From an uncultured bacterium (GTDB lineage: Bacteria > Cyanobacteriota > Vampirovibrionia > Gastranaerophilales > Gastranaerophilaceae): 64,000 nucleotides of DNA. The first letter of the stretch is position 1; every line of letters starts with the position of its first letter. The translations under genes were made by a program, and so were the position numbers. Shown one piece after another: positions 1-64,000 of the stretch. The stretch is taken from the NCBI GenBank assembly GCA_949296355.1, contig CASFPS010000005.1, positions 1-64,000 on the forward strand, given 5' to 3'. Under the pieces are notes generated by a model that saw nothing but the letters and a program-made list of their open reading frames with translations, was not told the DNA's origin and did not search any database.

Positions 1-589
1 AACAGATTCGGCAACAACTTCATCGCCTAATACTACGTATGTAGACCTCTGGGCGGGTGACAAAAGTTATAACTACTAAACATAAATAAAAACTACAAGT
101 CACCCTTTAGGTAAAACTACAAGATTAAAGCATTTACCCCTACGCACGTAGATAATTGGTCGGAACACATTGGTCATACTACAAGTCGGATTTAAAATTA
201 CCGGTGTTCCTCAAAGAGAAACTACAAGCCCAATGTATTTACCCCCCCCCAAAAAAGCACGTAGATAATTGGTCGGAAAAGATAAAAGAAGCGTCATTGC
301 GAGGGAGCAGCCAGGACAGCCCGAAGCAATCTTAAACGAGGGTTAACCCCTCACCCGAATTTCTAAGTTTCGCTCAAGCTCAACTTGAAATTCTTCCCTC
401 TCCCGCAAGGGGCGAGGGGAAAAAAGAATCTCTATAACTCAAACACAACACAACTCTCTTATATAATCTTACATCTTACTAAACTAAGTTTCACTCCCGA
501 AAGGGAGCTTTTTTTTGCAATATTAAAGTTTTTATTGAGAATGTTTTAGAGATTTTCAAAACCAGTAGCTACCACGCCCTAAGTACTCT

Positions 590-751
590 GTCATTGTGGG
601 GGGGGGGTAAATATATTGGGATGGGAAGTGAAACTACAAGCTTCGTGTCATTGCGGGGGTAAATGTATTTGGATTGGTAGGTAAAACTCCAGATTTGTTT
701 TCATTGCGAGGGTGAATGATTGGATTGGTAAGCCAAACCTACAAGCTTTGC
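590..751 (+). repeat. Tandem 52-57 bp repeat array 1
   Basis: Units begin with a TCATTG core at about 590, 647, 700 and 752, giving periods of 57, 53 and 52 bp. Each unit reads approximately GTCATTGCGGGGGTAAATG, then a TTGGATTGGTAGG segment, then AAACTACAAGC. The G tract varies from 3 to 10 between units. The final unit runs straight into the MITE-like element at 751. Confidence 0.75.
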
Positions 752-853
752 GTCATTGCGAGGCGCGTGAGCGCCGTGGCAATCCATTTTTATTTAATTT
801 TCACATTTGTTATGGATTGCTTCGGGTCAAATGGTTGTTCCCTCGCAATGACG
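751..853 (+). mobile_element. MITE-like composite repeat, copy 1
   Basis: About 103 bp bounded by the perfect terminal inverted repeat CGTCATTGCGAGG / CCTCGCAATGACG. Inside are two hairpin modules (GCGCGTGAGCGC, and a GGATTGCTTCGGG...TTCCCTCGC arm) around an AT-rich centre. A near-identical copy lies in the opposite orientation at 5020-5120, and half of the element is seen at 61986-62055. It has no coding capacity. The size, terminal repeats and multiple copies fit a miniature inverted-repeat element, but no target-site duplication was established. Confidence 0.6.
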
Positions 854-924
854 CATGAATTTAAGCATTTTTTGCAATTCCTAAGTTAATGTCGGCTTGG
901 TAAAGCCGACCTATATTTCTTAGT

Positions 925-1066
925 GTCATTGCAGGGGTAAATGTATTTGGATTGGTAGGTAAAACTCCAGATTTGTTTTCATTGCGGGGGGGGGAATATA
1001 TTGGGATGGTAAGTGAAATTACCGGCTGGGCGTCATTGCGAGGAGCGGAAGCGACGCGGCAATCCA
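925..1066 (+). repeat. Tandem 53-54 bp repeat array 2
   Basis: Units start at about 925, 978 and 1032 (periods 53 and 54) and match array 1, including the GGTAAATGTATTTGG core and the AAACTCCAG segment. The array ends in a second hairpin type, GTCATTGCGAGGAGCGG followed by GCGACGCGGCAATCC (1032-1066). A 9 G run is at 986-994. Confidence 0.7.
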
Positions 1067-1367
1067 TATTGTTATTGTTGGGTTTCACCCAACCTACAGT
1101 TCTGCACTTTTCTATTCCGGTGGGAACGCTGACGCTTTTCCCACCCTACACCTATATTTCTTACCTTGTGGAGTAAGCTCCACACTACTATTTTTTATTT
1201 CCTCAGTCACTCAACTTCTTAATCACTCAGTCACCAATCACCGCTTCCGAAGGACGCAATACCTGTAGTTCTACCTGCCAGCCTAAAACATTTACCCCCT
1301 ACCTATATTTCCCTCAGTCACTCAGTCACTTAATCACTCAGTCACCTACAAAACACATTCCCCCCCC

Positions 1368-2024
1368 TTAGAACTTAACTGCCTTATCCTGCCCCACCCC
1401 CTTTGCATATTTTACCAGTTGTCTATACGCTATTTCGGATTGTTTTTTGTACGCAGAATAGTTTTCATCTCCTTCCGAAGCTATCGAATTAAGCATTGTT
1501 CTTGCAATTATTGCATTTTTTAAAAGCTCTTCCAGGTGAGGCGGTACGGTTATTGTATCTGTATCGTCTTTAAGTGCAAAAATTTCTTCTCCGGAGGCAT
1601 TTTCTCCGATTGCAAGAGTAATATAATCAATAGTAATAATGCTTTGAGCAATAGGAACCGGATACAGGATAATTTTATCACCTTGAATATAGAAGGATTC
1701 CGGAATACCGAATTTGCTGCCGGAAGGCTTGGTTTTAAGCAGCTTAAGCGGTTTTGAATTAATTTTTATACAATAATCCCCGTTTTCGTACTTCATAATA
1801 ATTCCTGCAGGGAGTTTGTAAGAATTAATATTAGGAACTGTTATCATAATATGAGTCCGCTCTCTGAAATTGAACGGATGAGAGTACAATATCTCTGTAA
1901 CTGCTTTATTTATTGCAAGAACAAGCGAGGACTCAAACTCGCTTTTATTCTCCGCATCATTATCATACATCGACCACTCCTGCGTTGCAGCCGCATTATA
2001 TAAATCTAATAATGTTAATGTCAT
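1368..2024 (-). CDS. Phage head-tail connector/adaptor-like protein
   Basis: 218 residues. The N-terminal third (LYNAAATQEW..., FESSLVLAINKAVTEILY) followed by a beta-rich centre and a helical C-terminus that opens with PPHLEELLKNAIIARTM is the pattern of podovirus/siphovirus connector (gp6- or tail-tubular-A-like) proteins, which ring the portal. That assignment is by pattern only. Start chosen from AAGGAGAG about 5 nt upstream. It is the last gene seen of the minus-strand late operon, directly after the lysozyme-like gene. No tail gene follows it to the left, where only repeats lie, so the structural operon is truncated or rearranged at this point. Confidence 0.5.
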   Translation of the reverse strand: MTLTLLDLYNAAATQEWSMYDNDAENKSEFESSLVLAINKAVTEILYSHPFNFRERTHIMITVPNINSYKLPAGIIMKYENGDYCIKINSKPLKLLKTKPSGSKFGIPESFYIQGDKIILYPVPIAQSIITIDYITLAIGENASGEEIFALKDDTDTITVPPHLEELLKNAIIARTMLNSIASEGDENYSAYKKQSEIAYRQLVKYAKGVGQDKAVKF

Positions 2025-2036
2025 AATCTCTCCTTA

Positions 2037-2534
2037 TTAAATGCAAATAGAAGATACATCATATCCGCCAAAGTTTTTCATATAACTTTCGACAGAAGTT
2101 CCGAAGGCGTCTTTGGAGTTAGCTCTTCCGTTAGATTTAAGATATTCAATAACTCCGCCGGCACCTTTAAGGTGTGCTCCGGCAAGAAGTCCTGATTGGG
2201 TTATCATATATCCGTTGATAAATTTTCCTAAAAATTTATCGGCTCCTACAGCTTTAAGGTAAAGCCACTGGCGTTTTTTATATGAAATCTGAGCATTCTC
2301 CTGCGCTTTAGGGTTATTTAAAAAATCCTGAATAGAATACACATTATCCCTTCCGGTAAAAGTTCCTGTCCAGTCATTATTGTATTTACCCTGTTTTTTG
2401 TAATACCCCGCATCAATAAGCGCAGCTTCGCCCATCTGGTATTTTCCGGCATAGCCGTATTTGTTGAAAGCTTTGTAATTCCCGCCGGATTCTCTTTTTC
2501 CTAAAGCATCCAAAAAATCCTGTAATGTTTTCAT
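2037..2534 (-). CDS. Phage lysozyme-like/transglycosylase-type protein
   Basis: 165 residues. The N-terminus has the signature of soluble lytic transglycosylase-like virion enzymes: a Glu within KRESGGNY (likely catalytic) followed by NKYGYAGKYQMG, then a helical lysozyme-like body that ends with a GLLAGAHLKG segment. Such proteins cut peptidoglycan during DNA injection. No signal peptide is visible, which fits a virion-borne or holin-dependent enzyme. The start is supported by a GGCGGAGG-type ribosome binding site. It lies between a 63-residue gene and the connector-like gene, within the late operon, and appears intact. The enzyme fold is a reasonable call; the role in entry or lysis is inferred. 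Confidence 0.65.
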   Translation of the reverse strand: MKTLQDFLDALGKRESGGNYKAFNKYGYAGKYQMGEAALIDAGYYKKQGKYNNDWTGTFTGRDNVYSIQDFLNNPKAQENAQISYKKRQWLYLKAVGADKFLGKFINGYMITQSGLLAGAHLKGAGGVIEYLKSNGRANSKDAFGTSVESYMKNFGGYDVSSICI

Positions 2535-2546
2535 ACCTGCCTCCGC

Positions 2547-2738
2547 CTAGTTATCCAGCACTTTGGATAAAATACTTTTTGTATCTTCCGTTTTTTGTTT
2601 ACCTATTTTGTCCTTAAACTTTTTCCCGTTTTTTTCCAGAATTAAGTATTCATCCGGACTTTTTTCTTTTAATTTTTTAGCTTCATTCTCCGGCAGAGTA
2701 AAAATGTGTCCTGTCGGTAAAAATTTAATCTTATACAT
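2547..2738 (-). CDS. Small phage protein of unknown function
   Basis: 63 residues, opening MYKIKFLPTGHIFTLPENEA and continuing with a Lys/Glu-rich helix. I recognise this as the style of short proteins found between capsid and tail genes of phages (hydrophobic strand, then PxxEAxxL), but no function can be given. It has a good GAAAGG ribosome binding site, sits 12 nt before the lysozyme-like gene and 57 nt after the decoration-like gene, and so is clearly part of the same transcript. It is highly charged and has no cysteine, no membrane segment and no signal peptide. Confidence 0.55.
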   Translation of the reverse strand: MYKIKFLPTGHIFTLPENEAKKLKEKSPDEYLILEKNGKKFKDKIGKQKTEDTKSILSKVLDN

Positions 2739-2795
2739 AAGAAACCTTTCTTAAAAAAGACAGGAGACTTTTGTCTCCCGCCTTTAAAAATTTTC

Positions 2796-3182
2796 CTATA
2801 CTTCTCTGACGCCTGCCCATTTTGCAATTGCAAAGATTGTTCCGGTGAATCCGGTTTTAAAATCTAAATCAATAGACCCGTCAGCTTTTTCAAATCTTGA
2901 TAAATCCTGGAGCTGGATTGCAGAAATTCCAGCCGGAAGCTCTATTACAATATCTCCAAGCATTGAATTAGGATAAGCGTCGCCCGCTTTTACTGTCAAA
3001 GCGGAACTTGATTCTCCTGAATTTGTTATTACAATAAACAAAGAGTTATTCTTGTTGGAAAAAGCATCTTTTATTGTAATTCCGTTTGCCTGAACAACAG
3101 TTTTTGTGGTAATCCCGATATTTGCAACAGATTCTGTGTGGTCTAATTCAGGATATTGAACTTCTATAATATCTCTTGCCAT
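2796..3182 (-). CDS. Putative capsid decoration protein
   Basis: 128 residues. The sequence is beta-rich, with NSLFIVITNSGESSSALTV and a GDAYPNSMLGDIVIEL segment followed by SRFEKADGSIDLDF and TGFTGTIFAIAKWAG. This arrangement is typical of small proteins encoded right after a phage major capsid protein that stud or stabilise the head. The position, immediately downstream of the capsid gene, supports this. The gene starts with a GAAAGGAAA ribosome binding site. No cysteine or membrane segment is present. A tail-tube or head-closure role is the main alternative. The function call rests on position and composition, not on a recognised family. Confidence 0.5.
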   Translation of the reverse strand: MARDIIEVQYPELDHTESVANIGITTKTVVQANGITIKDAFSNKNNSLFIVITNSGESSSALTVKAGDAYPNSMLGDIVIELPAGISAIQLQDLSRFEKADGSIDLDFKTGFTGTIFAIAKWAGVREV

Positions 3183-3208
3183 AAATAATTTTCCTTTCTT
3201 TTTATTGA

Positions 3209-3240
3209 GTTAATGCCGGCTTTACAAAGCCGGCATTAAC
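3209..3240 (-). terminator. Strong hairpin between capsid and decoration genes
   Basis: Perfect 15 bp stem, GTTAATGCCGGCTTT / AAAGCCGGCATTAAC with a 2 nt loop. In the direction of the operon it is followed by TCAATAAAAAG rather than a T tract, so it looks more like an mRNA stabiliser or processing site than a full terminator. The left arm resembles the hairpin at 882-910, so it may be a repeat-family member that has landed in the operon. Confidence 0.5.
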
Positions 3241-3279
3241 TTTTACATTTTAATAAACTATTCCTCCAAACATTTATCC

Positions 3280-4170
3280 CTACAGTGAAAGCGCTGCGGA
3301 AACCTTGACTGTACCCAGATAATCCGCTCTCGGAGCACCTACACCGAACAAGCCGTAACCTTTGTAGCAGGTATTAAAGTTCTTTTCAGGAGTATATAAA
3401 ACTGTATTCAAATCCGAAGAAATTCCGCCGGCAAGAGTTTTGCCTTTTACACCGAAAAGCGGGTAAAATACACCGTCTTCCGGCTGCGCAATATTGTTTG
3501 ATACAAGGATTTCCCAGCCGCATAAGTTACCGATGTAACCTTTTCTGATTTCATCTTTGCCGCTTTCGGTGTATTTTAGTTCATCTAATTTACCTAAATA
3601 GAACTGATACTCCGGAGGGATAACGCAGACCATGGCGCCGTCAAGCCAGTTTGTATGACCTTTCCCGTCGCCTCTCTGGAATTTTGCCTGCATATATGCA
3701 AAAATATCTTTTGCATTCTGTGCGGTAAGTGTAATAGCTTCGCCGTCATTATCAAGATAATGCCCTGCTCTTGTGTATAAGTTTGCATAAGCAGTATCAA
3801 CAGCAGCAGCAAATTGCTTGATTGCATCACTTGTGTAATCCTTTGCAAGCTCTACCTGACTTTCCGGATTATCAGCAGATTTCTCCATCATCTTTTCTTC
3901 CATTTCCGATAATTCAAAGTGGAAGGCTTTACCTCTGTCAATTTTAACTTTGCAGGTAGAAGTTAATGCTGCTTCCGCATCAGGAAGGTCGCCGCCGTCA
4001 TAATCGAATAAAGTTACCAGACCCGGCATAATAATATCAACTTCATCCCCTTTATTGATATGCTCTTTCATCTCTGAATGAGCAAGTTTGCCTACAACGA
4101 GTTCGTCATAGAAATGTTTGTTAAACGCTTTTGAAAAAGCGGTTGCTATCATTTGTTTTGATGTAGTCAT
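3280..4170 (-). CDS. Phage major capsid protein (HK97-type fold)
   Basis: 296 residues. N-terminus MTTSKQMIATAFSKAFNKHF, then KLAHSEMKEHINKGDEVDI, a long acidic helix region with the AAVDTAYANLY segment, and a C-terminal domain with VIPPEYQFYL and GWEILVSNNI. This layout matches HK97-fold capsid proteins of podovirus-like and temperate siphovirus-like phages. There is no obvious N-terminal delta domain, which agrees with the separate upstream scaffold-like gene. The ribosome binding site is GAAAGGAAC. The gene lies between scaffold and decoration genes, exactly where a capsid gene is expected. It is intact, unlike other parts of this prophage. Family-level assignment is fairly sure; the phage group is not. 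Confidence 0.75.
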   Translation of the reverse strand: MTTSKQMIATAFSKAFNKHFYDELVVGKLAHSEMKEHINKGDEVDIIMPGLVTLFDYDGGDLPDAEAALTSTCKVKIDRGKAFHFELSEMEEKMMEKSADNPESQVELAKDYTSDAIKQFAAAVDTAYANLYTRAGHYLDNDGEAITLTAQNAKDIFAYMQAKFQRGDGKGHTNWLDGAMVCVIPPEYQFYLGKLDELKYTESGKDEIRKGYIGNLCGWEILVSNNIAQPEDGVFYPLFGVKGKTLAGGISSDLNTVLYTPEKNFNTCYKGYGLFGVGAPRADYLGTVKVSAALSL

Positions 4171-4287
4171 AATGTTCCTTTCTTTACTATTAGGAGCTTT
4201 CTGTTTAGGAGTTGAGAAGAAGTTATAAATTTATGAGCGTTAGCGAATTTATTTTCTTCTAAACTTCTAAACTTATCCCCTTCTAAA

Positions 4288-4893
4288 CTAAATCAGCCGT
4301 TCCAGAAGATCATCAACTTCTTTAGACGTCATCTCATCCAGCCGTTTTTTAGGCGGTATAAGCGATGAAACTTTGTTTTTAGAAAAATTCATTGAATCAA
4401 TTGCCTTATCCGTCTCTGCCTGCGCGGCTTTTGCTTTTTCTGCCGCAAAAATCCTGGATTTTACATAGTTTTCTGCCAAGTCTACAAGCCTTTCCGTGTC
4501 CAGATTATTACCTAAAATTTGAAAAGCTTCTTTGTAAATTTCCCTGAAAATCGGGTTCTGAAAATACTCGGGAGTGTTGTATTTTTCCATATCTTTTGAA
4601 ATCTCGTCCTGAGCATTTTTAACTTCCTGCTGCTTATTAAGCATTTCCCCGATTGCATTGAAAAATCCGTTTCTCTGCCTCAAAGCCCCGAGCTCCTTTG
4701 ACTGAGAGCCCTGTAGCTTTTCAAGCTCCGCATAAGCTTTTGTTAGTTCGTCGACAGATTTGAATTTGCCTAAAATAAGTTTTTCATCAGAAGGGGCATT
4801 AACCGCTTGTCCTTCCTGTTCATTTGATACAACAGCGGAGTTATCGGTTAAAACCGGCTCCTTAATGGTATCTTTTTCTTGAAATTCTTCCAT
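4288..4893 (-). CDS. Phage capsid scaffold-like protein
   Basis: 201 residues, strongly acidic, almost no aromatic core, with long predicted helices (SVDELTKAYAELEKLQGSQS; AEKAKAAQAETDKAID). The C-terminus, KKRLDEMTSKEVDDLLERLI, is a short amphipathic helix of the kind by which scaffolding proteins hold the capsid protein. It is located directly upstream of the capsid gene, as is usual. The ribosome binding site is AAAGGAC. The N-terminal 40 residues are unstructured and contain GKFKSVDELTKAYAELE, a phrase common in scaffold families. A nearby 49-residue gene (5457-5606) ends with a very similar helix. Confidence 0.65.
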   Translation of the reverse strand: MEEFQEKDTIKEPVLTDNSAVVSNEQEGQAVNAPSDEKLILGKFKSVDELTKAYAELEKLQGSQSKELGALRQRNGFFNAIGEMLNKQQEVKNAQDEISKDMEKYNTPEYFQNPIFREIYKEAFQILGNNLDTERLVDLAENYVKSRIFAAEKAKAAQAETDKAIDSMNFSKNKVSSLIPPKKRLDEMTSKEVDDLLERLI

Positions 4894-5456
4894 AAAACGT
4901 CCTTTCTTTGTTTTAATTTCTGATATTAAAAGTAATTTTGATGCTGTAAATCAAAGATTTACCGCATCCTACGTCTGATATAAAAAGTTATTGTCGGGCT
5001 ATAGCCCGACCTATTACTACGTCATTGCGAGGGAGCAGCCATTCAGCCCGAAGCAATCTATAACAAATTGACAATTAAAAAAAATGGATTGCCACGGCGC
5101 TCACGCGCCTCGCAATGACGTAAAGCTTGTAGTTTCACCTACCAGCCTAAAGATTTACCCCTGCAATGACGCAAATTTTTGCGTGCAAGAAGAAGGTATT
5201 AATTGAACGACAGCACATATTCCCTCGCCTATGACACTACTGTTCAAGACAACTTTAGGCATTAAAATATCTGTATAAAACCCCTCCCCGAAATCAAAGA
5301 TTTCGACCCTCCCACAAGGGGAGAGTATGCTGAACACTAAGCGTAATAGTCCACTCAGTGCACATTAGCAAGCAGGTTGTGGTAAATTTTTATTTACCGC
5401 AACAATAAAATGTTTCCCGGAATTACCTCTTACGGTCTGCCCTTAAAGTATTGCTT
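4894..5456. repeat. Repeat cluster inside the prophage
   Basis: No gene is supportable. In order it holds: a hairpin GCTGTAAATCAAAGATTTACCGC (4945-4967, split here as two arms of about 10 bp), the hairpin GTCGGGCTATAGCCCGAC (4993-5010), the MITE-like element (5020-5120), an inverted copy of the 52-57 bp repeat unit (about 5112-5172), a CCCTCCCACAAGGGGAGAG-type repeat (5310-5328) and a hairpin TTGTGGTAAATTTTTATTTACCGCAA (about 5376-5401, arms of 11 bp). Confidence 0.65.
5020..5120 (-). mobile_element. MITE-like composite repeat, copy 2
   Basis: 101 bp with the same terminal inverted repeats (CGTCATTGCGAGG / CCTCGCAATGACG) as 751-853 but in the opposite orientation. The two hairpin modules and the AT-rich centre are conserved. 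Differences between copies are concentrated in the AT-rich centre and in a few substitutions of the second hairpin module. Confidence 0.6.
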
Positions 5457-5606
5457 TCAAATCAAATCTTCCAGCATTTGCTCAACCTCTTTGTCACACA
5501 TCTCTTCCAGGTTCTTTTCTCTGTAAATTGTCTTGAGCAAATCTGTTTTAGAAAAATTTCCCCATACAGGCATTCCCTCCTCTTTTCCAACTTTTAAATC
5601 AGCCAT
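5457..5606 (-). CDS. Small phage protein with scaffold-like C-terminal helix
   Basis: 49 residues, beginning MADLKVGKEEGMPVWGNFSK and ending LEEMCDKEVEQMLEDLI. It has a good GAAAGGAA ribosome binding site. The last helix, (E)EM(C)DKEVEQMLEDLI, closely parallels the end of the scaffold-like protein (DEMTSKEVDDLLERLI), and the middle phrase NFSKTD echoes NFSKNK in that protein. It may be a truncated paralogue of the scaffold that keeps only the capsid-binding tail, or a decoy for it. The alternative is a decayed duplicate. It lies upstream of the scaffold gene with a repeat cluster in between. Real translation is likely from codon pattern and ribosome site, but is not proven. Confidence 0.6.
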   Translation of the reverse strand: MADLKVGKEEGMPVWGNFSKTDLLKTIYREKNLEEMCDKEVEQMLEDLI

Positions 5607-5666
5607 TGAATTTCCTTTCTTAATTTTTTATATATTATATATTTAGTTGACAAAATATACCGGCAG

Positions 5667-5695
5667 TTGTCATTTCAACCGGCATTAGCTATAAT
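5667..5695 (+). promoter_or_regulatory. Promoter of the 5702 membrane gene (leaderless layout)
   Basis: TTGTCA at 5667-5672, a 17 bp spacer, then a perfect TATAAT at 5690-5695. The ATG is 6 nt further on, so transcription would begin at or next to the start codon. No Shine-Dalgarno sequence is present. Confidence 0.55.
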
Positions 5696-5701
5696 TAATC
5701 T

Positions 5702-6316
5702 ATGAAAATAAGAAAATATATAGAAGAATCTCCCGACCGATTAAGTTCCAACTTTTTTGCACTTCTGGCTTTTGTAAATTTTTCCTGTCTAATAATCGAA
5801 AAAAGTTTTATCAAAGCATTACCGTCAATGCTTACTTCTGATTTCATCTTGAACACAATTGCTTCTTGTCTGATTTGTGCTGCTAATCTTGGTATAACTT
5901 CGCTTCCCGTGATATTTCTTCTTTCAATCCCATTTTTTACATTATTACTCTCTAAAAGAAAATCAATAATATTAATTTCAATAATATGTTTTATTTTAAT
6001 ATTTGCTGCTATTTTAGTTTTGAGCCAAAGATATGGTATATTCTCTGATTTTTCTACTTTAATAGGGCTAGTAACTATATATGGCAGCTACAGCGTATAT
6101 TATTTTCTTATATATCTTTGCCTGCTAATTTTTTGCATTATTGATAATAAAAAACAGTTCCAAATAAAAAATACCCGACTAATTAGTAATAAATACTATA
6201 GATTATGGGTTAAAATTTTTTACTGTTATTTCTGGATATTATATATTCCTTTTATACTTGGAATAACGGGCTTAACAATTTTTTCAATCGCTTTTAATAT
6301 CTCAAGGAATGCTTAA
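5702..6316 (+). CDS. Integral membrane protein, candidate immunity protein
   Basis: 204 residues with about five hydrophobic segments (for example FFALLAFVNFSCLII, LPVIFLLSIPFFTLLL, IILISIICFILIFAAILVL, YFLIYLCLLIFCII, IFYCYFWILYIPFILGI) and short basic loops. No family is recognised. It is transcribed against the prophage operon, has its own promoter, and its 3' end overlaps the 3' end of the broken lipase-type gene by 23 nt. Membrane-embedded immunity proteins are known partners of lipase effectors; here that role is inferred from position only. Base composition is even lower in GC than its neighbours, as is common for immunity genes. The frame is intact although its presumed toxin is broken. 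Confidence 0.6.
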   Translation: MKIRKYIEESPDRLSSNFFALLAFVNFSCLIIEKSFIKALPSMLTSDFILNTIASCLICAANLGITSLPVIFLLSIPFFTLLLSKRKSIILISIICFILIFAAILVLSQRYGIFSDFSTLIGLVTIYGSYSVYYFLIYLCLLIFCIIDNKKQFQIKNTRLISNKYYRLWVKIFYCYFWILYIPFILGITGLTIFSIAFNISRNA

Positions 6317-7256
6317 ATTCTCTTAGATTTTTATCCAGTTTTGTGTGTAATTCTTCTATTTCTGTTCTAAGCTTATTGGCTATTTTTTCTCTTGTATCAT
6401 ATATAGAAGAAATTTTATTTTTACCCCATAATGTTCTGGGATGTAATCTTTCACGATTTTTTATAATTTCTTCACGCTGTCTTTCAACTCTTTGGAACAA
6501 ATTTCCCATACCTTCTGCCTTATGTATTCCTATTTTGCCTGCCCCTATATTTGGTACGTTCCAAGGTGATTTTCTCCATTTATTACAGCAATAGAGTCCA
6601 GCTCATTGACATAATTAGTAATATTTTTCTCATTTAATCTGGTGCCATTTTTAAACATATCTCTTACGCCATAAGCATTGAATGTTACAGTGTTAGCTCC
6701 TCTTACTGCACCTACAATTTCAGCTAAACTCCCGCCAAGAGAATGCCCTGTAACCGTGATATTCTTATCAGGATTTTCACGCTTTTATTTTATCATAAAG
6801 CGCAAGCGCATCCGCAGCCTGAGCCGGTATTCTGGAGCGTGCCATTGCTATATCATTTCTGGCATCGCTTAATGGAGGTCAAAAAGTTGTTCCTTTGTAC
6901 ACAATAATAATATCTTTTCCATTCGTCAGGACATCTGCATAAAATCCGTTATTTGAATTTTCTCTACGTTCAATTACCCGATATTCTACCGGTAAATTTT
7001 CACTATTACCTGTGTAAACATATATAGAAGCCTGTTTTAATTTTTCGTGATACATAATTTCCGCAGAATCGTCGCTTTCACTATCTTCAACAATATCAAC
7101 CGAACACTTGCAATTAGGGTGAGGCTTAGGCGGAATATCATTTGGATTATCATAAACAGTGTTATCTAAGCTCTGACACTCATCACAAGCTCCTGAATTA
7201 GTATTCCATTTATAAATGTAATTACTTATTCCGCCTTTTAAAAGTTTATTCGACAT
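6294..7256 (-). pseudogene. Broken MuF-like/lipase fusion (candidate phage toxin)
   Basis: The N-terminus (residues 1-56) has CDECQSLDNTVYDNP, then HPNCKC: the Cys/His cluster that ends phage Mu F (minor head) proteins. It continues into a class 3 lipase-like domain: VYKGTTF, then LSDARNDIAMA, then NITVTGHSLGGSLAEIVGA (the GHSLGG nucleophile elbow), then VNELDSIAV. The frame is interrupted by an in-frame TGA at 6879-6881, by a one-base shift in an A run near 6783-6786 (the restored reading is DKIKRENPDKN), and by another shift near 6580, after which a charged helix tail runs to 6294. Fusions of MuF domains to toxin domains are a known class of temperate-phage polymorphic toxins. Here the toxin is inactive, or its frames are assembly errors. 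Confidence 0.7.
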
Positions 7257-7289
7257 GATTATATCCTTTCTTCTTGGTGTAGCAAGTAA

Positions 7290-7362
7290 GTAGGTTGTGG
7301 TAAATTTTTATTTACCGCAACAATTATTGTTTCGGTAATCTAAAATTACCAAAACCTACCTC
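7290..7362 (+). repeat. Two-hairpin repeat element
   Basis: A 73 bp element bounded by GTAGGTT / AACCTAC. It contains two hairpins: TTGTGGTAAAT...ATTTACCGCAA and GGTAAT...ATTACC. A diverged copy is at 40372-40440 and partial copies at 5369-5440 and 40952-40987. Stem sequences differ between copies while still pairing. Confidence 0.6.
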
Positions 7363-7378
7363 TCAGCCCATCAGCCGA

Positions 7379-7408
7379 TTGACTATCAATATAGTTATAC
7401 TGTAAAAT
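7379..7408 (+). promoter_or_regulatory. Promoter of the 7415 membrane gene (leaderless layout)
   Basis: TTGACT at 7379-7384, an 18 bp spacer and TAAAAT at 7403-7408. The ATG follows after 6 nt, the same spacing as for the 5702 gene. There is no Shine-Dalgarno sequence. Confidence 0.5.
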
Positions 7409-7414
7409 CTACTT

Positions 7415-7897
7415 ATGTTAAATATAATACGCAAACTATATAATTGGATTACAGGTCTCAAAAAATATCACGCAATGAATATAATTGTAGTCCCTCAGGC
7501 AGTCTTATTTATATTATTTTATTTTTTCTGTATTATTGATAGTTCAATCGGATTATTTAAAACTCCTGATGAAGAGTCAATGTTAGGAGTATTAATTATC
7601 ATATTTTTGATTTTATACTTAAGCCTTATAAGTTTATCCATAGCAATTGCCATTATATATTCTATTTTCATTATCATCAAAGAAAAATCCAATAATATTA
7701 AAATTAGAATAAAATCAGATTTTATCTTAAGGAATAAGTTTTATCATATAATATTTATTTCTTCTATAATAAATTTTATAATAATGTTAATACTCTTACC
7801 TTTTGGTTTTTCTGTCTATTTCTTAACATTCATTTTAACATTCCCTGTTGCAGAAATATATGCTCTATATTCTTTTCTTATTCAACATCTTTTCTAA
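7415..7897 (+). CDS. Small integral membrane protein, candidate immunity protein
   Basis: 160 residues with four hydrophobic segments (NIIVVPQAVLFILFYFFCII; VLIIIFLILYLSLISLSIAI; FYHIIFISSIINFIIMLILL; FSVYFLTFILTFPVAEIY) and a basic loop between segments two and three. No family is recognised. Like the 5702 gene it runs against the prophage operon from its own promoter, and its end overlaps the end of the 407-residue effector-like gene by 33 nt. The two membrane genes share layout but no clear sequence similarity. An immunity role is inferred from the repeated arrangement; a holin or superinfection-exclusion protein is the main alternative. Confidence 0.6.
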   Translation: MLNIIRKLYNWITGLKKYHAMNIIVVPQAVLFILFYFFCIIDSSIGLFKTPDEESMLGVLIIIFLILYLSLISLSIAIAIIYSIFIIIKEKSNNIKIRIKSDFILRNKFYHIIFISSIINFIIMLILLPFGFSVYFLTFILTFPVAEIYALYSFLIQHLF

Positions 7898-9088
7898 TTC
7901 CTCTTGAGAAATTGTCACTGGAATATAAATCACATAAGGTTTTAATTTCTTTGCTGCCTGCTGATGAAAGGCATTATTATTTATACGATTTACAGCTTTT
8001 GTCTTTAAACTGTCTGTTAATTTTGTATTTAAATAATCAAAATCATAAAAATCACAAATTTTAAAACTTACAGAACCATCAGAGTTTTGCTTAATATCAT
8101 ATACATCAACAGAGTGTAAGACCAGAAACAAAGTCATTTTGTCGGAATATTTAATAGGATGAATCAATTCTTTATAAGTCGGAGCATCAAACTTAATACC
8201 TCCTTGTATTAACTCTCCCTTTAATTTTCCGGATTTTATATTTTCATAGTTATTAACTACAAAGTTTTTAATAATATCCGATTTTTTTATTAAAGTAACA
8301 ATCCTAGAATTTTCCTGTGGAAGTATTACATCAGTTTTTTCAAAAGTCGCCTTGTTTTCTTGTGAATTTACGTCCATTTTTAATGATTTAGCAATTTTAT
8401 TCTGCACTACTTTTTTGTCTACGTTATTTGGTAAATTAGATACTTTAAAGAACCGATTTCTAGCATTATCTTTTATAGCTTCGGGATTATTGGCTAAATC
8501 CAGCGATATTTTATAATAATCCTGTGCGATAACAAATCTGTCAAACGGGAGTTTTTCTGCCAGCCTTTTTTGAAAATCCTCTTCTGCTGTTAATTTATCA
8601 TTGCTATAGATTTCCGGCAAAGATTCTGGTTCTATAGATTTAACTTGTGGTAGAACTTCTTGTTCAACTTTTCCTTCCAAAAGCGGTGTTCGGTTGTTAT
8701 AATAATCTTCCAATAATTCTCTATCTAAAACGTCATCCAAATCATCCGGATTAACATAATCCCAATCATTTTCACTATTGGTATTTTGCTGATTGTTATT
8801 TTTTCCTTCACTGCTGCTTCCTGCATGCGCTGCACCGCAAGTGCGGATATAACCGCTGACTTCTGTTCCGTCAGAATGTGTATATCCGCTTACAGGATAA
8901 GAGCCGACACACTCTGAGCCGCTGCCGCCATTTGAGGTCCCGCCGCCTAATCCGGCACTATAGCCTGCAATATTGTCTCCTATCGGCAAAGAATCTATTG
9001 TATCAGACAAAATAGTTATCAAATCATTAAGTGATTCTTCATACATAAGACTCTCTATATATTCTTCCAAAGAACTGCGTTGTTGCAT
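7865..9088 (-). CDS. Modular phage-borne effector-like protein
   Basis: 407 residues in modules. Residues 1-45 are an acidic helix; about 45-100 form a Gly/Ser-rich region with SGYTHSDGTEVSGYIRTCG, a VxGYxRxDGTxVxGY-type motif I know from many surface and phage-associated proteins; about 100-140 are Asn/Asp-rich linker; and from about 180 to the end there is a globular domain with ALHS-like LVLHSVDVYDI, then ICDFYDFDYL, then NNNAFHQQAAKKLKPYVIYI. The last part has the look of a polymorphic-toxin C-terminus, but I cannot name the family. It starts from a GGAAAGG site next to a GGAGTAAAGCTCC hairpin. It lies just after the portal gene, where minor-head or injected proteins are encoded, and faces a convergent membrane-protein gene. 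Confidence 0.55.
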   Translation of the reverse strand: MQQRSSLEEYIESLMYEESLNDLITILSDTIDSLPIGDNIAGYSAGLGGGTSNGGSGSECVGSYPVSGYTHSDGTEVSGYIRTCGAAHAGSSSEGKNNNQQNTNSENDWDYVNPDDLDDVLDRELLEDYYNNRTPLLEGKVEQEVLPQVKSIEPESLPEIYSNDKLTAEEDFQKRLAEKLPFDRFVIAQDYYKISLDLANNPEAIKDNARNRFFKVSNLPNNVDKKVVQNKIAKSLKMDVNSQENKATFEKTDVILPQENSRIVTLIKKSDIIKNFVVNNYENIKSGKLKGELIQGGIKFDAPTYKELIHPIKYSDKMTLFLVLHSVDVYDIKQNSDGSVSFKICDFYDFDYLNTKLTDSLKTKAVNRINNNAFHQQAAKKLKPYVIYIPVTISQEELEKMLNKKRI

Positions 9089-9090
9089 AA

Positions 9091-9112
9091 AAACCTTTCC
9101 GGAGCTTTACTC
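9091..9112 (-). promoter_or_regulatory. Hairpin abutting the effector-like gene's ribosome site
   Basis: Read on the minus strand, GGAGTAAAGCTCC directly precedes the GGAAAGG ribosome site of the 9088 gene. The same arrangement (GGAGCAAAGCTCC then GGAAAGG) occurs before the portal gene at 11194-11214. Its effect on translation or mRNA processing is unknown. Confidence 0.45.
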
Positions 9113-9131
9113 CATATATTTTTTTACTTTG

Positions 9132-11186
9132 CTACTTATTTATTTTTTCTTCATTATTTTTTATAAATTTTCTTACTTTAGGATTTGTCAGAAGAATTCC
9201 CAGCAATTGTAAAAGTTTGCGGGAAGAGAAGTCGGCTCTGTTCATATTCTGTACTGCCGCCGGATTATTATTCACAAGAGCATTTTGCGCTTCGCCCGCC
9301 GGACTATTTTCTCCGACATTAAGCTTAGAGTTCTGATTACCGGCTAAAGGTACATTTACCCTTGCTCCTGCGTTAGGCACAGTATTCTGATTCCCAACTG
9401 AAGGGATATTTACCCCTGCCCCTGCCCCTGCTCCTACGTTAGGCTTGGTATTCTGACTACCGGCTAAAGATACATTTACCCCAGAGAGGAATCTTTCAGG
9501 GTTATCAACACCTTTTTGCTCAAAGTACCAGACAAATATTTCCTGAAGGTTCAGAGGGATGAGCGATGCAAAACGTTCCACGGCTTGAATTACAATATCT
9601 GCCTGCTGTGACTTCTGGGTTGTCATAGAAGAATCTGAATACATGTATTTGTAATCACCCTGACGCACAAAATCGTCAACTTCAATAACTTCCTGCTGGT
9701 TTTCGTGGTTTACAAATACGGTTTCTATACCGGATTTAAAGTCGGCACAAAGCTTTGCAACTTTTTCGACATTCGGGATAATCAAATCCTGATTAATTGT
9801 ATCCACAAGCATGGCAAGCCTAATCATCTGTCCTTGAGTCTTTGTGTTAATCTCTGTTGCAGTTTTAGAGGCGGAAGTTTCAACCGCGCCTATCATGTTC
9901 GGAAAAATTCCCGAGACTTCCGCCATCAGATCATTAAGGAAAGAAATATCGTCTAAAAAGACTGTCGGATTAAATGTAAGCTGCTGGAATGCGGCAGCCG
10001 GAGTCAGGTTATCGCCGTATTCAATGATTTTCCCCGGATAGAGGTTAATTTCATCCTCATCAAAAAAGCCTTCCGGAGCAAGAAGCGGCGGATTTTCATT
10101 AAGCGCTTGCAGATTGCAGGTACGGTTTAATAATTCTTCCTGAAAATGTGCCAGCGAAAGTATGGAATACAGCGGGCTTATACCTCGTTTAGTTTCCGGA
10201 TCTGTAATGAATGCTCCGTAAGAAAACGGATTAATTATGCCTTCGTTTTTGCCGAAAGAAGCCAGATATTTTCTCCCGACAACAACAGCATGCCAGTTTT
10301 TAAGCAGTGTTCCGTCAGAGAGTTTCAAATCTCCCCAGTGCTCAAGAACTTCTATAGTTGAACCTTTTACAACATCGTCTTTAGAATTTGTGTATTTGGA
10401 GTTGTTGTCATTAACCATTTTAGAGATTTCTTCTCTCTGTTCTTTTGAAAAATTGTAGTATTTATTCTCCAGAATTTCTGCCGGCGTTTTATAAACCCTG
10501 TAGATTTTAGGACAAGAATCCCAGTTATCTTTTTGTGAAGAATCAAATACCAGATCTGCCGGATTTACGGGATAAATGTACGGGTTATCATAAATTTTTC
10601 TTGTATCAGTCCAGTAGTTTTTACCCTTAGAAATTGCTTCCATAATAAGCGGAAGTTTTTGGACATCCGTTGTAAAAAGGTTTTTAAAAAAGTCGATAGG
10701 ACGGCGGTATTCTTCGTAGTTCTTTTTCCAGGAAGTATAAGAAATCAATTCGCCATAAAGCAGAGCGTTATCGATAATCTGGTCACAGGTTCTCTGGTAA
10801 TCCATTTTTTCAAGGATGTCCACAAGCATTGCTTTTTGTTTGTTGGAAGCGTTGTTTGAGTCGTGGTTTTCTCCGGATACGTCGAACATAGAATTAACAT
10901 TCGCATAAGTATTTCTCCATATATAAGCTTTCAAAGTCTGATAAAACATAAATGTCTTGCACATTTTAACCTTGGCTTTCCATTTCTGGTTTTTGTCGGA
11001 AATCGATTTAAAATCGTTTTTGAAAAAGATTTCATTAGCAAGTTTGGAAGCCATTTCAAGGTTTGATGCTCTTTTTGAGTTAAGTGAAGTAAAATCGGAA
11101 GTAATTTTTTTGATTAATCTTCCTTCTTCTTCCTTGCTCAAATTTTTAGTAGAGTTGTCTTCTGCAATAGTGTATTCAAATGCCAT
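9132..11186 (-). CDS. Phage portal protein
   Basis: 684 residues. The first ~550 match large portal proteins of podovirus-like phages: an N-terminal helical segment, FMFYQTLKAYIWRNTYANVNSMFDV, a middle region with VNPADLVFDSS, a GISPLYSILSLAHFQEELLN segment, and a long stem helix (MIRLAMLVDTINQDLIIPNV). The portal is the dodecameric DNA gate of the head. The C-terminal region from about residue 565 is unusual: three 18-residue units of the type GVNVSLAGSQNTKPNVGA with an extra GAGAG, then a basic tail. The DNA of these units resembles the intergenic 52-57 bp repeats. It starts from GGAAAGG. The packaging ATPase expected upstream is missing. Confidence 0.75.
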   Translation of the reverse strand: MAFEYTIAEDNSTKNLSKEEEGRLIKKITSDFTSLNSKRASNLEMASKLANEIFFKNDFKSISDKNQKWKAKVKMCKTFMFYQTLKAYIWRNTYANVNSMFDVSGENHDSNNASNKQKAMLVDILEKMDYQRTCDQIIDNALLYGELISYTSWKKNYEEYRRPIDFFKNLFTTDVQKLPLIMEAISKGKNYWTDTRKIYDNPYIYPVNPADLVFDSSQKDNWDSCPKIYRVYKTPAEILENKYYNFSKEQREEISKMVNDNNSKYTNSKDDVVKGSTIEVLEHWGDLKLSDGTLLKNWHAVVVGRKYLASFGKNEGIINPFSYGAFITDPETKRGISPLYSILSLAHFQEELLNRTCNLQALNENPPLLAPEGFFDEDEINLYPGKIIEYGDNLTPAAAFQQLTFNPTVFLDDISFLNDLMAEVSGIFPNMIGAVETSASKTATEINTKTQGQMIRLAMLVDTINQDLIIPNVEKVAKLCADFKSGIETVFVNHENQQEVIEVDDFVRQGDYKYMYSDSSMTTQKSQQADIVIQAVERFASLIPLNLQEIFVWYFEQKGVDNPERFLSGVNVSLAGSQNTKPNVGAGAGAGVNIPSVGNQNTVPNAGARVNVPLAGNQNSKLNVGENSPAGEAQNALVNNNPAAVQNMNRADFSSRKLLQLLGILLTNPKVRKFIKNNEEKINK
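9311..9482 (-). repeat. In-frame 54 bp repeats in the portal gene
   Basis: Read on the minus strand from 9482, units begin GGGGTAAATGTATCTTTAGC, GGGGTAAATATCCCTTCAG and AGGGTAAATGTACCTTTAGC. The unit is 54 bp (66 bp in the first, which has two extra GGGGCA hexamers). Each encodes 18 residues. Unit length and the landmarks GGGGTAAATGTA, CTTTAG, GGTAG and CAAGC match the intergenic repeat family (compare the inverted unit at 5112-5172). Confidence 0.65.
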
Positions 11187-11193
11187 TTTTTAT

Positions 11194-11214
11194 TCCTTTC
11201 CGGAGCTTTGCTCC
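11194..11214 (-). promoter_or_regulatory. Hairpin abutting the portal ribosome site
   Basis: On the minus strand, GGAGCAAAGCTCC (5 bp stem) is followed directly by GGAAAGG and, after AATAAAAA, the portal ATG. It is the same module as at 9091-9112. Confidence 0.45.
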
Positions 11215-11420
11215 AATTCTTATACATAAGCAGCGTAAAAACGCCTTTTTAATCGTTGTAAAAAAGTTAGTTGGTTTTCTATTTTCCCTCTCCCGCAAGG
11301 GGAGAGGGGATGTTAAAATAACCGTAGGTTGGGTGAAACCCAACAAAAACTTTATCAGTGTGTAAAAAGTTATTATCGGATTAATAAACCCTGCTGCATT
11401 TCTATATTATTGAAAATATC

Positions 11421-11759
11421 TTACGATTTCTTCCGAAGATTATCCTTCAGACACTTAATCAGAGGTAACAACAAACTCAACTCCTCATCCGTAGAATCAT
11501 ATATACATTCCAGTATTTCATTTCTGACTTTGTTTTCCTCTGTTAACATTGTCAATCCAAACTCTTCAAGCCCGATGTCTAAAACTTGTATTATTTTAAA
11601 GAATGCAGAAATTGAAGGCTGATGAATACCTGCTTCTATCTTACTTATATGTTTTTCACTTAAGTCAACAAGTTCTGCAAGCTTAGCCTGAGTTACGTGT
11701 CTTTTTCTGCGGAAATTTTTTATCTTGCGACCTATATAATCTTTATCATCAAAAGCCAT
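11421..11759 (-). CDS. XRE/Cro-type transcription regulator
   Basis: 112 residues. Residues about 9-65 form a helix-turn-helix: IGRKIKNFRRKRHVTQAKLAELVDLSEKHISKIEAG, with the recognition helix around LSEKHISKIE, followed by QPSISAFFKIIQVLDI. The C-terminal third is an acidic/leucine-rich helix likely for dimerisation. It is divergently placed from the glycan genes at 11936, with palindromes between them. In prophages such genes serve as repressors or control accessory genes; either is possible here. The ribosome site is AAGGACG-like. It sits at the boundary between the portal operon and the inserted glycan cassette. Confidence 0.8.
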   Translation of the reverse strand: MAFDDKDYIGRKIKNFRRKRHVTQAKLAELVDLSEKHISKIEAGIHQPSISAFFKIIQVLDIGLEEFGLTMLTEENKVRNEILECIYDSTDEELSLLLPLIKCLKDNLRKKS

Positions 11760-11844
11760 TTGGTATCGTCCTTCATACTTTTTGTTAGATTACATCACTT
11801 ATAAAAACGGTTTAATCCCTAATACAATACTAAATACATTAAAG

Positions 11845-11890
11845 TATCGAATACGATAATAAAATATCTTGTTTGTGATACCATGTATCA
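11845..11890. promoter_or_regulatory. Candidate operators between regulator and glycan genes
   Basis: Two inverted repeats lie in the divergent intergenic region: TATCG-AATA-CGATA (11845-11858) and TGATAC-CAT-GTATCA (11876-11890). Both contain the GATA/TATC half-site. The neighbouring XRE-type protein is the natural candidate to bind them, which is an inference. Confidence 0.45.
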
Positions 11891-11935
11891 AAAAGTTATG
11901 CATACAATACTTTGTAAATTTTAAGGATTATAACC

Positions 11936-12712
11936 ATGCTCAACAAAAAAGTTACGGTAGTGATACCAACACTGCAAAAGAACGCAAGCATCCTAAACAA
12001 GCTGATAAGTACACTTGAACAAGACAACGCTGTTGATGAGATTTTGTTGATAGATAATTCCTGTCAAGGGTTTTTGAATACAAGCAAAAAGCTTGAAGTT
12101 ATCAAGCCTGAATGCAATCTGTATGTCAATCCCTCCTGGAATTTAGGTGTTGAGAGAGCAAAAAATGAAATTGTCGCCCTTCTTAATGATGATATAATCA
12201 TACCTGATAATTTTTGCGGCAGGGTAATAAGCCGGATGTCACCGGAGATGGGAATTGTAGGTATGAACGGGACAAAAATTGAATCAATTTCCGATATCAA
12301 TCAAATCCCGGCGGCAGAAAATATTTATTTGGAACCTGCGTCATATATGGATTATTACTACGGAATAGCAATGTTTTTTTATAAAACCGGTTTTTGCAAG
12401 ATTCCTGACGAAATAAAAATTGTGTACGGAGACAGCTGGATTTTTACATCCTGTAAAAAACAAAAGAAACAGAATTACAGAATCAACGGATGTACAATTT
12501 ATCACTGGGGAAGTCTATCTTCCGGAATAAAGGAGTTTAATCCGATTGCAAAAAATGATTCCAAAATTTATAAAAAACTTACCGTAAAATGGTATGACAG
12601 ATTATTTTCTTACGAAGAATTATGGGACTATCACAAATTCAGAATGTTTGGATTAACTTTTAGGATAAAGAAGGATACCGGAGGAAAAAGTTATGCAAAA
12701 AACTCTAAATAG
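11936..12712 (+). CDS. Family 2 glycosyltransferase
   Basis: 258 residues. GT-A fold signs are clear: KVTVVIPTLQKN at the start (nucleotide-sugar binding strand), EILLIDNS, WNLGVERAKNEIVALLNDDI (the acidic pair LNDD standing for the metal-binding DxD), and later YGDSWIF and YHWGS. It transfers a sugar to an acceptor on the cytosolic side, most likely for a surface polysaccharide. The start is preceded by AAGGATTATAACC. The next gene overlaps its end by 20 nt, and that gene is also a glycan-synthesis protein, so the pair probably act together. Lying inside prophage genes, they look like lysogenic-conversion cargo. The exact sugar cannot be told. Confidence 0.8.
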   Translation: MLNKKVTVVIPTLQKNASILNKLISTLEQDNAVDEILLIDNSCQGFLNTSKKLEVIKPECNLYVNPSWNLGVERAKNEIVALLNDDIIIPDNFCGRVISRMSPEMGIVGMNGTKIESISDINQIPAAENIYLEPASYMDYYYGIAMFFYKTGFCKIPDEIKIVYGDSWIFTSCKKQKKQNYRINGCTIYHWGSLSSGIKEFNPIAKNDSKIYKKLTVKWYDRLFSYEELWDYHKFRMFGLTFRIKKDTGGKSYAKNSK

Positions 12713-13556
12713 AACTGCGGTTTTTGCGCATTATGATAAGAATAATCTTATACAGGATTATGTAGTATATTACATAAAAGAGTTAAAGAAAATTGCTGAT
12801 ACCATAATTTTTGTATCAGACAGTGATTTGCCGGATTCTGAACAAAATAAGATAAAAGATTTTACAGAAGTCATTATAGCAAAACCGCATGGCGAATATG
12901 ATTTTGGTTCATACAAAAGAGGTTTCCAATATCTTGAAACTGAAGGGATGTTAAATAATATCGATGAATTAATTTTTGCAAACGACAGCTGTTTCGGTCC
13001 TTTATTTGAACCGGAAAACCTCTGGCGGGAAATGGATAAGAAGCCTTGCGACTTTTGGGGCATAAGTTATAATCTATCCGGCTTATTACTACATGTGCAA
13101 AGTTATTTTCTTGTTTTCAAATCTCAGGTTTTTAAATCCGATGTATTCAAAGATTTTATACACGGAATAACTAAACAGGAATCCAAAGATGAGATTGTTA
13201 AAAAATATGAGATAAGATTATCACAAATCCTCATTGATAATAAATTTCTGCCTGAAACATATTTGAAATATGCAGGTGATATAGCGGGCGAATTAATGTT
13301 CACCCAAACAATGCCGCCTTTTATAAAAATAAGTCTTGCAAAAAGGGCTTATACTTTCATTTACAGGATTGTATTAAATCTTTCATACAACAAATACAAA
13401 CTCAAATATCCTCAGGAATTAATTTTTAATTATCTAAAAAAATACAGCGAGCCAAAGAGGCTGAGCTATAATATTCGTATTGTAAAAGGAATCTTTTTCC
13501 GTTTCAGATTAAAAGAGCGGAGATTATGTATTTTGGGCAGATGGTTTAGCTGGTAA
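12693..13556 (+). CDS. RgpF-like rhamnan/polysaccharide synthesis protein
   Basis: 287 residues. The opening RTAVFAHYDKNNLIQDYVVYYIKELKK, then IIFVSDSDLP, GEYDFGSYKRGFQYL, DELIFANDSCFGPL and FWGISYN are the hallmarks of the rhamnan synthesis protein F family. Members are linked with side-chain addition on surface rhamnose polymers or O-antigens. The gene overlaps the upstream glycosyltransferase by 20 nt, so the two are likely co-translated. The C-terminus is basic and hydrophobic. No signal peptide. It is followed by about 200 bp without a gene, containing a GGAGGGAAGG-type repeat fragment. Confidence 0.75.
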   Translation: MQKTLNRTAVFAHYDKNNLIQDYVVYYIKELKKIADTIIFVSDSDLPDSEQNKIKDFTEVIIAKPHGEYDFGSYKRGFQYLETEGMLNNIDELIFANDSCFGPLFEPENLWREMDKKPCDFWGISYNLSGLLLHVQSYFLVFKSQVFKSDVFKDFIHGITKQESKDEIVKKYEIRLSQILIDNKFLPETYLKYAGDIAGELMFTQTMPPFIKISLAKRAYTFIYRIVLNLSYNKYKLKYPQELIFNYLKKYSEPKRLSYNIRIVKGIFFRFRLKERRLCILGRWFSW

Positions 13557-13758
13557 TGATTTATGTTTAGAGTCCATAATCTTTATCGCCCCTTGCAGGT
13601 GAGCGACAAGTCTGGCGCATTCCTTCCCTGGAGGGAAGGTTAGGATGGGTGCTTTTTATAATCTCTGCATTCTTTCTTCTTCAGAATTACAGCCCCACTC
13701 CAGCATCTGTAGCTTTTGCACGGCTCAAGCACATTTTGGAAGAGTACATTTGTTTACA

Positions 13759-14163
13759 TCAAGCCCCATTCAAAAAATTCCTGCCTGAAAACATAAAAGT
13801 TTTTCCGGACTTTCGCTTAAACCCGCATCTTAAAAGACATAGCGCGGAAGCTCTATTCTGCGCTTCCGCATAAATATTACAATTAAACCAGCTTAAAGAA
13901 AGCTTTAAACACTCAAGATTTAATTTAAACATTTTTCTTTTTGCAAAGCCGTTAAGAAAAAGAAGCCCTTCTTCATCCACAAAATAATAAATCCCGCCGA
14001 TAAGTTTGTCATCATCAAGAAAGGTATAGAAAAAAGTATTGTCTCTGATGAATTCAAAAGAGTTGGTATCCTTAATTTTATCTTGGGATTTCTCGTACAG
14101 CTCTTTTATTTCTCTTTCATAAAGAGAAAATTCTCTGTCTTTCGGTATCAAAACTCTTATCAT
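13759..14163 (-). CDS. GNAT-like phage protein
   Basis: 134 residues. The arrangement MIRVLIPKDREFSLYEREIKE, FFYTFLDDDKLIGGIYYFVDEEG, LFLNGFAKRKMF, AEAQNRASALCLLRCGFKRK is that of a small acyltransferase fold (strand-helix-strand with a late AxxLxxRxGF helix). Similar proteins occur in the early-late region of podovirus-like phages. The acetyl-CoA loop (usually RxxGxG/A) is poorly conserved here, so activity is doubtful. It overlaps the preceding 99-residue gene by 4 nt (ATGA), which implies translational coupling. Function is unknown. Confidence 0.55.
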   Translation of the reverse strand: MIRVLIPKDREFSLYEREIKELYEKSQDKIKDTNSFEFIRDNTFFYTFLDDDKLIGGIYYFVDEEGLLFLNGFAKRKMFKLNLECLKLSLSWFNCNIYAEAQNRASALCLLRCGFKRKSGKTFMFSGRNFLNGA

Positions 14164-14459
14164 ATCTTATCTTTGCTCAAACCCTCTACAATATTAATTT
14201 CCGGCTCCTCGTTTTGCGGAAGTTCATTGTCCAAACCAAGTGCAAGCCGCTGCCCTTTTTGCACTTTCCCGATTGCAGATATTATAAAATCAATCGTTCC
14301 TATTGTGTTTTTGGGAATATCCAAAAACTCAAATTCCGCATACTTTATATCATGCGCAAACTCCGTCAGAAGAAACTCCAGAACAGAAAGCGCTTTGTCA
14401 TACAATTCGATATGTTTTTCGTTAATTTTATGTTTTTTATCTTTAGCACTCTTAGCCAT
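14160..14459 (-). CDS. Small phage protein, possible terminase small subunit
   Basis: 99 residues, helical: KINEKHIELYDKALSVLEFLLTEF, then TIGTIDFIISAIGKVQKGQRLALGLD and an acidic tail. The phrase KxQKGQRLALGLD and the gene position before a GNAT-like gene are reminiscent of small terminase-type proteins of podovirus-like phages, but I see no helix-turn-helix. The call is tentative. The large terminase subunit that should follow is not present: the next structural gene in this direction is the portal at 11186, with a glycan cassette in between. Overlap of 4 nt with the following gene shows they form one transcript. Confidence 0.4.
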   Translation of the reverse strand: MAKSAKDKKHKINEKHIELYDKALSVLEFLLTEFAHDIKYAEFEFLDIPKNTIGTIDFIISAIGKVQKGQRLALGLDNELPQNEEPEINIVEGLSKDKI

Positions 14460-14484
14460 AAAAACCTCAAAATAAAAAGAAAAA

Positions 14485-14558
14485 GACCGGAGAAAAAAGG
14501 GGTAATCTTCACAAGGAGTTTGTGACGAGAGAGAAAGGTGAAACGATGTTCTCCGGTC
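14485..14558 (-). terminator. Nested hairpin ahead of the small phage genes
   Basis: Outer 10 bp perfect stem GACCGGAGAA (14485-14494) / TTCTCCGGTC (14549-14558) around a 54 nt interior that itself holds TCACAA-GGAGT-TTGTGA (14509-14525). On the minus strand the outer stem is followed by TTTTTCTTTTTATTTT. It could be a terminator for the 14568 gene or an attenuator for the genes that follow. Confidence 0.5.
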
Positions 14559-14567
14559 AGAAATCTT

Positions 14568-14939
14568 TTAAAAACTTTTTACCAATTCTTTGTTACCGTA
14601 AAAATCGCAGGCATACTGTTTTGTTAATTCGCGTCTGCCCGATTTTACGCTTTTATTTACGCCGTAAACCCAGCCAAAAGGTTTAGATTTGAATTTAGAG
14701 TAATTGTATTCGCGCAAAGAATAAACAATTTCCTCCCTAAGCCCCAGCATCAAATCATTAGCTCTCACCCCTGAAACAGAAGTTTTGTTCATCACTCCGT
14801 CAAATCTCCATTCTGAAAGCTCCGCAACCGGCTTTGAACATATCGGGCAAAACCCTATGGATAATTTTCTGGACGAAAACAAATCATTATCCCTGAGATA
14901 ATAAACATCATCAGGGTTAAATTGACAGCAATGACGCAC
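14568..14939 (-). CDS. Small cysteine-containing phage protein
   Basis: 123 residues. It has CCQF near the start and a CPIC pair at about residues 31-34, then a basic helical C-terminus (VNKSVKSGRRELTKQYACDFYG). A zinc-binding role is possible but only one clear CxxC pair is seen. I do not recognise the family. Its position as the first gene of the minus-strand phage block, separated from the next gene by a structured terminator-like element, suggests an early or regulatory function. The start follows TAGGAGG on the minus strand. To the right lie repeats and then host genes, so this marks the right edge of the prophage remnant. Confidence 0.55.
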   Translation of the reverse strand: MRHCCQFNPDDVYYLRDNDLFSSRKLSIGFCPICSKPVAELSEWRFDGVMNKTSVSGVRANDLMLGLREEIVYSLREYNYSKFKSKPFGWVYGVNKSVKSGRRELTKQYACDFYGNKELVKSF

Positions 14940-15238
14940 AATTAACCTCCTAAAACTATTAACTTTTGCCCTTTTCCTTACAAAAAAGGCAGGGTGAACC
15001 TTTGTGTCGGAATCATTTAGTAGTGCAGGGTAAACACACCCTGCCGGCTAAGGGCATTTTACGCCCTCATACTCTTGAAAGATTTATCCTACGCAGCGTT
15101 TGGGCTTTGTTTCAAAATCAAGTACAAAATTATATTACTACATTTTTATTTTTCACCATAAGATTGTTAAGACTTTTTTACATCTTAACCCAGAATTCAG
15201 TGTTTATGGTATTTTTATTATAGATAAGGAGAGTAAAA
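14940..15238. repeat. Prophage right-edge spacer with hairpin repeats
   Basis: No supportable gene. It contains GCAGGGTAAACACACCCTGC (hairpin, about 15026-15045) and AGGGCATTTTACGCCCT (about 15052-15068). No integrase, attachment-site duplication or tRNA is visible here, so the right junction of the prophage cannot be defined. Confidence 0.55.
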
Positions 15239-16204
15239 ATGAAAGCAATCGTATTTGATAACGGACTAAAACTTGATAAAAATTATCCGAAACCGACTCC
15301 TCAAAAAGGGGAAGCTTTAATAAGAGTCACTCTTGCAGGAATTTGTAACACCGATTATGAAATCACAAAAGGCTACATGGGCTATAAAGGTATTTTAGGA
15401 CACGAATTTGTCGGAGTAGTGGAAGAAGTTAACGGAGAAGATAAATCACTCGTCGGCAAAAGAGTCGTGGCAGAAATAAGCTACGGCTGCAATGACCCAG
15501 ATTGCGAATGGTGTGCAAAAAAGAATTACCGCCACTGCCCGAACCGCCATACACTCGGAATCTGGAGGAAAGACGGATGTTTTGCAGAATACATGACCAT
15601 GCCAGTTAATGTTTTGTTTGAAGTTCCGGATAATGTAACCGATGAACAGGCAGTTTTTGTAGAACCGCTTGCTGCAGCCTGTGAAATAACAGAACAGCTT
15701 CATATTGAACCTATGCAGAAAGTTGTTGTTTTAGGCGACGGTAAACTCGGGCTTACAACTGCTTTAACTCTTAATTCTCAGAATTTAGATGTTCTGCTTA
15801 TCGGAAAACACCAAAACAAGCTTGACATAGCAAAAGCTCAGGGAGTAAAAACGCAGCTTTTAGAAACTTTTACCCCTCAAAAAATCTATGATGTTGTAGT
15901 AGAAGCAACAGGTACAGCCTCCGGTTTTGAAACCTCAATGTCTCTAACTAAACCGAGAGGAACACTGGTTTTAAAAAGCACGGTTGCAAGCGGTAAAGAG
16001 TTAAACCTCGCGCCGATTGTTATTGATGAAATAACAGTTTTAGGCTCCCGCTGCGGTCAATTCCCGCCGGCACTAAGACTTTTAAAGAACAAAAGAATAG
16101 ATTTTACTCCGTTTATCAGCGGAATTTACTCAATCGATGATGCTATAGAAGCGTTTGAGGCAAATAAATCAAAAGAAAGCATAAAGATTTTGATTAAAAT
16201 GTAG
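15239..16204 (+). CDS. Zinc-dependent medium-chain alcohol dehydrogenase-like protein
   Basis: 321 residues. Catalytic zinc ligands are visible at Cys36 (AGICNTDYE) and His55/Glu56 (GHEF). A structural-zinc lobe is seen as CNDPDCEWCAKKNYRHCPNR. The Rossmann nucleotide-binding part has VVVLGDGKLG. The family oxidises alcohols or polyols with NAD(P)+; the substrate is not evident. It is about 20-30 residues shorter than usual. Start chosen at ATG after a GGAGAG site. It lies 2 nt before rlmH and so probably shares its transcript. No other sugar or alcohol genes nearby narrow the function. Confidence 0.8.
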   Translation: MKAIVFDNGLKLDKNYPKPTPQKGEALIRVTLAGICNTDYEITKGYMGYKGILGHEFVGVVEEVNGEDKSLVGKRVVAEISYGCNDPDCEWCAKKNYRHCPNRHTLGIWRKDGCFAEYMTMPVNVLFEVPDNVTDEQAVFVEPLAAACEITEQLHIEPMQKVVVLGDGKLGLTTALTLNSQNLDVLLIGKHQNKLDIAKAQGVKTQLLETFTPQKIYDVVVEATGTASGFETSMSLTKPRGTLVLKSTVASGKELNLAPIVIDEITVLGSRCGQFPPALRLLKNKRIDFTPFISGIYSIDDAIEAFEANKSKESIKILIKM

Positions 16205-16206
16205 TT

Positions 16207-16677
16207 ATGAAAATAAAAATAATTGCTTTAGGAAAAATTAAAGAAAAATTTTTAAAAGAAGGAATTGAAGAGTTCCTAAAACGCCTTACGCCTTATGCCG
16301 CAATTGAGATAATTGAACTGCAGCCGGTTGAAATAAAAGACGAAAACCTTACAGAAAAAGCATTGCTACAGGAAGGTGAAAAAATTCTTTCTTCAATAAA
16401 AAATGATTCTTTTGTGATAACTCTTGAAATAGGCGGAAAGCAGCTCTCGTCGGAAGAATTTGCAGATAAAATAAATGAAATTTCAAATTCGGGCGTGAGT
16501 GAACTGGTATTTATAATCGGCTCTTCCTGCGGACTTGCTAAAACGGTTTCTGCAAGAGCCAATTTTAAACTTTCAATGTCTAAAATGACTTTCCTTCATC
16601 AATTTTCACGATTACTTCTTGTAGAACAAATCTACAGAGCATTTAAGATTTTGAAAAACGAAACATACCATAAATAA
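16207..16677 (+). CDS. rlmH: 23S rRNA m3-pseudouridine methyltransferase RlmH
   Basis: 156 residues, the typical length. RlmH (SPOUT class) methylates pseudouridine in helix 69 of 23S rRNA on assembled ribosomes. Signs: KIKIIALGKIKEKF at the N-terminus, ITLEIGGKQLSSEEFADKI, then FIIGSSCGLA for the SAM knot, and the highly conserved end LLLVEQIYRAFKILKNETYHK split here as LLLVEQIYRAFKILK and NETYHK. It follows the dehydrogenase gene almost immediately (stop TAG, then TT, then ATG). It appears intact. Confidence 0.93.
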   Translation: MKIKIIALGKIKEKFLKEGIEEFLKRLTPYAAIEIIELQPVEIKDENLTEKALLQEGEKILSSIKNDSFVITLEIGGKQLSSEEFADKINEISNSGVSELVFIIGSSCGLAKTVSARANFKLSMSKMTFLHQFSRLLLVEQIYRAFKILKNETYHK

Positions 16678-16679
16678 TG

Positions 16680-16708
16680 TTGTGTTGAACAACAACGCAT
16701 GATAAAAT
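16680..16708 (+). promoter_or_regulatory. Promoter of the UbiA-type gene (leaderless layout)
   Basis: TTGTGT (16680-16685), 17 bp spacer, TAAAAT (16703-16708), then 6 nt to the ATG. The spacing equals that of the two prophage membrane genes, so leaderless starts may be a general habit of this organism. Confidence 0.4.
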
Positions 16709-16714
16709 TACTGT

Positions 16715-17683
16715 ATGCTTAATCAGATTACAACTATTTTAGAATGCTCAAGAGTTTTTTCCCTTCCTATGACAATTATGTCATGGTTAGTAATTTTTAC
16801 ATATTCATCTCTTGTTGCAGGGCATATAAGATACGGGTTTCTTGCGCTAATAGGGGTTTGCCTTGCTCATCTCGCGGCAAATGTCTTTGACGATTATTTT
16901 GATTATAAATCACTTATAAAGCAGGTGGATTTTAATAAAAAAGAGTATTTAAAAAATTCACAAAAAACAAAGTGCCGCTATATAATAGCCGGTCTTATGA
17001 AACCGCGGCAGATTTTTGCACTGGGCTGTATTTATCTCTTGCTTGCAATATTGATAGGCGTGTACTTCTTCTTCAAATGCGGAGCCGGGGTTATTTATTT
17101 TGCGCTTATTGGCGGAATATTAACTGTTTTATATTCTTTCCTATCCAAAATAAGGCTTTCTGAAGTTGCTGTAGCTATTGCATACGGTCCGGCATTATTC
17201 GGCGGAATTTATTATGTAATGACAAAAACCTATTCGTGGGATGCGATTATACTTTCAATTCCTTCAATGATTGTAACAGTTATTTTGTTATACATTCATA
17301 CGGTAATGGATTTTGATTTTGATATTAACGAAGGGCACAAAACAATTGCAAATTCGTTTAACTCAAGGCTGGATTCGCTTGTAGTTCTCAAGTGGCTTTT
17401 AATACTTGCATATATTACTCCCGTGCTTCTTTGTATTTTTGATATTGCAGACTGGCAGGTATTTGCAGTCTGGCTTACAATACCGCTTGCAGTTGATTTA
17501 TACAAGTCTATGGTAGATTTTTCCGCCGATCCGGAATCTGTTCCGGAGCATAAGTGGTATCATTTTCCGATGGAAAATATGATGGGTGAGCCGGCTTTTA
17601 TGACAAGGATTTATCAGTCAAGAAATTTAATGATTTATTATTCGCTTGTTTTAACAATCTCAATAATTTTAGCTCTTGTTTAA
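16715..17683 (+). CDS. UbiA-family prenyltransferase
   Basis: 322 residues, multi-pass. The first aspartate-rich motif is NVFDDYFDY and the second is DFDFDINEGHKT, the two sites that bind the prenyl diphosphate through Mg2+. At least seven hydrophobic segments are seen. Family members (MenA, UbiA, chlorophyll synthase) attach isoprenoid chains to aromatic acceptors; in this window there are no menaquinone genes to decide the acceptor. The second motif region is longer than in standard MenA. No Shine-Dalgarno; a candidate promoter ends 6 nt before the ATG. It is followed by a radical SAM gene, possibly with its own leader. Confidence 0.8.
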   Translation: MLNQITTILECSRVFSLPMTIMSWLVIFTYSSLVAGHIRYGFLALIGVCLAHLAANVFDDYFDYKSLIKQVDFNKKEYLKNSQKTKCRYIIAGLMKPRQIFALGCIYLLLAILIGVYFFFKCGAGVIYFALIGGILTVLYSFLSKIRLSEVAVAIAYGPALFGGIYYVMTKTYSWDAIILSIPSMIVTVILLYIHTVMDFDFDINEGHKTIANSFNSRLDSLVVLKWLLILAYITPVLLCIFDIADWQVFAVWLTIPLAVDLYKSMVDFSADPESVPEHKWYHFPMENMMGEPAFMTRIYQSRNLMIYYSLVLTISIILALV

Positions 17684-17738
17684 TTCTGCCACTTTTTTAA
17701 ACTGACTTGAATACCTCTTATGACCTAAGCTTTATATT

Positions 17739-17838
17739 AGAGGAAAGTTTAATGAAACCATGGCGGTCAGGATTTAATATAATAAAGAATCCTCATCGCT
17801 CAAACTTTCCTCTCTTTTTTCTAAGAGAGGTTTCTTTA
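17739..17838 (+). promoter_or_regulatory. Attenuator-like leader of the radical SAM gene
   Basis: A 12 bp perfect inverted repeat AGAGGAAAGTTT (17739-17750) / AAACTTTCCTCT (17802-17813) is followed by CTTTTTT, a terminator form. The 3' arm also belongs to a second hairpin, CCTCTCTT-TTTTCT-AAGAGAGG (17809-17830), which hides an AGAGAGG ribosome-site-like sequence. The two structures cannot form together. Downstream is the ATG at 17854. Confidence 0.45.
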
Positions 17839-17853
17839 TGTTATAACTGTTAT

Positions 17854-18921
17854 ATGAATTATTCAAACTTATTTGATTTTGCGAGGAATTTATATACTTC
17901 GCTTTCATACAACGATAAATACGGAAGAGCAAAAATCCCGTTCAGATACTTTTTAGAGTTGACATACAGATGCAATCTTGCCTGCCCTTATTGTTATGTC
18001 GGAAAAGAAAGAAACAAAAATGAACTTACGACAGAGGAGTGGAAAAAAGTTATTGATGAGCTTCCTTTTTATTCAATAGCAACGCTTGTGGGCGGAGAGC
18101 CTCTTGTGAGAAAAGATTTTATTGATATTTTTGCTTATACTTCAAAAAGAATTATGAATAAAGTCCACGTGGTTTCAAACGGGATATTAATAAATGATGA
18201 GATTATTAAAGCGTTTATCAAATACCGTCTTCTGCTGCTCTCGGTTTCTCTGGACGGCTGGGGAGAAAACCATGATAAAAACAGAGGAAAAGAGGGTATT
18301 TTTGACAAAATTGTTTCCAATCTTGAGAATCTAAAATCCCAAAAACCGAAACAAATGGTTGATATAAAAACAATTGTACTTGAAAACAATCTTGATGATC
18401 TGGTTAAGCTTTATAAATTTTGCGAAAAAATGGGGTTTGAATTCCTCTCGATATCGTTTTTGAGAAATAATAACTGGAAACAAAATTCCATTCTGCAAGA
18501 AAGTTTTATACCGGAATTTACGCATAATTATCCGATAAATTGTTATTTTGATATGGAACATTTTAAGGAAGTCTTTAGAGAAATTGAAAGCTTGAAGGGA
18601 AAAACAAAACTGCGCTTTTCACCAAAATTTGAATACTCAAAAAATCCTCTGGAAACAATCGAAAAGTTTTTTAACCTGCCTCCGGAGACTCCCGTAAATA
18701 AGATTTACAAACCCTGCACATATCCTTATAACAATATGATGATAAATCCCGAAGGATTTGTTTACCCTTGTCTTTCGATGAAAATAGGCAATGTAAAAGA
18801 AAAAAGCCTGAAAGAACTTTTTAATGCCCCTCATTATTGCTGCTTCCGGAAGAATCTCAAAGCAAGCGGCGGAACCTTCGGTGCCTGCCAGATGTGCTGC
18901 GAGCTGGAGCCGAAGCAGTAA
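17854..18921 (+). CDS. Radical SAM protein with SPASM-like C-terminus
   Basis: 355 residues from the chosen ATG. The 4Fe-4S/SAM motif is YRCNLACPYCYVGKE; GGEPL is the usual second landmark. The C-terminus has cysteines in CTYPYNNMM, PEGFVYPCLSM, and CQMCCEL, as in SPASM proteins that bind auxiliary clusters and modify peptides or proteins. No precursor peptide gene was recognised next to it. The frame stays open 49 codons further upstream (to 17707), but that part is the attenuator-like leader and has no ribosome site, so I start at 17854. A terminator follows at 18953. Confidence 0.78.
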   Translation: MNYSNLFDFARNLYTSLSYNDKYGRAKIPFRYFLELTYRCNLACPYCYVGKERNKNELTTEEWKKVIDELPFYSIATLVGGEPLVRKDFIDIFAYTSKRIMNKVHVVSNGILINDEIIKAFIKYRLLLLSVSLDGWGENHDKNRGKEGIFDKIVSNLENLKSQKPKQMVDIKTIVLENNLDDLVKLYKFCEKMGFEFLSISFLRNNNWKQNSILQESFIPEFTHNYPINCYFDMEHFKEVFREIESLKGKTKLRFSPKFEYSKNPLETIEKFFNLPPETPVNKIYKPCTYPYNNMMINPEGFVYPCLSMKIGNVKEKSLKELFNAPHYCCFRKNLKASGGTFGACQMCCELEPKQ

Positions 18922-18952
18922 AATTCAGCATAGTAAATTACATCTGACATAA

Positions 18953-18982
18953 AAAATCCGGCTGATAAATGAACCGGATTTT
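18953..18982 (+). terminator. Terminator after the radical SAM gene
   Basis: AAAATCCGG / CCGGATTTT, 9 bp stem and 12 nt loop, followed by ACGTCTTTCC. Confidence 0.7.
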
Positions 18983-19066
18983 ACGTCTTTCCTATATTTA
19001 AAGGATTTCAATTAATTAAAAATATAGTTTAATATAAACAGAATAGTATACAATTCGGAGATAGTT

Positions 19067-19837
19067 ATGGATATTTTTGCAGTCATCGGGCTGTTTTTCG
19101 GTATTACAATGATTTTGATAGGGCAAGCCATGGAAGGCGGTAATATCGGACAGCTATTACAAATAACGGCAGCATTTATTGTTCTCGGCGGTACTACAGG
19201 TGCGGTTCTTTTAAGTTTCCCGCCAAAGACTCTGCTTTCGGCAATAAAAATGTTAAAAAATGTATTTATGCCGCCAAAAACTGATTTTAATGCTCTTATA
19301 ACAGAAATCGGCGGTTTTGCAACAAAGGCAAGAAAAGAAGGCATTATTTCTCTTGAAAAAGAAGCATATAATGCATCTGACGCATTGTTAACCCTCGGTC
19401 TCGGCGCTGTAGCGGACGGTACAGACCCGACATTAGTCAGAGAAATGATGGAAAACCAGATTGAACAATTTGAAAATTATATAAACAATGCTGCAAAAGT
19501 TTTTGAATCATTCGGAGGATACTCTCCGACACTCGGTATTATCGGTGCAGTTATGGGGTTGATTCAGGTTATGCAGAACCTCTCTGACCCGTCAAAGCTC
19601 GGCGCCGGTATTGCGGTTGCATTCGTTGCAACAATTTACGGTCTGTTTGCGGCAAACCTGGTTATGATTCCTATTAGTACACGTATTAAATTTATCTTTC
19701 AGGATGTAATGTTATACAAAAATATGATACTTGAAGGCGTTTTATCAATTCAAGCCGGAGAAAGCCCTGTTTTGATTGAAAGAAAACTGCGTTCCTTCAT
19801 TCTGGAAGGTAATAAGGAAGAGAATCCGAATGGCTAG
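19067..19837 (+). CDS. motA: Flagellar motor stator protein MotA
   Basis: 256 residues, four membrane segments: MDIFAVIGLFFGITMILIG, LLQITAAFIVLGGTTGAVLL, GYSPTLGIIGAVMGLIQVM and GIAVAFVATIYGLFAANLV. The proline after GYS and the cytoplasmic loop rich in charged residues are those by which MotA couples proton (or sodium) flow to the rotor. Ribosome site GGAG 9 nt before ATG. The motB gene overlaps its end by 8 nt. Stator genes imply motility by flagella, although no filament gene is in the window; an Exb/Tol-type role is less likely because of the partner's OmpA domain. Confidence 0.92.
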   Translation: MDIFAVIGLFFGITMILIGQAMEGGNIGQLLQITAAFIVLGGTTGAVLLSFPPKTLLSAIKMLKNVFMPPKTDFNALITEIGGFATKARKEGIISLEKEAYNASDALLTLGLGAVADGTDPTLVREMMENQIEQFENYINNAAKVFESFGGYSPTLGIIGAVMGLIQVMQNLSDPSKLGAGIAVAFVATIYGLFAANLVMIPISTRIKFIFQDVMLYKNMILEGVLSIQAGESPVLIERKLRSFILEGNKEENPNG

Positions 19838-20891
19838 AAAAAAGAAGCATCCCGAACATGAAAATCTGGAAAGATGGCTGGTATCTTATGCAGACTTTAT
19901 AACGCTATTATTCGCAACCTTCGTTGTGTTATACGCTCTTGCTCAGGTGGATGCTACTGATTTTGCAAAGCTCGAGGAATCTCTTAAAAATGCATTTGCT
20001 CAAAGCGGCTCCTTGTTTGACGGTCAGCAGTCGGTTATGGACGGAAGCGACTCCCTGTTTGACCAGCAGCAGGCAAACTCCTTTATTCCGAGTCTGATGC
20101 TCGAATACATCAGTCCTAAATATGAAGAAGAGTCGTTTAAAGAGATTGAAGAATCCATACAAAAGCTTACGGAAGCGGGAGAGCTTGACGGAATTTCCAC
20201 CAAAATAACAGATAAAGGACTTTTAATAACTTTTGACGACAAATATCTCTTTGCTCCGGCTTCCGCTTATCTTGACAGCAGTGCCAAAAAACTTTTAGAT
20301 AAAGTAGGTGTTTTGATTTGCAAAAAATTTGTACTCCACGCAATGAGGATAGAAGGTCATACGGACAGCGACCCGATAAGCAGCGTCCAATATCCGTCTA
20401 ACTGGGAGCTTTCAGCAGCCAGAGCCTCATCGGTTGTAAGATATATGATTTCACGATTTAAATTTTCTCCGTCTCTATTCTCCGCAATCGGATATGCAGA
20501 TACAAGACCTCTCGAGACTGCAATTTCTCCTAAAGATCCGGCAAACAGAAGGGTAGAAATTCTTGTTATGAAAAACAAGTACAGGAGAGAATTTGAAACC
20601 ATACACGATACTACCATGAATCTTACAAAAGCCCAGCAGGAAGCAATACAAAGACAGCGGCAGCAAATTATTCAGGAAGTTGAGGGAGATTCAATTTCTC
20701 CTGCTGCAAGAAAATTACTGGAAGAAAACAGAGAAAGAATTAAAAAACAAAAAAGTGAAAAGCTTTCTAAGAGCAACATGGAATTATACGTAAACCTTGA
20801 TAAAGAAGGTAACAGTTCTATGCCGCCGATTGAAAGACGGGTAATAAGATTGGATTCAAACATACCCGAGGATGAGGATTTTGGATTATGA
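19830..20891 (+). CDS. motB: Flagellar motor stator protein MotB
   Basis: 353 residues from the ATG at 19830 (ribosome site GGAAGAG 6 nt upstream); the open frame extends upstream inside motA but without a ribosome site. A single membrane segment with the ion-binding aspartate is seen in SYADFITLLFATFVVLYAL. After a linker, an OmpA-like peptidoglycan-binding domain follows: IEGHTDSDPI, NWELSAARASSVVRYM, GYADTRPL and NRRVEILV. The C-terminus is a 90-residue charged extension (QQEAIQRQRQQIIQEV...), longer than usual. It anchors MotA to the wall. Its last 4 nt overlap the next gene. Confidence 0.92.
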   Translation: MARKKKHPEHENLERWLVSYADFITLLFATFVVLYALAQVDATDFAKLEESLKNAFAQSGSLFDGQQSVMDGSDSLFDQQQANSFIPSLMLEYISPKYEEESFKEIEESIQKLTEAGELDGISTKITDKGLLITFDDKYLFAPASAYLDSSAKKLLDKVGVLICKKFVLHAMRIEGHTDSDPISSVQYPSNWELSAARASSVVRYMISRFKFSPSLFSAIGYADTRPLETAISPKDPANRRVEILVMKNKYRREFETIHDTTMNLTKAQQEAIQRQRQQIIQEVEGDSISPAARKLLEENRERIKKQKSEKLSKSNMELYVNLDKEGNSSMPPIERRVIRLDSNIPEDEDFGL

Positions 20892-21490
20892 TACAATTTT
20901 CGGTAGGAATGTCACTGGGTCCGACTTCATCAGTAGAAAGCGGAGTTGCGGTAAGAGAAATTTCAACTGGAAAACTGATTTACGTAGATAAGTTGTTTTC
21001 TATGAACGATGTCCAATTTTTTCTGGATAATTATTCTTCTGTTAAGGATTCTGTATTTTGTATTTCTCTTCCGTGGGATAACACAATGATTGAAGGGAAA
21101 TGGCGGGTCTTATCAAAGCCTTACCAGCTTATCCATTCCGGAGAAACAGAGTTTCCGAACAGAGATAACTGGATGCAGCGTTTTTCAACAAGAGGGAGTG
21201 AATTGTTCTTAAAACTAAAATCCGAGGGCGTTGATATTTCAAGATTTGAAATTTATCTTACAAGACAAAGGTTTAACCTTTACTCCAATTTTAAAGAACG
21301 CTCAAGCGCTGATTGCAAATTCCTTCAATCCGCACTCAAATTAGAATACGGGTTTGATTCTCTTCCTTCAAATATGATGCCAGTTGCACAATTGGAAGCA
21401 ATCGTCGGCTGCCTGCTTGCGGAAGAAAAGCTTAAAAACAACACAAGAACAATATTTGAATTTAAAGGGCTTGACGTTATTAATCTTTAA
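20888..21490 (+). CDS. Unknown protein coupled to motB, possible RNase H-like fold
   Basis: 200 residues. The gene starts within the stop of motB (ATGA), so it is translationally coupled. The alternation SVESGVAVREISTGKLIYVD, then VFCISLPWDN, then FEIYLTRQRFN, and finally QLEAIVGCLLAEEKL resembles the order of strands and helices in DUF429/RNase H-like proteins, but catalytic acidic residues are not clear. I do not recognise a family with confidence. The tie to motAB suggests a role in motility or its control. No membrane segment or signal. Confidence 0.6.
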   Translation: MIQFSVGMSLGPTSSVESGVAVREISTGKLIYVDKLFSMNDVQFFLDNYSSVKDSVFCISLPWDNTMIEGKWRVLSKPYQLIHSGETEFPNRDNWMQRFSTRGSELFLKLKSEGVDISRFEIYLTRQRFNLYSNFKERSSADCKFLQSALKLEYGFDSLPSNMMPVAQLEAIVGCLLAEEKLKNNTRTIFEFKGLDVINL

Positions 21491-21610
21491 TGTTATTCAT
21501 ATTCTAATATTTCTTGTAAATATTTGTAAAAATCCTTCCGGATTTAAGCAATTTTTCATGTTTACAGGCTTTAACATATCAGATATGTATGTGTCGAAAG
21601 GAAGTAAAAT

Positions 21611-22927
21611 ATGGTTCAATCATTTGATTATAGTGTTAACAGACCGAATTATAACGCAGTAAAGATTAATATAAAAAAACCGGAGGTTAATGCCGGTGAC
21701 AAAAAAACAAGTTATGCAGACGATAACGGAATCTACAATGCGGTCAATATTGAAATAGACAATCCGACAGTTAACACCGAACCTAAAAAAGTTTATGATT
21801 ATCCGTATGCAGAAGAACTTATAACATGCGATATGATGAATTTTAATCCTTGTCCGGTAAAGTTTCCGGTAACATATCATACAACAAATGTTATTCTTCC
21901 TAAGATGGAAAACGAATTAGAAATGGGATTGGAATTTCCTGAGCCGGAAGAAGCCGAAGAGGTTGAAGAGGTTGTAAAAAACGAAACTCCTGAAATAGCT
22001 CCGGAGGAAATTCAGGAAGAAACAGAAACTATCGCTGCAGCCGAGAATGTTGAAGCAGGCGAAAACGAAACAATTGTAACTGATAATAAAGCAGCAGTTA
22101 CGGAAGAAACCAAACCGGAAGTTCCGGAGCCTAATTATACAACTGTAGAAGCTGAAAAAGGTGAAAATGAAATAGCTTTTCACGGGGCTGATGATGAGGC
22201 AAAAGTAAAAGCAGATAACAATGTTCAGGTCAAAAGACCGGAAATTATTCCCGGAGAAGAAATAACTCCTGAAGTTGATATTCCGCTTGTTTTATCTAAT
22301 CTAAAGAGTGAAAACTATGATGTACAGGCGCAGCAGATGGAAGAAATCGCAAGAATTTCTCTTGACAATCCTCAAAATGCGGTACCTTACCTTGTAAGAG
22401 ATGTATTTTCAAGCTTGATAGATATTTCTAAAAAAGATACAACTAACCTTGCAGCACCGTCTGACGCTCAGATAGATGCAAGAAAAAAATTAATTACAAA
22501 CTTTATTCTTATAGAGAATGCAAGACAGCAAAATCGGAAGGATATAAAACTTCCTTATCAGATAACAGAAGCTGATTTTGCACTGGCAAACGAACTCTCG
22601 CCGCTTGAAATGGCTGAACGCAACAAAGAATACGCCCTGACTACAATGGCAATTCTTACAAAAGTTTATACTGATGAAGTAGAAAGACATACAGGGAATG
22701 TAGTTCCGTTTACGGATCTTCCGGGCTCAGCCGCAATTGTTGACGCTCTCAGATACAGTCCGAATGCCGGAGTAAAGATTGCTGCTATTGATTCGCTCAG
22801 ATATATTCAGAGAAAAGAATACAAGGACGAATTATCTACTCTCTACTCCTTAGCTCAGGCAGATCCGAACCCGCAGGTTGCAATGTCGGCAGCTAGAGCG
22901 CTGGAACTGATTAACAGACAGCAATAA
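21611..22927 (+). CDS. HEAT-repeat protein with acidic linker
   Basis: 438 residues. Three zones: residues 1-110 with a Pro/Asn-rich start (VNRPNYNAVKINIKKPEVN and a second similar unit, YNAVNIEIDNPTVN); residues about 110-210 extremely acidic (EPEEAEEVEEVVKNE); and about 215-438 helical with HEAT repeats, clear at the end (DALRYSPNAGVKIAAIDSLRY; ALAQADPNPQVAMSAARALE). HEAT solenoids bind proteins. The duplicated (Y)NAVxIxI-xxPxVN unit at the start is notable. Ribosome site GAAAGGAAG. It follows the motAB operon by 120 nt and may or may not belong to it. Confidence 0.7.
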   Translation: MVQSFDYSVNRPNYNAVKINIKKPEVNAGDKKTSYADDNGIYNAVNIEIDNPTVNTEPKKVYDYPYAEELITCDMMNFNPCPVKFPVTYHTTNVILPKMENELEMGLEFPEPEEAEEVEEVVKNETPEIAPEEIQEETETIAAAENVEAGENETIVTDNKAAVTEETKPEVPEPNYTTVEAEKGENEIAFHGADDEAKVKADNNVQVKRPEIIPGEEITPEVDIPLVLSNLKSENYDVQAQQMEEIARISLDNPQNAVPYLVRDVFSSLIDISKKDTTNLAAPSDAQIDARKKLITNFILIENARQQNRKDIKLPYQITEADFALANELSPLEMAERNKEYALTTMAILTKVYTDEVERHTGNVVPFTDLPGSAAIVDALRYSPNAGVKIAAIDSLRYIQRKEYKDELSTLYSLAQADPNPQVAMSAARALELINRQQ

Positions 22928-22952
22928 TATATAAATTACTACACTACAAAAA

Positions 22953-22984
22953 GAAACGGGCGGGAAAAATTTCCCGCCCGTTTC
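22953..22984. terminator. Bidirectional terminator
   Basis: GAAACGGGCGGGAAA / TTTCCCGCCCGTTTC, 15 bp perfect stem and a 2 nt loop. A TTTTTG tract follows on the minus strand, so it chiefly ends the envelope-stress operon and also separates it from the convergent HEAT gene. Confidence 0.85.
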
Positions 22985-22991
22985 CATATTG

Positions 22992-23549
22992 CTATTTTTG
23001 TTCAATGTCTGCTTGAGGAGGGCAAGGCGGAGGGCATGGACGCTGACCTCTTTTAAAATTTTCCCTGCCTTCTTTTTTCATCTGCTTAAGAATCTTCTTT
23101 TGATCTCTTGTCAAAATTGATTCAAAATCTTTCATATTCTGTTTTCTGATTTGATTTGCCTGTTTTTCTAATTTTGCAAGCTCTTTATCAATTACAGCAA
23201 GCTTTTCTTCCTGCATTTCAACAGAAATTCTTGATAATTTTACTACTCTTGCTTCCTGTCTCTTTAATTTAATCTGCTCCATTACAGGTTTCATTTTTTT
23301 GCGACCTTCAATACGAAGCTCCTTAACTTTTGCTTTCTGTGCTTCCGTTAAACCTAATTTCTGTTCAAAGGCAGCTTCTCTTGCCTTTCTCAGTTTAATC
23401 ATTTCTTCTTTTGAAGGCGGGTTTTTTATCCCTTCGTTTGTTGTCTGAACATTTGTTGCAGTCTCGGCTCCGCCGATTTTTTCTCCGGCAGCATAAGCTG
23501 CTGATGATACGATGCATAATGCACACATCATAATTGCTAATTTTTTCAT
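22992..23549 (-). CDS. Spy/CpxP-like periplasmic protein
   Basis: 185 residues. Signal peptide MKKLAIMMCALCIVSSAAYA, with cleavage likely after AYA. Two LTxxQ motifs, LGLTEAQKAKVKELR and LTRDQKKILKQMKKE, embrace a basic helical region, as in Spy and CpxP chaperones that sense or guard against misfolded envelope proteins. The C-terminus has CPPPCPP. It is the last gene of the operon behind a sigma/anti-sigma pair and so is its likely effector. Ribosome site AGAGAGG. Length and charge fit the family. Confidence 0.8.
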   Translation of the reverse strand: MKKLAIMMCALCIVSSAAYAAGEKIGGAETATNVQTTNEGIKNPPSKEEMIKLRKAREAAFEQKLGLTEAQKAKVKELRIEGRKKMKPVMEQIKLKRQEARVVKLSRISVEMQEEKLAVIDKELAKLEKQANQIRKQNMKDFESILTRDQKKILKQMKKEGRENFKRGQRPCPPPCPPQADIEQK

Positions 23550-23566
23550 AACTTACCTCTCTTGTT

Positions 23567-24064
23567 TTATAATAAATCTTCTAACTTATCTGCAAGCTCT
23601 TTTTTTGCATTATATATTCTTGATTTTATTGTGCCGATAGGGCATTTTAATTTTTGTGCCGCTTCTTCATAAGTGTATCCGTATATCTCACACAACATTA
23701 TGGTTTCTCTGAGTTTCGGTTTCAAACTATCTATAGCTTTAATTATTCTCTGCCGGCGCTCAAGAGCCAGAATATTGCCTTCCGGAGATTTTTTCCTGTC
23801 CTGTATACTTGTGAGCACAAACTCTTCGGAAGTTGAATCTTTTTCATACCTGAATAAAGCTGATTTTAAATAATCCTTAGATGTATTTTTGGCAATTGTT
23901 CCGACCCAGCTTTTCAGAGCCCCCTGTTCTTTGTATTTTTCAGAATTTTTCCATAGCTTTATATATACCTCTTGTTCCAAATCTTCATTTTCACTTTTGG
24001 TAATCAGCCTGATTATATTTTTAATATTATTTTTATTAGTTTTAATTAATTCGTTAAAGTTCAT
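23567..24064 (-). CDS. ECF RNA polymerase sigma factor
   Basis: 165 residues with region 2 (NEDLEQEVYIKLWKNSEKYKEQGALKSWVGTIAKNTSKDYLK) and region 4 (LKPKLRETIMLCEIYGYTYEEAAQKLKCPIGTIKSRIYNAKKEL). It directs RNA polymerase to a small regulon, here probably envelope repair. Its start overlaps the end of the anti-sigma gene by 4 nt (ATGA), so it is translated only with that gene. The anti-sigma-first order is the reverse of the usual one. Confidence 0.9.
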   Translation of the reverse strand: MNFNELIKTNKNNIKNIIRLITKSENEDLEQEVYIKLWKNSEKYKEQGALKSWVGTIAKNTSKDYLKSALFRYEKDSTSEEFVLTSIQDRKKSPEGNILALERRQRIIKAIDSLKPKLRETIMLCEIYGYTYEEAAQKLKCPIGTIKSRIYNAKKELADKLEDLL

Positions 24065-24408
24065 TCATCCACCACTATGAGTCCGTAAGAATCGACAGGA
24101 AATCCCAGATCCTCTGCGGATAAAGTATCACCATATTCTATAGTATCCATCATGGCATCATAATTTCCTATTACACCTATTGAGGCTGTTGAAAACAATA
24201 GCAGCATCAAAGCGCAGGCTATTTTTAAGACAGGTTTCTTTTCTCTTTTTTTATAATAATGTGACTTAACTTCTCCTATTAATTCTGAAACTCTGTCCAT
24301 TTTTTCCTGCTCTTTACGGCATTCCTCACATTCCGCAAGATGCTTCTTTAATGTTTCATCATCAGTAAAAACAAATAAACCTTCGTATTTTGAACACTTA
24401 TTTTCCAT
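24061..24408 (-). CDS. Anti-sigma factor with zinc-finger-like domain
   Basis: 115 residues. HLAECEECRKEQEKM carries the HxxxCxxC zinc site of ZAS-type anti-sigma factors, here at about residues 24-31. A membrane segment (LKIACALMLLLFSTASIGVIG) is at about 62-82, followed by a 35-residue outer part with YGDTLSAEDLGFPVDSYG. It would hold the sigma factor at the membrane until stress releases it. First gene of the operon, downstream of a candidate ECF promoter at 24431-24455. Confidence 0.85.
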   Translation of the reverse strand: MENKCSKYEGLFVFTDDETLKKHLAECEECRKEQEKMDRVSELIGEVKSHYYKKREKKPVLKIACALMLLLFSTASIGVIGNYDAMMDTIEYGDTLSAEDLGFPVDSYGLIVVDE

Positions 24409-24430
24409 TTTGTAACCTCTATATCAGTAT

Positions 24431-24455
24431 AACGAAAAATATTTTTTTTTGTTCA
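24431..24455 (-). promoter_or_regulatory. Candidate autoregulated ECF promoter
   Basis: On the minus strand: TGAAC (24455-24451), 16 nt A/T-rich spacer, CGTT (24434-24431), 23 nt before the anti-sigma ATG. GAAC-N16-CGT is the common form of ECF-dependent promoters, and ECF operons often drive themselves. Confidence 0.5.
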
Positions 24456-24493
24456 AAAATAAAAAGAAATTTTTGTTAAGTTTTGTAAAAAAT

Positions 24494-24600
24494 TTGACAT
24501 CTGACTAGCAAAATTTTTTATTCACGCTTTTTAAGAAAAACATAAAGCTCTCTCTTCTTATTTAAACGGACAGGCCTTGGTTTTACAAGGTCTTTTTTTT
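24494..24600 (+). ncRNA. Possible small RNA between two minus-strand operons
   Basis: TTGACA near 24494, about 17 nt, then TTTATT give a weak promoter on the plus strand; a terminator-type hairpin GGCCTTG-GTTTTA-CAAGGTC followed by eight T lies at 24573-24600. No open frame is between them. As there is no plus-strand gene within 1.5 kb upstream, the terminator is otherwise unexplained. Confidence 0.3.
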
Positions 24601-24678
24601 ATGGAAACTTAAGAAATTGCGCAACACAAAGGCTGCACTCTCTTAAAAAATTTGCCAATGCTTTAACAAAGCTCAGTG

Positions 24679-25500
24679 TTATTCTTTAACCCTGCACTTA
24701 AGCCCAAATTTAATAAGCCTGTTTACCATCCCCTGAGGAAGCTTGGATATAACCCTTGCAGCAAAAGCATCTTTACCGACAGTATATACAAGCTTCGGAT
24801 TCTTCGCCTTATCTGCCTTCAAAATAACATCAACAACTTTTTCAACACTTAACCCTTTTGTTTCATTTTTTTTCGCATTATTGATAAGAAAGCGCATTTC
24901 ATTTTCGTATCCCGAGCAATTATCCAGATATTTCGAATTTTCATCTACAGATTTGCCCCATAATGGTGTTGCAATAACTCCCGGTCTGATTGAAACAACT
25001 TTAATATCTTTTTTGTTTTCCACCAGCAATGAATTAAAAAACATATCCAGCGCCCGCTTTGAAGCGCAATAAGGGGAAATAAACGGAAATATTCCATAAC
25101 TTGCCATTGAGCTTACATTAATGATTCTGCCGCCCCCCAGAAGCTCAAATAAATCTTTTGTAAACTCCAGATGCCCGAAAACATTAACATCAAACTGGCG
25201 TCTGATTTCACCCATCTCTATTTTTTCAACAGGTCCGGCTACAACACACCCTGCAATGTTTACAAGCGTATCAATTTTTGAACACTTTGACATTATATAT
25301 TCTGCTGCCGGCTTTATTGTCTCAGGCTTTGCATAATCAACATAAAAAGGATAAATATTTGATGATATTGATTTTAATTTTTCTGCTTTTTTTTCACTGC
25401 GATAACCGGCGAATACAATATTTTCATCAGCAAGCCTCTTTATCAAAGCTTCACCAATACCTGAAGTTGCGCCTGTTATAACAAAAGTTTTAGTCTTCAT
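24679..25500 (-). CDS. Short-chain dehydrogenase/reductase
   Basis: 273 residues. The cofactor loop is TGATSGIGEALIKRL; NIAG and the catalytic set Ser...YCASKRALDMF (YxxxK) with INVSSMASYG are present. The family reduces or oxidises carbonyl/alcohol groups with NAD(P)H. An extended C-terminus (KAKNPKLVYTVGKDAFAARVISKLPQGMVNRLIKFG) resembles SDRs acting on lipids or steroids. The substrate is unknown. It overlaps the 3' end of the preceding small gene by 11 nt, so it appears to be the last gene of the pilus/secretion operon, an unusual place. Confidence 0.85.
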   Translation of the reverse strand: MKTKTFVITGATSGIGEALIKRLADENIVFAGYRSEKKAEKLKSISSNIYPFYVDYAKPETIKPAAEYIMSKCSKIDTLVNIAGCVVAGPVEKIEMGEIRRQFDVNVFGHLEFTKDLFELLGGGRIINVSSMASYGIFPFISPYCASKRALDMFFNSLLVENKKDIKVVSIRPGVIATPLWGKSVDENSKYLDNCSGYENEMRFLINNAKKNETKGLSVEKVVDVILKADKAKNPKLVYTVGKDAFAARVISKLPQGMVNRLIKFGLKCRVKE

Positions 25501-25771
25501 ACAAAGGTCTCATCAAAAGTATTGTGGCTAAATTTACCTGCATAAAATCATAAGATTCTATTTCTTTTTGTGGTACTAACTTAGATTCCACAGTACAATT
25601 TTTGACCGCAATGAAATGTTTACTGGTATTGAGGATTTCAGATAACAATCTGCTTTTTTTACCGATTTTTGGCATAAAAACATAACCTTTAATAATATAC
25701 TCGGCTGTTTCTATATATACCTTCTCTCTCCAGGCAGAAGTTGTAAGTTCTAAAATCTCTTTATTTTCCAT
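25490..25771 (-). CDS. Small conserved protein next to pilus assembly genes
   Basis: 93 residues from the ATG at 25771 (GGAGAGAAGG ribosome site); a TTG 15 nt upstream is less likely. The order AWREKVYIETAEYIIKGYVFM, then SRLLSEILNTSKHFIAVKNC is that of a small family of bacterial proteins with an R(L)xxxLN..FIxV core (DUF6812-like). Function unknown. It sits between the GspF/PilC-like gene (4 nt or more upstream) and an SDR with which it overlaps. It is likely cytoplasmic, with no signal or membrane segment. Confidence 0.6.
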   Translation of the reverse strand: MENKEILELTTSAWREKVYIETAEYIIKGYVFMPKIGKKSRLLSEILNTSKHFIAVKNCTVESKLVPQKEIESYDFMQVNLATILLMRPLYED

Positions 25772-25789
25772 TTTCCTTCTCTCCAATGA

Positions 25790-26989
25790 TTATGACATGT
25801 ATGACTGGAACAACGGTAAGTAAAGTGCCAGAGCCATTACAAGAACTATACTACCAATTACCAGAAGCATTATAGGTTCAATCATTTTCGTCATCGTATC
25901 AATGATAGCATCAAGCGTTCTGTCAAGGAAGTTAACAGCTTTCTCTAGCATGTCGCCCAAACGACCTGATTGTTCACCGGTTGCTACCATAAACAACAGC
26001 ATTCTCGGAACAACGTTTGTGGATTTCAAAGCCTGAGATACCTGCAAACCTTGTTGAACCTTTACAATTGCACCGCTCATTTTATTCTTCAAAACAGAAT
26101 TTGTTAACGTAATTACCGCAAGATGCAAACAGTCTACTACCGGAATACCTGCATCATACGATACGCTTAGTACGGACATAAAGTTCGAATAATTTGAATA
26201 TAAAATCAGGTTATTAAGAAGCGGTATTTTCAATACCAATTTATCAAGCATATTTCTTGCCGGCTGCCAATTTACCATAAGAATACAGAAAACGACAAAT
26301 GCAACAATAAATATCGGAATTGTAAACCAGTATGTTTTCAGATAATCCCCAGCATTAATCATCATTGCAGTAATCCAAGGCAATGCTTTTTCCTGCTGCG
26401 CAAACATATCTTTGAAAGCAGGGAATACAAACGTAAGCATAATGATAATGATGAAAAATGCAAGTATGACAACAAACATAGGATACATCAATGTACCAAT
26501 AACTTTACCCTTAATATTCGCCTGTTTTGTAAGCAGATCTTTAATACGATCAAGAGTTTTTTCAAGTTCACCGGATTCTTCACCGGCTTTTATCAAACCG
26601 ATAAAAATGTAACCGAAAACCTGCGGATATCGTGCCATAGTATCAGCAAATGTCGAACCTGCCATAATCTGGGTTTTCAGAATTTTAGACATCTCGCGGA
26701 TTTTCTTCTTAGCAGCTTCCTGCTCCATAAACATAAGAGATTCGACTGCAGGAATACCTGATGTTAACAATATCTGCAGAGTGGATATAAAATCAATTTT
26801 CTCACTCAAAGATAGTGATTGCAATGACTGAGTCTTTTTTGCTTTCACATCAACATATTCGTTAATCTGGGTCGGAACCAGACCCATCTTACGAATAACT
26901 TCTCTGGCATCTTTAAGGTTAGAAGCTGTAATCTCTCCCCTTACTAACTCTTTTCCCTGCTTTAATGCTGTATAACTGAATATTGGCAT
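25790..26989 (-). CDS. PilC/GspF inner-membrane platform protein
   Basis: 399 residues, the usual length. Two T2SSF repeats: the first with DFISTLQILLTSGIPAVESL and a membrane segment VVILAFFIIIIMLTFVFPAF; the second with FMSVLSVSYDAGIPVVDCL, ATGEQSGRLGDMLEKAVNFLD and IMLLVIGSIVLVMALALYLPLF at the end. It forms the base on which pilin-like subunits are assembled. It begins 23 nt after the ATPase gene and is part of the same operon. Confidence 0.9.
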   Translation of the reverse strand: MPIFSYTALKQGKELVRGEITASNLKDAREVIRKMGLVPTQINEYVDVKAKKTQSLQSLSLSEKIDFISTLQILLTSGIPAVESLMFMEQEAAKKKIREMSKILKTQIMAGSTFADTMARYPQVFGYIFIGLIKAGEESGELEKTLDRIKDLLTKQANIKGKVIGTLMYPMFVVILAFFIIIIMLTFVFPAFKDMFAQQEKALPWITAMMINAGDYLKTYWFTIPIFIVAFVVFCILMVNWQPARNMLDKLVLKIPLLNNLILYSNYSNFMSVLSVSYDAGIPVVDCLHLAVITLTNSVLKNKMSGAIVKVQQGLQVSQALKSTNVVPRMLLFMVATGEQSGRLGDMLEKAVNFLDRTLDAIIDTMTKMIEPIMLLVIGSIVLVMALALYLPLFQSYMS

Positions 26990-27012
26990 ATCAAACCTCT
27001 TATTTTATTAGA

Positions 27013-29061
27013 CTAATCACTTGCGTAACCCAAAACTCTGATAAACTCACTTGTTGTTGTAGCACCTGCAACTATATGATTTAAACAAGATGATTTAAGA
27101 GTTTTCATACCAGCGGCAACCGCTGCTTCTTCTATTTCAATATCATGTGCGCCCTGCGCAATTAATTTTTTAATTTCTCTGGTTATCGGCATAATCTCAT
27201 ATATACCCAAACGTCCTGTATACCCGAGATATCCGCATTCCTTACAACCTTTTTTCCTGTACATCTTGGTTTTCAAAAGTTTTTGCTGAAGATCCGGATT
27301 GGTTGTAATATGCTTAACTTCTTCTTCTGTAGGTATATATTCTTCTTTACATTTATCACACAGTCTTCTTACAAGACGCTGCGCAATAACGCCGGTCAAA
27401 GTTGAAGATACAAGGTAATCTTTTGCCCCCATTTCAATCAAACGTGTAACCGTTGCAGCAGCAGAGTTTGTGTGAACGGTACTCAATACTAAGTGACCGG
27501 TAAGAGCTGCAGAAATAGCAACTTCCAGAGTTTCAAAGTCACGGATTTCACCGATGAGAATAATATCAGGGTCTTGTCTTAATATTGCTCTCATACAGGA
27601 AGCAAAAGTAATATCCGCTTTCGGGTTTACCTGAGACTGGTTAATACCCTCAAGCTTGATTTCAATCGGGTCCTCAATTGTTGTAATATTTACGTCTTCT
27701 TTATTCAGAGACTTCAATATCGTATACAAAGTCGTTGTTTTACCGGAACCTGTAGGACCGGACGTTAGTATGATTCCATTCGGACACTGAACCATATCAT
27801 GAATCTTCTGTACATCAGATTCCTCTGCACCCGGAATTACCATTTTGTCTCCGGAAGCTTTCAAACTGACTGCCGGAGCCAAAATACGGATTACAACCTT
27901 TTCTTTTCCGGATACAGGTAAGGTATTTATACGGAAATCATACATTCTGTCATTGTATTTAATGGAAAACGTACCGTCCTGCGGACGTCTGTGTTCTGCA
28001 ATGTTCATCCTTGCAAGAACCTTAAATCTGGTGATAACCGATTGCTCGATACTACCCGGAATTTCCAAAACTTTTTTCAAAATACCGTCTGAACGGGTTC
28101 TTACAACATAATACCCGATACGCGGCTCAATATGAATATCGGAAGCTTTCGCGTCTATTGCATCTGTTATTATTTTATAAACAAATTTTGCAACGTTACC
28201 GCTTGCATCCTGCAGCTCTTTTTCAACCTGCGTCCAGAGAGATTCTTCATTACTGAACTCGGCAGCCTCTTCTTCAATGCTCTGAATGATACGCTCTGTT
28301 TCTTTTACAGCCTGAGCTGACTTCTTGTTTATCATATACTCTTTTAAGTATTTTTCAAACTCAAAAGAAGGTATACAATATACATTCAAAGAGCGTCCCG
28401 TAGACAGAGAAATTTCTCTGATTGTATATCTGTCATTTGGATTAACCATGGCAACGCCGAGTTTGTTGCCTTCCATTGACATAATTACAACCTGCTTCTT
28501 TTCAACAATGTCGTCCGGAAGCTTCTTTAAGATTGTCCTATCTACTTTAATCTGAGCACGTGATACAATATCACAACCATACTTCTTTTTTAAATATGAT
28601 GCAATTCTCTCATACGACAGATATTCCTTTTCAAAAAGAACGGAATCAAGAGGAATGTTGCGTTCTCGTGCAATACTGACACACTCATTCAACTGCTCTT
28701 GTGTTATCCATCCTATTGAGACAAGTATCTCCTCTGCAGTCTGCTCAGCCCCTTGCCCTGTTTGTTCCTCAGGCTCCTCCTCCACTGCCGGCAAATCAAC
28801 ACTTGTTATACTGTCGAATACTTCATCGAAATCTTTAGCAGGAATAGGAATAAATTGAGGCGTCAGGTTCGGAAATTTTTCTTTAACAGTTTCTGCAATT
28901 TTGGCTTTATTAGCAATCTGCTCCTTGTTTAAGATTACATAAAAATCCGACTGCCTCTTGTCTACTGGAATAAAACCTGATGAAATCATCAGGTTTAATT
29001 CAAAAATATTAACATATTCTTTTTTTATGCTATGTTTGAGTTTTTCCAGTTGATTAGACAT
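27013..29061 (-). CDS. PilB/GspE-type assembly ATPase
   Basis: 682 residues. An N-terminal domain pair (two MshEN-like units; AEEILVSIGWITQEQLNECV is a c-di-GMP-binding type N-domain), then the ATPase: SDIHIEPR, Walker A GPTGSGKTTT, Asp box, Walker B DIILIGEIRD, His box HTNSAAATVTRL, and the zinc tetracysteine CDKCKEEY...CKECGY. It drives pilin or pseudopilin extraction. It lies 5 nt after the secretin gene. The long N-terminus is closer to PilB than to GspE. A PilT retraction ATPase is not in the window. Confidence 0.9.
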   Translation of the reverse strand: MSNQLEKLKHSIKKEYVNIFELNLMISSGFIPVDKRQSDFYVILNKEQIANKAKIAETVKEKFPNLTPQFIPIPAKDFDEVFDSITSVDLPAVEEEPEEQTGQGAEQTAEEILVSIGWITQEQLNECVSIARERNIPLDSVLFEKEYLSYERIASYLKKKYGCDIVSRAQIKVDRTILKKLPDDIVEKKQVVIMSMEGNKLGVAMVNPNDRYTIREISLSTGRSLNVYCIPSFEFEKYLKEYMINKKSAQAVKETERIIQSIEEEAAEFSNEESLWTQVEKELQDASGNVAKFVYKIITDAIDAKASDIHIEPRIGYYVVRTRSDGILKKVLEIPGSIEQSVITRFKVLARMNIAEHRRPQDGTFSIKYNDRMYDFRINTLPVSGKEKVVIRILAPAVSLKASGDKMVIPGAEESDVQKIHDMVQCPNGIILTSGPTGSGKTTTLYTILKSLNKEDVNITTIEDPIEIKLEGINQSQVNPKADITFASCMRAILRQDPDIILIGEIRDFETLEVAISAALTGHLVLSTVHTNSAAATVTRLIEMGAKDYLVSSTLTGVIAQRLVRRLCDKCKEEYIPTEEEVKHITTNPDLQQKLLKTKMYRKKGCKECGYLGYTGRLGIYEIMPITREIKKLIAQGAHDIEIEEAAVAAGMKTLKSSCLNHIVAGATTTSEFIRVLGYASD

Positions 29062-29066
29062 ATTAA

Positions 29067-30911
29067 TTATAAAGTATCCGCTACTGTGCCTTCGTCGTCA
29101 TTGATTATACGTGGAGTTAACATAATAACCAATTCACTTTTTGATTTTGTAGAACTAGAAGATCTGAATGCCATACCAATTACCGGCAAATCACCTAAGA
29201 TAGGAATCTTTCTTACAATCTTAGAATCTTCTTCCTGAATCAAACCGCCGATTGCCAGAGTTTCACCATCTTTAATTCTTATATTCTTCAAGTCAAGGTT
29301 TCTTCTGCTGAGCAATGTTGCCTGCAAATCGTTCTGCCCCTGAATTTCTGTAGGAGTTGTAATTTCCTGTGCAATTGTAGAATATTCAGGTTTGATATTC
29401 ATTGTTACGTAACCTTCCGGAGAAATAAACGGAGTCAAAGAAATCTTTATACCCTGATCCTTACCGATTGTATAAGTTCTTTGTACGTTACCTGTTGCAC
29501 CGGTACCGGCTGCTGTTGAAGATAAGAATTCAGATGTTACTTTTTCTACATAGTCCTGAGTAAGGTCAATTATTGATTCTTGTCCGCTCGTGATTAACAG
29601 TTTCGGGTTAGCGAGAACTCTGCCCTTGTTATTTTCTATTAAGTAATTCAACTGCCAAGAAATATAAGCATTATTTCCCCGCGGAATATAAGTTTCTGTC
29701 TTGCCGTCAGGACCTATGACAGAAATATATTTTTGCCCAGGACCAGATTCTCTGCCGACTGTAGTAGTATCAGCATTGAAACTAAACACCCAGTTTCTGG
29801 AATCAATACTCCAAGTGTTGTTAAATTCTTTACTTCCTTCTTCGTTCAACTCAATAATTGAAACTTCCAAATATGCCTGAGGTTGTTTTATATCATTTTC
29901 TCTAATAAATTTTTCAATCATATCAAGCTGAGCTTCTGAACCGCCCATAAGAGTAACTGTACCTCTCTGAGGGAAATATGAAATTGAAAGGTTTTGAACA
30001 TCAAAAGGAGCTGATGTTGTAGAAGTTGCTGTAGAAGTAGCTACTGTACAGGCAACAATACCTTCACCGAGTTTTAAATCATCATCGGAGCTGCTTGCAG
30101 CACCGCCGGTCATGATACCTGCTGCTCCGCCTGTTGTACCAACACCGGGAGTAGGAGGAACAAATGCCTTTGGAGCTTCAGTCGAACCTGTTGAACCGCG
30201 GGATGGCAAAAGCATATTACAAATCATATTTGCCATTTCACCCGGTGTGGTGTGGTTAACTACGAATGTCTTGGTTAACGGTTCTCTGTCAAGCTGTGAT
30301 ATTACCTTTTCAACAATAGACGCATCTGACGGCATACCGAAAACAATCAATTCGTTAGTTGCGGTATTTACAGTTGCGGCATCAACTCCTGACAGACCTG
30401 CTTTTTTCATACCGAAAACGTTTCTGTTCAAGAAATCAGCAATCTTTGCAGCATTTACATACTTAACAGGGAATACCATCATTTCCTGTTTAGAAAACGC
30501 TGCATTATCAGCATTATTTTTAGCAATAATAATTAATGTATTATTCTGTGTATAATAATTCAGCCCTGCAATCTGCAGCACAAGTGCAAATGCATCATTA
30601 ATAGGCATATTAACCAAATCTAATGTAACTTTGCCGCTTACGGAAGAATGGAACACAACGTTCATGCCCACTTTATCCGCAAACATTCTCAACACCTGTT
30701 TTACATCTGAATCTCTGAGTGATAGTGTTATCATCTCATTCTTGTCAGTCAGCTTCACATCTCCTGACAGTATCATTGCGTCAGTCATTGTACTGTCAGT
30801 ATATGGTTCTGCAGCATTGCTCATAAATGCTGTTGAAAGACCAGAAGGCATCATAAACGTTAACAATAACGCAGCTGACAAAAATCTTTTTATATGATTA
30901 TATTTCATCAT
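29067..30911 (-). CDS. Outer-membrane secretin (PilQ/GspD family)
   Basis: 614 residues. Signal-like start (KRFLSAALLLTFMMPSGLSTAF), an STN/N0 domain (VKQVLRMFADKVGMNVVF, PINDAFALVLQIAGL), an N1 domain (VFPVKYVNAAKIADFL), then a Gly/Thr/Ala-rich insert (about residues 235-290), and the secretin barrel ending LAIGGLIQEEDSKIVRKIPILGDLP and SELVIMLTPRII. It forms the gated outer-membrane pore, so the organism has an outer membrane. No pilMNO genes lie ahead of it, only a PilP/GspC-like gene that overlaps it by 14 nt. Confidence 0.9.
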   Translation of the reverse strand: MMKYNHIKRFLSAALLLTFMMPSGLSTAFMSNAAEPYTDSTMTDAMILSGDVKLTDKNEMITLSLRDSDVKQVLRMFADKVGMNVVFHSSVSGKVTLDLVNMPINDAFALVLQIAGLNYYTQNNTLIIIAKNNADNAAFSKQEMMVFPVKYVNAAKIADFLNRNVFGMKKAGLSGVDAATVNTATNELIVFGMPSDASIVEKVISQLDREPLTKTFVVNHTTPGEMANMICNMLLPSRGSTGSTEAPKAFVPPTPGVGTTGGAAGIMTGGAASSSDDDLKLGEGIVACTVATSTATSTTSAPFDVQNLSISYFPQRGTVTLMGGSEAQLDMIEKFIRENDIKQPQAYLEVSIIELNEEGSKEFNNTWSIDSRNWVFSFNADTTTVGRESGPGQKYISVIGPDGKTETYIPRGNNAYISWQLNYLIENNKGRVLANPKLLITSGQESIIDLTQDYVEKVTSEFLSSTAAGTGATGNVQRTYTIGKDQGIKISLTPFISPEGYVTMNIKPEYSTIAQEITTPTEIQGQNDLQATLLSRRNLDLKNIRIKDGETLAIGGLIQEEDSKIVRKIPILGDLPVIGMAFRSSSSTKSKSELVIMLTPRIINDDEGTVADTL

Positions 30912-31575
30912 TCTTCCCTCCGAATTTTTTGCTTAAGTTTGAAACGTCATTATAATTTACAGACCCTTCTGATAAAATTTCACCTATACCAGCTTTATAA
31001 GTGTTTTTGCCAAGCATTACAGTTACACTATCCTGCATGATATTAAGAATCTTATAATTATTTACTACATCACCTTTTTTAACCAGATAGTCATTGCCTT
31101 CGATATTCAAAATAGCAGACGGACTATACTTGTCATAAAGAATTCCGGAAACCACTGTATCCATAACACGTGCTGCTTCAGAACCCTCTGTTATCATTTC
31201 AGGCGGTTCTACCAGATCAAATTTCGGAACATCCTTCACAGCGCTGTCTTTAGCAAGTTCACGGTAAGGCAGAAACGGGTTCGCCTTTACAGTACCGGCA
31301 GGAATTGATATCAAATCCCTCTTAGCTGTTGTTGCCGCAACAGGCGCTGTCGCCAGTGTAAGCATTGTGCTGTCCTCTTCCAGAACATCCGGAGCATGCA
31401 AAGACAAAACTGCCGATACAGCAGGAATTGCTATTCCCAATACCAGTATCGGAATTAATATTGCTCTTGCATGCAATCTTTTACGACGCCCTACCCGTGC
31501 TATCAACTCATCGGTTGTAAGACATTGAGCATCTCTCATTTTCTCTTTTCTCTTCATATAATTGCGCATTTTCAT
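30898..31575 (-). CDS. PilP/GspC-like periplasmic linker protein
   Basis: 225 residues. A cytoplasmic basic start, one membrane segment (AILIPILVLGIAIPAVSAVL), a Pro/Ala linker, then a small beta domain: VSGILYDKYSPSAILNIEGN, DYLVKKGDVVNNYKI, SVTVMLGKNTYKAGIGE, the pattern of PilP/GspC homology regions that bind the secretin's N0 domain. Overlaps the secretin gene by 14 nt. The start is uncertain: ATG codons at residues 1, 3, 7 and 13 are all possible; the one at residue 13 has a better AAGAGAAAAGAGAA context. First gene of the assembly operon. Confidence 0.7.
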   Translation of the reverse strand: MKMRNYMKRKEKMRDAQCLTTDELIARVGRRKRLHARAILIPILVLGIAIPAVSAVLSLHAPDVLEEDSTMLTLATAPVAATTAKRDLISIPAGTVKANPFLPYRELAKDSAVKDVPKFDLVEPPEMITEGSEAARVMDTVVSGILYDKYSPSAILNIEGNDYLVKKGDVVNNYKILNIMQDSVTVMLGKNTYKAGIGEILSEGSVNYNDVSNLSKKFGGKNDEI

Positions 31576-31768
31576 ATAACTTCTAACTATTAAATTGCTT
31601 CTCTCGTCTTAAACTATACACCAGTACGCAGGTTTTTAAATCCTATGTTTATACTATTCTGTTCAGGTTTACATATAAATTTTAATAGAAACCTGCCTAA
31701 CCTATATTAATCATATCATACTTTTTCAAGATTGCAATTATCAATTATTTATTACAAAATGTTACATT

Positions 31769-32353
31769 TTAATTTACAAAACGCACGAATGTATAGGCAT
31801 TAAAATCCAGTGAACCGAATATTATTTTGACAAAATTGTTGTCATATGGCATGAGTTTTACAAAATCTATATACTCCTCGCCATAATCATCGTCGGTTTT
31901 TTGGGCTTTTACCTTTCCTTTCAAAAAATGCGCCTGATAAAATAATAAATATATATCACCTTGCTCATCTTTTTGGGCAATAACGTTATAAAAGCCTTTT
32001 TCCAGCGTATTGCCGTCTATTACAAGATTAACCGGAACATTTAAGAGGGTTCCGTCCTCATTTTTAGAAAGCTGATTCAGCTCCTGAATGTTACTATCAG
32101 GACTCAGATCCGGATGCAGACTTGTTCCGCCCCCGCCGATTTTCTTTATAAGCTTCTTGCGCTGCTTCTCTTCTTTTTTCTTCTTATTTCCTTCCAGAGC
32201 ATCAATCGCTTCTTCAAATTCCTTATTCGTTACAGACTTTTGCCCGTCCCAGGCTCTGTCAACACCGGAAAACTCTTCCCAACCGTCATCTGCATAACTT
32301 AAACATGGAAATATCAGAAATGATAAAATAATAAACAAAAAAGCCTTCTTCAT
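31769..32353 (-). CDS. Unknown secreted protein
   Basis: 194 residues from the ATG at 32353. Signal peptide MKKAFLFIILSFLIFPCLSYA. After it, DDGWEEFSGVDRAWDGQKSV, a highly charged Lys/Glu helix (NKKKKEEKQRKKLIKKI), then a C-terminal beta domain (VNLVIDGNTLEKGFYNVIAQ, IYLLFYQAHFLKGKVKAQ). I do not recognise a family. It is likely periplasmic or lipid-free surface protein. It lies upstream of the pilus operon and divergent from the TPR gene, and may act with either. There is no strong ribosome site. Confidence 0.6.
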   Translation of the reverse strand: MKKAFLFIILSFLIFPCLSYADDGWEEFSGVDRAWDGQKSVTNKEFEEAIDALEGNKKKKEEKQRKKLIKKIGGGGTSLHPDLSPDSNIQELNQLSKNEDGTLLNVPVNLVIDGNTLEKGFYNVIAQKDEQGDIYLLFYQAHFLKGKVKAQKTDDDYGEEYIDFVKLMPYDNNFVKIIFGSLDFNAYTFVRFVN

Positions 32354-32461
32354 ACTTATATTATTTAACAAAAAATCTCTGAAAGTAAACTATTTTTGAT
32401 AAAACTTTTATTTTTCCGGCATATCATGTATAATAAATATTGTTATCAAAGAGAGAGCTAA

Positions 32462-34123
32462 ATGACTGATTCTAATATAATAATTATTATTGTATCATTT
32501 GTTGTTGCTATTGCAGCAATTTATATACTATATTCAATAATTTTATTTCAGGGCGGTTCGTCCAAAAAAGGAGATGAACTTCAGCTCTCTACAAAAAATA
32601 TACTGGATCAGGTAGAAGTTCTGTTTGATAAAAAGGAATACTCGCTTGTTCAGCTTTTGGCTACAAAATATCTGGACAGAGTGCCGAGCCATGTCGATGT
32701 CAGAGTCTACCTTGCAAAAGCTTACTTTGAGGACAGAAAATACAATCAGGCAATCAAACAGTGCGCAATCATACTAAAAAAGAAGCCGAACAATCTTGAT
32801 ACCAGAAGGGTTCTCGGCGCCTGTTACATAAAAAAACAGGCATATGGCAAAGCAATAAAAGAGTATGAATTCCTGTTTGACCATAATAAAAATGACAAAG
32901 ATGTTGTAAGAACTTTAGCCTCGCTCTACAGAGATACTGATCAGCTTTACTCGGCAATCGGCGCTTATGAAGTTCTCGCTGACCTGTTGGATTTGGATGA
33001 AGATATTGCTGACGTACAGTCAATACTTGCAGAACTCAATGAAGAAGCCCACGATTATCCTGCTGCATTTGAAGCGTATAAAAGGCGGCTGGGGATTTAT
33101 CCCAATGACATTGAGACTAACAAAAAGCTTACGGAATTATACATAAAAATAAAAAACTATCCGGTAGCAATTGAGACTCTTTTATACATGCTCACTTTTG
33201 TTACGGACGCAAAAACTCTCCTATGGATATATGAAACCCTTGTCGCTTTGTATGTAGAATCAGAAGAATATGATAAAGCCATTGAATATTCGGAAAAGCT
33301 TCTGGATGTACAGGGTTCGGACAAATTTAAAGTCAGAAATGATATCGCGACTTTCAATATAAAGTTAAACCGCGTCGGAGAAGGTATTGAAATTCTGGAA
33401 GATTTGGCAATGATGTCGCAGAACGGATTTGATGTAACTCTGGAACTTGCAGATGCATATATCCAGCAAAAAGAATACCAGAAAGCATTGGATAAATATA
33501 CGCTCCTGCTCGACAAAGCAACCCAGAGAGAGGCTAAAACCGTAAACCTGCTTTTATGTGAATTATACATAAAATGGGCTGTAGATCTGGCTGAACAGGG
33601 AAAATATGATGAATCTTATGAGCTTCTGAAGAACGCAACCCAGTATAATGCAATTAATCCGGAAATTTATTACAATGTTGCAAATAACAATTATCAGCAA
33701 AAAAACTTCGCTTCTTGTGTAGAAGCTGTAAACAAAGCGATTGAATATGATAAGCAAAGCGAGCATAAAGCTAAGTATTTATTACTGTTATCAGAAGCCC
33801 ATCACCAGCTCGGGAATTTCTTTGAAGAGAAAAAAGCCCTTACAGACCTGTTAAAATTTGATGAAAAAAATCCGTCCGGTCTATACAGGGTAGGGCTTAT
33901 GTATGCAGCGCAGCATGATTTTAAAAATGCAGAAGAAGCATTCAAAAAAGCAATCTTGTACAACCCGAACCTGCTTCAGGCAAAATACAATCTTGCTCTT
34001 TTGTACGAAAATAATAATAGAGATAAGGCAAAAGAACTTTATATGGAAGTTCTTGAGCAAGATCCGGCTTTTGAAGAAGCAAAAAATGCTCTTGCGGATT
34101 TATCAACCTCTGATTTCTTCTGA
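32462..34123 (+). CDS. Membrane-anchored TPR protein
   Basis: 553 residues. One N-terminal membrane segment (NIIIIIVSFVVAIAAIYILYSIILF) followed by about 12 tetratricopeptide repeats, clear in VDVRVYLAKAYFEDRKYNQA, RRVLGACYIKKQAYGKAI, PEIYYNVANNNYQQKNF and LLQAKYNLALLYENNNRDKA. TPR solenoids hold protein partners; with the anchor, it probably organises a membrane complex on the cytosolic side. Ribosome site GAGAG. The closeness to the pilus/secretion cluster (divergent) is suggestive, but there is no direct link. Confidence 0.8.
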   Translation: MTDSNIIIIIVSFVVAIAAIYILYSIILFQGGSSKKGDELQLSTKNILDQVEVLFDKKEYSLVQLLATKYLDRVPSHVDVRVYLAKAYFEDRKYNQAIKQCAIILKKKPNNLDTRRVLGACYIKKQAYGKAIKEYEFLFDHNKNDKDVVRTLASLYRDTDQLYSAIGAYEVLADLLDLDEDIADVQSILAELNEEAHDYPAAFEAYKRRLGIYPNDIETNKKLTELYIKIKNYPVAIETLLYMLTFVTDAKTLLWIYETLVALYVESEEYDKAIEYSEKLLDVQGSDKFKVRNDIATFNIKLNRVGEGIEILEDLAMMSQNGFDVTLELADAYIQQKEYQKALDKYTLLLDKATQREAKTVNLLLCELYIKWAVDLAEQGKYDESYELLKNATQYNAINPEIYYNVANNNYQQKNFASCVEAVNKAIEYDKQSEHKAKYLLLLSEAHHQLGNFFEEKKALTDLLKFDEKNPSGLYRVGLMYAAQHDFKNAEEAFKKAILYNPNLLQAKYNLALLYENNNRDKAKELYMEVLEQDPAFEEAKNALADLSTSDFF

Positions 34124-34137
34124 TACTTTCCGGCTTG

Positions 34138-34308
34138 TCAATTAATATCCTCCGGGATATAGATAACTGTATCACTGAGATAGTCTCTTGCATCTTCCGC
34201 TGTTGAAAATCTCGGCACAATTCTTTGATAATCCTGCACAACCGAGATAATATCATCCACGGACATTTTAATAATTCTTCTGCTGTCTGATTCAATGATT
34301 CTTGCCAT
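34138..34308 (-). CDS. Small unknown protein
   Basis: 56 residues, starting MARIIESDSRRIIKMSVDDI and ending DYLSDTVIYIPEDIN. It has a good GGCGGAAAG ribosome site 6 nt before ATG and normal codon use for this genome. The middle (ISVVQDYQRIVPRFSTAEDA) is helical. I do not recognise it; the arrangement of a basic start and STAEDARDYL recalls small DNA- or protein-binding antitoxin-like peptides, without evidence. It lies convergent with the TPR gene, 62 nt after the phosphopantetheinyl transferase gene's end on the same strand. Confidence 0.6.
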   Translation of the reverse strand: MARIIESDSRRIIKMSVDDIISVVQDYQRIVPRFSTAEDARDYLSDTVIYIPEDIN

Positions 34309-34369
34309 TCTTTCCGCCTTTTTAATTACATTTATATTAACGGCAAAAATTTCTTAAACTTTAGAAGAA

Positions 34370-34903
34370 TCAAATATTTGCGTTAGGAAACACCTGTCCG
34401 CTTTGAATATAAATCTCAAACTCTTCCTGAACATTTACACTTGAGGCAGTGATTATATAATCGTCAAAATGGAATTTTTTAAACTTCTGCGCGGGTTTTC
34501 CAAGTTTATACTCAGCTTCGTATTTTGTCCATTCATTATAGAACTCCTCGAGAGTATTGCACTTGAATCCCATACGGGAAGCAATATCTCCAAATTCCCG
34601 CATTTTGATTTTTTCAATATCCACACCGCAGTCATAGTCGGAAAACGCAAGCGCAATAAAATCTCCGCTGTGGCTTATGCTGAAAAATTTAGCCCTGTTT
34701 TTCAAAAACGGTTTTTTCCCGTTAAAAACAATTTCTCTATCTTCTATTCCGTAAAAGTCCCTCAAAATCCTGTCGGTCATCAAATATGAAAAACAGTGCT
34801 CATTCCACTTTTTAGGATTTGAAATCTCTTTTTTCTGAAACTCCCTTAAAAGTTCCATATGAACATTATCAGCATCTACGATTTCTATTACAAAAATATC
34901 CAT
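34370..34903 (-). CDS. 4'-phosphopantetheinyl transferase (Sfp-type)
   Basis: 177 residues. FFSISHSGDFIALAFSDYDCGVDIEKI (the SHS and G(V)DIE motifs, the aspartate and glutamate binding Mg2+) and NEWTKYEAEYKL (WxxKEAxxK-type) are the family landmarks. It moves the phosphopantetheine arm of CoA onto carrier proteins; the ACP at 52637 is a natural substrate, because no AcpS gene is in the window. A role for a polyketide/nonribosomal carrier is possible but no such genes are seen. The protein is shorter than Sfp itself (about 225). Confidence 0.85.
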   Translation of the reverse strand: MDIFVIEIVDADNVHMELLREFQKKEISNPKKWNEHCFSYLMTDRILRDFYGIEDREIVFNGKKPFLKNRAKFFSISHSGDFIALAFSDYDCGVDIEKIKMREFGDIASRMGFKCNTLEEFYNEWTKYEAEYKLGKPAQKFKKFHFDDYIITASSVNVQEEFEIYIQSGQVFPNANI

Positions 34904-34964
34904 AAAAATATTATAAAATAAAGTTAACGAAAGTAAAAGAAATTAAGCCTGCAGATTTGTCAAA

Positions 34965-35000
34965 AAAGGCGCCGCTTTTGAATAAAAGCGGCGCCTTTTA
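34965..35000. terminator. Bidirectional terminator after nrdD
   Basis: AAAAGGCGCCGCTTTT / AAAAGCGGCGCCTTTT with a 4 nt loop GAAT; T tracts on both strands. Confidence 0.85.
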
Positions 35001-35016
35001 TACCTTAATTTTTAGA

Positions 35017-37290
35017 CTACATAGATTTTCTGTCTGCAATTTCTTCCATCTTATGATCAGCAAGTCTTGAATCACCCTTAACTCTTGAATAAGCAAGATA
35101 CCCGTTCATTCTTTCGATCTTGGTAAGATTCTTAGAACCGCACTTAGGACATACATCCATATTCAATTCCTGATGACCGCAGTCGTCGCAGTATGAAAGT
35201 GACAGGTTAACACCTTCATAGAAGCCCATATCCATTGCTCTGTGAATCAATGTTTCAACAGCTTCAGTATTGTAATCAATCGGATATTTTACGTACTGAA
35301 TCTTTCCTCCGTTCAATAAATCCCAGAAGCGTTTTTCCAGATCCTGTTTCTGAATAGGAGTTATATCCTCGCTTACATGGCAGTGGAAAGAATTTGATAC
35401 ATACGGTTTATCAGAAACATTTGCAACAATTCCGAATTTCTTTCTGAACTGTTTTACCTGCAATCCGCAAAGGTTTTCAGCCGGAGTTCCGTATATTGCG
35501 TAAAGAATTCCGTCTTCTTCCTTAAACTGCTGGGTCTTTTTGTTAATGTATTCCATAACTTCAAGCGCAAATTCTCCGTCTTCCACAAGAGATTTACCAT
35601 TATATAATTCCTGCAATTCATTCAATGCAGTAATACCAAATGAAGCTGTAGAAGATTTTAACAAAGGTCTGATTTTATCGTGGATACCCAGATGACCGCC
35701 TAAGAATCCGCCTTCGCAGAATGCGAGAGGGTTTACGGAAGCCTTCATTTCTCCTAAGTAGTCATAAGTTCTTTTATGTAACTTTCTGATTAATTCAAGA
35801 TAGTAATCCAGAACTTCATAGAAATCTTTGCTTTCCTTTTTAGCTTTGGCATAAATCATCGGAAGGTGAAGACTTATAGCACCAATATTGAAACGACCTA
35901 CAAAAATAGGAGTATCATTCTCATCAGCAGGCTTCATTCCGCCTCTTTCGTACCAAGGTGATAAGAAAGCTCTGCAGCCCATCGGAGAAACGACTTTACC
36001 GTATTTTTTGTACATTTCGGCAACATAACCTTCGCCAGTCAGTGAAAGCCAGTCAGGATACATTGTTTTCTTAGAGCACTCAACACCTGCTTTAAACAAG
36101 TCCTCGTTAACCTTGCCCGGTCCGTGAAGGTTTTCATCATACAAGAATACAATTTTAGGGAACAATACCGGTTTTTTGCATTCTTTTTTGCCCTGTCCGC
36201 CTTTTCTGATTCTGAGCATAGCTAACGTTGCCATCTTTTCGTAAACACCGGTTCCTAAGCCTGCAGTAACCGTAATAAACGGATAATCTCCTCTTGAAGA
36301 AGCTACCGTATTAAATTTATATTCCCAGCCCTGGAAACCTTGTTCAAAATCTTTTTCAACATCAGCCATTGCAGCTTCTCTTGCTTTTTCAAAAGACAGA
36401 CCTAAGCAAAGGTATTTATCGTACTGTCTCTGGTAAGTTTTTTCAGCATAAACAGCAAGAATTTTATCGACTTCCGCAACAGTGAAACCGCCGTACTGCT
36501 GGCTTGCAGCAGCCATTACAATATCACCGATTACATCAAAAGCAACATCAAGAGACTTAGGCTCGTTGTACCACAAATTACCCATCTCAAATCCGCCTTT
36601 GAGAACGGAAGCTACATCAAATAAGCAGCAGTTCATAGTATCACGTCTTGCAGACATATCATGAATATAAATATAACCGTCTCTGATTGCCTGAAGTTCG
36701 TCTACCGTTAAGAAGAACTTTTTATACAATTCTTTGTTTAATTCGTTAAAAATCAAAGAACGTTTTGTGGAAACAAGTGTAGAATCAGCATTAGCGTTTT
36801 CTTTGTCGCCAATATACATAATTCTTTGTGATTCCTGATAAACTTTGTCTAACATGTGCACAAAATCCTGTTTGTAGTTTCTGTAGTTTCTATAGCTTTG
36901 TGCAACTTTCGGATTGATATGCTCAAGAGCACCTTCAACCAGATTGTGCATATCTGCTATAGTGACTTCCGTCTTATTCATCTTTACAACATTATTATCT
37001 ACAAAGTCGCATATTTCTTTCAACTCGTCATCAGAAAGCTCTACAAGCATTCTTGTTGCAGATTTTTTTACGGCGTTTATGATTTTGTTATTGTCAAACT
37101 CTTCTTTTGTGCCGTCTTTTTTGATAACGTACACACAATTAACTTTGATAGGAGTAATCTGAGCTGTTTTCGGCAGTTCATTTAATTTTGATAAAGGTGA
37201 AACAGTGCTTCCCTTCATCACATCAGTAACTTTTGCCGCCGATGAGGTAAATTCTACTACATTTCTTTCCTTATTTAAACTGTTTTGCAT
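35017..37290 (-). CDS. nrdD: Anaerobic (class III) ribonucleoside-triphosphate reductase
   Basis: 757 residues. An N-terminal ATP-cone domain (VIKKDGTKEEFDNNKIINAVKK) is followed by the glycyl-radical enzyme body (YIHDMSARRDTMNCCLFD; QYGGFTV; a SPMGCRAFLSPW segment) and the C-terminal zinc site CDDCG...CPKCG. The glycyl radical loop is RMNGYLAYSR, with Gly as the radical residue. It makes deoxynucleotides without oxygen, so the host lives anaerobically. The activase gene nrdG is not adjacent. No clear NrdR box was found in the 576 bp upstream. Confidence 0.95.
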   Translation of the reverse strand: MQNSLNKERNVVEFTSSAAKVTDVMKGSTVSPLSKLNELPKTAQITPIKVNCVYVIKKDGTKEEFDNNKIINAVKKSATRMLVELSDDELKEICDFVDNNVVKMNKTEVTIADMHNLVEGALEHINPKVAQSYRNYRNYKQDFVHMLDKVYQESQRIMYIGDKENANADSTLVSTKRSLIFNELNKELYKKFFLTVDELQAIRDGYIYIHDMSARRDTMNCCLFDVASVLKGGFEMGNLWYNEPKSLDVAFDVIGDIVMAAASQQYGGFTVAEVDKILAVYAEKTYQRQYDKYLCLGLSFEKAREAAMADVEKDFEQGFQGWEYKFNTVASSRGDYPFITVTAGLGTGVYEKMATLAMLRIRKGGQGKKECKKPVLFPKIVFLYDENLHGPGKVNEDLFKAGVECSKKTMYPDWLSLTGEGYVAEMYKKYGKVVSPMGCRAFLSPWYERGGMKPADENDTPIFVGRFNIGAISLHLPMIYAKAKKESKDFYEVLDYYLELIRKLHKRTYDYLGEMKASVNPLAFCEGGFLGGHLGIHDKIRPLLKSSTASFGITALNELQELYNGKSLVEDGEFALEVMEYINKKTQQFKEEDGILYAIYGTPAENLCGLQVKQFRKKFGIVANVSDKPYVSNSFHCHVSEDITPIQKQDLEKRFWDLLNGGKIQYVKYPIDYNTEAVETLIHRAMDMGFYEGVNLSLSYCDDCGHQELNMDVCPKCGSKNLTKIERMNGYLAYSRVKGDSRLADHKMEEIADRKSM

Positions 37291-37866
37291 TGTCCTTACG
37301 ACCTCCTAATCTACACTAAGGTCAGCTATTTCTTCAGCTTTCCTCTTTTATATTTAGAGAATAACATTCTCTTCCCAAAATCTAATCCTTTAATTAAATG
37401 ATAATTCAAACACTAATTCTAATCAATAAATTAATAAAACGTCACAAAGGGTGTAAATGTAGTAACAACGTAGGTTTTACAAAACTCAATATTGTAAAAA
37501 TTGTTACGTTTTTAGCATGTTTTTTTTCATTAAATTCTTGACAAAACCCGAGAGGTTTAACAATTGTTTATGTGACACTTATCATATAAAAACAATCAGA
37601 CATGCTTATAAAATTTTTCCGGTCGATTCGAGGAAATTTGAGTATATTGCCGGAATTAAGAAATAAAAGTAAATATTTGATATTGTTTATTTTTACAACT
37701 ACTCCAAAACTCTATTATCCGATATTTTAAGAGTTTAACCCCAAAAACTAAACTAACAGGTAATTTATGTTGATACATAACACCTTACAATTTCTGTAGG
37801 GGCTTTCAAGAAAAGGTTTAAATTTACTTTTATCTTGCTCAGCCCCGTCTATGGAGATATGTTGTT
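37291..37866. other. Long AT-rich divergent intergenic region
   Basis: No gene is seen on either strand. It must hold the promoter of nrdD (minus) and that of the 37867 gene (plus). A TTGACA occurs at 37538-37543 but no matching -10 box at the right distance. An inverted repeat GGGGCT / AGCCCC (37798-37803, 37842-37847) lies just ahead of the 37867 gene and may be part of its leader. Confidence 0.5.
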
Positions 37867-38178
37867 ATGGAAAAATTTCAGAATAAATATTTGGAAATAA
37901 AAAACATCAGCAAAGATATTGTGAACTGGGTAGAAGATATTGCAGAAGAAAACAACTGCAAAGTTGAACGCAAAGAGTGGAAAAGCAAATATAACAGCTA
38001 TGTTGTTTATGACTATGAACCTTTTTGTTCTGAAGGTTTTGAGATAAATATTCTTCTGAGCTCTTTTGATATATCATACCTGAATTTTATTAAATATCTT
38101 TACAATGAAAAACTAAGTACAATAGAATATTTGGACAATTGTATAAAGATTCCTGCAATAAAAAACTATTCACATTAG
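37867..38178 (+). CDS. Small unknown protein
   Basis: 103 residues: MEKFQNKYLEIKNISKDIVN, then a charged middle (KVERKEWKSKYNSYVVYDYE) and a hydrophobic stretch (INILLSSFDISYLNFIKYLY). No family is recognised. A weak GGAGAT site lies 10 nt before the ATG. It precedes the aminotransferase gene by 47 nt on the same strand. Two cysteines are well separated, so no metal site is evident. Real translation is likely from its length and codon use. Confidence 0.5.
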   Translation: MEKFQNKYLEIKNISKDIVNWVEDIAEENNCKVERKEWKSKYNSYVVYDYEPFCSEGFEINILLSSFDISYLNFIKYLYNEKLSTIEYLDNCIKIPAIKNYSH

Positions 38179-38225
38179 AGAATTTGGTATATAATATTCT
38201 TTAACCAATAGCGAGGAATATTATT

Positions 38226-39464
38226 ATGCAGGAAAAATTTAATGATTATGTACAGTCTCTTGAAACATACATAATGTTTCGTATAAAAGAAACCGTTGCA
38301 AAGATTACACCGGAATTAAAAGCAAAAGGAAGAGCGCCTATCGCATTATCAATGGGCGCGCCGACGGCAGCTCCGCCAAAATACTTGATTGATGCCCTAA
38401 AAGCGGCTTTAGATGAGCCGGGCATACATACATATTCAAGTCCGAAAGGTGAAAAATACTACAGAGAAGCTGTTGCAAGAAGAATGAAAGAGCGCTTCGG
38501 AGTAGAACTCAATCCTGATACGGAAATATTTTCGCTTATCGGCTCAAAAGAAGGACTTGCAAACTTTATCAGAATTCTTATTAATCCGACAACCGTTGAT
38601 GAAGATAAAGATATTATTATGGTACCTGACCCGGGATACGCTTCTTATGGCGAGATGATAAAAGTTTCAGGCGGAAAGGCGTATTCTGTTCCGCTGACTC
38701 CTGAAAATAATTTTATGCCTGATATGGAGGAGGTTTGGGAAAATCTGATTAAAGAAGGATATAATCCGGAGAAAGTCAAAGCATTATTGATTAATTACCC
38801 TAACAACCCTCTCGGGGCAACTGCAACAAGAGAGTATTACGGAAAGCTTGTTGATTTTTGTAAGAAACATAATCTGCTTTTGATTTCTGACGCCGCATAC
38901 ACTGATTTATACTTTAAACCTGAACTCAAACCGATGAGCATTCTGGAAATTGAAGGGGCAAAAGATGTTGCAGTTGAATTCTTTAGTTTCTCAAAACCTT
39001 ACGCAATAACCGGCTGGAGACTCGGATGGATTTGCGGAAATGCTGACGCTGTAAAAGTTTTCGGGAAACTTAAATCAACTCTGGATTCCGGATTATTCAA
39101 GGCGCTTCAAAAAGCCTGCGCGGAAATTTTAAACTCTAAAGAAGGCGATGAATACATTAAAGAAGCCAATATAAGATTTAAAAAGAATCAGGAAATATTT
39201 GTTAAAGGTTTAAAAGAGGAACTTGGCTGGGGTGAATTTAATATTCCAGATGCAACATTCTACCTCTGGATTCCTATTCCTCCGAGATATAAAACTTCGG
39301 TAGAATTTACGGATGATTTGATGCATAAATCCGGCGTTGTAATGGTTCCGGGAGATGCGTTCGGCAAATACGGAAAAGGCTTTTGCAGAGTTTCTGTTGT
39401 ATGCTCGGAAGACGAACTCAGAGAAGTTATCAGAAGAATGAAAGAGGATGGATTTGTTTATTAA
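38226..39464 (+). CDS. Class I aminotransferase, probably LL-diaminopimelate aminotransferase
   Basis: 412 residues. The PLP site is FSFSKPYAITGWRLGW (Lys forming the Schiff base), with LLINYPNNPLGA for the Asn that contacts PLP and ISDAAYTDL for the Asp/Tyr pair. The opening IALSMGAPTAAPPKYLIDALKAALDE and PGIHTYSSPKG are the style of the LL-DAP aminotransferase clade (cyanobacteria, plants, Chlamydia). This makes LL-DAP for lysine and peptidoglycan in one step. Other class I aminotransferases remain possible. Ribosome site GAGGAA. A terminator follows at once. Confidence 0.8.
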   Translation: MQEKFNDYVQSLETYIMFRIKETVAKITPELKAKGRAPIALSMGAPTAAPPKYLIDALKAALDEPGIHTYSSPKGEKYYREAVARRMKERFGVELNPDTEIFSLIGSKEGLANFIRILINPTTVDEDKDIIMVPDPGYASYGEMIKVSGGKAYSVPLTPENNFMPDMEEVWENLIKEGYNPEKVKALLINYPNNPLGATATREYYGKLVDFCKKHNLLLISDAAYTDLYFKPELKPMSILEIEGAKDVAVEFFSFSKPYAITGWRLGWICGNADAVKVFGKLKSTLDSGLFKALQKACAEILNSKEGDEYIKEANIRFKKNQEIFVKGLKEELGWGEFNIPDATFYLWIPIPPRYKTSVEFTDDLMHKSGVVMVPGDAFGKYGKGFCRVSVVCSEDELREVIRRMKEDGFVY

Positions 39465-39466
39465 TA

Positions 39467-39491
39467 AAAAGCCGGATTTTTTCCGGCTTTT
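39467..39491 (+). terminator. Terminator after the aminotransferase
   Basis: AAAAGCCGG / CCGGCTTTT with a 7 nt loop and TTATTTTTT after it; it starts 3 nt after the stop codon. Confidence 0.85.
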
Positions 39492-39544
39492 TATTTTTTA
39501 AAATTCAACCGGCAAAAATATTTTTGTTCAAGTTTTAATATAGT

Positions 39545-40162
39545 ATGAATATTCAACCGATAAATAATCAACAAACATACAAAACAAATTTTAAATCAAC
39601 GTATCCCGTTGTGCACTGGGTTGCAGAGACAAACGGAAGCTATGCTCCTATTGCCAATATGCAGCTTGTAAAAAAATTGCAGGGTAAAATTATCAGAATG
39701 TTAAATAAACCGCTTGCGGAAAGCAAGAAGCAAATGGAAGTTGCAGAACAGAGGCTAAGAGCGTATATAGGCGCCTGTGATGTTTCGTACAGAAATAATC
39801 CGCACGTAAGGTCTTTCTATAACAGAACAGAAAGTTCAGTAGGCGGCTTTTCTCCTCTTTCTTATGTGATATCCGGAGATGATGTAGAATTATTTGAAAA
39901 TACGCTTGCAAAAAATATCGGTAAAGCTAAAGGAAATGCACGCGAATATCTTGCGCATCCCTACTCACCAGAGGCTGTTGAAGCAATAAAAGCGTACAAT
40001 GACGGCGGATTGAGATTTGTGAAAAGTTCCTCAAAACAAATTAAGGATAAAAAAGGTCGAGCTTATATTCTGCATACAAAATTTGAAATAGTCAGAAATA
40101 AAACCGGAAAAATAAAAGATTACAGATTTGTAGACGCGCGTTTTCTGCCCGTAAAAGGGTAG
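39545..40162 (+). CDS. Lineage-type hypothetical protein with N-terminal NFKS motif
   Basis: 205 residues. The opening MNIQPINNQQTYKTNFKS (Asn/Gln-rich, then NFK) is shared in style with the 747-residue protein at 49000 (…SINFRGRTPENF). The rest has helical and beta parts: MLNKPLAESKKQMEVAEQRLRAY, SYVISGDDVELFENTLAKNIG and a basic end FEIVRNKTGKIKDYRFVDARF. I recognise no domain. There is no signal peptide, and no Shine-Dalgarno sequence. The N-terminal motif may be a sorting or secretion tag in this lineage, which is a guess. Confidence 0.6.
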   Translation: MNIQPINNQQTYKTNFKSTYPVVHWVAETNGSYAPIANMQLVKKLQGKIIRMLNKPLAESKKQMEVAEQRLRAYIGACDVSYRNNPHVRSFYNRTESSVGGFSPLSYVISGDDVELFENTLAKNIGKAKGNAREYLAHPYSPEAVEAIKAYNDGGLRFVKSSSKQIKDKKGRAYILHTKFEIVRNKTGKIKDYRFVDARFLPVKG

Positions 40163-40226
40163 TGATTTTATAAAACATTTGTACTTGACTTTAAAAAGTG
40201 AGCATGTATCATAATAATATAACTAA

Positions 40227-40301
40227 GCGGGGGTAATTCAGTGGTAGAATGCTTCCTTGCCAAGGAAGATGTCGCGAGTTCGAGCCTCGTCTCCCGCTCC
40301 A
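40227..40301 (+). tRNA. tRNA-Gly (anticodon GCC)
   Basis: A full cloverleaf: acceptor GCGGGGG / CTCCCGC with discriminator T and encoded CCA, a D arm (TTCAGTGGTAGAA), anticodon stem CTTCC-TTGCCAA-GGAAG with GCC, and the T loop GTTCGAGCC. Reads GGC and GGT codons. A terminator follows 5 nt later. Confidence 0.96.
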
Positions 40302-40305
40302 TTTT

Positions 40306-40331
40306 AAAAGAGCCTTTTTAGGCTCTTTTTT
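40306..40331 (+). terminator. Terminator of the tRNA gene
   Basis: AAAAGAGCC-TTTTTA-GGCTCTTTTTT. Confidence 0.85.
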
Positions 40332-40450
40332 AGTGCGTTTTTGTCCTGTCCACGAACTGCAAAAATGAGTCTGTAGGATGCGATAAATCTTTGATTTACC
40401 GCAACAATAATGTTTCGGCAATCAGAGATTACCAAAACCTGCTAAAAGTT

Positions 40451-40493
40451 ACAAAAATATGATTAAACCAAGTGTTTGTTTACATTAATATAA
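40451..40493 (+). repeat. 43 bp direct repeat, left copy
   Basis: Matches 40982-41024 at 39 of 43 positions; the shared core is GTGTTTGTTTACATTAATA. The two copies lie 531 bp apart and enclose the toxin-antitoxin-like locus. Both follow ACCGCAACAA-type hairpin repeats. Confidence 0.7.
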
Positions 40494-40517
40494 GTTAAAT
40501 ATTTCATAGTGAAACAC

Positions 40518-40545
40518 TTGAAAATATAAAATAATCGTCTATAAT
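40518..40545 (+). promoter_or_regulatory. Promoter of the antisense RNA
   Basis: TTGAAA (40518-40523), 16 bp spacer, perfect TATAAT (40540-40545); transcription should begin near 40552. Confidence 0.65.
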
Positions 40546-40551
40546 AAGAGT

Positions 40552-40653
40552 AGGGAGAGGGTATCCGGAAATACCCTCTATGCAGACCCTACAACAATGA
40601 AGAAACAATTAGTAAAATGTGTCCAATGACGAGGAGGACACATTTTATTTTTT
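40552..40653 (+). ncRNA. Candidate antitoxin antisense RNA
   Basis: About 100 nt. The 5' part folds as GTAGGG...CCCTAC around a 9 bp hairpin AGAGGGTAT-CCGGAA-ATACCCTCT. The 3' end is a strong intrinsic terminator, AAAATGTGTCC (40614-40624) / GGACACATTTT (40636-40646), then ATTTTTT. It has a consensus promoter. It is complementary to most of the small peptide gene on the other strand (all but its first ~20 nt), so base pairing could block or destroy that mRNA. It matches no common RNA I know (not SRP RNA, 6S, tmRNA or RNase P). Confidence 0.6.
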
Positions 40654-40672
40654 GTCTAATTTGTTCTGCCAT
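40589..40672 (-). CDS. Candidate type I toxin peptide
   Basis: 27 residues: MAEQIRQKIKC, then a hydrophobic run VLLVIGHILLIVSSLL. That is a basic head and a membrane-spanning tail, the build of type I toxins (Fst/TxpA/Ldr style) although not a member of any I recognise. The ribosome site AAAGGAGGTGATTGC is complementary to nearly the whole 16S 3' end, far stronger than at ordinary genes here. A sequence 35 nt upstream (CACCACCTTTC) can pair with it (GAAAGGAGGTG, one mismatch), and an antisense RNA with its own promoter and terminator covers the coding region. The alternative is a chance frame. Confidence 0.55.
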   Translation of the reverse strand: MAEQIRQKIKCVLLVIGHILLIVSSLL

Positions 40673-40836
40673 AGTCGCAATCACCTCCTTTCGTACACCT
40701 TATGCAGAAAAAGTTTTGTCGTGCGTTGAAAGGTGGTGAGGTCTGTTCTACTCTTGGCATCAGCCAAAGTTTTATTTTTATAAATGTACAATTTATTACT
40801 GGTTTCATACTATAACATGTAAATTTGATTTTACAA
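40673..40836 (-). promoter_or_regulatory. Promoter and self-sequestering leader of the toxin mRNA
   Basis: On the minus strand: TTGTAA (40836-40831), 16 nt, TATAGT (40814-40809), so the mRNA would start near 40802 with a 130 nt leader. The leader begins with a hairpin CTTTGGC-TGAT-GCCAAG (40769-40753), then CACCACCTTTC (40738-40728) which can mask the ribosome site GAAAGGAGGTG (40692-40682). Confidence 0.5.
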
Positions 40837-40981
40837 TTTTATGTGACTACAGTTTGCATAGCTGTCGGTTGGGCATACTTGCCCGACAACTTCCGGATAT
40901 CAGCCGCCGGAAGAAATGCAGGTTGGCTTTAACCCGACACAACCTCTGTCCGTAGCTTGTGGTAAATTTTTACTTACCGCA

Positions 40982-41024
40982 ACAAAAATGGGATTAAACC
41001 GGGTGTTTGTTTACATTAATATAA
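40982..41024 (+). repeat. 43 bp direct repeat, right copy
   Basis: See 40451-40493; differences are AT to GG and AA to GG at two dinucleotides. Confidence 0.7.
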
Positions 41025-41129
41025 TTATACTCTCTTGACTTAAAATTTTTTTAATGTAAAAATAATTTTGGACAGTTCAACTTAGACAAGTTTACTGCGC
41101 CATTTAAATAATATATGAGATTTAAACAG

Positions 41130-41154
41130 ACTAAGCCGTACGCTTAGTTTTTTT
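41130..41154 (+). terminator. Intrinsic terminator just ahead of the 41167 gene
   Basis: ACTAAGC-CGTAC-GCTTAGT followed by TTTTTT, ending 12 nt before the start codon of the next plus-strand gene. It could be an attenuator of that gene or the end of a short RNA begun near the TTGACT at about 41035. Confidence 0.65.
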
Positions 41155-41166
41155 ATTAGGAGCTTG

Positions 41167-42636
41167 ATGGGAAAGTATAAAAATATATCTTATTATTTGA
41201 TAATTAGTTTAATCTTTATACTCGGAATTTATCTGCGCACGGGATTGTATATATCAAATAATGTTTTTGAAGATGATGAATGCAGGCTTATCATTTCCAT
41301 GCTGGACAAAAATCTATGGCAGATGTTTTTGCCTCTGGGTTTTGCACAATCTGCACCTCCGGTATTTATGCTATTTTCTAAGCTTGCAGGCGAATTATCA
41401 GGATATGCGGAAGCTGCAATGAAATTTATTCCGTATATTTCGGGAATTGCTGCCTTTGCTGTATTTTTCTTATTTTGCAAAGAATATTTTTCCAAAAAAT
41501 TATCTGTAATAATTTGTTTATTTTTGTTTGCTGTAAACCAGAATTATATTACATATTCTACCGTATTCAAGCAGTATTCCGCGGATGTTTTATTCTGTAT
41601 TTTATGTTTATATTTTCTACCCAAAATAAATATTGCCGCGCTAAGTACAAAAAAACTAATTATCCTTTCGCTTGTTTTAATTCTTCTGCCCCTCTGTTCG
41701 CTCCCGTCAGCGTTGTTTATTGCAGCCTTTATTGTTCTGAATTTGATCAATAATTTTAAAAACAAAGAATTTTATAAAAAAACTGCTCTCATATTAATCC
41801 CGTTTGTTTTTTGTATGGGAATATATTATATATTTAACCTTGCTCCGTCAAAAGTAAATCTGGATACGATATTTCCGAACTACTGGGACGACGGGTTCTG
41901 GAAATTGTCGATTGTTGATTTTATAAGAATATTCACACTCAATTTAAAATTTGATTTTACACCGAATAATCTGACCCTGTTTGAAATAATTCTGGTCATC
42001 TGGGGAAGCGTTATTTGTGCAATTGATAAGTCAGAAAAACGCAAGACATCACTTTTTATATTGTTTTCAATTATAATTGCCTTTTTCACATCACTTTTAC
42101 ATATTTATCCGCTTGCCGGCAGGGTCGGGTTGTTTTTGTCTCCGCTCTTTATACTTACTTCAATTCTTCCGGTTGATAAGTCTGAATTCCCAAAACTGCA
42201 GTTTTGGGCTGCTATAGTGTTTATAATTTTTGCATTTTGCGGATATTCAGTAAATTATCTTTCAAAATACAATGACAGCTCGAAGATTTTCGGATATTCT
42301 CCCGCTTCATTAATGCTGGAGTTAAAAGAGAGATTTAATCAAAATAAGGATGTGGTATTATGTAATGCAGCGTCTTCTGCCAGTTATGTTTTTTATTCAA
42401 GCAAGTATCATTTTGATACTCCTAATGTTTTTGAAATGGACGTTAAATTAGCAGATGAAAAGGGAGTTTATGAATATTTAGAAAGTCTTAAAAAAAATCA
42501 AAATTATTGGTTGTATCTGATAAAAGACTACAGGCAGAAACCGATTTTTCCTTATATTCATAAGTGGCTTGAAAATAAGAAAATTTTGTATTCCAAACAG
42601 GAAAGAAATTCGTATTTAATTTATTTTGAGAACTAA
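41167..42636 (+). CDS. Multi-pass membrane glycosyltransferase (GT39/ArnT-like)
   Basis: 489 residues from the ATG at 41167 (AGGAGC ribosome site). About 10-11 hydrophobic segments. The first periplasmic loop has FEDDECRLIISML, the acidic pair of GT-C enzymes that use lipid-linked sugars (PMT/ArnT superfamily). The last 120 residues are soluble (SSASYVFYSSKYHF, YWLYLIKDYRQKP). It would move a sugar from a polyprenyl phosphate carrier onto a protein or envelope lipid. It is followed 4 nt later by yraN. A terminator just upstream suggests controlled expression. Confidence 0.75.
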   Translation: MGKYKNISYYLIISLIFILGIYLRTGLYISNNVFEDDECRLIISMLDKNLWQMFLPLGFAQSAPPVFMLFSKLAGELSGYAEAAMKFIPYISGIAAFAVFFLFCKEYFSKKLSVIICLFLFAVNQNYITYSTVFKQYSADVLFCILCLYFLPKINIAALSTKKLIILSLVLILLPLCSLPSALFIAAFIVLNLINNFKNKEFYKKTALILIPFVFCMGIYYIFNLAPSKVNLDTIFPNYWDDGFWKLSIVDFIRIFTLNLKFDFTPNNLTLFEIILVIWGSVICAIDKSEKRKTSLFILFSIIIAFFTSLLHIYPLAGRVGLFLSPLFILTSILPVDKSEFPKLQFWAAIVFIIFAFCGYSVNYLSKYNDSSKIFGYSPASLMLELKERFNQNKDVVLCNAASSASYVFYSSKYHFDTPNVFEMDVKLADEKGVYEYLESLKKNQNYWLYLIKDYRQKPIFPYIHKWLENKKILYSKQERNSYLIYFEN

Positions 42637-42639
42637 ATT

Positions 42640-42984
42640 ATGTCAAATATTTCAATCGGAAAAAACGGAGAAGAAATTGCCAAAAATTATCTTATAAAAA
42701 ACGGGTATAAGATAATCGATACAAATGTGCGGTTTTCAAGGTTTTGTGAAATTGATATTATTGCGCTTGATAAAAAAACTCTTGTATTTGTTGAAGTTAA
42801 AACCAGAAAGACAGAGATTTGCGGTCACCCATTTGAAGCAATAACAAAGAGTAAATATCAGCATATAAAACAGGGGCTTTTTATGTATCTGCAGGAACAC
42901 AAAGAGTATAAAAGCTATAGAATAGATGCAATTTCAATTTTGTTAAAACCGGAGGTAAAAATAGAACACCTGAAAAACATTTAG
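42640..42984 (+). CDS. YraN/UPF0102 family nuclease-like protein
   Basis: 114 residues. The nuclease-fold core is intact: GKNGEEIAKNYLIKNGYKI, then FCEIDIIALDKKTLVFVEVKTR (the E..D..ExK set of PD-(D/E)XK enzymes), then a helix with KYQHIKQGLFMYL. The family is widespread and thought to act in DNA processing, but its role is not established. It begins 4 nt after the glycosyltransferase stop without its own ribosome site, implying coupling. Its end overlaps the convergent DUF3137 gene by 4 nt. Confidence 0.88.
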   Translation: MSNISIGKNGEEIAKNYLIKNGYKIIDTNVRFSRFCEIDIIALDKKTLVFVEVKTRKTEICGHPFEAITKSKYQHIKQGLFMYLQEHKEYKSYRIDAISILLKPEVKIEHLKNI

Positions 42985-43856
42985 TTTTCAAAATATTCAG
43001 CAAGTTCCTGAACGACTCTGATTTCATCATGCACATGGAATAACGGGTAATCATTATTGACAGAACAAAAGAGACCGCCAATTTCAAAAGCATTGCCTGT
43101 TGCAATTTTTATAACCAGATTATTACCAAAAAATGATAAACTAATTCGATTTCCGCCATAAGTTTTTCCCAAATTACTTATTTTTTCCATCAAAGAAGGA
43201 TTTAGAAGATATCTGGCTTCAATCTCGTCATCGGAATATATATTGTAGATTTTGTCAAGTTCAACATCTTCCAGATATATTTGTTTTAACTTATAACTGT
43301 ATTGAAATTCATCTTTGGGCATCAGTATTGTATTTGAATAATTTTTTCCTTTAAATTTTAGAAAGATAAAAACTTTATTACTCTTTAGAACAACTTCTGA
43401 AATTTTGTACCAGCTTCCGTTTTTCGTTATTCCGGTAAACGTATCCTCCAATGAAATATCAGTTTCCGGAGGTAAAAGCCTTGATTGTATAATAAGCGTT
43501 GTATCATTGGAAAAGAGTTGCGCGGCATGAGCCCATTGGATATTTCCCATGCACTCACAAAATACCGGCATAATATCTTTTTTCAGCTTCATCACAAAAT
43601 TTATTTCAAAATATGAATAAACTGCACCGGAGAACATTAGAAAAATGAATGCAAATATAGGTGCCAATGCCCAAAAATTCCCTAAATATTCTTCAAAAAA
43701 ATCTAAAAATGCAACGGTTGATATCATTAAAAGAAGGGCTGCAAACATACAGAAAATAGATATAAAAGCCTGTAATCTTCTTTGTTTTTCAAATTTTTGA
43801 AGTCTTGGTTTAATCTTTTTGTTATATTTAATTAAAAAATCATCTGTATTATCCAT
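42981..43856 (-). CDS. DUF3137 family membrane protein
   Basis: 291 residues. Two membrane segments (AFISIFCMFAALLLMISTVAFL; NFWALAPIFAFIFLMFSGAVY) are followed by a soluble domain with FKGKNYSNTILMPKDEFQY, LEDVELDKIYNIYSDDEIEARYLLNP, and LMEKISNL. That is the order in DUF3137 proteins (FxxxFxVYsxDqxEARYLLtP type). The function of the family is unknown. It stands alone on its strand. The start is set at the first ATG; no strong ribosome site is visible. Confidence 0.75.
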   Translation of the reverse strand: MDNTDDFLIKYNKKIKPRLQKFEKQRRLQAFISIFCMFAALLLMISTVAFLDFFEEYLGNFWALAPIFAFIFLMFSGAVYSYFEINFVMKLKKDIMPVFCECMGNIQWAHAAQLFSNDTTLIIQSRLLPPETDISLEDTFTGITKNGSWYKISEVVLKSNKVFIFLKFKGKNYSNTILMPKDEFQYSYKLKQIYLEDVELDKIYNIYSDDEIEARYLLNPSLMEKISNLGKTYGGNRISLSFFGNNLVIKIATGNAFEIGGLFCSVNNDYPLFHVHDEIRVVQELAEYFEN

Positions 43857-43954
43857 AATATTGATTATAAGTCACTAAATCAGGGTAACTCAATAATATA
43901 GATAAAGTATTTTGTTTATGTTACAATTTGTACAATTAAGAGTGAGGAATAGTT

Positions 43955-45400
43955 ATGACAGATTTAAGAGATAAGTATGAAGTCGTTATAGGGCTTGAGG
44001 TTCACGCCCAGCTAAAGACTAAATCAAAGATTTTTGCGCCGGATTCAACCGAGTTCGGGAACGAACAGAATTCACAAATCAGCCCGATTACTTTAGGTAT
44101 GCCGGGTGTTTTGCCGGTTTTAAACAAAGAATGTGTAAATATGGGAATTCTTCTGGGACTTGCGCTTAATTGCGAAATTCCTAAAAGATGTAAATTTGAC
44201 AGAAAACAGTATTTCTACCCTGACCTTCCTAAGGGATATCAGATTTCACAATACGATGAGCCGATTTGTGTTAACGGCTGGATTAACGTTAAAGGTAAAA
44301 GAATCGGTATTACAAGGGCGCACCTTGAAGAAGATGCCGGAAAACTCGTTCACGTAGGTGCTGCCGGAATCAACGGTGCAACATATTCACTTGTTGACTT
44401 AAACAGAGCCGGAACTCCGCTTCTGGAAATCGTTTCCGAGCCTGATATGCGCTCAAGCGAAGAAGCAAGAAATTATATGGAAGAGCTTAGAGATATCGTA
44501 AGATACTTAGGAGTTTGCGACGGAAACCTCGAAGAAGGTTCTATGAGATGCGACGCTAATATTTCAATTATGCCGAAAGGCTCCGATAAATTCGGGACAA
44601 GGGCTGAAATCAAAAACGTAAACAGTTTCTCGGCGCTTCAAAGAGCAATTGAATATGAAATTGACAGACAGATAGAAATTGTTGAAGGCGGCGGTGAAGT
44701 TGTTCAGGAAACAAGACTCTGGGATGATAACCTCAAAGAAACACGCTCTATGAGAGGCAAAGAAGATGCTCACGATTACAGATATTTCCCTGAACCTGAT
44801 TTAATGCCTCTCGAAATCTCAAGAGAATGGGTTGAAGAAATTAGAGCCAAAATGCCTGAGCTTCCGGAAGCTAAACGTCAGAGATATATGGGCTTAGGGC
44901 TTAGCGAATACGATGCTTGCGTTATAGTTGAGCAAATGCCTTTAGCTTTATTCTTTGATAAAGTTCTTGAACTCGGAGCTAATCCTAAGACGGCTGTAAA
45001 CTTTATCATGGGTGAAATTGCCGCATACTTAAAGGAAAACAAAGTTGAAATTACAGATACAAAATTAACGCCGGAAAACCTTGCAGAACTTATCAGTTTG
45101 ATAGAAAAAGGCACAATTTCAAACAATATCGGTAAACAAATTCTTGTTGAAGATATGATTACAAAAGGCGAGAAGGCTTCCGCAATCGTTGAAAGAAAAG
45201 GATTGAGCCAGATTTCAGACGAGAGCGCAATTAAAGCTATCGTTGAAAATGTTATTAACGCTCACCCTAAAGAAGTTGAATCTTACAAAAACGGTAAGAC
45301 AAATCTGTTGGGCTTCTTTGTCGGTCAGGTTATGAAAGAGACTAAAGGAAGAGCTAACCCTAAGACCGTTAACGAACTGGTAAGAGAAATTCTCGGATAG
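43955..45400 (+). CDS. gatB: Aspartyl/glutamyl-tRNA amidotransferase subunit B
   Basis: 481 residues, full length. GLEVHAQLKTKSKIF opens the protein; GMPGVLPVLN, FDRKQYFYPDLPKGYQIS, HLEEDAGK, DLNRAGTPLLEIVSEPD, and RCDANIS are the conserved GatB blocks; the C-terminal YqeY-type helical domain (residues about 330-481) binds tRNA. With GatA and GatC it converts Glu-tRNA(Gln) or Asp-tRNA(Asn) to the amide form, so the organism probably lacks GlnRS or AsnRS. gatA and gatC are not adjacent. Ribosome site GAGGAA. A strong terminator follows. Confidence 0.97.
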   Translation: MTDLRDKYEVVIGLEVHAQLKTKSKIFAPDSTEFGNEQNSQISPITLGMPGVLPVLNKECVNMGILLGLALNCEIPKRCKFDRKQYFYPDLPKGYQISQYDEPICVNGWINVKGKRIGITRAHLEEDAGKLVHVGAAGINGATYSLVDLNRAGTPLLEIVSEPDMRSSEEARNYMEELRDIVRYLGVCDGNLEEGSMRCDANISIMPKGSDKFGTRAEIKNVNSFSALQRAIEYEIDRQIEIVEGGGEVVQETRLWDDNLKETRSMRGKEDAHDYRYFPEPDLMPLEISREWVEEIRAKMPELPEAKRQRYMGLGLSEYDACVIVEQMPLALFFDKVLELGANPKTAVNFIMGEIAAYLKENKVEITDTKLTPENLAELISLIEKGTISNNIGKQILVEDMITKGEKASAIVERKGLSQISDESAIKAIVENVINAHPKEVESYKNGKTNLLGFFVGQVMKETKGRANPKTVNELVREILG

Positions 45401-45420
45401 TTTAAATGTTTTATATTTAA

Positions 45421-45455
45421 ATCAGGGCGGCTCTTCGAGCCGCCCTGATTTTTTA
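45421..45455 (+). terminator. Terminator after gatB
   Basis: ATCAGGGCGGCTC-TTC-GAGCCGCCCTGAT followed by TTTTTTAT. Confidence 0.9.
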
Positions 45456-45913
45456 TAACTTAACCTGAACAAACAATACAATATTACCACACTGCATCGG
45501 CTATGTTGGTCGTCCTGCTCACTATCCAGAAAATCTTTCCCCCTGTAATAATGTAAAGTTATTGTTGGGTTTCACCCAACCTACATTTTTAGTGAATAGT
45601 GAAGAGTGATTAGTGAATAGAATTTATTCTGTCATTGCGAGAAAATCTTTGATTTTCGTAGCAATCCATATTTTTTTTGTCAGGTAAAACCTGACCTACA
45701 TTTCTTACCTTGTGGAGCAAGCTCCACACTACTATATTACTTAATCACCGAGTCACCAATAACTTTTCTTAATCACTTGGTCACCTGGTCACTTGCAATC
45801 ATACATTTACCCCCAAAAGTTAATTTTTGGTTAAGAAATCCTTAGTCATATAAAAACAGAGTAATAATATAAGTGTTGAAAGTAATAGGTATGAAATACG
45901 AAAGGAGAACATC
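45456..45913. repeat. Repeat cluster between gatB and the hsp20 gene
   Basis: No gene. It holds a hairpin GTTGGGTTTCACCCAAC (about 45560-45576), TAGTGAATAGTGAAGAGTG-type direct repeats (45594-45625), a TCATTGCGAGAAAATCTTTG hairpin repeat (45631-45670), the hairpin GTCAGGTAAAACCTGAC (45680-45696), GTGGAGCAAGCTCCAC (about 45712-45727), and TCACTTGGTCACCTGGTCAC-type arrays (45738-45798). The last ~80 bp before the hsp20 gene hold its promoter. Confidence 0.65.
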
Positions 45914-46369
45914 ATGAAATTCTTAATTAAAAAATCACCTGACGGTTTTATTAAATCGTTAAATGATGAAATCAGTTCTATTTTAAACAGAAACTTTGAC
46001 AGCTTTTTCCCTGAATACATTTATAATGAAGAGATAGATAAACTGGCAATGCCTGTTGAATTACACGAAAAAGACAAAGAATACACCGTAAAAGCAGAGC
46101 TTCCGGGCGTTAAGAAAGAAGACCTTGATATTGATATCGACAAAAACCATATCACAATCAACGCTAAGAAAGAAGAAGAAAACAAGGAAGATACAAAGGG
46201 TTACAGAAAATCCGAATTCAGATACGGTGAATTTTCAAGAACTGTTTACTTCCCGCAGGAAATCGATGTTGAAAAAACAACTGCAAAATTGGAACACGGT
46301 ATATTACATATTGATGCCCCGAAACTTGCAGCCGAAAAAGGCGATATAAAGAAATTAACCGTTCAATAA
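45914..46369 (+). CDS. Small heat-shock protein (Hsp20)
   Basis: 151 residues. A short N-terminal arm (FLIKKSPDGFIKSLNDEI) is followed by the alpha-crystallin domain: MPVELHEKDKEYTVKAELPGVKKEDLDIDI, then KSEFRYGEFSRTVYFPQEID, and LEHGILHIDAPKL near the end. The A(E)LPGV and GxLxI motifs are typical. It holds unfolding proteins for refolding. Ribosome site AAAGGAG. It is monocistronic, ended by a very strong bidirectional hairpin. No CIRCE sequence is seen upstream. Confidence 0.93.
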   Translation: MKFLIKKSPDGFIKSLNDEISSILNRNFDSFFPEYIYNEEIDKLAMPVELHEKDKEYTVKAELPGVKKEDLDIDIDKNHITINAKKEEENKEDTKGYRKSEFRYGEFSRTVYFPQEIDVEKTTAKLEHGILHIDAPKLAAEKGDIKKLTVQ

Positions 46370-46377
46370 TTGATATA

Positions 46378-46415
46378 AAAATATGGCGCGCGGCTTTAGC
46401 CGCGCGCCATATTTT
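46378..46415. terminator. Bidirectional terminator between hsp20 and the methyltransferase-like gene
   Basis: ATATGGCGCGCGGCT / AGCCGCGCGCCATAT, 15 bp stem extended by A/T pairs at the base, 2 nt loop, T tracts on both sides. Confidence 0.9.
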
Positions 46416-46430
46416 ATGCTTAACAATAGA

Positions 46431-47093
46431 TCAGGCGTTCTTCTGTACAATAAAACCATAACGTTCATTTTTGTATTTTAAATATGTGCTTGATATTAGT
46501 CCGAGAGATACGTATTTAATATTCAGCAATTTAAACAAATTTTCCTGAATTTTCGCTTCATCTTTGCCTTGATTAATTATCAGCATATCTTTTTTTAGTA
46601 TATTAAAAGCGTGATTAAGCAGTTTTTCCGGCATAAAATATTTTTCCGGCAGCCCCCATCGTTTATGCGGATACTGTGTTACAAAAGGCAAAAACCAGAC
46701 AATATAATCGTATTCATTATTTATATTTAGTAAGTTATCAGGAAAATAATTTACACCGGCAAGATTTTTAGTATAGAATTTTGCGACCTCGTATCTTGAA
46801 TAAAAATTTGAATACAGCCTGTAGGCATCAATTTCTACCCCGTCAAGCCGGAGCTCTGGTGTAAATTGTTTGAAAAACTTATACTCGCCTTTGACGTAAG
46901 CCCAGTTTTTTGAACCTATATCAAGAACTTTTAAACTTTTAGCCGGTTGTATTTTTAAATATTGTGACAAGATATCAAAGGTATAATTATTTAAATCCTC
47001 TGTCAGGGATTCGTCTTCAAAATAATTCTTTCTGGAAAATTTGGTTTTTGACCTTATGAAAAAATCAAATCTGTTTTTTAGCTCATTAAACAT
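46431..47093 (-). CDS. SAM-dependent methyltransferase-like protein
   Basis: 220 residues. KSLKVLDIGSKNWAYVKG is the SAM-binding motif I (DxGxxxW form), and RLDGVEIDAYRLY the acidic end of strand 2; NEYDYIVWFLPFV and KKDMLIINQG are later strands of the class I fold. The substrate is unknown. It stands alone, convergent with hsp20. The start is the only ATG near the beginning; no clear ribosome site. No transposon signs. Confidence 0.65.
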   Translation of the reverse strand: MFNELKNRFDFFIRSKTKFSRKNYFEDESLTEDLNNYTFDILSQYLKIQPAKSLKVLDIGSKNWAYVKGEYKFFKQFTPELRLDGVEIDAYRLYSNFYSRYEVAKFYTKNLAGVNYFPDNLLNINNEYDYIVWFLPFVTQYPHKRWGLPEKYFMPEKLLNHAFNILKKDMLIINQGKDEAKIQENLFKLLNIKYVSLGLISSTYLKYKNERYGFIVQKNA

Positions 47094-47303
47094 AAAATTT
47101 ATTTTAAAATAAATAATAAATTAATTCCAGAACTCTATGTTACAGAGTTGCTGTTTAATAAGTCTGATATATTTCAAATATTAGATAAATTTTTTATTGT
47201 TGGGTATTTAAATTTTAAAGAAGTGAAATTAATTGCTTAGATTTCCGGATATAAAATTAAATTTTTAGATATATAGTTTTTTATATTTAACATAATTTTA
47301 TCT

Positions 47304-47422
47304 AAATTTACCGAGCGGTAAATTTTAACTTGTCAGCTATACAAACCCTTCAAAAATTTACCGTTCGGTAAAAAACATTGACTTTACACTCGAAAAATGT
47401 TATATTTTTACTGAGCGGTAAA
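47304..47422 (+). promoter_or_regulatory. Three HipB-type operators around the hipBA promoter
   Basis: Palindromes TTTACCG-AG-CGGTAAA (47307-47322), TTTACCG-TT-CGGTAAA (47357-47372) and TTTACTG-AG-CGGTAAA (47407-47422, one mismatch). Their centres are exactly 50 bp apart. A promoter, TTGACT (47378-47383), 17 bp, TATATT (47401-47406), lies between operators 2 and 3, so a bound dimer at either would block it. Autoregulation by HipB is the natural reading. Confidence 0.75.
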
Positions 47423-47444
47423 ATTTTTCCAATTAACAACTATT

Positions 47445-47648
47445 ATGATAATAACAGACACTAACAGTTTAGCTGCTCTTATCAGAAAAACGAGAAAAGA
47501 GCAGAATTTAACACAAACACAACTGGCAGCAGTATGCGGAGTCGGGTTACGTTTTATTGTGGATTTAGAAAAAGGCAAAGAAACATGCCAGATAGGAAAA
47601 GCTTTAAAAGTTATTTACTTATTAGGAATTGAACTTGATGCAAAATAG
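47445..47648 (+). CDS. hipB: HipB-type antitoxin/repressor
   Basis: 67 residues. The XRE helix-turn-helix fills the protein: LAALIRKTRKEQNLTQTQLAAVCGVGLRFIVDLEKG, then KALKVIYLLGIEL. It should bind the three palindromes upstream and, with HipA, repress the operon more tightly. HipB also neutralises HipA. The protein is shorter than E. coli HipB (88 residues), lacking the C-terminal tail that governs its degradation there. The gene begins 23 nt after operator 3 and 12 nt before hipA. Confidence 0.9.
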   Translation: MIITDTNSLAALIRKTRKEQNLTQTQLAAVCGVGLRFIVDLEKGKETCQIGKALKVIYLLGIELDAK

Positions 47649-47659
47649 GATTATAAAGA

Positions 47660-48904
47660 ATGAACCCTGAAAAAACTCTTACTGTAAGATTAAATAAAAA
47701 TTTTGTCGGGTATTTGGAACAGGATATTCAGGGCAAATTTATTTTTACTTATGACAAGAATAACACAATACCGCTTTCTTTAAGCTTGCCGGTTAGGTCT
47801 AAGCCATATACTGATAAAGAATGCCGCGGTTTTTTTGAAGGTCTGCTTCCGGAAGGAGAACAGGTCAGAGTTTATATTGGCAAAAAATATGGCATTAACC
47901 CGAAGAATGAATTCAGCCTCTTAAAAAACATAGGGTATGATTGTGCCGGAGCAGTTTCATTTACTCCGTACGAAGACAATCCGGAAGATTTAAAAGATGA
48001 TTTTATTGATATAAGCGGAAAAAAATTTACTGACAAAAGTCTTGAAAAATACATTTCTGAACTGCCTCTAAAACCATTGCTAACGAGTTCGGACGGGCTA
48101 AGACTGTCACTTGCCGGCGCTCAGGACAAAATGGCAGTTGTTCTGATTGATAATATTGTTGCATTGCCTGACAGAGATGTGCCTACAACACACATTCTAA
48201 AACCTGCAATAAAGGACATAGAAGATTCTGTAGAAAACGAGTATATTTGCCTGAAAGCTGCACTCGGAATCGGTTTAAATGTTTGTAACTGTGAAATTAG
48301 AACAACAAAAAATACTAAATATTTACTTATAGAAAGATATGATCGGGAATTAAATAATAACAGAGTAAAAAGAATTCATCAGGAAGATTTCTGCCAGGCA
48401 AGAAATATTGCAAGCACTTTTAAATATGAAAGAGAAGGCGGGATTAATGTAAAAGATTGCTATCATATTATTAAACAGACAAAAACTCCGGCGTTGAATA
48501 TACTTGAACTTACAGACAGAATTATTTTTAATTATTTGATTGGCAATACAGATGCACACGGCAAAAATTTTTCTCTTTTATATACTCCGGAAGGTATTCA
48601 TTTTGCGCCGGCTTATGACATTTTATGCACTTCTGCGTATGATGGGTTGACTAAAAATATGGCAATGAAAATAGGCGGCTGCTATGATTCCAGAAGGATT
48701 TATCCTTATAACTGGGAAAAAATGGCTGAAAGTACCGGCATAAGCTATACACAATTAAGAAAAATGATAATCAAACAAGCTTCCGAATTACCTGATATTG
48801 TGCTAAAATCAGCAGAAAATATAAAGGGCAGTATACCGCAAAAAATCATAAAATTTGTGGAAAACAGATGTGCTCTTACGCTTAAACGATTTGAAACTAA
48901 ATAA
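47660..48904 (+). CDS. hipA: HipA-type serine/threonine kinase toxin
   Basis: 414 residues. The N-terminal HipA domain (TLTVRLNKNFVGYLEQ, LPVRSKPYTDKECRGFFEGLLPEGE) is followed by the kinase core: LRLSLAGAQDKMAVV (glycine-rich loop region), HILKPA with the ATP-contacting Lys, FNYLIGNTDAHGKNFSLL (catalytic Asp and metal-binding Asn) and FAPAYDILCT (second metal Asp). HipA phosphorylates glutamyl-tRNA synthetase in E. coli and slows growth, causing persistence. All key residues appear present, so it is probably active. Co-transcribed with hipB. Confidence 0.93.
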   Translation: MNPEKTLTVRLNKNFVGYLEQDIQGKFIFTYDKNNTIPLSLSLPVRSKPYTDKECRGFFEGLLPEGEQVRVYIGKKYGINPKNEFSLLKNIGYDCAGAVSFTPYEDNPEDLKDDFIDISGKKFTDKSLEKYISELPLKPLLTSSDGLRLSLAGAQDKMAVVLIDNIVALPDRDVPTTHILKPAIKDIEDSVENEYICLKAALGIGLNVCNCEIRTTKNTKYLLIERYDRELNNNRVKRIHQEDFCQARNIASTFKYEREGGINVKDCYHIIKQTKTPALNILELTDRIIFNYLIGNTDAHGKNFSLLYTPEGIHFAPAYDILCTSAYDGLTKNMAMKIGGCYDSRRIYPYNWEKMAESTGISYTQLRKMIIKQASELPDIVLKSAENIKGSIPQKIIKFVENRCALTLKRFETK

Positions 48905-48999
48905 TTGTAATCTGTTAATTTTGCTCCGGTTATAACTTTAATAAAATTTCAATTAGCAAAAAATTTTTTCTTGTGTTTTCCTTATATACGGAGGACAAA

Positions 49000-51243
49000 A
49001 TGAAAATAGCAAAAATTACACTATCGGAATATAAACCATTTATACAAACCCAAAAACAAAATAATTTTCAACAATACAATACATCTGTTTCCAATCCGCA
49101 GTATACCGGATATCAGGATTTTAGTATAAATTTCAGGGGAAGAACACCTGAAAACTTTTATGAGCAGGAATTTAACGTAAAATTTATGCCTGACACAATG
49201 AAAAAGTTTCTGAATGCAAATTATGATGAGCGCAAACACATCCCGCCGGAGCAGATTATGAGCGAAAGCTTTAAATATCTTGCAGCAGTGGATAATTTTT
49301 CAGATGTAAAATCGACTTATCCCGATGAGCCTTTGTTTGCAAATCTGCATGAAGCAAGTCTGAAAGGTCGTTCAGGAATACTCTCCGACATAAAGATTGC
49401 AAAAGAAATCTCGGATACTCCGCTGCTTAATAACGGGGACGACCATCTGGGAATGTATCTTTTGAGAAAGATTTATCTTGAAGGAAAAACAATAAAAGAA
49501 ATCAATAAAGATTTCTACGAAAAAGACCTTAATCCTGAATACAAAGGGATTGTTACCCAGCCGATTACTTACGGAACAACATCCGCTTACGGAATCCGGT
49601 ATCCTAAAAATGATTTCTGGCATTCATTTATTGCAACAAGGGATGAGTACAAAAAGTTTTTTGTAGATTTGCCGAAACAAAATAAATCAGAGCTTCAAAA
49701 AGAACTTGCCGAGCGCCGCCAGCCGCAAGCAAATAAAATTGATGTTCAGCACAATGAACCTCCGAAACAACGAAAACACAATATAAAACCCTACCAGAAA
49801 GACCAGCTGAGGCGGGATATTGTAAAAACAAAAGGCGACGCTGAGGCTATTAAAAATGCTATTACCAGACGCTTTAAGAAAGATGATCCCGAAGCAGCTT
49901 TTATTATAAAATACCTTAGTCCTATAATGGCTGTTGCAGCAGATAAAATTCATCTCTCCGAAGAGATGAGAAGTTTTGTTGATGAGACAAAAGCTGAAGG
50001 AAAGAAGATTGAAAACCTCTTTGCGCAATTCTGGAAAGCGCGTCCAGAACTTCTGGAACATTATTCTACGGCAATTACCGATACTATTGAATTGTTTGAA
50101 GAAACGTACGATAGCGGCGGAGTGCTCGCAATTAACAACGAGTATCAATTAATTACAAAAGATACAGAAAATCAAAAACCTATAGACTTTGTCTCACAAA
50201 GGTTTATTGAGCTTCTGGATTACACTCAAGCTATTGCTCCTAATCGCGAAAAGTTATACGCTATGCATGAAGAAGAACAGTCAAAATGGAACGAACACTT
50301 CCTCTGGCGTTATGGCGAGCCGGTCGTAGAACAGCCGGTTACGGAAAAACAGCCGGAGAGTACAAAGAATCCGCTTGAGCTTCTGGAAAAAAGTGCAAAA
50401 GAGAATAATGCAAAAGTTTATACACTAAGAGGTGTAAACGGTGATATTCTCCACATTACCGCAAATTTAGACGAAACACTCGGAGATTATATAAAACACG
50501 AATTCACGGGCTTTCCTCCTAAATTTGTAAATCTTGTAATCAAAAAAGCTCTCACGAATCCGTTTATGAATGAAGATGCAAAACTGAGCTTCTCTACAAT
50601 ACAAATGGCTGATAAAATTGATGATGAGAGGATTCTCGGAGAAACCGAAAGAAAATATATTATGAATTCCATAACATCAGAACTGAATCCCGAGCTTTCG
50701 GCAGCAAGTATGGCAACATTGAATGCCCTTGCCTCACGCTCTGAATATCCGCAAAAAATCTACAGAACTGTTACTCCAAAACATTCGAAAGATGATATAG
50801 CTGAATATACAGCAACGCTTCTTAAGCATATTAACGAGCCGGAATTTAATCAGGAATTAAACAGTTTGTACGATTTGTACAGAAGACCGCTTACTAATTC
50901 TGAAATAATTAAAATAACAAATATTGTACTTAATTATATAAGAAATTTTGATACGGATTTTGCAAACTCTGAAGCCTCTATATTCTACCAAAATTATGAA
51001 CTTATCAAAGGACTTTCAAATTTCAAAGAGAAGTTAACTATGACAACAGGCAATCTGGACAAAAACTTTAAACAAGACTTCAAGAAATTATTCAGCGAGC
51101 ACATAGCAAGTTTCTATTTTGGAAAAACGCTGTTAGACAAACATGCTGCGCCTGCCCATATGAAAGCTAAGACAGAAGCGTTTATAAATGCTCTTTTAGG
51201 CAGTATGATTGACAAAGCCGGAAAAAACTTAAAATTATTATAA
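49000..51243 (+). CDS. Large lineage-type hypothetical protein with N-terminal NFRG motif
   Basis: 747 residues from the ATG at 49000 (CGGAGG ribosome site 5 nt upstream); a GTG 27 nt earlier is unlikely. The Asn/Gln/Tyr-rich start ends in YQDFSINFRGRTPENFYEQE, like the NFKS start of the 39545 protein. The rest is helical, with a Lys/Arg-rich zone (KQRKHNIKPYQKDQLRRDIV) and long acidic helices; no membrane segment, signal or enzyme motif is seen. A scaffold or secreted effector is possible. It is ended by a terminator at 51253. Confidence 0.65.
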   Translation: MKIAKITLSEYKPFIQTQKQNNFQQYNTSVSNPQYTGYQDFSINFRGRTPENFYEQEFNVKFMPDTMKKFLNANYDERKHIPPEQIMSESFKYLAAVDNFSDVKSTYPDEPLFANLHEASLKGRSGILSDIKIAKEISDTPLLNNGDDHLGMYLLRKIYLEGKTIKEINKDFYEKDLNPEYKGIVTQPITYGTTSAYGIRYPKNDFWHSFIATRDEYKKFFVDLPKQNKSELQKELAERRQPQANKIDVQHNEPPKQRKHNIKPYQKDQLRRDIVKTKGDAEAIKNAITRRFKKDDPEAAFIIKYLSPIMAVAADKIHLSEEMRSFVDETKAEGKKIENLFAQFWKARPELLEHYSTAITDTIELFEETYDSGGVLAINNEYQLITKDTENQKPIDFVSQRFIELLDYTQAIAPNREKLYAMHEEEQSKWNEHFLWRYGEPVVEQPVTEKQPESTKNPLELLEKSAKENNAKVYTLRGVNGDILHITANLDETLGDYIKHEFTGFPPKFVNLVIKKALTNPFMNEDAKLSFSTIQMADKIDDERILGETERKYIMNSITSELNPELSAASMATLNALASRSEYPQKIYRTVTPKHSKDDIAEYTATLLKHINEPEFNQELNSLYDLYRRPLTNSEIIKITNIVLNYIRNFDTDFANSEASIFYQNYELIKGLSNFKEKLTMTTGNLDKNFKQDFKKLFSEHIASFYFGKTLLDKHAAPAHMKAKTEAFINALLGSMIDKAGKNLKLL

Positions 51244-51252
51244 AAAGTAAAT

Positions 51253-51284
51253 AAAAAAACAGCAGATTTTTCTGCTGTTTTTTT
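51253..51284. terminator. Bidirectional terminator before fabF
   Basis: AAAACAGCAGA-TTTT-TCTGCTGTTTT with T or A tracts on both sides; serves the 49000 gene and the convergent fab operon. Confidence 0.85.
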
Positions 51285-51303
51285 ATTATTATCTTAATTT
51301 TGC

Positions 51304-52557
51304 TTATATTGCTTTAAATACAAGAGTAGCGTTATGTCCGCCAAACCCGAAAGAGTTTGAAAGAGCTGCGCGTACTTTTTTGTCTCTTGCCTTATGCGGA
51401 ACATAATCAAGGTTAGCAACATGTTCGTCCTGATTATCAAGATTGATTGTCGGAGGAACTTTGCTGTCCGTGATTGTTTTAACACAAACAATACCTTCTA
51501 CAGCGCCTGTTGCACCCAGCATATGACCGTGCATGCTCTTTGTAGAACTTACAACAAGATTTTTATTGTGTTCTTTATCGCCAAAGATTTTTGCAATAGC
51601 CTGAGATTCAGCAACATCACCGAGCCCGGTGCTTGTTCCGTGCGGATTGATATAATCAATATCTTCCGGTTTTAGCCCTGCATCGGCAAGCGCTAATTCC
51701 ATTGATTTAATTGCGCCGTTGCCGTCAGGATCAGGAGCAACCATATCATAAGCATCTGCAGATTGTCCGTAACCTACGATTTCTGCATAAATATGTGCGC
51801 CGCGCTTTTTAGCAAGTTCATATTCTTCAAGAACAAGAACACCTGCTCCTTCGCCCATTACAAAACCGTCTCTGTCCTTATCGTAAGGTCTGGAAGCTTT
51901 TTCAGGTTCATCATTTCTCTTAGATAAAGTTCTTGCGGCAGTAAATGCACCTATACCTAATGTTGTAATTGTAGCTTCGCAGCCTCCGGCAACCATTACA
52001 TCAGCATCACCGTATTGAATGGTTCTGAAAGCGTCGCCGATTGAGTGAGAACCTGTTGCGCAGGCAGAAACAACAGCTTTGTTAACACCTTTATAACCGT
52101 GTTTCATTGAAACTCTTCCTGATGCCATATCAACAATCAGCATTGGAACAGTAAACGGAGATCCTTTAGTAGGTCCTTTTTCTATCATTGCAATATGATT
52201 TTTTTCAAATGTTTTAAAACCGCCGGCAGCAGAGCTTACAATAACACCGATTCTGTACGGGTCAATCCCTGCTTCGTCAAGTTTAGCGTCTGCAATTGCT
52301 TCATCCGCAGCAACCATTGCAAACTGAGTAAATCTGTCCATTCTCTTGGCATCTTTTGAATCCATATAATCTTCAGGATTAAAATCTTTATCTTTAATTT
52401 CTGCAGCAATTTTAACGGTATGTCTTTCAGTATCAATAGCTTCAATTAAAGAAACACCGCTTTTGCCTTGCAGCATGGAATTCCAGAACTTGTCTACACC
52501 GATACCGCAAGGTGTAACTGCTCCCATCCCTGTTATTACAACTCTTCGTTTTGTCAT
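51304..52557 (-). CDS. fabF: Beta-ketoacyl-ACP synthase II
   Basis: 417 residues. The catalytic triad is visible: Cys in VVSACATGSHSIGDA, His in NPHGTSTGLGD and His in STKSMHGHMLGATGA. It elongates acyl-ACP by two carbons in type II fatty-acid synthesis. The end NSFGFGGHNATLVFK is typical. Last gene of the fab operon, 79 nt after acpP; an inverted repeat TAAGAGGG / CCCTCTTA lies in that gap (about 52584-52620). Confidence 0.96.
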   Translation of the reverse strand: MTKRRVVITGMGAVTPCGIGVDKFWNSMLQGKSGVSLIEAIDTERHTVKIAAEIKDKDFNPEDYMDSKDAKRMDRFTQFAMVAADEAIADAKLDEAGIDPYRIGVIVSSAAGGFKTFEKNHIAMIEKGPTKGSPFTVPMLIVDMASGRVSMKHGYKGVNKAVVSACATGSHSIGDAFRTIQYGDADVMVAGGCEATITTLGIGAFTAARTLSKRNDEPEKASRPYDKDRDGFVMGEGAGVLVLEEYELAKKRGAHIYAEIVGYGQSADAYDMVAPDPDGNGAIKSMELALADAGLKPEDIDYINPHGTSTGLGDVAESQAIAKIFGDKEHNKNLVVSSTKSMHGHMLGATGAVEGIVCVKTITDSKVPPTINLDNQDEHVANLDYVPHKARDKKVRAALSNSFGFGGHNATLVFKAI

Positions 52558-52636
52558 ATTCTTTTTCCCTTAAATAATAAATAAGAGGGCGAAAATATAT
52601 AAAATCCTCACCCTCTTAATATAAATTCAAATCTTA

Positions 52637-52867
52637 CTATGAGTGTGAATCGATGTAGTTAACTGCATCTTGAACTGTTTGAATTTTTTCAGCCTCTTCG
52701 TCAGGAATTTCGCAACCGAATTCTTCTTCAAAAGCCATAACTAATTCAACAGTATCTAAAGAATCAGCACCTAAATCAGCTGTAAAGCTAGCTTCAGGAG
52801 TAACTAAAGCTTCATCGCAGCTTAATTGGTCAACTACAACTTTTTTTACTTTCTCAAATGTGCTCAT
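52637..52867 (-). CDS. acpP: Acyl carrier protein
   Basis: 76 residues from the ATG at 52867 (GAAGAGG ribosome site). The phosphopantetheine serine is in [19 protein letters not shown], followed by [19 protein letters not shown]. It carries growing acyl chains for FabD/H/G/F; the Sfp-type enzyme at 34370 may load it. It lies before fabF as usual, but on its upstream side the operon is interrupted: fabG is 2.2 kb away with an opposite-strand gene in between, so acpP-fabF must have their own promoter. Confidence 0.96.
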
Positions 52868-52885
52868 GTTTTTTATCCTCTTCAT

Positions 52886-53655
52886 TTATGTGTAATACAC
52901 TATTCTTTTAAATTATACTATTTCAAGATAATTTTGCAATAAACTTCAAAAATTGTTACACTTTTGGGGGTAAATGTAACAAAATAAAAAGGTGATTAAG
53001 TGATTAAGTGACCGGGTGACTAAGAGGAAGAGCGTGAAGACAAAAACTTTTTTGTCATTGCGAGGGAATAGCCAAAATAACCCGAAGCAATCTTGAAACC
53101 CCTCACCCGAATCCGTAACTTTCGCCTTCCGGCTCAAGAACGGCTTTTCCCTCTCCCTCAAGGGGCGAGGGAAAAAAGAGAGTAGGGTGTGCATACTTGC
53201 GCACCTTATTTTAAAATTGTAGGTCAGAGTAAGTAGGTTGAGCATACCTGTCCAACAATAAAAAGTTATTGTCAGGTAAAACCTGACCTACAATTCTAAC
53301 CCAAACATTTACCCCCGCAATGACAACAAGCTGGTAGTCTCTCCTGACAATCTAAATACATTTACCCCTGCTGTTATTCTGAACCCGACAACAATTCAGG
53401 GGTGAAGAATCCCTTAAACCTCTAAATATATCAAGCTCCCGGCTACTTCGATTGCCAGACCGGTTAGATAATAAAATAAATTTCTGCACCTTATGTTAAG
53501 ATTTGTAAACACAACTTTCAAATACCTGTAATCCAGTTGCGGCGCTTATAGAATGAGGTAGCGGAGGAAGTTACGGAGGAGGTGGTACCGCAATTTTTTG
53601 CTTGCCCGATACTTTATTAAAATATAAATACAAAAAATTGATTGGAGGAAAAAAG
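52886..53655. repeat. Repeat cluster that splits the fab operon
   Basis: About 770 bp with no gene. It holds GTGATTAAGTGATTAAGTG arrays (52990-53025), a hairpin repeat GTCATTGCGAGGGAATAGCC (53052-53092), a CTCTCCCTCAAGGGGCGAGG repeat (about 53152-53171), the hairpins GTTGAGC...CCAACA and GTCAGGTAAAACCTGAC (53232-53290), inverted 52-57 bp repeat fragments with ACATTTACCCC (53300-53370), and the SDR-gene relic (53427-53472). Confidence 0.65.
53427..53472 (-). pseudogene. Relic of an SDR/fabG 3' end
   Basis: About 45 bp that match the end of fabG at 55061-55110; the shared core is GGCTACTTCGATTGCC. On the minus strand it reads YLTGLAIEVAGSLI, next to YVTGQAIEVAGGLMI in FabG. Only the last codons survive. 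It is either a duplication made when the 53656 gene was inserted or the remnant of a second SDR gene. Confidence 0.65.
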
Positions 53656-54990
53656 ATGAGTAGATTTTCACTGGGATTAAATTTTGCAAGAAAAATTTTA
53701 GGAAAAGGAACAAAACCGGCTATTGAAACAGCACAAACAGTTCCTGCAAAAATCCAGCCTAAAACAAGAACTTTAACAGATCCTGTAACAGGTGCTGTCA
53801 CGGGGCTTGAAAGAGAAATTACACGGGAAGAAGGGAAAAAAGGACTTGCTAGACTTGATTATTTAGGTGAAGGCAAAAGAAAGATTACAATATTTGATCA
53901 AGAAAACCGTCCATTTTTCTGGGAAACCAAAACTGTCACAAGAGAAGAGGGCGCAAGCGTTTTGGGCGGCGACAAAATTACTATTGATAAATATAAGTTA
54001 AAATACTGGTGTTACAGCGAAAACATACATTTACAAAAAGATTATAGCAAAGCAGGCTCGCTTGAGCATAAAGAATTGCGTTTTAACCACGATTCCGGCA
54101 ACGGATTAAATGACTACAGCTACAAGGCTTCTATGGATAAAGTTTATGCGGAATATCCATTAAAAAGCGGCTACCGGGATATGCGGACAAGACCTGGTGA
54201 TACAGTCGGTGTTCAGCATTCATTAACACGAGGAAACGGATATACTGAAACTAACTATGGAAAATTTACTCAAAAAGGAACTAATTACCAAAATACTATT
54301 GATGCCCAAAAAGCCGCAGAACAGGCTAGAATTGCAGAAGCAGAAACTGCAAAAGCTGCTGCAATAAAAGCCGAACAAGAAGCAGCAGAAAAACTCGCCG
54401 CATCACGCCCGAAAGTAAATACAGGTAAACTATTCAATAAAAACATTGAAGAATTTAAATGCGTTGAAGAAACAAAAGCCGACGGAAGTATCATAAGACG
54501 CTATTTTGACCCGTATGCTTCTAATGGGAAATCAAATCCTATGATAACAACAATTGACAGAGGAAATTATCATGAAGAGATTATTTATGATCCAAGAAAA
54601 GATATCAAACTGACATATAAACAAATAGGCAGTGAGCAGCCAGAAATTGATATGAGAAAGGGATGGCGCTTTAGATACACTTCTAAATATCATCAAAAAG
54701 TAGACCATTATTCTCCATATAGAGAGAATACAGTCTACTATAGCGACGGACAAAATTATGTAATATCGTCTCGTCAAGGCTACTATGACCCGAAACGTAT
54801 AGTCACCAAAAATCCGCATTCGCCGGAACTTCAAGCTCAGCGAAAAGAGCCTGAATACATAGATAATTTACGTACTCTCCATACATATGAACAAAACATG
54901 GCACTAAGTAAACGCTATGATGAAATAAAACAAGAGATTGATAATAACAGAGTTGATTTAATGGATTTATTTACACCATATAAAGCGTAA
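53656..54990 (+). CDS. Unknown protein inserted in the fab cluster
   Basis: 444 residues from the ATG at 53656 (TTGGAGG ribosome site); the frame is open 18 codons further, without a site. A basic start (RFSLGLNFARKILGKGTK), a beta-rich part with TLTDPVTGAVTGLEREITREEGKKG and repeats of KxTIFDQENRP-type phrases, an Ala/Glu coiled coil (IAEAETAKAAAIKAEQEAAE), then Tyr/Asp/Arg-rich beta segments (IIRRYFDPYASNGKSNP; YYSDGQNYVISSRQGYYDPK). This recalls YD-repeat-like or lineage-specific surface proteins but no family is recognised. It runs against the fab genes and is flanked by repeats and an SDR relic, so it is an insertion. Confidence 0.6.
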   Translation: MSRFSLGLNFARKILGKGTKPAIETAQTVPAKIQPKTRTLTDPVTGAVTGLEREITREEGKKGLARLDYLGEGKRKITIFDQENRPFFWETKTVTREEGASVLGGDKITIDKYKLKYWCYSENIHLQKDYSKAGSLEHKELRFNHDSGNGLNDYSYKASMDKVYAEYPLKSGYRDMRTRPGDTVGVQHSLTRGNGYTETNYGKFTQKGTNYQNTIDAQKAAEQARIAEAETAKAAAIKAEQEAAEKLAASRPKVNTGKLFNKNIEEFKCVEETKADGSIIRRYFDPYASNGKSNPMITTIDRGNYHEEIIYDPRKDIKLTYKQIGSEQPEIDMRKGWRFRYTSKYHQKVDHYSPYRENTVYYSDGQNYVISSRQGYYDPKRIVTKNPHSPELQAQRKEPEYIDNLRTLHTYEQNMALSKRYDEIKQEIDNNRVDLMDLFTPYKA

Positions 54991-55001
54991 TTTTAGTATA
55001 T

Positions 55002-55029
55002 AGCAGGGCAGACTAAAGCCTGCCCTGCT
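55002..55029. terminator. Hairpin between the inserted gene and fabG
   Basis: AGCAGGGCA / TGCCCTGCT, 9 bp stem with a 10 nt loop, followed by TCTATTTATTTT on the plus strand. Confidence 0.6.
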
Positions 55030-55060
55030 TCTATTTATTTTATTGTGCCATTTCCTTGAC

Positions 55061-55792
55061 TTATATCATCAAACCGCCGGCTACTTCGATTGCCTGACCT
55101 GTTACATAGTCAGTATCAAGAGCTAAGAACTTAACAACTTTTGCGATATCTTCAGGCGTTCCGAGTCTTTTCATCGGAATAGCTTTTAAGTATTCATCAA
55201 TGTTTGCAAGGTCATGAGTCATTGCAGTCTGGATGAAGCCGGGGCATACAGCGTTAACTCTGATACCGCGAGAGCCAAATTCTTTTGCGAGAGTCTGGGT
55301 TAAGCCGATAAGACCTGCTTTAGAAGCTGAATAGTTTGCCTGACCTGCGTTACCGTGGCGTCCTACAATACTTGACATATTGATGATTGAACCCTGACGA
55401 GCTTTCATCATATACTTAATTACAGCGTGAGTTACGCAATATGCAGAAGTTAAGTTAATTTTAATAACTCTTTCCCACTGCTCCATATCCATTCTTACAA
55501 ACAAACCGTCTTTAGTAATCCCTGCATTGTTAAGCAAGATATCAATTTTGCCGTGTTCTGCAATCATTTTGTCAACATTTTCCTGAACAGCTTTGTCGTC
55601 AGATACGTCAAAACTGTAGAAATAAGCGTCAACTCCGCAAGCTTTGATTTCATCTAATGCCGGTTTAGCTTTTTCAGCGTCACAAATATCATTGATAATG
55701 ATATCACAACCAGCCTTAGCTAATTCAATAGCGCAAGCCAAACCAATACCGCGTGATCCGCCTGTAATTAAAGCAATTTTTCTTTCACTCAT
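55061..55792 (-). CDS. fabG: 3-oxoacyl-ACP reductase
   Basis: 243 residues. NADPH loop TGGSRGIGLACAIEL; NNAGITKDGL; catalytic SSIVG(R)HG...YSASKAGLIGL (Ser, Tyr, Lys); and the C-terminus YVTGQAIEVAGGLMI typical of FabG. It reduces beta-ketoacyl-ACP. It follows a 143-residue gene and fabD in the same direction; downstream the operon is broken by the inserted gene at 53656. Confidence 0.94.
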   Translation of the reverse strand: MSERKIALITGGSRGIGLACAIELAKAGCDIIINDICDAEKAKPALDEIKACGVDAYFYSFDVSDDKAVQENVDKMIAEHGKIDILLNNAGITKDGLFVRMDMEQWERVIKINLTSAYCVTHAVIKYMMKARQGSIINMSSIVGRHGNAGQANYSASKAGLIGLTQTLAKEFGSRGIRVNAVCPGFIQTAMTHDLANIDEYLKAIPMKRLGTPEDIAKVVKFLALDTDYVTGQAIEVAGGLMI

Positions 55793-55853
55793 TAATATTT
55801 CTCCTTATTTTAAATTCTGTCAGACTTTGCCTGATCTGCCATTCTATTCTTAC

Positions 55854-56285
55854 TTAATAAACAATCTTGCAATATTCCGGATTATTGTTTATTTCATCAA
55901 TATATTCATCCTTGTTTTTTGACGATTCGGCGTATTTTTTAGCCACATCCATCGGAAGATTACACAACATGCTAAATGAAACGTTGTAAAGTTCAAAAGA
56001 ACATTTATCCTTTTCCTTGCCGTATATTACATAATTAGTACCGTCATCTGTTGCAAGGTTTACCGGAGTACAAGTTCCGAGCTTCGGATAAAAAGCGTTA
56101 TTTACATCTTCAACGCTCGCCAACTTCTCAACTTTCGGCGCCCCTTTTGCTGTAACTGCCTGCTGGCGTTTTTCAAACCTCATGGCAGCATCCAGCTCAA
56201 ATTTATGCAAATTGTACTCATATACTACCCGCATAATTCCTACCAGCACGAGAATTCCCAATAAAACAAATATTACTTTTTTCAT
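55854..56285 (-). CDS. Unknown membrane-anchored protein in the fab operon
   Basis: 143 residues. An N-terminal membrane segment (KKVIFVLLGILVLVGIMRVVY) leads to a periplasmic part with AFYPKLGTCTPVNL, DKCSFELYNVSFSMLC and ending NNNPEYCKIVY; four cysteines could form disulfides. I do not recognise a family. It lies 6 nt after fabD and 61 nt before fabG, so it is transcribed with them. This is not part of the usual fab cluster and may be lineage-specific. The start has an AAAGAGATG context. Confidence 0.6.
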   Translation of the reverse strand: MKKVIFVLLGILVLVGIMRVVYEYNLHKFELDAAMRFEKRQQAVTAKGAPKVEKLASVEDVNNAFYPKLGTCTPVNLATDDGTNYVIYGKEKDKCSFELYNVSFSMLCNLPMDVAKKYAESSKNKDEYIDEINNNPEYCKIVY

Positions 56286-56291
56286 CTCTTT

Positions 56292-57239
56292 TTACACTCC
56301 TGCCATTTGTTCTTTCAAAGCTGCAATTGTTGCTTCAAGAGAAGCCATATCAAAAATATTGTAAACAGAAGCTTCCGGAGCTATCTTTTTATTCAACCCT
56401 GCAAGAACTTTGCCCGGACCGATTTCTATAAACGTATCAACGCCTTCTTCTGTCATCTTCTGAATAGTTTGAGTCCAGTAAACGGAAGAAGAAATCTGCT
56501 TCGGCATTTTAACTCTAAAATCCTCTGCATTTGTTGTTTCTTTAGCATCAACATTTGTAATTACCGGCAGTTTAGCATTATTTAATTCGAGGCTTGATAC
56601 AAAAGATGCAAACTCTTCGCCGGCTTTTTCCATAAATTTAGAATGGAAAGCGCCTGAAACTGCAAGAGGAACAACTCGTCTTACACCGTTTGCAAGCATG
56701 TAATCACCGGCAGCTTTTACAGCTTCTGAATCACCTGTAATTACAACCTGTGCAGGAGAGTTGTAGTTTGCGACATCAACATATCCGACTTTTGAGCCTT
56801 CTTCCAAACCTGCTTTTAATTGTTCTTCCGAAGCGTTCAAAATAGCTGCCATACTTCCGCCCTTAGTCTCGCTCATAAGATCAGCCCGTTTTTGAATAGC
56901 TTTGAGAGTTGTCTCAAGACTCATCACACCGGCTGTATACATAGCGCAATATTCACCCAAACTATGACCTGCCGTATAATCAGGGGTTATATTTAATTCA
57001 GATTTTAAAGTTTCTAAAGCTGCAATTGAAGTAGTTACAATTGCAGGCTGAGTGTTAACAGTCTGCTTCAAATCTTCCTCAGGTCCTTCAAAACAAATTG
57101 TTGAAATACTTTTGCCTAAAACACTATCAGCAGTATCATAAACATTTTTTGCTGCCGAAAAATTTTCATACAAATCTTTACCCATTCCGACAGATTGTGA
57201 ACCCTGTCCCGGAAATAAAAACGCAATTTTTTTAACCAT
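56292..57239 (-). CDS. fabD: Malonyl-CoA:ACP transacylase
   Basis: 315 residues. FLFPGQGSQSVGMGKDLYE opens it; the nucleophile is Ser in GHSLGEYCAMY; PLAVSGAFHSKFMEKA carries the catalytic His, and IEIGPGKVLAGLNKKI closes it. It loads malonyl groups onto ACP. Ribosome site AAGGAGTATA. It is separated from fabH by 283 bp of repeats, whereas these genes normally follow each other closely. Confidence 0.95.
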   Translation of the reverse strand: MVKKIAFLFPGQGSQSVGMGKDLYENFSAAKNVYDTADSVLGKSISTICFEGPEEDLKQTVNTQPAIVTTSIAALETLKSELNITPDYTAGHSLGEYCAMYTAGVMSLETTLKAIQKRADLMSETKGGSMAAILNASEEQLKAGLEEGSKVGYVDVANYNSPAQVVITGDSEAVKAAGDYMLANGVRRVVPLAVSGAFHSKFMEKAGEEFASFVSSLELNNAKLPVITNVDAKETTNAEDFRVKMPKQISSSVYWTQTIQKMTEEGVDTFIEIGPGKVLAGLNKKIAPEASVYNIFDMASLEATIAALKEQMAGV

Positions 57240-57522
57240 ATTATACTCCTTATTATTTATATTTTAGTTTTTTGTCAGGCAGGCATGCCTAACCGACTTT
57301 TCCTGAATTTATTTTTGAGATCACAAATTGTGTTCTCAAAACTTTTCCTTGTGGATTGCCGCGAAAATCAAAGATTTTCTCGCAATGACAGAATAAATTC
57401 TATTCACTAATCACTCTTCACTATTCACTAAAAATGTAGGTTGGGTGGAACCCAACATTAATTTTTTGTGCCAAATCTACAATGTAGATCGGATTTACTA
57501 ACCCGACAATAACCTTTTTAAC
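57240..57522. repeat. Repeat cluster between fabH and fabD
   Basis: Contains GTCAGGCAGGCATGCCTAACCG (about 57273-57294; arms GGCA/TGCC), the hairpin repeat GGATTGCCGCGAAAATCAAAG with its partner CTTTGATTTTC arm (57354-57390), CACTAATCACTCTTCACTAT arrays (57403-57432), and GTTGGGTGGAACCCAAC (57441-57457). No gene. The fab transcript must run through these hairpins or restart after them. Confidence 0.65.
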
Positions 57523-58533
57523 TTAGCAGATACCTTCTCTAAGTCTTACAATAGCACCGCCCCAGGTCATGCCGGCACCAAATCCGCAAAGTACGGCAGT
57601 TGTTCCGAGTTTAACTTTGCCCTTCTCTACACTTTCTGCAAGCGCAAGCGGAATTGAAGCTGCGGAAGTATTTCCATAATACTTAATATTTGTTACAACC
57701 TTATCGTCAGAATACCCGAGTCTCTCCTGAACAGCCTGAATAATTCTGATATTTGCCTGATGAGGTATAAGATAATCAATGTCTTCCGCTTTCATACCTG
57801 CATTTGTAATAAGATTTTCCACATAGTGAGGAAGAATCTTTGCAACAAAAGCGTATACACCTTTGCCGTTCATTCTTATGCCTTTTGGTTTCGGTTCATA
57901 CTGCTCAACAAGCGGGCAGTTTTTACCGTCAAAAGAAAGTTCTATTAAATCACCGATACTTCCGTCTGATTTAATATCAATTGCAATAACATCGTCCACC
58001 CCGTCATCGGAAGCAGTTACAACCATTGCGCCTGCTGCATCGCCAAACAGAATCGAAGTTGCTCGATCTTCCCAGTTTACAAGGCGTGAATTGTTATCTG
58101 TTGCAACAAGCAAAATTGTTTTGTACATTCCGGAAGCTATGTAAGCTTTTGCAATGCTCAAAGCATAAATTAATCCCGTGCAGGCAGCTGTAATATCAAA
58201 TGCCGGAACCTGAGATGAGATTCCCAGTCTTGCCTGAATATGACAGGCTATTGCCGGATATAAATCAGGCGGAGCAGATGAAGCTGCTATAATAAGGTCA
58301 ATCTGTTCCGGTTTAATATTAGCTTTTTCCAGAGCATTCTTTGCTGCTTCAAAGCCTAAATCAACAGCATTTTGTTCGCCTGAAACAACACGCCTTTCCT
58401 TAATTCCGGTTCTTGTATATATCCACTCATCCGATGTATCATAAAGTTTTGTCAAATCGTCGTTAGTAATAACCGTATCCGGCAAACTATACCCGACACC
58501 GGCAATTTTTAAAGGAATCAAATTATTTCCCAT
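57523..58533 (-). CDS. fabH: Beta-ketoacyl-ACP synthase III
   Basis: 336 residues. The active-site Cys is in DITAACTGLIYALSIA, His in YLIPHQANIRIIQ and Asn in YYGNTSAASIPLAL. It starts fatty-acid synthesis by joining acetyl-CoA (or a branched starter) to malonyl-ACP. Ribosome site AGGAGTAAT. The gap to plsX (68 nt) holds a hairpin. Length and motifs are canonical. Confidence 0.95.
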   Translation of the reverse strand: MGNNLIPLKIAGVGYSLPDTVITNDDLTKLYDTSDEWIYTRTGIKERRVVSGEQNAVDLGFEAAKNALEKANIKPEQIDLIIAASSAPPDLYPAIACHIQARLGISSQVPAFDITAACTGLIYALSIAKAYIASGMYKTILLVATDNNSRLVNWEDRATSILFGDAAGAMVVTASDDGVDDVIAIDIKSDGSIGDLIELSFDGKNCPLVEQYEPKPKGIRMNGKGVYAFVAKILPHYVENLITNAGMKAEDIDYLIPHQANIRIIQAVQERLGYSDDKVVTNIKYYGNTSAASIPLALAESVEKGKVKLGTTAVLCGFGAGMTWGGAIVRLREGIC

Positions 58534-58563
58534 TTATTAATTACTCCTCTTTTCTAAATAAAG

Positions 58564-58594
58564 TTAATCCGGCACAACAACTCTGCCGGATTAA
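58564..58594. terminator. Hairpin between plsX and fabH
   Basis: TTAATCCGGC / GCCGGATTAA, 10 bp perfect stem with an 11 nt loop. T-poor flanks on the minus strand suggest mRNA processing or partial termination. Confidence 0.55.
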
Positions 58595-58601
58595 TAAAAC
58601 A

Positions 58602-59657
58602 TTATGCACCGATTGATTCGGAAATTTTACTGTTAACTCCCTTTTCAACCGCATCTTTAGCAACTTTTACAGCCTTTTTAATAGCGTAAGCCTTGCTTCT
58701 TCCGTGAGAAATTACTGTAATACCCTTTACACCTAATAAAAGTGCGCCGCCGTATTCTTCATAGTTAATTTTCTCATAAATTCTTTTCATAAACGGTTTT
58801 GCCAAAAGTCCGATTACCATACCTAAGAAATCGGATTTGAACTCACTCTTAATCATCTTAAATAAAAGTGATGAAGTACCTTCTGTAACTTTTAATACAA
58901 CATTGCCTACAAAACCGTCACAGACAACAACATCGCAAACATTGAGGAATAATTCTCTTCCTTCAACATTTCCCATAAAGTTAAATCTTTCTTTTTCTTC
59001 TTCCAGAATATTGTAAGTGCTTTGAGCAAGTTCATTACCCTTACCGGCTTCTTCACCGATATTCAAAACACCTACGCGCGGGTTTTCAATACCTAAAACG
59101 TTCTTTGAAAAAGTCATGCCCATAATAGCAAACTGCTTAAGCATTTGAGGCGTACAATTACTGTTAGCACCGGCATCAATAATCACAATAGGTTTTTTCA
59201 TCGTAGGAAGAGTAACTGCAATCGCCGGTCTGTCGATTCCCGGGATTCTTCCCAAACCAAAAAGGCTTGACGCCATAGCCGCACCGGTAGAACCTGCTGC
59301 AACAAGAGCTTCAGAGCTTCCTGTTGCAACCGACTTTACCGACAAAACTATTGATGAGTTTTTCTTTTTACGAATAGCCTGCCCCGGAGCTTCGCCCATT
59401 TCTATTATTTCAGACGCGTGAGTTACTTTGATATCAAGTGATTTTACATCAACCCTGACTCTTCTTTTTCTGCCGGCTTTTCCGCAATCAGATAAAAATC
59501 CTTCCTGCTGTATTACCTCAAGACAATGTTCAATTCTGTCCTGTTTTCCGACTAACTCTAACGCTACTCCGTAATCTGCCGCAGCCCATACCGCACCTGC
59601 AACAATCTCAAACGGCGCGTGATCGCCCCCCATTGCATCTATAGCTATTCTTGTCAT
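58602..59657 (-). CDS. plsX: Phosphate acyltransferase PlsX
   Basis: 351 residues from the ATG at 59657 (AGAGGGTG site); a GTG 6 nt upstream is an alternative. RIAIDAMGGDHAP opens it; HASEIIEMGEAPGQAIRKKKNSSI, ALVAAGSTGAAMASSLFGLGRI, and DAGANSNCTPQML are the family blocks. It makes acyl-phosphate from acyl-ACP for phospholipid synthesis. Positioned after rpmF and before fabH as in many bacteria. Confidence 0.94.
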   Translation of the reverse strand: MTRIAIDAMGGDHAPFEIVAGAVWAAADYGVALELVGKQDRIEHCLEVIQQEGFLSDCGKAGRKRRVRVDVKSLDIKVTHASEIIEMGEAPGQAIRKKKNSSIVLSVKSVATGSSEALVAAGSTGAAMASSLFGLGRIPGIDRPAIAVTLPTMKKPIVIIDAGANSNCTPQMLKQFAIMGMTFSKNVLGIENPRVGVLNIGEEAGKGNELAQSTYNILEEEKERFNFMGNVEGRELFLNVCDVVVCDGFVGNVVLKVTEGTSSLLFKMIKSEFKSDFLGMVIGLLAKPFMKRIYEKINYEEYGGALLLGVKGITVISHGRSKAYAIKKAVKVAKDAVEKGVNSKISESIGA

Positions 59658-59689
59658 TCTCACCCTCTATATTCTTATATGCTGTATAA

Positions 59690-60067
59690 CTAAGCTTCCG
59701 GTTTTTCTTCCGTTTCTTCCTTAGCTTCTTCTACAGTTTCTTCAGCCTTTTCTTCAACAACTTCTTCTTTAACTTCCTCAGCCTTAACTTCTTTTACTTC
59801 TTCGGCTGCCGGAGCTTCAGCTTTCTTTGTTGATTTTTTAGCTTTTTTAGTTTCTTTAACTTCTTCTGCTTTAGCTTCTTCTACAAAGCCTTCTGCTTTT
59901 CTTGAAACAACTTTGCCCTTATAAGTTCCGCAAGCTGTGCAAACTGTGTGAGTTAAAACTTTTGCTCCGCAGTTTGGACAAGTTGTTAATTCCGGCTTTG
60001 ATGCCTTCCAATTTGATCTTCTTTTACCTTGAGCGCTATGCCCTGTTCTTTTCTTTGGTACTGCCAT
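59690..60067 (-). CDS. rpmF: Ribosomal protein L32 with long acidic/basic tail
   Basis: 125 residues. The first ~58 are normal L32: MAVPKKRTGHSAQGKRRSNW, then CPNCGAK...CTACGTYKGK (zinc ribbon). From about residue 60 there is an extension of Lys/Glu/Ala/Val repeats (EEVKETKKAKKSTKKAEAPA, then EEVKEVKAEEVKEEVVEEKA), twice the size of the usual protein. The tail is low-complexity and acidic; it would lie outside the ribosome surface. Position before plsX is canonical. Confidence 0.9.
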   Translation of the reverse strand: MAVPKKRTGHSAQGKRRSNWKASKPELTTCPNCGAKVLTHTVCTACGTYKGKVVSRKAEGFVEEAKAEEVKETKKAKKSTKKAEAPAAEEVKEVKAEEVKEEVVEEKAEETVEEAKEETEEKPEA

Positions 60068-60219
60068 TTCTTATATCATCCTTTCTAAATTTTTAGTTTT
60101 CACTCCACCGTATTTTGTATTTTATATAACTAACTTTTATTGCAACTCACTTATAAAATACTCTGTTATTAATACGGTTTCATCCTTTCTATTCTTGAGT
60201 ACTACTTATATATTCGGTT

Positions 60220-60732
60220 TTATTTATTTTCTATCTGAATGGTTTTAAAAACATCCATTCTGCTGTCATGGACTTCCATATCTTCATCTGATACAAACAG
60301 TCCCTCATTACAATTATTTATACCACAAACTTTTTTATTTGGTAAGTTTAATATTACAGATTGATACAATAAGTCATAAATATTAATTTCTTTTGCACCG
60401 TCTAAATCCGTAACAAACTGCCCTGACTTGAGTTCCAGCTCTTGAGAGTATTCATCATAAAGAGAATGTTTAGCAAAAGTTTCATCAATATCAAAGTCCA
60501 GCTCATAATCAAATTTGTTAAGACACCTGTCACATTCAAGTGTAACAACTCCGGAGACATTACCTTTAACTTCAATAAAATCTCCAAGAGATTTCAAATC
60601 TAAATCCGCTTTAAGCTGACACCCTTCCAGCTCCGTTATTTTACCGTCAAAGTCATAATGAAGAGTTTTGTCAACGCTGCGTTCTATATCTTCTATCTGA
60701 ACAATATTTTCATCGTCATCATTATTATGCAT
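60220..60732 (-). CDS. YceD/DUF177 family protein
   Basis: 170 residues from the ATG at 60732 (ACAGGAAG site), which overlaps the end of the 60725 gene by 8 nt. The landmarks are LKADLDLKSLGDFIEVKGNVSGVVTLECDRCLN (the CxRC pair), FDIDETFAKHSL, and VILNLPNKKVCG...C (LPxxxxC pattern). YceD acts with 23S rRNA processing in bacteria and is nearly always next to rpmF, as here. Confidence 0.88.
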   Translation of the reverse strand: MHNNDDDENIVQIEDIERSVDKTLHYDFDGKITELEGCQLKADLDLKSLGDFIEVKGNVSGVVTLECDRCLNKFDYELDFDIDETFAKHSLYDEYSQELELKSGQFVTDLDGAKEINIYDLLYQSVILNLPNKKVCGINNCNEGLFVSDEDMEVHDSRMDVFKTIQIENK

Positions 60733-60970
60733 AAGGTTCTTCCTGTAAAACAAGTCCTGCTATCTGGGTAGAGACAAAACACAATCTCTTAATAGGTCCC
60801 ATAGGTTCTTTTTCAACAAGAACAGGAGTCGGGCTTTTCATAAGCTGTTTTAATTCGGCATAAACCGCCTGCGGATTGTCAAAATACATAACAATAGGTG
60901 TAGCTGAGCCTTTTAAAAACAAAATTACCGCCTGTCTTGTTTTTTGAGGTGTATTGAATTGTTGAACCAT
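60725..60970 (-). CDS. Small conserved protein upstream of yceD
   Basis: 81 residues: QKTRQAVILFLKGSATPIVM, YFDNPQAVYAELKQLM, PVLVEKEPMGPIKRLCFVSTQ and a QIAGLVLQEEPYA end. A small alpha/beta protein. I cannot name a family. It is the first gene of the yceD-rpmF-plsX transcript and overlaps yceD by 8 nt. Ribosome site AAGGAGAACG. The wording (strand for FVSTQIAGLVLQ) suggests an SH3-like or Sm-like fold, a weak inference. Confidence 0.6.
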   Translation of the reverse strand: MVQQFNTPQKTRQAVILFLKGSATPIVMYFDNPQAVYAELKQLMKSPTPVLVEKEPMGPIKRLCFVSTQIAGLVLQEEPYA

Positions 60971-61229
60971 TTTACGTTCTCCTTATCTTTTTTACACTAT
61001 TGTATTATAATATAAAGAAGTTGAAAAGTGGATAAGCAGCATGGAAGTGACTGAGTAATTAAGTTTAAGTTAATGTTGGGCAGGTATGCCCGACCTGCTG
61101 CTTTTATTAACGGGTTAAAGCCCGACCTGTATTTAAATATCTATTCACTATTCACTCCTCACTATTCACTAAAAAAACAGAAAAGATACGCGCGCCTGAC
61201 AACAACTTAATAAAGATTGGATAACCACT
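60971..61229. repeat. Divergent intergenic region with hairpin repeats
   Basis: It holds GTTGGGCAGGTATGCCCGAC (about 61074-61093), GGGTTAAAGCCC (about 61112-61123) and TTCACTATTCACTCCTCAC arrays (61143-61168). It must also hold the promoters of the yceD operon and of the Sua5 gene. Confidence 0.55.
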
Positions 61230-61805
61230 ATGATAGAAAAAATAAACGACATACTTAAAAATGACGGTGTTATAGCTTATGTAACAGATACAGTCTGGGG
61301 TTTAGGGTGTCTGCCGTCAAGTGAAAAAGCAGTTAAACGGATTTATGAAATCAAGCACCGCGACGGAAAAAAACCGCTCATCTTGATGAGTGACGAGTTT
61401 TATAATCTTTTTGATTACTTAAAACAACCGGTTGAAAAAGAAGCTCAAAAATTAATCAAAAAATATTTTCCCGGAGCCTTAACTCTTGTTCTTGAAAAAT
61501 CAGAAAAAACTCCGGATTATATTACCTCCGGATTAAAAACAGTCGGAGTAAGAATTCCGGATAACAAAACTTTTGCGGAGATTTGCAGAAGCATAGACGG
61601 AAGAGTTCTTGCAACAACGAGTGCAAATCTTTCAGGCGAACCGCCCGCCCTCACTTATGATGAAGCTATTAAATACATCGGAGACAAAGTGGATATGGTT
61701 GTGCCGGACTTTGGCTGTACGGCAAAAGGGCGCGCTTCTACAGTTGCGGGTTTTAAAGACGGAAGTCCGGTTATTTTCAGACAGGGGGATATTGTAGTTT
61801 TTTAG
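61230..61805 (+). CDS. L-threonylcarbamoyladenylate synthase (Sua5/YrdC)
   Basis: 191 residues. GVIAYVTDTVWGLGCLP, YEIKHRDGKKPLILM (the KxRP-like phosphate site), PGALTLVLEKS, VGVRIPDNKTF and ATTSANLSGEPP are the family blocks. It makes the TC-AMP used for t6A at position 37 of tRNAs that read ANN codons. It is the short YrdC form without the Sua5 C-terminal domain. Flanked by repeats on both sides; stands alone. Confidence 0.92.
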   Translation: MIEKINDILKNDGVIAYVTDTVWGLGCLPSSEKAVKRIYEIKHRDGKKPLILMSDEFYNLFDYLKQPVEKEAQKLIKKYFPGALTLVLEKSEKTPDYITSGLKTVGVRIPDNKTFAEICRSIDGRVLATTSANLSGEPPALTYDEAIKYIGDKVDMVVPDFGCTAKGRASTVAGFKDGSPVIFRQGDIVVF

Positions 61806-62193
61806 TGAATAGTGAGGAGTGAATAGTGAATAGAAAATTTTTACAAAAGTTATAGAGATTCTTCGGGCTCACGCCCTCTGAATGACGGCAGGGGTAAATG
61901 TATTTGGGTTGTCAGGTGAGACTACAAGCTTGGCGTCATTGCGGGGGTAAATGTATCGGTCAGGTATTGAGACTTCCAGGAGTGCCGTCATTGCGAGGGA
62001 GCAGCCATTCTGCCCGAAGCAATCCAGAACAAATTTTGCAATTAAAAACAATTGTTAGTGTGCAAGTAACTACATCCTGCATCTCCAATATAAAAAAGTA
62101 TTGTTGGGTTTCACCCAACCTACTTTTCTAAGTCACCCAGTCTCCAATAAACTCCCACTTGATCACCTAGTCACTTGATCACTGAAAAATCCC
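61806..62193. repeat. Repeat cluster between Sua5 and the EF-hand gene
   Basis: No gene. It holds TAGTGAATAGTGAGGAGTG arrays (61803-61835), two or three units of the 52-57 bp repeat (starts about 61882, 61934, 61986), half of the MITE-like element (61986-62055), hairpin GTTGGGTTTCACCCAAC (about 62103-62119) and TCACCTAGTCACTTGATCAC-type arrays (62124-62183). Confidence 0.65.
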
Positions 62194-62685
62194 CTATGCA
62201 TTGCGTTCAATTTTAGGTTCCGGGAAATTAACAGTGTTATTATAATAGCTGTTCAAAGCTTTGCCAACATTGCGTATTATCAAACCGGCTTCGTTTGTTA
62301 TAATATTTTCCGGCTTGATTGCGGCTTTTGTTGAAGGTTTTGATGCGGCATTTTGCTCGCAATACTTAATATAATCATCATAAGGCATCTCATTATTAAC
62401 AGACGCTTGAGCGCCGGAAACCTGTTTTTGAATTGCAGCGTCACCCAAACTCTGAAGCGACTCTGCCTGCTCTTGTGTACTTATATTGTTTTCTTCACAA
62501 TACTGCTGATATTCCTCCATCGTAACAACGCCGTCGCCATCATAATCCATAGCCTCGTCGTATCTTGGCTCTCCGTCTCTTGCATAAACCGCCGGTTTGT
62601 TATTTTGCGCATGATTATTATTAAACCCGCTTGATACCGCTAAATTTTGCAATAATTGTAAATCGAGTGATAAGCCGTCTGACAT
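62194..62685 (-). CDS. EF-hand-like protein
   Basis: 163 residues from the ATG at 62685 (AAAGGG site); a TTG two codons upstream is possible. One clear EF-hand calcium loop, DYDGDGVVTMEEYQQY, at about residue 50-65, and a second degenerate segment, EMPYDDYIKYCEQN. The rest is Asn/Gln/Ala-rich. There is no signal peptide. Single EF-hand proteins of this kind in bacteria are of unknown function. It lies downstream of the AsmA-like gene on the same strand with a 100 nt gap. Confidence 0.7.
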   Translation of the reverse strand: MSDGLSLDLQLLQNLAVSSGFNNNHAQNNKPAVYARDGEPRYDEAMDYDGDGVVTMEEYQQYCEENNISTQEQAESLQSLGDAAIQKQVSGAQASVNNEMPYDDYIKYCEQNAASKPSTKAAIKPENIITNEAGLIIRNVGKALNSYYNNTVNFPEPKIERNA

Positions 62686-62797
62686 ATGCAAAGCCCTTTC
62701 TTAGCTAATTAATATATACAAATTATAGCATACTTTTATATATTTTCAATCATCACCCGGAGTAATTTTTAAACTAAAATCGTTCTAAATAGCAGTT

Positions 62798-64000
62798 TTA
62801 CTTAATTCTTTTGAGTGAGGATAAGAAGTTAAAGTTAATCACATCACCGTCAACTGTTGTCAAAAATACCTGACAGTCTTTTTCATCCGCGTCAATAGAA
62901 GGCAGCATTGAGAGTTCTGCCGCATAATAATTACTGTCATTTCTGCCGCTGGTTGTAATTCTGCTTGCAAGACTGTTCAGGGACAGATTTCTCAAGAATC
63001 CTGCAAAGCCTTCGCCTTTGTTTGACATTTTTGTGTAAATTCTGAGTGTTGCATCGTTTGTCATTAAATCATATCTTCCGACAATGAACGAACTCAACTG
63101 CTTTGCTCTGGATTTTATCATCATTTTTTCAATAACATTGTCTTTCAATGTCATATCACCTTGAATAACATCAAAACTTCCATCCGGAATATTAACTAAA
63201 TCCCCGAATGTTGCAGGAGTAATCATTGCAATCGGATTTCTGAATAGTGACGCAACTTTCAGAATATATTCAACATATCCGACTTTTTCAATCGTACCGT
63301 TTTGGATATCAAATTTTATTATGCCGTTTAGTTTTAAAGACTCATCAGAAGTTATTTCAATTAACCCTCTTGCCTTACCGGAAATTTCTCTCGGCAAGCC
63401 CAGAACTGCCGCTGCCATTACATCAGAATTAACATCTTTGATACCCAATCTTAAGTAATACTGCTTTTTAATCAAATCCGCTTTGACTTTTAGGGTAGAA
63501 ATACCTTCTGCAATATCAAATTTGTTAGATTGAAGCTGTAATACGCCGTCTTTATCAAGTGTCAGATTAGCATAAAGATTGCCAAAATTAACTTCCTTAT
63601 ATTTACCCTTCTGCAGGTTGAGGATACATTTTTCGACAATAACAAGACCTTTTGAGAATGTCGGAGTTTCGTCGTTTTCTGCAGCCAAATCATCTTCCTG
63701 ATAAGTATTTTCATCCGCAACAAGAACATCTTCAGCGGTTTGCTGCGTAGACTGCGTTGAATTTGCGGAAGCTATAAGTTTTTCCACATCAATATTATCA
63801 ACGTTAAGATGGACGCTTTTTACTATAATCGGTAATTTCAATTCATTTACAATATATCCGTCAAAATGGTATTTTGAACGTTTAAATCTTCCGTCAGCAA
63901 TAGCGCCTAACTTGTCGCCTTTTGCACCGATTTTTGCGGATTCAATATAAAGTCTTTGAGCCGGAATGCGGACTTTATTAAATTCAATTACACCGTCCAT
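62798..64000 (-). CDS. AsmA-like/TamB-like protein, 5' end outside the window
   Basis: At least 400 residues; the frame is still open at the right edge, so the start is not seen (the Met at the edge is probably internal). The C-terminal domain has LPREISGKARGLIEITSDES, ASLFRNPIAMITPATFGDLV, GSFDVIQGDMTLKDNVIEKM, and SSFIVGRYDLMTNDATLRIY: the AsmA-like C-terminal beta repeat. These long beta proteins bridge the membranes and move lipids to the outer membrane. Consistent with the diderm envelope implied by the secretin. Confidence 0.75.
   Translation of the reverse strand: MDGVIEFNKVRIPAQRLYIESAKIGAKGDKLGAIADGRFKRSKYHFDGYIVNELKLPIIVKSVHLNVDNIDVEKLIASANSTQSTQQTAEDVLVADENTYQEDDLAAENDETPTFSKGLVIVEKCILNLQKGKYKEVNFGNLYANLTLDKDGVLQLQSNKFDIAEGISTLKVKADLIKKQYYLRLGIKDVNSDVMAAAVLGLPREISGKARGLIEITSDESLKLNGIIKFDIQNGTIEKVGYVEYILKVASLFRNPIAMITPATFGDLVNIPDGSFDVIQGDMTLKDNVIEKMMIKSRAKQLSSFIVGRYDLMTNDATLRIYTKMSNKGEGFAGFLRNLSLNSLASRITTSGRNDSNYYAAELSMLPSIDADEKDCQVFLTTVDGDVINFNFLSSLKRIK

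Follow-up and report, generated by a model that had tools for sequence, protein, structure and literature searches.

Rickettsia palindromic elements (RPEs), including RPE-4 and RPE-6, are located between genes and also in frame within unrelated, often core, genes, in which the insert is tolerated (PMC10969869, PMC3733652). REPs tagged with GTAG or CGTC are short repeats formed by the tetranucleotide tag plus a stem-loop of 20–40 bp, some of whose copies lie within genes for repair and other enzymes; CGTC REPs have been reported from five phyla, and Cyanobacteria are not among them. In Nostoc and Xanthomonas the heptamers GGGGA(C/T)T and GGGAATC form short direct repeats carrying a run of G, which are mostly intergenic and have copies near stop codons (PMC4692102). 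The TAACTGA direct repeats of Beggiatoaceae and Cyanobacteria are based on a short word that recurs in many intergenic sets and also in some ORFs (PMC4679880).

The window described here is the whole stretch of DNA that was analysed, 64 kb (C5:1-64000), and belongs to a contig of a 2.09-Mb genome (G000), from a genus of Gastranaerophilales living in the gut, that hosts a family of repeats built on the 9-mer GGGGTAAAT. The longer form of the family is a unit of about 52 bp, organized as the core, about 33 bp and a terminal CGTCATTGCG. On the forward strand of the window an array of three such units of the GGGGTAAATG family is present at 603..760 (nhmmer E 4e-12, 1.5e-12, and 2e-9; repeat family D1), two more units at 932..1040 (5e-12 and 1.4e-8), and two tandem units at 61889..61995 (2e-15 and 5e-6); single units on the reverse strand lie at 1250..1299 (1.6e-9), 53316..53370 (1.3e-12), and 5111..5163 (1.5e-12), the last being the copy against which an earlier note had compared a coding repeat in the phage portal gene. 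The family is genuine and large: a profile HMM trained on 124 intergenic units of G000, with the portal masked and with overlapping loci included so that some units are counted twice, gave 151 matches at E<1e-3 in a census of 830 kb, about 40% of the genome, in which genes were simple ORF calls. Matches in short ORFs (L153, L149, L150, L154, and others) were dropped as spurious ORFs made by the repeat itself. The commonest intergenic spacing is 52–53 bp, and one intergenic array differs between G000 and its relative G019 by one 51-bp unit. The arrays do not qualify as CRISPR because the whole ~52-bp unit recurs, with no split into constant and variable parts; an Rfam search of the window recovered tRNA only, the repeat matching no known RNA family.

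Like the RPEs, the GGGGTAAAT family occupies spacers and is found in frame within unrelated genes (MnmE, RadA, and the portal among the 151 matches in 830 kb). Unlike the RPEs, which as reviewed are palindromic and about 150 bp long, the ~52-bp unit has no stable fold (z +0.6 to +1.0); in detail, three intergenic units folded no better than their shuffles (z +0.55 to +0.96) and a portal unit had z -0.75. A MITE or REP-like hairpin was rejected on this ground. In addition, the copies are mostly in tandem, the number of intragenic copies varies, and the 9-mer core also spreads alone. The resemblance to GTAG- and CGTC-tagged REPs consists in short repeats, in copies within genes for repair and other enzymes, and in the CGTCATTGCG that ends the unit, whereas the GGGGTAAAT unit is not a palindrome and is devoid of a tetranucleotide tag with its 20–40 bp stem-loop. 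A separate element of G000, CGTCATTGCGAGG...GGCAATCCA, does look like a REP. CGTC-tagged REP-like stem-loops with a CCA tail (CGTCATTGCGAGGCGCGTGAGCGCCGTGGCAATCCA) are present, one at 752-790 of the window and 56 complete copies in the 830 kb; among the copies tested for folding one was good (z -2.5) and two were not. One Y1_Tnp gene of the REP-associated type was found about 4 kb past the window (G000:C5:68377-68748, L350), with no GGGGTAAAT or CATTGC within about 1.5 kb, and mobilization by a RAYT was rejected on account of this lone Y1 transposase without the motif nearby. More generally, the repeat could not be linked to any transposase or target-site duplication.

Short direct repeats with a run of G, mostly intergenic and found in a cyanobacterial lineage among others, are shared with the Nostoc and Xanthomonas heptamers; these, however, are pure 7-nt tandems under-represented in coding sequence, while the spacing here is 12–15 or about 52 bp and the copies within core genes are a main feature. 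As for TAACTGA, a specific short word gives rise to intergenic direct repeats and occurs within ORFs, but the TAACTGA sets lie just upstream of gene starts and GGGGTAAAT is least dense in divergent spacers. In literature searches for GGGGTAAAT, or for repeats in Gastranaerophilales or Melainabacteria, no description was found among the matches listed.

The core is in fact more widespread than the unit. The earlier note had taken the 52–57 bp family as the shared element, but it is the 9-mer, and not the longer unit, that members of the genus have in common. Among the 9-mers of G000, GGGGTAAAT shows the strongest over-representation (117 observed against 4.5 expected in 436 kb), and it ranks top or joint-top also in G033 and G007/8, including where the remainder of the unit shows no enrichment. 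Copies of GGGGTAAATG amount to 264 in G000 and to 6–188 per genome in 33 relatives of the genus (fewer than 20 in only four), against 0–8 in genomes that belong to other genera within the same order and class; as a control, the word reversed gives 0–17, mostly below 5. Within the 830-kb sample 136 of 201 copies (about 68%) fall in non-coding sequence, which makes up 14.5% of the total; GGGGTAAAT is about 12-fold denser per base in spacers, and in G000 its density is lowest in divergent, promoter-bearing spacers (0.40 per kb, compared with 1.21 in codirectional ones). Two known functions of short words do not fit this distribution. A ribosome-binding-site reading, suggested by a few copies beside ATG in G008, was rejected since G000 has no pile-up near starts and the divergent spacers are the poorest; the strong spacer bias argues against a Chi-like motif. 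For DNA uptake sequences, typically non-palindromic 9–12-mers over-represented in both orientations and mostly single, the observations are mixed: over-representation in both orientations (112/152) and the presence of ComEC on one side, frequent tandem copies and a 12-fold higher density in spacers on the other. It is conceivable, although rather unlikely, that GGGGTAAAT is an actively propagated 9-bp word of the genus, with the ~52-bp arrays and the portal tail arising from it secondarily; the word would then be written into spacers and, in frame, into core genes by a process of the cell, such as DNA synthesis templated at breaks, recombination biased by uptake, or an enzyme not yet recognised.

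The clearest intragenic copies are harboured by housekeeping genes of three close relatives, G000, G019, and G029, and were detected over G000 with the same profile, to whose training set they do not belong. MnmE (NCBIfam TIGR00450) contains two, one, and three in-frame units respectively; the two of G000, located after DKAFEIINKIF, score 29.0 bits (E 4.5e-7) and 28.8 bits (E 5e-7) and encode a predicted peptide such as CIGLAGETTSLSSSR. RadA (TIGR00416) contains two, three, and two units between DRVLGGG and IVKGSL, with a predicted peptide such as CIGSGDETTDVALSNGGK. MurC (TIGR01082) has repeats of nothing but the core (GVNSHGVN), with two, two, and three copies. Among the best 30 loci per gene, the 27 other genus orthologues that were aligned in each case have no units in MnmE or RadA and no GVN micro-repeats in MurC, and they are intact at the site; in MnmE the uninterrupted sequence is mostly KIFxNPxFE. 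The genomes are metagenome assemblies, and the inserts are agreed on by three of them. RsmE bears GVNPGVN close to its start, and in the LeuRS of G033 an ancestral GGGGTAAAT, present once in its relatives, is the exact site of a 15-bp tandem duplication. None of the inserts in these genes breaks the frame, despite 52–53 bp being the commonest intergenic spacing, and differences in copy number are seen between relatives about 94% identical. In the G000 mnmE region (L158:13100-13260), the GGGGTAAAT units are accompanied by two further translated repeats, the CACTCAGT microsatellite and a palindrome-like repeat with the forms CCCCTAACCCC, CCCCTCCCCCTAACCCCC (TPPPNPLPQGAGE), and CCCTCCCCCTAACCCC. 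The intergenic family thus enters genes in frame, as the earlier note had proposed for the portal, and it does so far more clearly in MnmE and RadA; the portal tail is a landing site with variable copy number, neither the only nor the best case.

The portal (head-tail connector) gene encodes 684 aa on the reverse strand at 9132..11186 and is assigned by phrog_332 (E=5.3e-33, residues 18-566) and by the portal family phrog_1216 (E=5.7e-10). Residues 1-566 form a conserved body; a variable tail starts at 568, just behind a conserved NPERFL motif (about residue 567). In a structure prediction from 19 sequences, of modest overall confidence (pLDDT 58), residues 568-661 have the lowest values, about 25, as expected for a disordered tail. 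Genes for a portal, a major head protein, an adaptor-like, and a tail-lysozyme-like protein lie at 1368-4893 and 9132-11186 of the window. Portal relatives were taken from metagenome-assembled genomes of Candidatus Gastranaerophilales and other Melainabacteria; orthologues are present in most members of the genus, mostly in single copy and with 58–99% identity, which suggests a long-kept prophage or an element resembling a gene-transfer agent.

As the earlier note had reported, the tail contains three repeat units of 66, 54, and 54 bp, in frame and on the reverse strand. Unit 1 (GVNVSLAGSQNTKPNVGAGAGA, 9417..9482) scores 14.0 bits against the intergenic profile, unit 2 (GVNIPSVGNQNTVPNAGA, 9363..9416) 5.8 bits, and unit 3 (RVNVPLAGNQNSKLNVGE, 9309..9362) 13.3 bits. 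They begin at 9482 and 9416 with GGGGTAAAT, read as G-V-N, and at 9362 with AGGGTAAAT, read as R-V-N, at distances of 66 and 54 bp. Within the gene the three match the profile at E=1e-4, 1.7e-4, and 0.037, and the best portal score was reached by none of 1000 dinucleotide, 1000 codon, and 1000 core-codons-fixed shuffles in G000, nor by any in G019. With the 12-mer GGGGTAAATGTA held fixed, the whole array retains P=0.0015 in G000 and P=0.0015-0.008 over the three closest genomes. Taken singly, units 1 and 3 of G000 keep P=0.001 and, with unit 1 of G019 included, the range is P 0.001-0.004, whereas unit 2 is not significant beyond the core (P 0.05-0.09). The likeness to the intergenic unit beyond the core is therefore genuine but modest. 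The claim that all units carry the same landmarks in the same order is literally true for unit 1 alone; unit 3 is a decayed copy, and unit 2 has mainly the core in common. The portal units reach 13–14 bits at best, compared with 27–30 for those of MnmE and RadA and with 46–56 for the intergenic units of the window, the latter being part of the training set. In the 830-kb scan they have E=0.04 and 0.07, so that they would not stand out on a blind scan.

Of the 69 GVN tripeptides in 45 portal tails, 55 have the exact spelling GGGGTAAAT (GGG-GTA-AAT, one of 32 codon triplets), against 2.1% expected; tandem copies are not independent, and many lineages contribute to this count. The 45 portal bodies contain no GVN, and in the coding DNA of the 830-kb sample the same spelling accounts for 26 of 85 GVN, against 2.8% expected. 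Such a bias is a signature of spread at the DNA level and not of choice at the protein level. Portal tails of other phages can be functional, and in this genus the site stays variable in many lineages, as would be the case if GVN-rich tails were selected for a receptor-like or assembly function, the DNA likeness being a by-product of codon choice. This is nevertheless very improbable given the single spelling, the roughly 12-fold enrichment of the same DNA word in spacers, its presence in unrelated enzymes, and the many portals devoid of GVN. The inserts would rather be neutral or tolerated, and not selected for function.

A tree built from portal bodies requires at least six changes in the state of the GVN tail. 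Micro-tandem GVNQ tails occur in G021, G011, and G027. In other species (L049, L051, L058, L126, L141) the same portal tail holds a different spacer repeat of the CCCCTCTCCCGCAAGGGG type, read PSPLTPLPQGEG. The portal tail of G029 (L033) has four successive GGGG runs, GGGGTAGGGGTAGGGGTAGGGGTAAAT, a sequence compatible with a G-quadruplex. G002, from the lineage sister to the G000 clade, carries 54-bp portal units that are homologous to the G000 ones (47%, compared with 28% when codons are permuted; P=0.0006). In G002 the ~52-bp consensus gave no match at E<=1e-3, and GGGGTAAATG occurs only 18 times. The earlier note had named a like tail in a genome without the intergenic repeat as evidence against its reading, and this situation is found in part. 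The portal array accordingly predates the intergenic expansion of G000, G019, and G029, and either G002 lost the family or the array grew from the core. Matches to the family also in G033, G011, G027, and G014 indicate that it is not confined to the G000 clade, which makes a loss in G002 plausible.

The age of the portal array relative to the expansion of the ~52-bp family is also what would favour the opposite direction, offered by the earlier note as its second option, in which the coding repeat seeded the intergenic family. This was already disfavoured and is extremely improbable: the intergenic members score 46–56 bits against their own profile, placing the portal with its 13–14 bits at the periphery, and the core is hyper-abundant in members of the genus without it in the portal tail. 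In particular, G007, whose portal tail (L053) has no GVN, carries 138 copies of GGGGTAAATG, and together with G030, which has no portal match, it defines a range of 138–145.

A different question is whether anything beyond the 9-mer is common to the two settings. The 54-bp array of G033 (GVNVNQPEVLSQALSARG) matches the intergenic profile through the core only (P 0.78 and 0.95), from which it follows that the same core gave rise to 54-bp arrays at the portal tail on more than one occasion; the match of the G002 array is likewise lost when the 12-mer is fixed (P 0.24). These independent arrays, the GVNQ micro-tandems, and the LeuRS duplication at a pre-existing core are what would be expected if only GGGGTAAAT were shared, the 18-residue portal units being local duplications and CTTTAG, GGTAG, CAAGC, and ACGTA coincidental. 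Such an account is a possibility to be taken seriously, though doubtful, as units 1 and 3 of G000 and unit 1 of G019 stay significant with the 12-mer fixed and full units do enter other genes of G000.

The explanation that probably holds is that a G-rich, non-palindromic repeat spreads in spacers, lands in genes in frame, and there grows or shrinks, the portal tail being one tolerant site. The repeat would have spread through the spacers of the genus as the bare core, single or in 9–15-bp tandems, or in some lineages as the ~52-bp unit in tandem arrays; copies would land inside genes, and the in-frame ones in a loop or tail would survive, the unit being open in several reading frames, and later grow or shrink by tandem duplication or slippage. 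The C-terminal tail of the portal would have been seeded with the GVN-encoding core before the split of G000 and G002 and amplified there into 54-bp coding units, and the array would descend from a full unit and not from the core with local duplication. Against this explanation stand the modest portal match beyond the 12-mer (P ~0.001), the failure of the profile on the arrays of G033 and, with the 12-mer fixed, of G002, the portal array of G002 without the intergenic family, and the negative result for a transposase or target-site duplication tied to the repeat.

The repeat offers a clear and datable case of spacer DNA becoming protein: three close relatives have such inserts in their MnmE, RadA, and MurC, with copy numbers that differ among them, so that the birth, growth, and tolerance of repeat-derived segments can be traced step by step. 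A phenomenon of the Rickettsia type is extended, with a non-palindromic element of another kind, to the sister group of Cyanobacteria that dwells in the gut, and a genus-specific 9-mer is brought to light. For phage biology, the C-terminal tail of the portal is a recurrent landing pad for repeats of the host genome.
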